Made by a program: the position numbers and the translations under genes
Notes under the pieces: model-generated
Databases searched by the model: none
Told to the model about the DNA's origin: nothing
Seen by the model: the letters and a program-made list of their open reading frames with translations, nothing else
Part shown: positions 1 to 22,747 of the stretch, in pieces
How positions within the stretch are numbered: the stretch's first letter is position 1
Layout: each line of letters starts with the position of its first letter
Source: Chrysochromulina parva
Lineage: Eukaryota; Haptophyta; Prymnesiales; Chrysochromulinaceae
Direction: 5' to 3'
Length of the DNA: 22,747 nt
Assembly: GCA_002887195.1 (NCBI GenBank)
Contig: PJAB01000641.1
Span: 1 to 22,747 of the forward strand

Positions 1-95
1 CACGAAGTTGTGTAGTTGACCACGAGTGGGTCCATCAACCTTCACCTTGAAGGAGTGGGGCTCTTGTAACCCGGCTTTACCCAGTCTTAGACCTC

Positions 96-285
96 GTGTC
101 AAGGTTTGTCGAGGTCTGTCAAGGTGTGTCGAGCTGTCGAGCTGTCGAGCTTGACACTTGACGCCGCCGTCGCATGGAGTCAGGGCGGTTCTGTCCAGTA
201 GCTGTCGAGGTCTGTCGAGGTCTGTCGAGCTATCCTGTCGAGTAGCCTGTCGAGTAGCTGTCGAGTTTCCTGTCGAGTTGTCGAG
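96..285. repeat. TGTCGAG short-repeat cluster
   Basis: The heptamer TGTCGAG occurs twelve times in about 190 bases, in two blocks (about 105-150 and 200-285) separated by a unique stretch. Spacing varies (8, 10 and 12 bases), so it is a degenerate simple repeat and not an array with fixed spacers. No gene overlaps it. Confidence 0.8.
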
Positions 286-408
286 GCCAGGGCTCAAGGC
301 GAGAAACGGCCGACGAGGCGCGTAATTTTGATTCTTCGGATTTTGACGTACCCTTGCATGCCTCTTGCCTGGGTACCCCCCTCGCCACGTGTACGCTGCC
401 ACTTGGCG

Positions 409-638
409 TGCGTTTACTTACTTACTTACTCTTCTGGATTTTGACGAACATACCAACGAATCCCAATCCGGTCCAAGTACGAATCTACGAAAGTTTGCTA
501 CTCATGTACTTTGCTTTTGGTGACCGCGGGATTACCGCGGGACCAAAGTTACCTCGGTACGCACGCACGGTACACACCCAAGGGTTCAGCGTACCTCCCA
601 CGTGATGGACTTAGTAAGTAAGTAAGTAAGTAAACAAC
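409..638. repeat. Inverted tetranucleotide tracts (TTAC)n ... (GTAA)n
   Basis: A tract of about four TTAC units (about 411-430) is matched in inverted orientation by about five GTAA units (about 613-634), roughly 180 bases apart. The flanks continue the complementarity weakly (GCGTTTAC on the left, GTAAACAACGC on the right). The two arms could pair into a long hairpin. A small non-autonomous element with inverted ends is possible, but no target-site duplication is clear. Confidence 0.5.
514..548. repeat. Hairpin with CCGCGG arms
   Basis: CTTTTGGTGACCGCGG (514-529) and CCGCGGGACCAAAG (535-548) are near-complementary arms around a short loop. The hairpin sits between the two inverted tetranucleotide tracts. 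Its function is unknown. Confidence 0.5.
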
Positions 639-1468
639 GCCAAAAGGTCGACCAAAAGGCAGCGCACACGTGCTGGCGAGAAGAGAGGGGGTCTTCCCCA
701 GGCATACGAAGCGTGTACGGTACGTGATGGACTTTGTGATGGCGTACTTACAGGTGGTGAGACCTAAGTGAGACCATCAATTGGAGACCATAAAGGCGCT
801 ATGGTACGAGGTCTCCCGGTCTGCATTACTGTATAGAGTATTCCTCTACAACACACAAACTAGAGATCCCCCGTCAGTGAGAAGCTGAGAACGCCACATG
901 TAACGCCCCAGGATCCGGTAACGCCCCGGGTCCGCGCCACGCGCGCCGCGCGCGGGGTGCGTGGCGCGTGCGGCGGATCGTTCCGCGCCGCGTCCGGCGG
1001 GTCGGGGCGGCCCGGCGCGCGCGCGCTTGCCGTCCGCCGCGCGACCGTGCGTTAACGCCCGGGCCGCCTTAGGCCTTACCCTTAGCCCGGGCCCGGCGCC
1101 CGGCAGTGCAAAGGCCATAAAGCAACACCCGACCGCAGCACGGCCAGAGTGCAGAGTCCCCCTGGCCGAGGGCGCGGACACACGAGAGACACGAGTGAAC
1201 TACGAGTGAATCAACTCACGCAACACCCGTAAGCCGAGCGGCTATCGCGTGCGCGGTAGTTGTGCCGCGGCATGCGGAGCCGCGCGCGGCCGTTCACCAT
1301 CCAAGCGAGGCGGCGGATCCGCACCTACTAGAGCCACGACACCAGGTTCCCACAACAACGCATGTATGATCACGAGACCCCCCAGCCAAGGAATCGAGTG
1401 TGTGCAGAGGAAACTCGACTCGCGGCTCTGACTTGGGACAAGGGACCAGAGCCATCGCTCTCTCTTGC

Positions 1469-2701
1469 CTACGACAGCTCGACGTTCTGCTCGGGCGGCT
1501 CCTCCACGACCTCGGCCGTTGCTGCTGGGGCGTCTGCTGCTTCCGCCTCGGCGACCAGCTCCACTGGCACCGTCCCCGCTGGCGCAGGCTCCGTTTCCGC
1601 TGGCTCCTCAGAAGCTGGCCCCTCGGGAGCTGGCCCTGCCACGGGCTCCTCTGCCGCAGGATCCTCTGCCGCCGCCGCCGCCGCCTTCGCCTCATCCATC
1701 CCCCCCAACCCGGTGACCTTGACAAATGCCCTCTCGAGCATCTCCGCGACCATGTCATGCGCGAACTTAGCCACGAACGTCGTCAGCTCGGGCACATTCG
1801 CCTTCCGACGACCGAGGCCGGCGCGCGTGACGTGGCCGCGCGCTGCCGACTGGACCACGGTAGCGGCATACTGCTCCTGGAGGATGTGGCGCCGGGCAGC
1901 CTCGACTCGCTCCGCGGCCAATTTGACAGCCACTTCCCTGTCCGCAAGCAGACCAGCCACGAGCTCTTCGCGCGTAATCTTCGGCGTAATGTACGAATGC
2001 ATCGTCTGAAGCTCTTCGCGCGTAATGTACGTATCGCCATCTTGGTCGGTTCCCATCTTGTCGAGGATGCGCATGACGTGAACCACCTCCGGGACGGTCG
2101 AAGCGTCAGCGATGCCAAGAAGGGATTCGATTTGACCGTCGGCGCGCAGCTTGGCTGCGAGCTCCTTGCGCGAGATCTCGCCGCTGCCATCTGTGTCCAT
2201 CGACTCGAACAGCGCATCTACCCTCGCCTTCAGAAGAGCTGTCTCGTCTGAATCAGCCGCTGCTGCAGGCGCTGAAACATCCGTAAGCACGGCTTCAGTA
2301 ACCACAGTATTGACGCTCTCTACAGGCGCCGCTGCGGCCGGCGCCTCGACCATCGGCAAGCCCCCAGACGGCTCCGCGTCATCTGTGGTATCTCTGCGGT
2401 ATCTATCACCGTCATACTCTACAGTATCGGTCGCAAACTCTTCCTCCGCCAGATCCTCCTCTAGAGCTGCGAGATCATCATCTGCCGCTGGCACGACCCC
2501 TTTCTCGCTTAGCTTGGTCGTCTTGGTCTTTTTCTTCAAGCCTTTCTTGGCGACGGGTTTGTCTTTGCCTGATTTCTCTGCCCGCGAGCTTTCCTTGGGA
2601 GCTGCATGCTTGCTGTCCTTAACCGCATTGGAGCGCACCGATGGCGTGCCGAGCCTCGAGACGGCGGTCGCGACGGCCAGAGGCGGGGCCTTGGGCGCCA
2701 T
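1469..2701 (-). CDS. EF-hand / IQ-motif calcium-binding protein
   Basis: This is a 410-residue protein read from the first ATG at 2701 to TAG at 1469-1471. The frame stays open upstream only through non-ATG codons. Residues 1-70 are lysine-rich, with a KKGLKKKTKTTK cluster that could be a nuclear signal. Residues 72-160 are acidic or alanine-rich. Two EF-hands follow: loop D169-E180 (DTDGSGEISRKE) is canonical, and loop D219-E230 (DQDGDTYITREE) has Thr where Gly is usual. An IQ motif of the form VQxxxRGxxxR lies at 283-293 and could bind calmodulin or a light chain. The tail from about 338 is Ala/Glu/Pro-rich. Seen: the EF and IQ motifs. Inferred: a calcium-responsive regulatory or scaffold protein with no assignable target. 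The start lies 209 bases from that of the divergent Dus1-like gene. Confidence 0.8.
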   Translation of the reverse strand: MAPKAPPLAVATAVSRLGTPSVRSNAVKDSKHAAPKESSRAEKSGKDKPVAKKGLKKKTKTTKLSEKGVVPAADDDLAALEEDLAEEEFATDTVEYDGDRYRRDTTDDAEPSGGLPMVEAPAAAAPVESVNTVVTEAVLTDVSAPAAAADSDETALLKARVDALFESMDTDGSGEISRKELAAKLRADGQIESLLGIADASTVPEVVHVMRILDKMGTDQDGDTYITREELQTMHSYITPKITREELVAGLLADREVAVKLAAERVEAARRHILQEQYAATVVQSAARGHVTRAGLGRRKANVPELTTFVAKFAHDMVAEMLERAFVKVTGLGGMDEAKAAAAAAEDPAAEEPVAGPAPEGPASEEPAETEPAPAGTVPVELVAEAEAADAPAATAEVVEEPPEQNVELS

Positions 2702-2910
2702 CAGTGCACGGACGTCCTGGACAATGAGCTTTTCGGTCAATTTCGCGAGTCTTGACGAAGCCAAACTAATGTAGCGAAACTCGCTCCAATGACCCCAAAT
2801 CGCTGTGAGATCTCGCGTCAAGAGATAGCGGGGGAGCCACACAGGCTGTGTCGAGCTTCATCACGGCGTTCTCGGCGACGGTCCCGGTCGTTCGTGTTGC
2901 TCTGCTCGTC
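2702..2910. promoter_or_regulatory. Probable shared divergent promoter
   Basis: The 209 bases between the first ATG of the EF-hand gene (minus) and that of the Dus1-like gene (plus) must hold both 5' UTRs and start regions. No clear TATA box was seen. The head-to-head spacing is the only evidence. Confidence 0.4.
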
Positions 2911-4308
2911 ATGACCGACGAGACCAAGGTCGCCAAGCAGAAACGGCCAACCGACGATTCTGCGCCGGCACCGAAGCGCGCTCGCGCCTCGTCGCTGCTG
3001 CCCTCGCCTACGGCCGTCTCGCTGCCTCCGCCGCGGAAGCCATTGCCTCCGCACCAACTGATATTAGCACCTATGGTTGGCGGCAGTGAGCTCGCGTTTC
3101 GGTTGCTTGCACGGCGACACGGCGCGCAGCTGTGCTATACCCCGATGATCCACCAGGATGCATGGCCCGAGCCCGGCGCGGGCGTCAACCTGCTCGAGCG
3201 CCACGTCGACGACTGCCCGTTGGTGGCGCACTTTTCGGGCGACGACCCACAGAAGCTTCTCAGCGTTGCACGCGAGGCCGAGCGCTGCAGCGGCGTGGTA
3301 GCCATCGACCTGAATCTTGGCTGCCCTCAGCGCAGTGCGCAGAGCGGCCACTTTGGAGCCTACCTGTGCGACCCGGAGGATCGTGTGCTGCTGCTCCGCA
3401 TCGTGTCGACACTCGCGAGCTCTCTGAGCGTGCCTTTCTTCTGCAAGATCCGGCTGCTCGACGTGCTCGACGAGACGCTCGAGTTCGTGCAGCAGCTGCA
3501 GGACGCGGGATGCGCCCTGCTCGCTGTGCATGGCCGGTACCGCGGCTCGCCGATGCACCGACGTGATGGGCCCGCGCATCTCGATCAGATAGCACTGATC
3601 AAGCAGAAGCTCTCGATCCCGGTGATCAGCAACGGCAACGTGCGCAACGGCGCCGAGCTCATCCAGGCTCTCCAGATCACGGGGGCTGATGGAGTGATGA
3701 CGGCAGAGGGGGCGCTGGATGACCCGGCCATCTTCTCAGCGGCCATCACTCTCGTGCAGAGTGAGCGCGCGCGGCTGGCGGCGGAGGTCAAGTGTGCAAG
3801 GGATCTGAAGAAGGCGAAGCGCGACCAAGGGCGGCAGCTGAGCCTTGAGGAGAGGGCAATGGTCAAGCGTCGTCATGAGGCCAAGGCGCGCCTCCACACG
3901 CTTCCCAAACTGCGACGGCCACCGCCGCTCTCCACGGCCGTGCCGATGCCGCCTTCAAACATTGCTGGCGCGGCTGGCGCGGCTGGCGCCTCGCCGCCGT
4001 CGAGCCAGTTTGATCTGGCCGAGCAATACCTTGCGCTCGTCGAGAAGTTCCCCCCGCCTGGAGGCGACGACGCGCTGCTCTTTCACGCGGTCTTCCATCT
4101 GCGTCGGCTGTGCCGCACGCCGCTGACCGAGTTTGACTTGCTGGCCTCCCTCGCGGCGTGCACGAGCCTCGACGCGTGCGCGGGCGTCGTCAGGCGATGC
4201 CGCGCTCACGCCGAAGGCACGCTCGAGTTCGAGGGGCGCCGTCGCCCGCCGTCATACTGGCGCCGACAGCAGCGTCGCGGGGTGGTGCTTGAGGTCGTGC
4301 CATCGTAG
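2911..4308 (+). CDS. tRNA-dihydrouridine synthase, Dus1-like
   Basis: This is a 465-residue FMN-dependent enzyme expected to reduce uridines to dihydrouridine in the tRNA D-loop. The first ATG is at 2911; the frame is open further upstream without an ATG. The N terminus has basic clusters (KQKRP ... PKRARA) resembling a bipartite nuclear signal. The TIM barrel spans about 50-290: FMN-binding motif LILAPMVGGSE (about 50-60), NLGCPQ with the catalytic cysteine at about 138, CKIRLL with the FMN lysine at about 179, then VHGRYR, ISNGNV and TGADGVMTAEGAL. The AEG motif followed by PAIF is typical of eukaryotic Dus1, which in yeast modifies U16/U17. After the barrel come a charged, arginine-rich linker and a Dus1-type helical tail beginning QYLALVEKF. 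All key residues are present and the length is usual. No intron is needed. Confident at family level; the Dus1 subfamily is likely. Confidence 0.92.
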   Translation: MTDETKVAKQKRPTDDSAPAPKRARASSLLPSPTAVSLPPPRKPLPPHQLILAPMVGGSELAFRLLARRHGAQLCYTPMIHQDAWPEPGAGVNLLERHVDDCPLVAHFSGDDPQKLLSVAREAERCSGVVAIDLNLGCPQRSAQSGHFGAYLCDPEDRVLLLRIVSTLASSLSVPFFCKIRLLDVLDETLEFVQQLQDAGCALLAVHGRYRGSPMHRRDGPAHLDQIALIKQKLSIPVISNGNVRNGAELIQALQITGADGVMTAEGALDDPAIFSAAITLVQSERARLAAEVKCARDLKKAKRDQGRQLSLEERAMVKRRHEAKARLHTLPKLRRPPPLSTAVPMPPSNIAGAAGAAGASPPSSQFDLAEQYLALVEKFPPPGGDDALLFHAVFHLRRLCRTPLTEFDLLASLAACTSLDACAGVVRRCRAHAEGTLEFEGRRRPPSYWRRQQRRGVVLEVVPS

Positions 4309-4533
4309 CGGCGAAAGTGCAAGCAAGCAAGCTATTCGAATCACATCCTCCTCCACATGGCAAAGACCGAGGGTACATCAACTATAGAAAGTCCTTGCTT
4401 TCTCGCTTGAATGTGCAACTGAGGTCTAGGGGACCTCACCTAGAATACCCGGTATCTCCGACGGAGAAATTTCAATCTTTCGAACAGTTCCTACTTTCAA
4501 CGGTCTCGCGTGCTCAGTTGTGAAAAAAACGAA

Positions 4534-7149
4534 ATGTTCCTACGCTCGGGCACAGCCTTTGCCCCCCTCTTCCTGCTTACCGCGCTCGACGGCGCGTCTG
4601 GCTGGGTGGTCACCTCGCCGCGAGCGCAGTTCAGCAATGCTGCAGCGAGCACTACACCGGGCTATTACAACTCTGGTGGCACGTTGTGGAGGAACCCCAA
4701 CAGCTTCAGCCTGGATACTCAAGCGGTTCGTTGGGGTGCTACGCCTTTTACGCACACCTATGGTGCAGGAACCAGTTGCACTGGCGCCGTGACCGAGCCG
4801 TCATCGTATACACCGTTGACAAGCGGGCTGAATGGTGGGATCACCTTTGCCTTTCACAAGGACTTTTGTACGAATCTTCTCCATCTCTTTCCCGAAGAGA
4901 ACCCAACGGGCGAGGGCAAGGAGACCACCTTCCTGACGTGCGAGGAGCTGCGGGATGTCGTCGCGCGAGCGTTCAACACGTGGGCGATCAATCACCGCTC
5001 GATCTCCTTCAAGGACGTGACCGACAAGTGCGTCGACGTCACCACGACGAGTGGCTGCGAGCACGCGGAGATCTTCATCGTCTCCGGGGCCAGTAACAAC
5101 GGCGCCACCTCCACCACTGGCGACCAGGCAGCGCTTGCGATCACTTCATTCAGACAGGGCCGCGTGTGGACGACGGCAGGCCAAAAGATCGCCGACAGCT
5201 TCGAGATCACGGGTGCCATTATGTATGTGCGCGCCCCCGCGTCGACGAAAGAATTTTGCTGGTACCTAGACTCGACCTTTTGCTTCTGGTTCCACAAGTG
5301 GAATGACAGTGGAACCGACGTGATCCTGATTGGACGCATCATTGCGGGAGTCCTCTTCATTCTCGCGGTCATGGCGATGTTGTGGTGCTTGGTCATGACC
5401 GCCTCCGCCGCGTTTTGCCTGCCCAAAGTGGATCTGGGCGTCGTGGGACAGGAGGGAGAAGATGAACTGTCCGTCAAATCGCCGGGGAGGGTGCCGCCTT
5501 CCGTCCCGCCGTCGCCGTCACCGTCGCCGCCCGAGCCTGCAAACAGCCGAATGTCCAAATTCAATGCATCGAAGTCGTTCAACGATGTCTTGTCTGGGCT
5601 GGGCACGGCTGAGGGGGTGAACAAGTACGGAGACGAGGAGGGGTTGACGTGCGGGAGCAAACGGCTGACGAATGTGATTGAGTACGTGGCAGTCATGCCG
5701 ACCATCACACTGCTGATTGCGATCTTCTGGATCATCTGTGCGCCTATGTTCTACTACCGCATCTTCATCCCGTGCTGGGACTGCCACGGCTTCGAGGCCG
5801 CAATCGCCCACGAGGTCGGGCATGTGCTTGGCTTCCACCACCCGGATCAGGAGTGGCGGCACAACCTGAAGGCCAAGTACCCGATGAACCAGACTTCGTG
5901 CACCACGCCGCTCAACCACGTGCTCCTGTCCAATACTGCTACCGCCGCCACAGCACCGGAGCACCTGCCGACTGAATCGATCATGTTCTCGCAGTCGCTC
6001 TTCCGATACCGCACGTGCCTCTCGGCAGACGACCTCGAAGGACTCAACTTCCTGTACCCGACCTGCAGTGGCGCCTTCGAGCCTCTCGACACTGCCGACG
6101 GCCCGCAGCCGCTGTGCATCAAGGGGCGCAACAGCTCGGGATGGCTGCGCTTTCTCTTCATCGTCGCTGTCCCGTTCCTCATCTCTTCTACATTCATTGT
6201 ACTGGTCCAGATGTGCGTTCGCCGCGAGCAGCGTACACGTCGCAAGTCACTCGAGGCGACGGCCATGCGGCTGCGTGCGCAGCGCTCGGCGCTCGTCGAT
6301 CAACTTAAGAAGCGCACCATGGCCGCGACTACGAGAGCGCCCGACGGCACCACTCCACGCGGCGGAAGGATGCAGAGCATGATGAAGCTCATGGGCACCT
6401 CGAAGAATCTGACGAGCACGGCTGAGCAGGCGGCCGTGTACGTTTTGCGCGCCGGCGGCGACGAGAAGATGGGCTTCGTCCAGGCCTACGACCCCAAAAC
6501 CAGCGTCTACACGATCAAGCTCGACGGTTCGGGCATCATCATGCAGGCCCCCGGCGCAAAGTTGCGTCCGGCGGGGCCACAGCTGGGCCAGACCGTCCTC
6601 GTCTCGCGCAGCAACGGCGACGAGAAGAAGGCCGTCATCGACGCCTTCGACCCCGCCACCAACAAGTACACGGTCACCTTCGCAGGTTCGGGCCTGAGCG
6701 TCGTCGTCGCCGCCGATAAGGTGCGCTCAATGCGTGTCAGCATGGCTAAGCGCCAGGCCTCCCGGGCCAACGTCCTCGATGCCGAGCTGGCCGCCCAGCG
6801 TGAACAAGCCAAGGCCATGGAGGCGGCGCAGAAGGCCAAGCAACAGCTGGCAGCGGCCAGGGCAAACATGGACCAAGCCGAGCGCACCCGTCTCAAGGCA
6901 GCTGAGCTTGCGGCCATTCTCGCAGTGGCGGAGGAAGAGGACCGCAAGATCGAACGCGAGGCCACAAAGGACCGGCGCGCGAAGGTTAGCTTTGGCGCTG
7001 GCAACATGGGGGTCTCGGGCTATTGGTCTGCGAATAAGGAGCCCACTCCAGCTTGTGCGAAACCTAAGGTGCGTCCCAAGACCGAGCGTAAGGCCAACCC
7101 GAAGGATGAGCTCGAAGCGGCCATGACCGACCTCGCTGTGAATGCTTGA
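4534..7149 (+). CDS. Membrane-anchored matrixin-like zinc metalloprotease
   Basis: This is an 871-residue protein from the first ATG at 4534, followed by a signal-peptide-like hydrophobic stretch (2-26). The zinc site is HEVGHVLGFHH at 426-436 (ligands H426, H430, H436; general base E427), with a likely Met-turn ESIM near 481-484, as in metzincins of the matrixin (M10) type. CEELRDVVARAFNTW (about 130-150) and CWYLDSTFC (about 244-252) suit the N-terminal half of such a domain. Between the halves lie membrane spans at about 263-296 and 381-411 flanking a Ser/Pro-rich loop; a third span is at about 537-562. With an outside N terminus, both halves of the protease lie outside and the tail inside. 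The tail has two tandem beta-rich repeats (about 634-680 and 686-733), then a coiled coil (about 740-820). No cysteine-switch propeptide was recognised. The protease call is strong; the substrate is unknown. Confidence 0.85.
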   Translation: MFLRSGTAFAPLFLLTALDGASGWVVTSPRAQFSNAAASTTPGYYNSGGTLWRNPNSFSLDTQAVRWGATPFTHTYGAGTSCTGAVTEPSSYTPLTSGLNGGITFAFHKDFCTNLLHLFPEENPTGEGKETTFLTCEELRDVVARAFNTWAINHRSISFKDVTDKCVDVTTTSGCEHAEIFIVSGASNNGATSTTGDQAALAITSFRQGRVWTTAGQKIADSFEITGAIMYVRAPASTKEFCWYLDSTFCFWFHKWNDSGTDVILIGRIIAGVLFILAVMAMLWCLVMTASAAFCLPKVDLGVVGQEGEDELSVKSPGRVPPSVPPSPSPSPPEPANSRMSKFNASKSFNDVLSGLGTAEGVNKYGDEEGLTCGSKRLTNVIEYVAVMPTITLLIAIFWIICAPMFYYRIFIPCWDCHGFEAAIAHEVGHVLGFHHPDQEWRHNLKAKYPMNQTSCTTPLNHVLLSNTATAATAPEHLPTESIMFSQSLFRYRTCLSADDLEGLNFLYPTCSGAFEPLDTADGPQPLCIKGRNSSGWLRFLFIVAVPFLISSTFIVLVQMCVRREQRTRRKSLEATAMRLRAQRSALVDQLKKRTMAATTRAPDGTTPRGGRMQSMMKLMGTSKNLTSTAEQAAVYVLRAGGDEKMGFVQAYDPKTSVYTIKLDGSGIIMQAPGAKLRPAGPQLGQTVLVSRSNGDEKKAVIDAFDPATNKYTVTFAGSGLSVVVAADKVRSMRVSMAKRQASRANVLDAELAAQREQAKAMEAAQKAKQQLAAARANMDQAERTRLKAAELAAILAVAEEEDRKIEREATKDRRAKVSFGAGNMGVSGYWSANKEPTPACAKPKVRPKTERKANPKDELEAAMTDLAVNA
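6433..6730 (+). repeat. Two tandem ~48-residue repeats in the protease tail
   Basis: Within the metalloprotease gene, two coding repeats share the pattern V.V.R..GDEK...(I/V).A(Y/F)DP.T..YT(I/V)...GSG. They begin about 50 residues apart. The short beta-strand pattern resembles SH3-like or Tudor/KOW-like barrels. They lie on the predicted cytoplasmic side. No ligand can be inferred. Confidence 0.6.
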
Positions 7150-7987
7150 GGCCACACTCAGTGATATGAGAGCGTGACGGCCTCTCGGATCAGAAGTGCA
7201 TGGAGCTAGGCGCCTGCGCACGCGCTGGGCCTCTGTGGGGGAAGGAGCGGCAGCTTCAGGGATGAAGCGCGGCGTCCAAGGAACACTCCAAACGACGCGG
7301 CGGCGGTTAACGGGTCGCCGCGCCGATGCGCTGTCCGATGTGTGAGCCCCACGGGCTCGAGTTGTTATTGTGTGTACCATCCGCATTGCGTCGTACGCAT
7401 ACTGCCCGTACTGCGCCGTATGGTACAGTAGTGTGTGTATACGTCAGGCTGTCGCCGGGCGTCGCGCCCGCTTATTGACCGGTGGTGGTCGACTTGGAGC
7501 GTGGACGTGCCGGGATCGCGACGTGCCGAGTCACGTCAGTACACCTAGACGGTACACGGCGGTATCGTATCCGATCCCTCGCGTCCGGAGAATACGGCGT
7601 GCCCGCGGCCGCGCCGGCCCTTCTCGCTTCTGCGCTCGGGCGGCGCCGGGGTACTTCGTACTACTGCTACCCGGTGACGCAACGTGTACCGGCGGTGGTG
7701 GGTGGACCGACGCGCGACGGCCCGGGACGCGGGGACGCGCGCGCGGCGGCCCCGGCCCCCGCGCGCGATGCGCGATCGCCGAGCCGGCCGTCGGCGTCGT
7801 GTGAGCTGTGACGATCGTCGTAAGATTATCGAGTTAGATCGGTGGATTCATAGTCAAGTGCAACATACGCCGCTGAACGCGCCAACGCCGCTGAACCTCA
7901 AGGCTCAACGCACCACACGGTCCCGCAGTGAGGGCCAGTGAGAGCGTACCGGTACGGCGCATGCTTGATGCTCTACGGGCCTACGCG
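7150..7987. other. Convergent intergenic region, nothing recognised
   Basis: These 838 bases lie between the 3' ends of the metalloprotease (plus) and the 2OG oxygenase (minus), so they must hold both 3' UTRs and terminators. The part at about 7560-7800 is extremely GC-rich. A 144-codon open frame at 7370-7804 has no recognisable motifs and an arginine/glycine bias expected from base composition. Several GTAC-centred words occur (near 7400-7430, 7540-7560 and 7950). Confidence 0.6.
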
Positions 7988-9253
7988 CTACGGCTCGCCC
8001 TTCCTCGCGGCCGATCCAAAGAGGACCGCCTCGCTCCGGGCAAGGCGCGGCGTGATCAGTGGGCCGCCGTCGGGCGGATGCACGACCAGCTTCAGTACGA
8101 GTGAGTAGCGTGGCCGGTCGCCCGCGAGCGCGTTCGGTGCGGTCACTGAATGCGTGATGTCCTGATCCATCAAGATGAGACGGCCGGGCGAGGGCGTCGT
8201 CTCGAGCACCCGGGCAGTGGGTGTGTCCAGGAACCGTGTGGGCGCCCCCCACTCGGCCCTCCACTCAGCCGGCAGGTAGAGGAGCGCCGTAACGAACCTT
8301 GGCCGCCCAGGATCTCGATTGGGGTACCGGCTGTAATAGTCGGTCCAGGGCGACGGCGGTAACAACATCGGGTCAGCGTCGATGTGCCAATTGAAGGCAG
8401 CCCGATCCTCAGCGGCGGTGGGCGCGTTGGCGGCAAGCGGCGGCACCTCATCGCCGAGCGCGGCCGGCGGCATGCGGCACACGGTGCATGCTACTCCCGG
8501 ATTCGCGGCATCGATCAGCAACTGCAGCCTGGACTGCAGCTCAAGCACAGGCCCGGGTGTTGGCGATTGCGAGCAGAGGCGCCCCAGGGCGTCATCCGTG
8601 AGGCCCCAGCTCAGCGCGCCTTCGGATTTGTCACCGAGCACGTCGCGGAAGCCCTCACGCTCCCAGCAGAGCACGTCGGGCCCCGCGTCTGGCTGCCAGC
8701 CCGCGGCGCTCCCCAGCAGGCCCAGCAGCCGCGAGCGGAGATCATCGTCGATGACACCGTCGTACACGGCGACAGTGGAGCAGTCCCAGCGGCCGTTGAT
8801 GATCGCGCCGTCGAGCTCCACGTGCATCACCTCCCGCGCTAGATCTGCCGTCCACGTGGTAGGCGTCCGGCTCACGGGACGCTGCAGGTCCCACTGCTCA
8901 GCGTGAGCTGCTCTAGCGGCGTGCAGCAAGTCGACGTCTGAATCTACCTCGTTTGGTGTGAAAGCTATGAGGATGGGTTCGGTGCCTGCCTCGAGCTCGT
9001 CGTCGAGGCAGCCAAGCATTTCATCGACAATCTCCGTGCTTTCCATGTCCTCATCCAACTCCAGGCCATGCAGCGCCGCCATCCGATGAGGGATGCCATG
9101 CACGGTATGAGCTTCAAAGCTGATGCCGGTCACTGCAGCCGCTGCTTCAAGCACCGCCGTCGCCTCGGAGTTCGTAAGGCCGCTCACGAGCAAGCGTGGA
9201 CGGTGATGGAGCAGGGAGCACTGGTACACGTGAAAGAGAAAGAGAGAGGCCAT
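7988..9253 (-). CDS. 2-oxoglutarate/Fe(II)-dependent dioxygenase
   Basis: This is a 421-residue protein from the first ATG at 9253; the upstream frame is open but starts with no ATG. The C-terminal half is a double-stranded beta-helix oxygenase. The iron triad is H290-x-D292 in FNWHIDADP and H368 in MDQDITHSV, and R382 in RPRYSLVLKLV fits the 2-oxoglutarate-binding arginine. The strand RFVTALLYLPAEW lies between the metal motifs, as in prolyl-hydroxylase-type enzymes. The N-terminal 120 residues (RLLVSGLTNSEATAVLEAA ... EPILIAFTPNEVD) form a separate alpha/beta module that weakly resembles DUF3783. No signal peptide or membrane span is evident. The substrate (protein prolyl/lysyl, nucleic acid or small molecule) cannot be told from sequence. 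The next gene leftward is convergent; the carboxypeptidase gene upstream is in the same direction. Confidence 0.85.
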   Translation of the reverse strand: MASLFLFHVYQCSLLHHRPRLLVSGLTNSEATAVLEAAAAVTGISFEAHTVHGIPHRMAALHGLELDEDMESTEIVDEMLGCLDDELEAGTEPILIAFTPNEVDSDVDLLHAARAAHAEQWDLQRPVSRTPTTWTADLAREVMHVELDGAIINGRWDCSTVAVYDGVIDDDLRSRLLGLLGSAAGWQPDAGPDVLCWEREGFRDVLGDKSEGALSWGLTDDALGRLCSQSPTPGPVLELQSRLQLLIDAANPGVACTVCRMPPAALGDEVPPLAANAPTAAEDRAAFNWHIDADPMLLPPSPWTDYYSRYPNRDPGRPRFVTALLYLPAEWRAEWGAPTRFLDTPTARVLETTPSPGRLILMDQDITHSVTAPNALAGDRPRYSLVLKLVVHPPDGGPLITPRLARSEAVLFGSAARKGEP

Positions 9254-9577
9254 CAAGGAACCTGCGGAGTCGCATCCTAAACGTTGGCTGTGAACTATAC
9301 ACCGGGGGGAGCCGGGACACACACGAGACAAACACGAGACATACACACGGGACACGCGGGCGAACTGTACCGGTAGACAGTTACACTTGCTCAGATTATG
9401 AAGCGTTTACGGGCCGTGCCTAGCAATAGGTTCCCGGAGCCAAAATGTAACCGGGTAACCGGGTAACCGGGAGCAGGAGCTTGCGGAACGTCCGCAACGA
9501 TCCCTACACAGCACACCGCATGGGCGCATGCGCATCTCAGCCATCACCGCAAGGTCGAGAGAACGGCGCGCGCACGC
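9254..9577. other. Intergenic, promoter side of the oxygenase gene
   Basis: These 324 bases lie between the 3' end of the carboxypeptidase gene and the start of the oxygenase gene, both on the minus strand. They contain ACACGAGACA-like short repeats (about 9310-9360) and three tandem GGTAACCG units (9447-9471). No gene was seen. Confidence 0.6.
9447..9471. repeat. Three tandem GGTAACCG units
   Basis: An 8-base unit, GGTAACCG, is repeated about three times without interruption. Its core GGTAACC is palindromic, so protein binding is possible. It lies about 200 bases upstream of the oxygenase start codon. Confidence 0.7.
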
Positions 9578-10930
9578 TCAGAAATTCTCGCCGCTGATTA
9601 CACGCCGGAGCATCTCATATGCCTGTGCGGGCGCTGTCTCGGGCACTTCGTGCCGCCCGCCCTTGATCGTGATGAACGTGAAGTTGTTGTTCGCGTAACG
9701 CACCGCGTAGCCCGCGACCTGCGTGCCATTCTTATACATCCACGGGTGGAAGCCTTCGGCCACCTCGAAGCCCATACTTTCGGTCCACGCCTCGGCGTCC
9801 GTGTGAGGAACGCATGCATCCCAGTCGCCGTTATAGATGAGGACTCGGATCTTCTCAACCAGGCCTGGGTAGGTGTCACGTGGCAGGTTGGGCCGATTGC
9901 TCTGGTAATGGATCTGGTTGCCGCAGACAGACCACTCGAACGGCGGCTTCTTCACGTGCGTCGCATTGATCACGGAAGGTTGATTGAAGTAAGCCGAGGC
10001 TTCGATGCTGTTGATGCAAGCGTCGGGGCCGCCGGCACCAACAGGCGAGAAAGGCACCTTGTGAGCGACATTGTGAGTCGCAGGCGCCGAGGAGGCCGGC
10101 TTCGTCGAGCCCGAGATGCAGTCACCGTACACATTGTACAGGTTGACGTGCCCGACCTGCGTGTGCATCTGGTTCATGAGCGCCGAGCATTTGGCCGAGG
10201 GGCTTGGCGCATCGAAGTCGCAGCCCGACTCGATTTGCTTCTTGAGGCTCGGCGAGACGAACGAAGTGCCCAGCAGGAATGTGGTCTCGTACTTCCAGCG
10301 ATCTGGCCCGCACACGCCGACCTCGTTGCCGGAGCAGCCGTTGCCCACGGCGATGCCCTTGAGCGGCGCGCCCGTGTACGTGCCCATCGCCGTGGCAACG
10401 AGGATGGCCTCGGCGAGGGTCGGCACGTACACGCCCGCATAACTCTCTCCTGTGATGTAAAAATGGTTGTTCTTCAGAGCTGGGAACTTAGAAAAGAGGG
10501 CCTCCACCGCCTCGAGGTTGTCCTGAGCCGTCTTATCGTCGTTCGTGCTGTAATCGGCGGGGTCGTCTGAGTAGCTGAAGCCCACCCCGGCCGGCGCCTC
10601 GAGATAGACCATGTTCGCAAGCTTGGCCCACGTCTGCTCGAAACGGACGAGTTTCGTCGGATCGGTAGGGTCGGGACGGAATGGGCCGTGCTCATAAAAG
10701 AAGCCATCCAATGACGAGCAGCCAGGGCCTCCGTTGAGCCACAGCACCACAGGCTTCGTCTGTGGATCTTCCTCCGCCTCCACGAGCCAGTAATGCAGAT
10801 GCTTCGTCCGCCCGACATTGAGGTAGCCGCTATAGTGCTTCGATGGCAGCGCACCCGGCCATCCGGGCAGCGATATGATTTCGTCCGCAAAAGGCTGGGC
10901 GAGGAGAAGGGGGAGGCCGACGTGCAACAT
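9578..10930 (-). CDS. Serine carboxypeptidase (peptidase family S10)
   Basis: This is a complete 450-residue enzyme of the carboxypeptidase Y / cathepsin A family, which removes C-terminal residues from peptides at acidic pH in vacuoles, lysosomes or outside the cell. It starts at ATG 10930 with a short signal peptide (1-15). Substrate-binding motif LWLNGGPGCSSLDG is at about 63-76. The catalytic triad is Ser163 in GESYAG, Asp in NGDWDACVP (368-375) and His427 in GGRHEVP. Arg-Glu follows Gly where the family more often has GAGHMVP. Paired cysteines are spread along the chain and there are N-glycosylation sites (such as NAT near 322 and NGT near 401). The length is that of family members. There is no sign of truncation or introns. 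It diverges from the PAH/CAF-1-like gene with 249 bases between starts. Confidence 0.95.
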   Translation of the reverse strand: MLHVGLPLLLAQPFADEIISLPGWPGALPSKHYSGYLNVGRTKHLHYWLVEAEEDPQTKPVVLWLNGGPGCSSLDGFFYEHGPFRPDPTDPTKLVRFEQTWAKLANMVYLEAPAGVGFSYSDDPADYSTNDDKTAQDNLEAVEALFSKFPALKNNHFYITGESYAGVYVPTLAEAILVATAMGTYTGAPLKGIAVGNGCSGNEVGVCGPDRWKYETTFLLGTSFVSPSLKKQIESGCDFDAPSPSAKCSALMNQMHTQVGHVNLYNVYGDCISGSTKPASSAPATHNVAHKVPFSPVGAGGPDACINSIEASAYFNQPSVINATHVKKPPFEWSVCGNQIHYQSNRPNLPRDTYPGLVEKIRVLIYNGDWDACVPHTDAEAWTESMGFEVAEGFHPWMYKNGTQVAGYAVRYANNNFTFITIKGGRHEVPETAPAQAYEMLRRVISGENF

Positions 10931-11179
10931 TCTTTTGTGAGAAGCAGGCCCTGATGAGAATGCAAGCGGCGCAGCCAGAGCTCAAAACACGGGGGAGGGC
11001 GGAAAGACCCCACCCCCAGGGTGCACGCCGGTTCGCACTCCCAGTGTCTGGTCGCTCCGCAGACTTTTTTCCCGGTGTGGTGAGGAGACCGCCCGCCCCG
11101 CCCCGCGGAGTCAGCGTGCCCGTGCGTCTCGCGGCGTGAGGCCTCTTATCGGGTGGGTGGAGCGAACGCGACGACTGCG
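10931..11179. promoter_or_regulatory. Probable divergent promoter region
   Basis: These 249 bases separate the starts of the carboxypeptidase gene (minus) and the PAH/CAF-1-like gene (plus). They must hold both 5' regions. There is a T-run (about 11065-11070) and C-rich stretches, but no convincing TATA box. Confidence 0.4.
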
Positions 11180-12093
11180 ATGCGGGGCGCGCACGCATCC
11201 TTGAATGCCAAGCTAGAGGAGGCGATTGACTTCCTCGAGAGCATCAAAGCGCGCCAGGGAGTACTCGCATTCAACGAGTTCCTCTTAATCATGAAAGAGT
11301 TCCAGAAAGGCCTACCGACGAGCGAGGTGTATCGCAGGGCTACTGTGCTGTTTGCTGGCGATACCGAATTGTTTGCGGGCTTTGTCAAATTCCTGCCGAA
11401 GAAGCATGAAAAGACCTGGGAACAGGGAATTCCAGCCAATGCAGAGACGCGCAAGGTCCACGATGATGCACAAGCTGCTGCCTCAGCCCTGCTCGCCAGA
11501 CGGCGGGACTCTATCAAAACTGCGGCCGCTCTGTACGATGCGGTCGCAGGTTCGCTGCCCATGGATGAGCCAATGCATGGGGCGGGCCCCGAGTCGACCC
11601 CCGAGTCGGCGCCTCCGACACTGTCGTGCCCGCCGGCGCCTCCACCCGAGGCAGGCTCCGCCGTGGAGCTGGCCGTGCGGTTCTCTGCAGGCTGCGTCGT
11701 CCCGATCAGCAAAGAGCCTGGCGCGCCTCCCTCAAGCCAGCCTATGCAAAGCGCCGTGGCGAGCTCCGAACCACCCCGGCCGTTGACTCTGGGCATGCAG
11801 GTCGCCCCCGTGAGAGGTCCGAATGCTCCGTTCCCTACCCATCCCCCCAAGCCCATGGCGGCAAGCGTGGAGCAGGCGCTTGACTTCCTCATGCTCGTCA
11901 AGCAATTCACGTCCAAGAGCGAGTACAACACCTTTATCCAGATCATGACCTCGTTCAAGGCCAAGAAGATGAACACCACCGAGGTGTACGCGCGGATCTC
12001 GATCCTCTGGGCTCACTACCCTTACCTGCGAATCAACTTCCACTCATTCCTTCCCAAAGACTTTGGCGAGGTGCAAGTGTTTCCTCACCCGCT

Positions 12094-12146
<53 letters not shown>

Positions 12147-13639
12147 AGCGGTGGGAAGGGTCGCAATCGGGATGCCTTCCAACGCCGCCAGCCCTGTGGG
12201 CGCCGCCGGCCGCGCCGGCGGAGCCTGCGTTGTGGAGGCCGCCGATGCCTCACGCGCCGTGGTCGGCGGCGACTATGCCTCCGCCGGTTGTGGGCAGCCG
12301 GATTGAGGACAAGGCTTCCGGTGGCTATTGGTCGAATGGTTTCTGGATCGATGGACGCGGGAAGGATGTTCATGGACCGAGGCCGAAGCCGCACTACAAG
12401 CGCGTTGTGCCGATGTCCGAGTTGCCGCGGCTCGTGAGGCTCGTGCACGGAAGCACGGCCGGCCTTGAGGTGATGACCGACTGGTTTCTGAACGAGATGC
12501 CTAGAGGGCAGTCGTGGCCGTCGAAAGCGCAGGTGATGAGTCAGATTCGGACGCTCGCTCAGTACAAGCGAGTCCCCGGCTCCAGCGATTTCTCACGTGG
12601 GTACTGCTGGCAAGTCGACCCCGCGAAGCTGGCTAGTACGGGCATCGAGATGGAGCTGCCCGAGATCGGCGATCTGCGACTATCTGGCGCCGATTTGAGG
12701 GCCGCCGATCCCGTCGATGCTCCCTTGCCGACCCCGTCTAGCTCAGCCAGCACGCAGGTGGGCTACGCCGCGGTGCCAGAAGGTAGCACCTCGACGACCG
12801 AAGGCGGCAGGCAGCCAGAAGGCACTCAGCGCGCCAACGTTGAGCGTGCGCGCCACAGCATGCCGCCCGACAAGCCTCCGTCCAAATTCGCGCTCGGTAC
12901 CCGGCGCAGGGCCGCAGATGGAGATGAGTGGGAGGTGAGGAGGACGGATGCCACGCGAACCCTGACGAACCCCTGACGAACCCCTGACGAACCCCTTGAT
13001 GACCCCTGACGAACCCATGGCGCGCCTCTCGGCCGTCTTCTCGGCCATCGGCTCCGCGCTCCCCTTCTCAGCCCCATCAGCTCACACAGGGGTTCGGCTG
13101 GGGTTCGTCCCCTTCGTTCCCCTTCTCTGCCCCACACGCTCACAGCTCGTGTGACTTCCACGCGCGTCTCCACAGGTGGATCTGATCGGCGGGCTCCACA
13201 GTTGGGTCCCGGCCGCCATCGCTGCACAGCCCCCGGGGCACGGCCAGTGGGGTTCCTCTTCCGGGAGCTCCTCTGCGCGCAACTGGGCGCGGCGCGGCGC
13301 GGGGGCTGGGGCTGCATCGAGGCCGACCATCACGGGAGAGGCGGTCGCTTCGGCCCTCGCGGCAGAGGCGGCTGCTGCGGCTAGAAGAGCGGCTCGGATA
13401 GCGGCTAACAAGTCTCACCATGCTCTGGTGGACGCAGCTGGAAAGCCCAATGCGGGCGCAGCCACGCACGAGCTGCCTCCGCGCATGCAGGTTTCGGCAC
13501 GGGGGTCAGAGCAGCGGCCGCCCAAAACCAAGACGGCGGAAGCGGCGGAGCTCATCCACAAGGCACGAAAGGTCCTACTAGGCACGTCTGCGGCGGCGGC
13601 CGCGGCGGCGTCGACGGTGGCGGCGGAGACGTCGGCTGA

Positions 13640-13670
<31 letters not shown>

Positions 13671-14423
13671 GCGGAGACGGCGGAGGTGGCTGAGGCGGAG
13701 ACGTCATCGGAGCCCGTGGCGGCGGTGCAGAAAAGGTCGTCGAGGCACGAGGTGTTTCCACGGACCAATCCCCGACCCCCCCGCTCCGCACAACCGCACA
13801 GTCGTTGGGAGGAGCGTCAAATGCTCGCGAGCGCTCTCGCCGAGTCGCTTGCGCTCGCTGAGGCGGTTGCGGCCACCCGGGGCATCATCGAAGCCTCCGA
13901 AGCGGCAGAGGCAGCTGCTCAGGGGTCGTCATCGGCACCGATACTCGGAAAGCGGCCATTGCCGCCCACGGGGATGGCGGCGTCAGCGAGCAAGAAACGA
14001 CGATTGAAGAAGGTGGACTCTCAAAGAGCCCGAGTGCCCACTGCCGCGAGCAGCAGCGTTGGCCGAAGCAATCATGTCGGTGGTGACGGCGCGGACGACG
14101 ACGACGACGATGACGATGGCGATTACGACGGACCCCGGTGTCTCATCTACGGCTGCCGCAAGCAGCTGCTCGTTTGCCACGGCCTCAAGGACCATGGGGC
14201 AGCGATCGGCTGTGCTGAGGAGGGGCACGTGCTTTGCAAGCCGTGCCTCACCCGCTGGTTCTGCGCCAACCAGGAGCTGCGGGCAGAAAGTGGTCTCAAC
14301 TGGAGCACTCGGCGCTGTTGCCCCGTCTGCCGCTGCGAGCTACGCGGGTCGGGCGTGGAGGTGCGTGATCAGTGTGAACATTTTTGGATGGGCTTATCGA
14401 AGGTCGAGTCAACTTGGGACTGA
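11180..14423 (+). CDS. PAH-PAH-CAF-1-like winged helix-RING-like protein (two exons)
   Basis: The proposed exons are 11180-12934 and 13176-14423 (1000 residues), joined by a phase-0 GTGAGG...CCACAG intron. Without splicing the first frame stops at 12974-12976 and the second lacks an ATG. Two Sin3-type paired amphipathic helix domains lie at about 8-75 (EEAIDFLESIKARQG ... FVKFLP) and 228-295 (VEQALDFLMLVKQF ... FHSFLP), followed by a polyproline run of about 21. Residues about 410-490 (LPRLVRLVHGS, SKAQVMSQIRTLA, GYCWQV) match the C-terminal winged helix of the CAF-1 large subunit (p150/Cac1/FAS1), which binds DNA in H3-H4 deposition. After poly-Ala/Glu tracts and an aspartate run, a RING-like finger (about 907-985: GCAEEGHVLCKPC ... 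RRCCPVCRCEL) ends the protein. PAH domains normally bind short helices of repressors. A chromatin factor combining chaperone and ubiquitin-ligase-like parts is inferred. Confidence 0.8.
12935..13175 (+). other. Inferred intron with an 11-base tandem repeat
   Basis: The donor GAG|GTGAGG and acceptor CCACAG|GTGG give 241 bases, phase 0. Five tandem 11-base units (CCTGACGAACC, the fourth diverged) fill 12961-13015. The complement of one stretch, GGGGTTCGTC, lies at 13100-13109, so the intron can fold on itself. CTGAC inside the unit also looks like a branch-site word. Confidence 0.75.
12961..13015. repeat. 5 x 11-base tandem repeat (CCTGACGAACC)
   Basis: Units start at 12961, 12972, 12983, 12994 and 13005. 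Four are identical and the fourth reads CCTTGATGACC. They lie wholly inside the inferred intron of the PAH/CAF-1-like gene. Confidence 0.9.
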
Positions 14424-15424
14424 GCAACGGCTTGAGCAACGGCAGATCGGCGCTGGAGTGGCGATCGAGCAGATGGCACTTACCTGGTAGTCCTCCCACT
14501 CACCGGTGGCGCGCGCAGCCCGCAGCGCATTTCTGGGCAGCACTCGCAATCGTAGACATGATTGCGCTGCCTATTCCTGGGCTTGGGCATGTTCCACATC
14601 TGGGGTTATGCATCGTACATGTAGATGTGTCGTGTGTGTGAAGACTGAAGAGTCCTTGCGTTGAGTGTAGGCTCTAGGCGGCACCCGCCCGGACGCGGGG
14701 TCGGGTCCAAATGTTCGGACATCCCGGATCCACCGATTCGATTCGTTAACGACGCATGACGTCTTGGCTCTTGCGGACGGACGTGTCTTGCGTCCCGTTC
14801 GGCTCACTTCACACTTGTTGTTCATGTTCGTCGTGTCCGCCGCGTTAGATCCAAATCCCGCACCGGGTCCCATGACCGGGTCCGTGGAGCGCTCGAGACC
14901 GTCGACGGCGGCCAGCCGGCCAGCGTGGCTGCGCCGCGAGCGGCCGCCCCCGGCGAGGGGACGCAGGGGTCCTTTGGGGTCGCGCGTGTTCGTGGGTGAA
15001 ATTGACGGGGTGAAAAAGGGTGAAATATCAAATAATGGCAGCCGCGACATGACGCATAGTACCGTACCGCGTTCCGCGTAGCGGCATGTATACTGCGGTT
15101 GAGATCTCGATCTCGATCTCGATCCGATCGTACCATTCGCGCTGCGCGAGATATTTTTGACCTTGCGAGCCCCGCCTGCGAGGGAGGGTTTCAAGAAACA
15201 AGAAATATCGTACCATACGATACCCGCCTCGGCCAGAGCGGTCTTAAGAGTGGTCTATGTGGTGCCGGCCGGCCGCGGGCGGGCCCCGGGCCGCTTAGAA
15301 GCCGCTTAGGGCCACTCGCCCAGGTACATGTATCTTGGAATCTTGCTATCTTCCCGCCAGGACGTCCTGCATGTGTCTCATTTCGAGGAATTGCTGTTTA
15401 CGTGTTGGTGTGAATTCATCATGA
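14424..15424. other. Intergenic region, no gene recognised
   Basis: This 1 kb separates the PAH/CAF-1-like gene from the PsbP-like gene, both on plus. It has a direct repeat of GAGCAACGGC (near 14422-14443), a GATCTC-type hexamer repeat (15101-15125), and GTAC-centred words near 15058 and 15130-15210. A 207-codon antisense frame (14571-15194) has no recognisable domain. It presumably holds the 3' UTR of one gene and the promoter of the next. Confidence 0.6.
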
Positions 15425-16294
15425 ATGCAAGGTGTTGCCCTTCCGCTTTTGATTTTTGGTTGCGCGTGTTGGTGTGTTGTGACTGTGAATTCTCAAATGC
15501 CGTGGCTCATTGTTCTGGCTGCCGTGTCGATCACCATATCCCGCCGTGCCATCCTAATTGCAGCACCACCCGTCCTCATCAATGCAAGACGTCCGGCCTG
15601 CGCCGCAGAGGGTGCTGGCCTTAACTATATAGATGGGAGTGGCTTCAGCATCGGCTTGCCACCAAACTACTACATCCCAAAGGGCGGTCGGCCGCGTACG
15701 GGAGCTTTTGATGACACTGTTCTCGTGGCAGCTGATTATGCTGCCGGTCGCGTAGCGGCGGTTTCGAGGACAAGCTGCGAGGCACTGCTGCGAGATGCCG
15801 GCGAGCCGGAAGCTCTCATCGGACCATTGAGTGACTTGAATGAATTGGGACGGCCCGCCAAGGTGGCCGCGCTGCTGGTGCACCGGCGCGATGGCGACCC
15901 AGCCAATACGCTCTCGCAGCCGCGAAGTCGCGTCCTATCGTCTTCTCGCGATGAGAGTGGGGGCGAGCTCCGATTTGTGTTCAGTGAGCAAACATTCACT
16001 GCAACGACCGTGACTACCGCCACTCCGACGGCACGCATCGTGCAAGCTCGAAGCATCTTCATGCCAGCGTCGGACCAGGGCCCCGCCATGCTGCTCACCG
16101 TGTGGGCGGGATCGGCCTCATCATTGCAATGCAAGCCGCAGCCTTGCGAGATCGAGGGCGGCAGCCTTCGCTTCGACTGCCCCGCGCCCGTGTGCGACGT
16201 TGGAGGCGAGCTGCCGCTTGACGGAACCGATCGGGCGATCGTGGAATCGTTCCGTGTTGCTGTGAACCGCGCGCGGCCTGATCGTCGCGTATAA
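15425..16294 (+). CDS. PsbP-like thylakoid lumen protein (PPD type)
   Basis: This 289-residue protein resembles PsbP-domain proteins of the thylakoid lumen, which assist photosystem II or related complexes. The start is ATG 15425; an alternative is Met25. The N terminus is hydrophobic (3-35), fitting an ER-type leader of a secondary plastid. SRRAILIAAPPVLINA (39-54) then has the twin-arginine and hydrophobic core of a Tat thylakoid signal. The mature part begins near residue 60 with GSGFSIGLPPNYY, the usual opening of a PsbP fold, then VLVAADYAAGRVAAVSR and a C-terminal strand-rich part (IVQARSIFMPASDQGPAMLL). The family call rests on these patterns and the targeting peptide and is moderate. 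It is not the oxygen-evolving PsbP itself with any certainty. No introns are needed. Its 3' end faces that of the coiled-coil gene. Confidence 0.65.
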   Translation: MQGVALPLLIFGCACWCVVTVNSQMPWLIVLAAVSITISRRAILIAAPPVLINARRPACAAEGAGLNYIDGSGFSIGLPPNYYIPKGGRPRTGAFDDTVLVAADYAAGRVAAVSRTSCEALLRDAGEPEALIGPLSDLNELGRPAKVAALLVHRRDGDPANTLSQPRSRVLSSSRDESGGELRFVFSEQTFTATTVTTATPTARIVQARSIFMPASDQGPAMLLTVWAGSASSLQCKPQPCEIEGGSLRFDCPAPVCDVGGELPLDGTDRAIVESFRVAVNRARPDRRV

Positions 16295-16660
16295 TGAGTC
16301 ATGTGGCGACGCGCGGGATGGCAGCCGGGGCGGGCGGGTTTGTGTGGAGTGAACGGAGTCGTCAGATAGTGTGCACGGCCGGCACCGGCAGCCCGAGCGC
16401 GCGCACCGCGCACGCGCACTCGGTGGCGGGGCGATACAGTGGCGGGGGTGTCAGATCGAGAAGCGATGACACACACATATATATAACACGGCTGTGTATG
16501 TGACGCACAGGGACGCGAACCGGAGGCGACGAGGCCGATCGCGGCGCGCGCACATCCGCCCCGGGGCGCAGTGTATGCATATGCGGCGCCGATCCGCGAT
16601 CGACCGAGCGCGCACACATCCACATCACACAACAGCGGAGAGAGTGCACGCTGGTTGATT
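16295..16660. other. Convergent 3' intergenic region
   Basis: These 366 bases lie between the stop codons of the PsbP-like gene (plus) and the coiled-coil gene (minus). They contain an AT alternation at about 16478-16490 and GC-rich palindromic stretches. No gene or RNA was recognised; both 3' UTRs should be here. Confidence 0.6.
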
Positions 16661-17644
16661 TCATGTATCGTTGAATCCAAAGCCCAGCGGGTCGGTGCTA
16701 ACGCCCCGGGAAGGTGCGAGCAAATTGGTCGAGAGGGACTTGAGCTCAGCGAGCTCTTTCTCAAGCCGACGCAGCAACGACTTATCGACCCTTCCCTGGT
16801 CGCGCTCGAGACGCATTCCGGCGACACGCTGCTCAAAATGCTTGGCGAGGATCTCCTTCTCGCGATCTGCACAGGCGCACGAATACGGCGAGCACACACG
16901 TAGACAAATGAGCGCAGAGCTGGGAGCAGAGGAGAGAGGGCGGTGACTTTGCAAGGTAGGCTGGCGCAGCGCACCGCATTCTTCGCGCATACGCTCCTTG
17001 GTGGCGATAGCCACCGCTAGTGAATCTTCGAGTTCCTTGATGCGCCGAGCAGAGGCACGCCTCTCACGGTCCGCACGCGACTGCAGCTCTTCACGCTCGC
17101 TGCGCACAACCGAAAGTTGGGCCTCCAAGGCGGTGAAGATTTCACGAAGGTACGCCTTGTCGGCAGCGTGCTGGCGGCTGTGCTCCTCGCGTTCTGCGCG
17201 AACCATCTCCACCTGAGCGTTCATGGAGTGCAGCAGTCGCTCCGAAACTTGAGACACGCTCTCGCGCTCTTGCTTCTCCTGCAGCAGCTCCGCATTTGTG
17301 CGCTGCGCATCGTCCTTTGCATCCATCGTTTGACGCAGCTGCGCGTCGAGCTCCGCTACTTCCCTCATGAGCACCTCATTATCGTGCACGAGCTTTTCTA
17401 TGAGCAAGTCCTTCTCGAGAGCCGACTTTGGCGGCGACCAACCTGGTCGAGCAGCACGGCGAGGCGTAGGGAGCACTCCTGCGGGCATCGGACCTGCCCC
17501 AACAGAGATAGCGGGCGAACTCTGGCAGCCCGACAGCGGGCCGCGGCTGACTACCGCCGCCGAACTGCCGTAGCGCTCCGAATCATTCCGAACCGGAGCA
17601 GGGCCGACAGAGCGTGGGCTTTGAGGATGAGGAGGTCTGTGCAT
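16661..17644 (-). CDS. Coiled-coil protein of unknown function (two exons)
   Basis: This gene is read from ATG 17644 to TGA at 16661-16663. An intron at 16867-16974 (108 bases, donor GTGCGC, acceptor GTGCAG, phase 1) is inferred: removing it joins MREEC to DREKEILAKHF and makes the heptad pattern continuous, while retaining it inserts a Ser/Cys-rich segment unlike its surroundings. The intron has no in-frame stop, so both forms are translatable. The spliced protein has 291 residues. Residues 1-75 are Pro/Ser-rich and disordered. From about residue 80 there is one long coiled coil (EKDLLIEKLVHDNEVLMREV ... LLRRLEKELAELKSL). The end, DPLGFGFNDT, is short and non-helical. No enzyme motif was seen. 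A structural role, for example in cytoskeleton or basal-body material, is possible but unsupported. The start lies 155 bases from that of the divergent small membrane protein. Confidence 0.75.
   Translation of the reverse strand: MHRPPHPQSPRSVGPAPVRNDSERYGSSAAVVSRGPLSGCQSSPAISVGAGPMPAGVLPTPRRAARPGWSPPKSALEKDLLIEKLVHDNEVLMREVAELDAQLRQTMDAKDDAQRTNAELLQEKQERESVSQVSERLLHSMNAQVEMVRAEREEHSRQHAADKAYLREIFTALEAQLSVVRSEREELQSRADRERRASARRIKELEDSLAVAIATKERMREECGALRQPTLQSHRPLSSAPSSALICLRVCSPYSCACADREKEILAKHFEQRVAGMRLERDQGRVDKSLLRRLEKELAELKSLSTNLLAPSRGVSTDPLGFGFNDT
16867..16974 (-). other. Inferred in-frame intron (108 bases)
   Basis: On the minus strand it begins GTGCGC at 16974 and ends GTGCAG at 16867. 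It has no stop and a length divisible by three, so gene prediction by open frame alone would miss it. The break in the heptad pattern of the coiled coil is the main evidence. Confidence 0.65.
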
Positions 17645-17799
17645 TGGAGCGGACGACCGTTTCACGGAGATGCTGTGTAATTAATCCCGCACGCCTAGAC
17701 CCATGCGCGCACTCTCGTAATAAGGCGGAATGTTCCTATGTATGTTTGGCCTCTTCACGAGACTTTCCGAGCCGAAGACTCCTGGGCCTCCGCCTGTAC
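17645..17799. promoter_or_regulatory. Probable divergent promoter region
   Basis: Only 155 bases separate the first ATGs of the coiled-coil gene (minus) and the small membrane protein (plus). No TATA-like word stands out. It probably holds both start regions. Confidence 0.4.
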
Positions 17800-18390
17800 A
17801 TGCCGCGTGATGATGCAAACTTCAATCCCAACGTTCAGTACATCTTGCTTGGTGGCAGCGCAATCGCTGCACTACTTCTCATAGCGGCGCTTGCCATCCT
17901 CGCGTGTCGCTCATGCAATTCCTACTCGAAACTAGCTGAAACAGGAGGAGGACTGGTTGCTAACGCGAGTGAGTATGAAACGCTAGTGGTGAAAGTGCAT
18001 GCGCACGGCTATGACGCAGAGCTAGAAATCTCCACAGATGCGTTCGAGAGCTATGAAGAGGTGAGGGCACCCGCAAAATTGCATGCCACTGCGCACGACT
18101 ATGTTTATCCTGTCCATCATCCACCCGTTGCTCCGTGGTGCCTTCTTGCCTCTCATGTGTTGCATCGCGCGTGCCCACCCCCGTGCACGCATACACAGCT
18201 CCGAGAACTCGTAGTCGATGCGCTTCCGACCATGTTTCGCGACTCCGATGAGCTCTCGCTCGAGTACATGGTCGGCCGCTCCAACACATGGCAACGAGTG
18301 AAGCGGAGCACCCCGGTGGCGATGGTGAAGGCGGCGCGGGCAGCGCGCGTGGTGGTCCACGAGACTGCAAGCAAGGGAAGGAAACGATAG
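17800..18390 (+). CDS. Small single-span membrane protein (two exons)
   Basis: The start is ATG 17800, just before a membrane span. An in-frame intron at 18061-18198 (GTGAGG...ACACAG, 138 bases, phase 0, no stop) is inferred. Its retention would insert a His/Pro/Cys-rich piece between YEE and LRELVVDAL; removal gives a continuous chain of 150 residues. After a short outer N terminus, residues 10-33 (YILLGGSAIAALLLIAALAI) form a membrane segment followed by cysteines. The soluble part (YETLVVKVHAHGYDAELEI ... SYEELRELVVDAL ... LSLEYMVG ... VMVKAARAARVVVHE, with small gaps in my quotation) alternates strand-helix-strand-strand like a beta-grasp or PB1/ubiquitin-like fold. It ends in a basic KGRKR. 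The fold guess is weak. Function is unknown. Confidence 0.65.
   Translation: MPRDDANFNPNVQYILLGGSAIAALLLIAALAILACRSCNSYSKLAETGGGLVANASEYETLVVKVHAHGYDAELEISTDAFESYEEVRAPAKLHATAHDYVYPVHHPPVAPWCLLASHVLHRACPPPCTHTQLRELVVDALPTMFRDSDELSLEYMVGRSNTWQRVKRSTPVAMVKAARAARVVVHETASKGRKR
18061..18198 (+). other. Inferred in-frame intron (138 bases)
   Basis: GAAGAG|GTGAGG opens and ACACAG|CTCC closes it. Length is a multiple of three and no stop occurs inside, so it is invisible to an open-frame search. It uses the same donor word, GTGAGG, as the intron at 12935. Confidence 0.65.
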
Positions 18391-18787
18391 AAAGTCGACT
18401 AGCCACGCGTGCAACCGCCTAGATCAATTCATTACCGCGGAGATCAATATATAGCGGAGCTGGCGGGCCCCGGTCCTTCCAGCACACATACATGTAAGTG
18501 GGAGACAGTAGACACCAGTAAGCGAAGGCCTGCAAAGTAGAAATCTCGGCATACGGCTGAGCAGGGCACGTCCACTTGCGAATTCACAGAGCCTTCTCTG
18601 TGCGTCGCGCTCGCAAAAGCGGCGCGTGACCAAACTCGTCGTGAGAGTTTTGCGAACGCGCCGCTCGCTTTTTGCGCACGCTTTTTGCGCTTTGCGACCT
18701 GATCATGTCGACCACAGACTTGAACAACGCGCTCCACCACACGCGATCGTTTTTTTTGCGCACGCTTTTGCGCTTTGCGACCTGATC
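18391..18787. promoter_or_regulatory. 5' region of the histone-fusion gene, with a duplicated start segment
   Basis: These 397 bases separate the small membrane protein from the histone-fusion start. A TATA-like AATATATAG lies near 18445-18453. A perfect 10-base inverted repeat (AGCGGCGCGT 18618-18627, ACGCGCCGCT 18656-18665) can form a hairpin just before T-runs. An ~80-base segment that includes the start codon is duplicated. The upstream copy has its own ATG at 18705 and stops at 18783-18785, two bases before the main ATG. Confidence 0.5.
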
Positions 18788-18832
18788 ATGTCGACCACGG
18801 ACTTGAACAACGCGCTCCACCACACGCGATCG
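18669..18832 (+). repeat. Tandem ~80-base duplication spanning the start codon
   Basis: Copy 1 (18669-18749) and copy 2 (18753-18832) differ by one T in a T-run and one A/G change. Both contain the sequence for [15 protein letters not shown]. The copies are 83 bases apart at the ATG and therefore in different frames, so copy 1 gives only a 26-codon upstream open frame. Confidence 0.9.
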
Positions 18833-21800
18833 TCGAGAGAGCCGGCCGTTGAGCTAGTGAGAGGCACTTGGAAGTCGGTGGAAGACTTCTCCCGTCCTCG
18901 ATCGACATCGCTCTTTGGCGCGTCCATCATCAAGGTCCTCAAGCAGGTGCATCCCGACACGCACCTCTCGCCCGAGGGCAGCCGCATCGTGGAGGACATG
19001 CTCGCCGAGAACTTCCACACCATCTCCATGTGTGCGTACAAGGACTTCGGCCCCGCCTTCTCCGCCATCATCGGATCTACCAGACTCGCACCAGAGGCGA
19101 AAGCCGCAGCAGAGCCGAAGTTGGTGGCAGGCAGTCTGCCAATGCAAGCACTCACACCTCCGGTCGCAGCGCCTGCACCCGTAGCAGAGCCTAAGTTGAT
19201 GGCAGGCACCTGGGCGACGATAGCGGCAGTGGCCACGGCGGCAGCGGCCGCGGCGGCGGCGGCCGCGGCGGCGGCTGCCGCGGCGGCGGCGGTGGGGTGG
19301 GTGGAGGAGCAGGCAATGGTGGCGGCGGTGGTGACAGTGGTGGCGGTGGCGACGGTGGCAAAGGCGGCCACAGTGGCAAGGTTGGCGACGGTGGCTAGCC
19401 TGCTAATGCAAGCACCAACACCTCCCGTCGCAGCGCCTGCACCCGTCGTTGTTATCGGCAAGAACATGGGCGGCGGCCAACCGATGGACACAGCTCCGCC
19501 TGGTCCGCCTGGTCCGCCTGCGGCCCCTGCCAGCAAGAAGGCACCCTTCGATCGCGACCAGGCGATCAACTACTTGACCAAGATCAAGACACGCTTCGCC
19601 AAGCAGCCCGAGACGTACATTTCCTTCCTCGAGAAAATGCACACGTGCCAAAAGGAGAAGGAGACCATTTTGGAGATGTACGAGCAAGTCTCTCACCTCT
19701 TCGAAGGCCACGCCGACTTGCTCAGCGAGTTTTCGCAGCTCCTGCCCGACGGCTCCGCGGAGTCAATCGCCGAGCTGGCATTTTCACCAGAAGACTTTGA
19801 GGCGCCACAGCAGCCCGCGGCCATCTCCACGGCACCGCCCGCACTGCCCCGTTCTCTTTTTCCTGATGGCATGGCGTCCGCTGATGGCAAGGTCGCTCCG
19901 ACCTCGAGCACGGACTCGTCGGCACCCGCGCAGTGCACCGCCGGCTGCGGCTTCTTCGGCAGCGCCCACACTGGCGGCATGTGCTCCAAGTGCTACAAGG
20001 AGACGATCGACCACCTAGGAACGAAATCTAAATGGGCGATTTTTGATAAGCTACCATTTGCGGCGTGGCTCGACGCAATACGGGCTGAGGAAGGCGATGA
20101 CTATCATCCAGATTCTAGTCCAGATGCCGTCGAGGGAGTCGAAGATGCCGTCGAGGGATTTGACATCCAAGGCGCTGTGCACCTCATCCTTGGCGGCGAG
20201 CTCGCCAAGCATGCCGTTTCAGAGGGCACCAAGGCTGTCGTGTGCGTCGCCTGTCTCGCGCCTGGAGCCTAGAGCCCGCCAATGACCCTCCCAGCCTCCC
20301 TGTCTCATTGCTGTCCGACTCCGCCACCCCATCCCGCTATTCCTGACTGACCTCCGCCACACTCACCGCCATCCCCACCGCGTCACCCCCACCGCGTGCA
20401 CGTCGCAGCAAGTTCCACAGCAACTCGATGGATTCGAGGTATTCGTGCGACCGCGCGAGCAAGGCCGGCCTGCAATTTCCCGTTGCGGTCGTCGGCCAGC
20501 TCCTTGACGCGCTCACTGGTGGACGCGCGTCGGAGGACGCGGCCGTCTACATCGCCGCGGTGCTCGAATACCTGACGGCGGAGATCCTTGAGCTGAGCGG
20601 CAATATGGCGCGCGATAACCGCACGAGCATTATCGTGCCACGTCACATCTTCCTCGCGATTCGCAACGATGAGGATCTCAACCGTCTCTACCGCGGATCG
20701 ATCTCCGAGGGCGGTGTGATGCCTCACATTCATGCTCTCGTCAGCTCATTACCGGACGACTCCATCTTTGTGTGTGGACGCGAACCCGACGGCACGCTGA
20801 TGGTGCCAACAGGGGAGCTGTTCGAACAATCCAAGGTGCGCTCTGATCCGGCAGCCGACACGCCGTCATTGGACGAGAACTGCAAGAACCTGGCTGAGAG
20901 GGCGAAGGCGGAGCGGAAGAAGCTCGCGGCAGAGGAGCAGCGAGCGCTAGACGGTGGCCATTGCATCGAAGAGTGCGATCTAGCGTTTTCGCTGGCAAAG
21001 CTGACCAAGGGTCCGAAGGGATTCGAATACGAGGGGCCTCTCGAGCTATACCTGGCTGCCGAGGGTCCGACCGAGAGTGGCGAGGACCTTGGCAAAGGCC
21101 TCGTGGAAGACGGCGGAAAACCCTTGCGGCATTTCCGTGACAACATCCACGGTTTGACTCCAAGCTGCTTGCTTCGCCTGTGCGCTCGTGCGGGCGTGAT
21201 CAACATCTCCAAGGAGGTCTTTGAGGAGCTCCGCGGCATCACCAAGGTCTTCCTGGAGAGGGAGATCCGCCACGCGGTCACCATGTGCGAACACGCCCGA
21301 CGCCGCACGGTGTTGGCGTCCGACGCCCTTGTCGGGTGGGTATCGAGGAGTCGCGAGTGCGACGCGTATTCGATGACTCTTTATGGCCACGGGCTGAACC
21401 AGGATATGCTCCTGCGCGAGGCGGCGCGACAGCTGCCCACCTCCGATGGGGTGGCAGTGAGTGGCGGCTCACGCATCGACTGGAGTGCCGAGGTCGACCA
21501 GCAACTGGAAGACGACAAGGCGACCGTCGAGGAGGCGCTCGAGGAGCTGCGGGAGGCTGCAAAGGAGGAAGAGGATGCCGCTGCAGAAAGGGCAGCTCGC
21601 AGAGCGCGCCGTCGAGTGGCTGACGACGACGATGACGACGACGACGATGACGACGTTGACGACGATGACGACGATGACGACGAGGCAGGGAAGAAGAATG
21701 GCCGGGATCTCAAATCGCTGCGTGCAGCGTCGCGGAACCTCGTCAAGACCGAGCAGCGCGGCTACCAAGGGCCGGTCTTCCCCTTTGGTAGCTTCGTTCG

Positions 21801-21999
21801 CCTCGTGGCAGAGATCGGCGAGGATTTCAAGACGGATCTGACCTACGAGCCGCGCTACATTCGCGTCCTGTACGACCGAACCGAGGCGTACCTGGTCAGC
21901 CTTCTCGAGGACGCCAACTTGATCGCCATCCATCGCGAGTCCGTCCCCTTGCCCTACGACTTGCAACTTGCCCGGCGCATCCGTGGCGAGCGCGCCTAA
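18788..21999 (+). CDS. Four-histone fusion H2B(PAH-A20 insert)-H2A-H4-H3 (two exons)
   Basis: The proposed exons are 18788-20241 and 20409-21999, giving 1014 residues. The ATG at 18788 is the second copy of a duplicated start. Domains: H2B helices 1-2 (about 38-95, with [10 protein letters not shown] identical to H2B); a low-complexity Ala/Val linker; a Sin3-type PAH domain (254-321); an A20 zinc finger with Cys 383, 387, 399, 402; H2B helix 3 and C-terminal helix (457-490, [15 protein letters not shown] identical to H2B); H2A (500-596, [12 protein letters not shown]); H4 (722-813, [13 protein letters not shown]); an aspartate run (890-910); and H3 (921-1014, ending at RIRGERA exactly as H3 does). 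H2A acidic-patch residues are kept, while canonical H3 and H4 tails are missing. If 20242-20408 is not spliced, the locus is two genes: H2B-PAH-A20 (stop 20270-20272) and H2A-H4-H3 (ATG 20428). Domain calls are strong; the single-protein model is moderately strong. A specialised chromatin role is inferred. Confidence 0.85.
18899..19072 (+). other. H2B domain, N-terminal half (helices 1-2)
   Basis: [18 protein letters not shown] aligns with the H2B helix 1 and loop 1, and [16 protein letters not shown] with helix 2. After about residue 90 the similarity ends abruptly where H2B loop 2 should begin. Confidence 0.85.
19201..19400 (+). repeat. GCG / GGTGGC low-complexity tract in coding sequence
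   Basis: In the main frame it encodes 18 alanines and then a Val/Ala-rich stretch (residues 151-206). In another frame it reads as Gly/Ser/Asp/Arg-rich, like a flexible linker, until TAG at 19396-19398. Copies of [10 protein letters not shown] in the main frame flank it on both sides. Confidence 0.75.
19547..19750 (+). other. PAH domain inside the split H2B
   Basis: [46 protein letters not shown] and LLPDGS follow the four-helix pattern of Sin3 paired amphipathic helix domains, closely matching in length. It is more like Sin3 PAH domains than are the two PAH domains of the gene at 11180. Confidence 0.85.
19934..20011 (+). other. A20-type zinc finger inside the split H2B
   Basis: The spacing C-x3-C-x11-C-x2-C, with GCGFFGS and MCSKCYKE, is diagnostic of A20 zinc fingers, many of which bind ubiquitin. 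Such fingers are common in stress-associated proteins but are not known to me inside a histone. Confidence 0.9.
20156..20241 (+). other. H2B domain, C-terminal half (helix 3 and C-helix)
   Basis: [20 protein letters not shown] and the following SEGTKAV align with H2B helix 3 and its C-terminal helix, with near identity over [15 protein letters not shown]. The reading continues as VKFHSNS in the next exon if 20242-20408 is removed, resembling the usual TKYTSS end of H2B. Confidence 0.9.
20242..20408 (+). other. Inferred intron joining H2B to H2A-H4-H3
   Basis: The donor GTGCGTCGCC and acceptor CACGTCGCAG give 167 bases, phase 2. CTGAC branch-like words lie at about 20344-20352, roughly 60 bases before the acceptor, followed by a C-rich stretch. 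Joining restores a natural H2B end and stays in frame with H2A. A second possible acceptor at 20420 is also in frame. Confidence 0.65.
20452..20742 (+). other. H2A domain
   Basis: [43 protein letters not shown] and [10 protein letters not shown] align along the whole H2A fold and docking segment. The six acidic-patch positions are all acidic. Several basic residues of helix N and loop 2 are replaced. The basic N-terminal tail is missing. Confidence 0.95.
21118..21393 (+). other. H4 domain
   Basis: [55 protein letters not shown] and TLYGHG align with H4 from its helix N to its end. The acetylatable Gly/Lys tail is absent, and the loop-1 KRIS arginine is replaced (INIS). A spacer of about 125 residues separates it from H2A. 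Confidence 0.92.
21622..21684 (+). repeat. Aspartate-coding tract between H4 and H3
   Basis: GAC/GAT codons give 11 Asp, one Val, 8 Asp and a Glu. Such acidic runs are typical of histone chaperones and can mask histone DNA-binding surfaces. It follows a basic cluster (RRARRRV). Confidence 0.95.
21715..21996 (+). other. H3 domain
   Basis: [33 protein letters not shown] and [13 protein letters not shown] align with the H3 fold to its very last residue. Positions before about GYQG match only weakly the H3 helix N, and the tail carrying K4, K9, K27 and K36 is absent. Confidence 0.93.
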
Positions 22000-22747
22000 G
22001 CATGCTGGTGGCGTCAGCGGCAACGCGTCGAACTGAGGTCTGAGCGGTTCTCATCCGGTTGCGGTGGCGGCGATTTTGAGTGAGAGTGCTCTATCTGAAC
22101 GCGAGAGAACACGAGCTACCCCGACAGTGCGTCGGAACAAGGCCGGGGCCCCTGAAAGCCCTGATTTGCGGGTAGTGCAGTGGGGGGATTTCCATTTTCG
22201 GAGAAGGTGATCGGCTACTAACCGACACATCTGAAGTGCTAAGTGGTTGAGTATAAGGATTAAGGTGGGTGAGTTCGATACGTGGTGAGTTCGATCGTCT
22301 CGCTGATGCCTGATCTCACACGCGCCGACAGTGTTCGGTTGCGCGCATGCGCGGCAACCGCCGCGGGTGTGCGGCGCGCGGCGTCCGACCGTTTGGCGTC
22401 GCCGCGCGCGGCGCGCTGGCCGCTGCGCGCGCTCGAACCCGCCGCAACGCCGGACGGCGGGAACGAGCGCACTGCGCGCTCGCACGTACGAATTTACGTA
22501 TCGTACCAATGAAAACAGGGCGGCTTGCGCTTGGCGGCCCGAGGTTGAACCTGTGCGCTGTGGAGTGTGGAGCAGCGCCCGTGCGTCGCTGGGTCCATAA
22601 GGCACGCTCCACGCCTCCACGCGCGCACCAGCTCGCACAGCACCTCCTACCACCAGCGTCCTCCCATGCGTCCTCCGTCGCCCGCGGCCCGCGCGGCGGC
22701 GCCAGCTCGCACAGCACCTCCACCAGCGTCCTCCCATGCGTCCTCCG
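22000..22747. other. 3' flank of the histone-fusion gene, no gene recognised
   Basis: No stem-loop of the canonical replication-dependent histone mRNA type was seen just after the stop, which suggests ordinary polyadenylation. Further on there is a direct repeat of GTGGTGAGTTCGAT-like sequence (about 22265-22295), a very GC-rich block (22320-22480), and a repeat cut by the window end. Open frames on the minus strand are Arg/Ala-rich and unconvincing. Confidence 0.6.
22628..22747. repeat. Direct repeat at the window end
   Basis: A segment of about 50 bases starting CCAGCTCGCACAGCACCTCC (22628-22677) recurs at 22702-22747 with a four-base deletion. The spacing is about 72 bases and the second copy runs to the window edge, so more copies may follow. 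Confidence 0.8.

What the first reader, a model, noticed from the sequence alone, without database searches (positions are those of the whole stretch)
18788..21999. One locus encodes all four core histones in a fused format: H2B-H2A-H4-H3
Sequence directly shows H2B, H2A, H4 and H3 folds in one orientation within 3.2 kb. H2A, H4 and H3 are certainly in one open frame (20428-21999), and H2B joins them if one plausible intron is removed. Eukaryotic core histones are normally separate small proteins. Fused histones are known mainly from giant viruses (Marseilleviridae doublets). A nuclear-encoded four-histone protein with extra regulatory domains would be a new kind of chromatin component, perhaps able to form a nucleosome-like particle from two chains.
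Basis: partly seen in the sequence, partly recalled or inferred. Interest (0 to 1): 0.96.

Follow-up and report, generated by a model that had tools for sequence, protein, structure and literature searches.

The report
Four histones in one eukaryotic chain
An unnamed organism, likely a haptophyte alga, encodes H2A, H4 and H3 in one open frame right behind an H2B exon that is predicted to be spliced to it, so one protein would carry all four core histones, a format that reviews know for certain only from giant viruses; it keeps the nucleosome's docking surface but has lost most DNA-gripping residues, so it likely acts as a nucleosome look-alike rather than a DNA spool.

Summary
Confirmed, and larger than reported. 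H2A-H4-H3 share one 523-aa frame; a 167-nt GT-AG intron (20242-20408) is predicted to join H2B to it (1014 aa). A second copy (about 81-85% aa identity) keeps both splice sites in frame. Environmental proteins read through the same junction in uninterrupted ORFs: of 39 scanned, 15 have this histone order and 9 have H4 first. New here: the H2B fold is opened at helix 2/loop 2 by an insert (in the window a PAH domain and an A20 zinc finger); the split recurs in those 24 (first half weak in P0171, undetected in P0127). The genome also has ordinary H2A, H3 and H4 genes. Six pattern scans of 2.9 million viral contigs confirmed no relative, but their reach is short. Predicted models give H2B-H2A and H4-H3 pseudodimers within one chain. 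In 27 family rows acidic-patch residues are kept at 202 of 210 cells, DNA-inserting arginines at 17 of 183; summed fold-core charge is -12 to +4 (canonical +23). Best reading: a nucleosome-face mimic and recruitment scaffold, not a DNA-packaging histone. Untested: transcript, protein, DNA binding, host identity. Selection between the two copies is weak (omega 0.69).

The parts
18788..20241 (+). Exon 1 (predicted): H2B first half, insert with PAH and A20, H2B second half; ends in codon phase 2
18914..19036 (+). H2B fold, first half (helices 1-2), residues 43-83 of the spliced chain
   Evidence: HMM E 1e-8 (coordinates); PDB H2B best E 2.5e-8
19037..20149 (+). Insert of about 371 residues inside H2B (Ala-rich linker, PAH, A20 finger)
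19610..19744 (+). PAH domain (paired amphipathic helix, as in SIN3)
   Evidence: Pfam PF02671, E 4.9e-10, above cut-off
19934..19999 (+). A20-like zinc finger; absent from copy B
   Evidence: Pfam PF01754, E 1.7e-9, above cut-off; absence in copy B
20150..20241 (+). H2B fold, second half (helix 3 and C-terminal helix), completed by 20409-20415 after the intron
   Evidence: HMM E 3e-12; own-genome match of ordinary H2B
20242..20408 (+). Predicted intron, 167 nt, GTGCGT...GTCGCAG
   Evidence: in frame; same sites in copy B with 155 nt; indels not multiples of 3
20409..21999 (+). Exon 2 (predicted): end of H2B, H2A, H4, H3, stop
20446..20742 (+). H2A fold, acidic patch kept
   Evidence: HMM E 9e-34; residues
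20743..21090 (+). Linker of about 116 residues between H2A and H4, low model confidence
21091..21330 (+). H4 fold
   Evidence: HMM E 8e-21
21622..21684 (+). Asp-rich acidic run in the H4-H3 linker
   Evidence: sequence
21793..21993 (+). H3 fold without N-terminal tail
   Evidence: HMM E 2e-18, model positions 67-134 of 134

Best explanation
The locus encodes the folds of all four core histones, predicted to be made as one 1014-residue H2B-H2A-H4-H3 chain after one intron is removed, and this chain likely works as a nucleosome-face mimic and recruitment scaffold rather than as a DNA-wrapping histone. Shown here: the four folds and their order, the split of H2B by an insert with a PAH domain and an A20 zinc finger, a second copy, an environmental family, the kept acidic patch and the lost arginines. 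Predicted: splicing, and the folding of the two H2B halves with H2A, and of H4 with H3, into two in-chain pseudodimers. Inferred: two chains could meet through the partly kept H3-H3 contact to give an octamer-like body with little hold on DNA; that body would offer the acidic patch, a common docking site of chromatin factors, while the PAH domain would hold SIN3-type partners and the zinc finger would touch the ubiquitin system. It would gather, titrate or relay chromatin factors beside the cell's ordinary histones.
Against: No transcript, protein or binding data. The viral control L046 keeps only 1 of 7 of the same arginines (3 of 7 as K/R), and Marseillevirus nucleosomes wrap DNA though several such arginines are not conserved (PMC9145170, passage), so arginine loss alone does not exclude wrapping. 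Part of the acidic patch lies in conserved helices, so it may be kept for the fold; the viral control keeps 6 of 8. H3-H3 contact residues are kept at only 80 of 126 cells and H4-side contacts to H2B at 49 of 131, so an octamer-like body is uncertain. Whole-chain negative charge is also seen in two unsplit quads. Omega between the copies is 0.69, weak constraint. The A20 finger is absent from copy B, so it is not essential to the type.
Confidence: 0.45

Rival explanations
1. It is a working nucleosome former: two chains would make an octamer that wraps DNA, as viral quadruplets do, in a special chromatin state or life stage.
For: Same four-fold format as viral quadruplets that protect about 148 bp in E. 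coli (PMC11222145, passages); predicted in-chain pseudodimers; H3 D123 kept in 25 of 27 and H113 in 19 of 27 rows; no free-standing H2B gene found in this assembly.
Against: Core charge near neutral or negative, arginines lost, insert in the DNA-facing H2B loop region, long acidic linkers, no H3 tail.
Confidence: 0.22
2. It is a giant-virus gene, either on a viral contig or inserted into the host genome.
For: Fused histones, including an H2B-H2A-H4-H3 quadruplet in a mimivirus-related MAG, are known from giant viruses (PMC9145170, passages); the model also matches viral doublets by fold.
Against: Six scans of viral contigs, four with split-family or window queries and two with unsplit quads, confirmed no relative; cellular neighbours; spliced structure; fold identities of 45-60% to canonical histones, against under 30% stated for viral doublets (PMC13088155, passage). 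Caveat: the same six scans did not return the viral triplet L046 either, so they would miss distant viral quads.
Confidence: 0.08
3. Two neighbouring genes: an H2B-PAH-A20 protein and an H2A-H4-H3 triplet, never spliced together.
For: Each ORF has its own start and stop in the window. In copy B an in-frame ATG exists further upstream, inside the exon 1 stretch read in another frame.
Against: In copy B no in-frame ATG lies in the predicted intron or between the junction and H2A; the stop of ORF 1 lies inside the predicted intron; unsplit-ORF relatives hold both parts with the same junction residues.
Confidence: 0.06
4. A decaying or nearly neutral duplicate with no present role.
For: Omega 0.69 (95% CI 0.55-0.88) between the copies, with parts at 0.58-0.78 and upper limits near or above 1; large length changes in the insert.
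Against: No stop in 923 aligned codons of both copies; 19 of 21 exon indels are multiples of 3 and the other two (1 and 23) sum to 24, against 0 of 2 in the intron; a near-identical protein with 58 member sequences in environmental data; acidic patch kept across the family.
Confidence: 0.08

Closest known systems
Nucleocytoviricota histone quadruplets HQA/HQB/HQC (PMC11222145) and MAG quadruplets listed in PMC9145170
   Same: Four core-histone folds in one chain; the order H2B-H2A-H4-H3 is described for the MAG ERX552270.89; predicted in-chain pseudodimers.
   Different: Here a eukaryotic genome with ordinary histones beside it, an intron, H2B opened by an insert, PAH and A20 domains, linkers of about 116 and 154 residues (viral medians 12-56), near-neutral cores.
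Viral H2B-H2A-H3 triplet with separate H4 (locus L046, IMG/VR)
   Same: Fused histones with H2B directly before H2A.
   Different: H2B not split, H4 separate, no added Pfam-type domain seen by eye, core charge +6.
Marseillevirus/Melbournevirus H2B-H2A and H4-H3 doublets
   Same: In-chain pseudodimers; window H4-H3 model matches 9cvt_C and 7n8n_A.
   Different: Two separate doublets, viral, solved with DNA; sequence identity in the alignment only 16%.
Single-chain H2B-H2A chimera 6w4l (engineered)
   Same: Fold of P0008 residues 27-345, 52% identity.
   Different: Engineered and without an insert.
SIN3 co-repressors
   Same: A PAH domain.
   Different: Only one PAH, no other SIN3 domain found, and it sits inside a histone fold.
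SOS histone domain (1q9c)
   Same: Eukaryotic in-chain double histone fold that does not serve DNA packaging (matched).
   Different: Two folds, cytosolic Ras activator; no four-histone set.

Membership tests
Viral histone quadruplets (HQ) | Four core-histone folds in one chain | tested here: met
   Folds found by HMM; met for the window on the predicted splice, and for uninterrupted relatives directly
Viral histone quadruplets (HQ) | Encoded by a Nucleocytoviricota genome | tested here: inconclusive
   Cellular neighbours and ordinary histones argue against; six viral scans confirmed nothing, but have short reach
Viral histone quadruplets (HQ) | Never found with other histones in the same genome (as reported) | tested here: not met
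   Ordinary H3, H4 and H2A in G000
Viral histone quadruplets (HQ) | Short linkers, median 12-56 residues | tested here: not met
   About 116 and 154 residues, plus a 371-residue insert in H2B; the H2B-H2A linker is short
Viral histone quadruplets (HQ) | Forms nucleosome-like particles on DNA | not testable with these tools
   Needs purified protein
Canonical core histones / histone variants | One histone fold per small protein | tested here: not met
   Three folds in one ORF, four on the predicted splice
Canonical core histones / histone variants | Basic tails and DNA-inserting arginines | tested here: not met
   H3 match starts at model position 67 of 134; arginines 17 of 183 in the family, window keeps H2A R42 only of the seven
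Mis-annotated animal histone fusions | Each histone keeps its own start and stop codon | tested here: not met
   No stop between H2A, H4 and H3, and no Met at the starts of H4 or H3
SIN3 co-repressor | Several PAH repeats plus the deacetylase interaction region | tested here: not met
   One PAH and a zf-A20 in exon 1, E up to 0.1

The most novel reading that the evidence does not exclude
Eukaryotic microbes carry a whole family of single-chain 'dummy nucleosomes': four-histone chains in which H2B is opened to hold interchangeable recruiter domains, the acidic patch is kept as bait for chromatin factors, and DNA wrapping has been given up, so that the cell has a DNA-free nucleosome surface with which to gather, titrate or ubiquitylate chromatin proteins.
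Probability: 0.4. Interest if true: 0.94.

Novelty: new variant of a known kind. Interest (0 to 1): 0.88.

Why it matters
Fused core histones have been treated as a giant-virus feature and as possible relics of nucleosome origin; [quoted passage not shown] passages of both read). A eukaryotic four-histone family would show that fusion also arises or persists in cells that keep ordinary histones. A histone body that keeps the acidic patch but not the DNA grip would be a natural test of which nucleosome functions need DNA and which need only the protein face. The H2B insertion shows that a core histone fold can be opened to carry hundreds of residues.

Tried and rejected
Viral origin: six scans of viral contigs (A2, P0203, P0177, P0196, window ORF, A3), no relative confirmed; none of them returned L046 either, so their reach is short. 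Control with the genome's own H3 found one viral triplet, L046; a scan with that triplet found only itself. Bacterial/archaeal genomes: 121 pattern matches, 6 loci confirmed; L048, L049 and L050 show ordinary separate histones, L053 shows no histone frame of 90 aa or more in the part listed, L051 and L052 were not read; no fused chain was seen. Identity of a small domain shared by several H2B inserts: chromo-like by eye only; Pfam and PDB searches gave nothing above noise. SKP1-like N-terminus of P0125: E 0.21, below cut-off, not claimed. Free-standing H2B in the genome: not found, only the two fused copies matched; the assembly may be incomplete. A canonical H2A with an intron on C159 as splice control: no second exon found. 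18S rRNA of the genome: no answer three times. A search for mimic terms, at least 3 of 5, gave 0 papers. The statement that I found no confirmed eukaryotic fused histone in print rests, open-licence papers only; papers were seen as listings and passages, one of them (PMC11222145) also as one section, none whole.

Rows left out. The 39 proteins are those I fetched that bear no animal or plant name; four unnamed environmental rows (P0057, P0087, P0107, P0120) were not scanned there, and only the best 120 of 210 and 370 hits were shown. One search uses 27 rows (window, copy B, P0002, P0003 and 23 others); left out are P0001, P0004-P0007, P0009, P0060, P0073, P0084 and P0202 (twin, partial or near-duplicate). 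totals use the 21 rows with all four cores at least 80% covered; P0204 was mis-cut in its insert listing. Residue labels H2A R29, H3 R63, H2B R86, the acidic patch list and the contact residues are recalled; H4 R45, H3 R83 and H2A R77/R42 (yeast R78/R43) also appear in PMC11050016 (passages).
Full report
OBSERVATION. The window is contig C641 of a 45.07-Mb genome in 2199 contigs. ORF 20428-21999 encodes 523 aa with H2A, H4 and H3 in series; the ORF before it (stop at 20272) has an H2B-like start at 18788, a PAH domain and an A20 zinc finger. Type-specific HMMs, built from a few ordinary histones, place H2B at residues 43-83 and 455-487, H2A 498-596, H4 713-792 and H3 947-1013 of the spliced chain, with E-values from 1e-8 to 9e-34. 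The H2B fold is thus nearly complete but opened at helix 2/loop 2 by about 371 residues.

SPLICING (PREDICTED). Of 71 in-frame GT/GC-AG pairs in the interval, 28 with GT, the pair 20242/20408 (GTGCGT...GTCGCAG, 167 nt) stands out. Copy B has the same sites with a 155-nt intron and keeps frame. The junction gives TKAV-V-KF in the window and TKAVTKF in copy B; the intronless relatives P0008, P0049, P0059 and P0074 have the same K and F. In copy B no in-frame ATG lies in the predicted intron or between the junction and H2A; one exists further upstream, in the exon 1 stretch read in another frame. P0003, 55% identical, begins with residues that read through the same intron end (inference). No RNA has been seen.

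SECOND COPY. C1772 (H2B to H4) and the end of C1071 (H4 to H3) hold a copy with 81-85% aa identity over most of the chain and 75% over one short stretch. DNA similarity covers 18759-22079 of the window and no other part of it, against the stretches of the two contigs that I fetched; it looks like a dispersed, intron-bearing duplicate. It lacks the A20 finger through in-frame length differences. Over 923 aligned codons there is no stop; 19 of 21 exon indels are multiples of 3 and the other two (1 and 23) sum to 24, against 0 of 2 in the intron. Omega is 0.69 (95% CI 0.55-0.88); the three parts alone give 0.58-0.78 with upper limits of 1.01-1.15. Constraint is therefore real but weak.

FAMILY. 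Two protein searches over 5.77 billion sequences listed the best 120 of 210 and of 370 hits, many of them animal gene-cluster predictions. Of 39 environmental proteins scanned, 15 have H2B(split)-H2A-H4-H3 in one uninterrupted ORF (first H2B half weak in P0171, undetected in P0127), 9 have H4-H2B(split)-H2A-H3, 4 have an unsplit H2B (P0177, P0203, P0192, P0207; the last two repeat parts of the set), and 11 are partial or lack H2B. Where both halves are found, the break lies between model positions 43 and 56 of 87. The insert is about 50-150 residues in most, with a small shared domain of unknown type in several, PAH plus A20 in the window, and PAH without A20 in copy B. P0198 carries a RING finger ahead of H4 (1.8e-6). 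In a concatenated tree the split members are parted from canonical, viral and unsplit sequences by a branch with 100% bootstrap; window, P0002, P0003 and copy B group at 100 and P0008 joins them at 100; several deep branches inside the family are weak (41-82). No split member in the rows shown bears an organism name.

HOST. Neighbours are cellular: dihydrouridine synthase, S10 carboxypeptidase, a second PAH protein. The nearest named relatives of the window's dihydrouridine synthase are Tisochrysis lutea (66% over 53% of the query) and Prymnesium parvum (50% over 79%), both haptophytes; dinoflagellates follow. Haptophyte is likely, not proven; the 18S search did not complete. The genome encodes an ordinary H3 with full tail (C710) and a variant (C2110), H4 at 98% identity (C2014, C1712) and H2A (C1965, C118, a partial one on C159). 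No free-standing H2B was found.

VIRUSES. Six scans of viral contigs, four with split-family or window queries and two with unsplit quads, confirmed no relative. The collection does hold fused histones: the genome's H3 found L046, with an H2B-H2A-H3 triplet and a separate H4, a type described in print; its H2B is not split. Because none of the six family scans returned L046, they say little about distant viral quads. By fold, the P0008 model matches viral doublets as well as cellular ones.

WHAT IT WORKS LIKE. Over 27 family rows the eight acidic-patch residues equal canonical at 202 of 210 cells, seven DNA-inserting arginines at 17 of 183, other DNA-contact K/R at 118 of 397, H3-H3 contacts at 80 of 126, H4-side contacts to H2B at 49 of 131, other acidic core positions at 339 of 520 and all other core positions at 3531 of 6729. 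Summed fold-core charge is -12 to +4 (21 rows), against +23 canonical, +14 to +21 in the four unsplit quads and +6 in the viral control. Whole-chain charge is -50 in the window but is negative in two unsplit quads too, so it does not discriminate. The viral control keeps 1 of 7 of these arginines (3 of 7 as K/R) and 6 of 8 patch residues, and Marseillevirus nucleosomes wrap DNA without several of them (PMC9145170), so arginine loss alone is not proof. I read the pattern as a body that keeps the face of the nucleosome and has given up the DNA rim: a mimic or scaffold that would present the acidic patch while the insert recruits partners. That PAH domains bind transcription-factor helices and A20 fingers act in the ubiquitin system is established knowledge of those families, recalled; their role here is inferred.

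COMPARISON. The nearest kind is the giant-virus histone quadruplet (PMC11222145: passages and one section; 13 quadruplets, linker medians 12-56, never with other histones; PMC9145170: passages). The window meets the four-fold architecture on the predicted splice, but not the short linkers or the lack of other histones; the viral setting is unproven and unlikely. It works in the same format; it is not filed as a member. Fold identities to canonical histones (45-60%) suggest a later eukaryotic source, but the tree has a single viral reference.

VERDICT. Observation confirmed; first interpretation partly supported; mechanism inferred with moderate confidence.

Noticed in passing
window 18680-18830: The 5' end of the gene, with ATG and the first codons ([15 protein letters not shown]), is duplicated in tandem; the two start contexts lie in different frames.
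   Followed up: no
window 11153-12976 (+): A second PAH-domain protein (607 aa, two PAH matches) lies in the same window.
   Followed up: no
window 7988-9355 (-) and 4510-7149 (+): A 2OG-Fe(II) oxygenase-like protein, and a large protein with a weak, below-cut-off matrixin-like zinc site.
   Followed up: no
genome G000: No free-standing ordinary H2B gene was found, only the two fused copies, although H2A, H3 and H4 are present.
   Followed up: partly
L046 907-2479: A viral contig (IMGVR_UViG_3300013005_002754) encodes an H2B-H2A-H3 triplet and a divergently oriented H4.
   Followed up: partly
P0192 and P0207: Environmental chains with near-canonical H4-H2B-H2A-H3 followed by a second H4, an H2A C-terminal piece and a second H3, then an acidic tail; Pfam lists PB1 in P0192.
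   Followed up: no
P0008, P0049, P0074, P0140 groups, H2B insert: A shared domain of about 54 residues without a Pfam or PDB match, chromo-like by eye only.
   Followed up: partly
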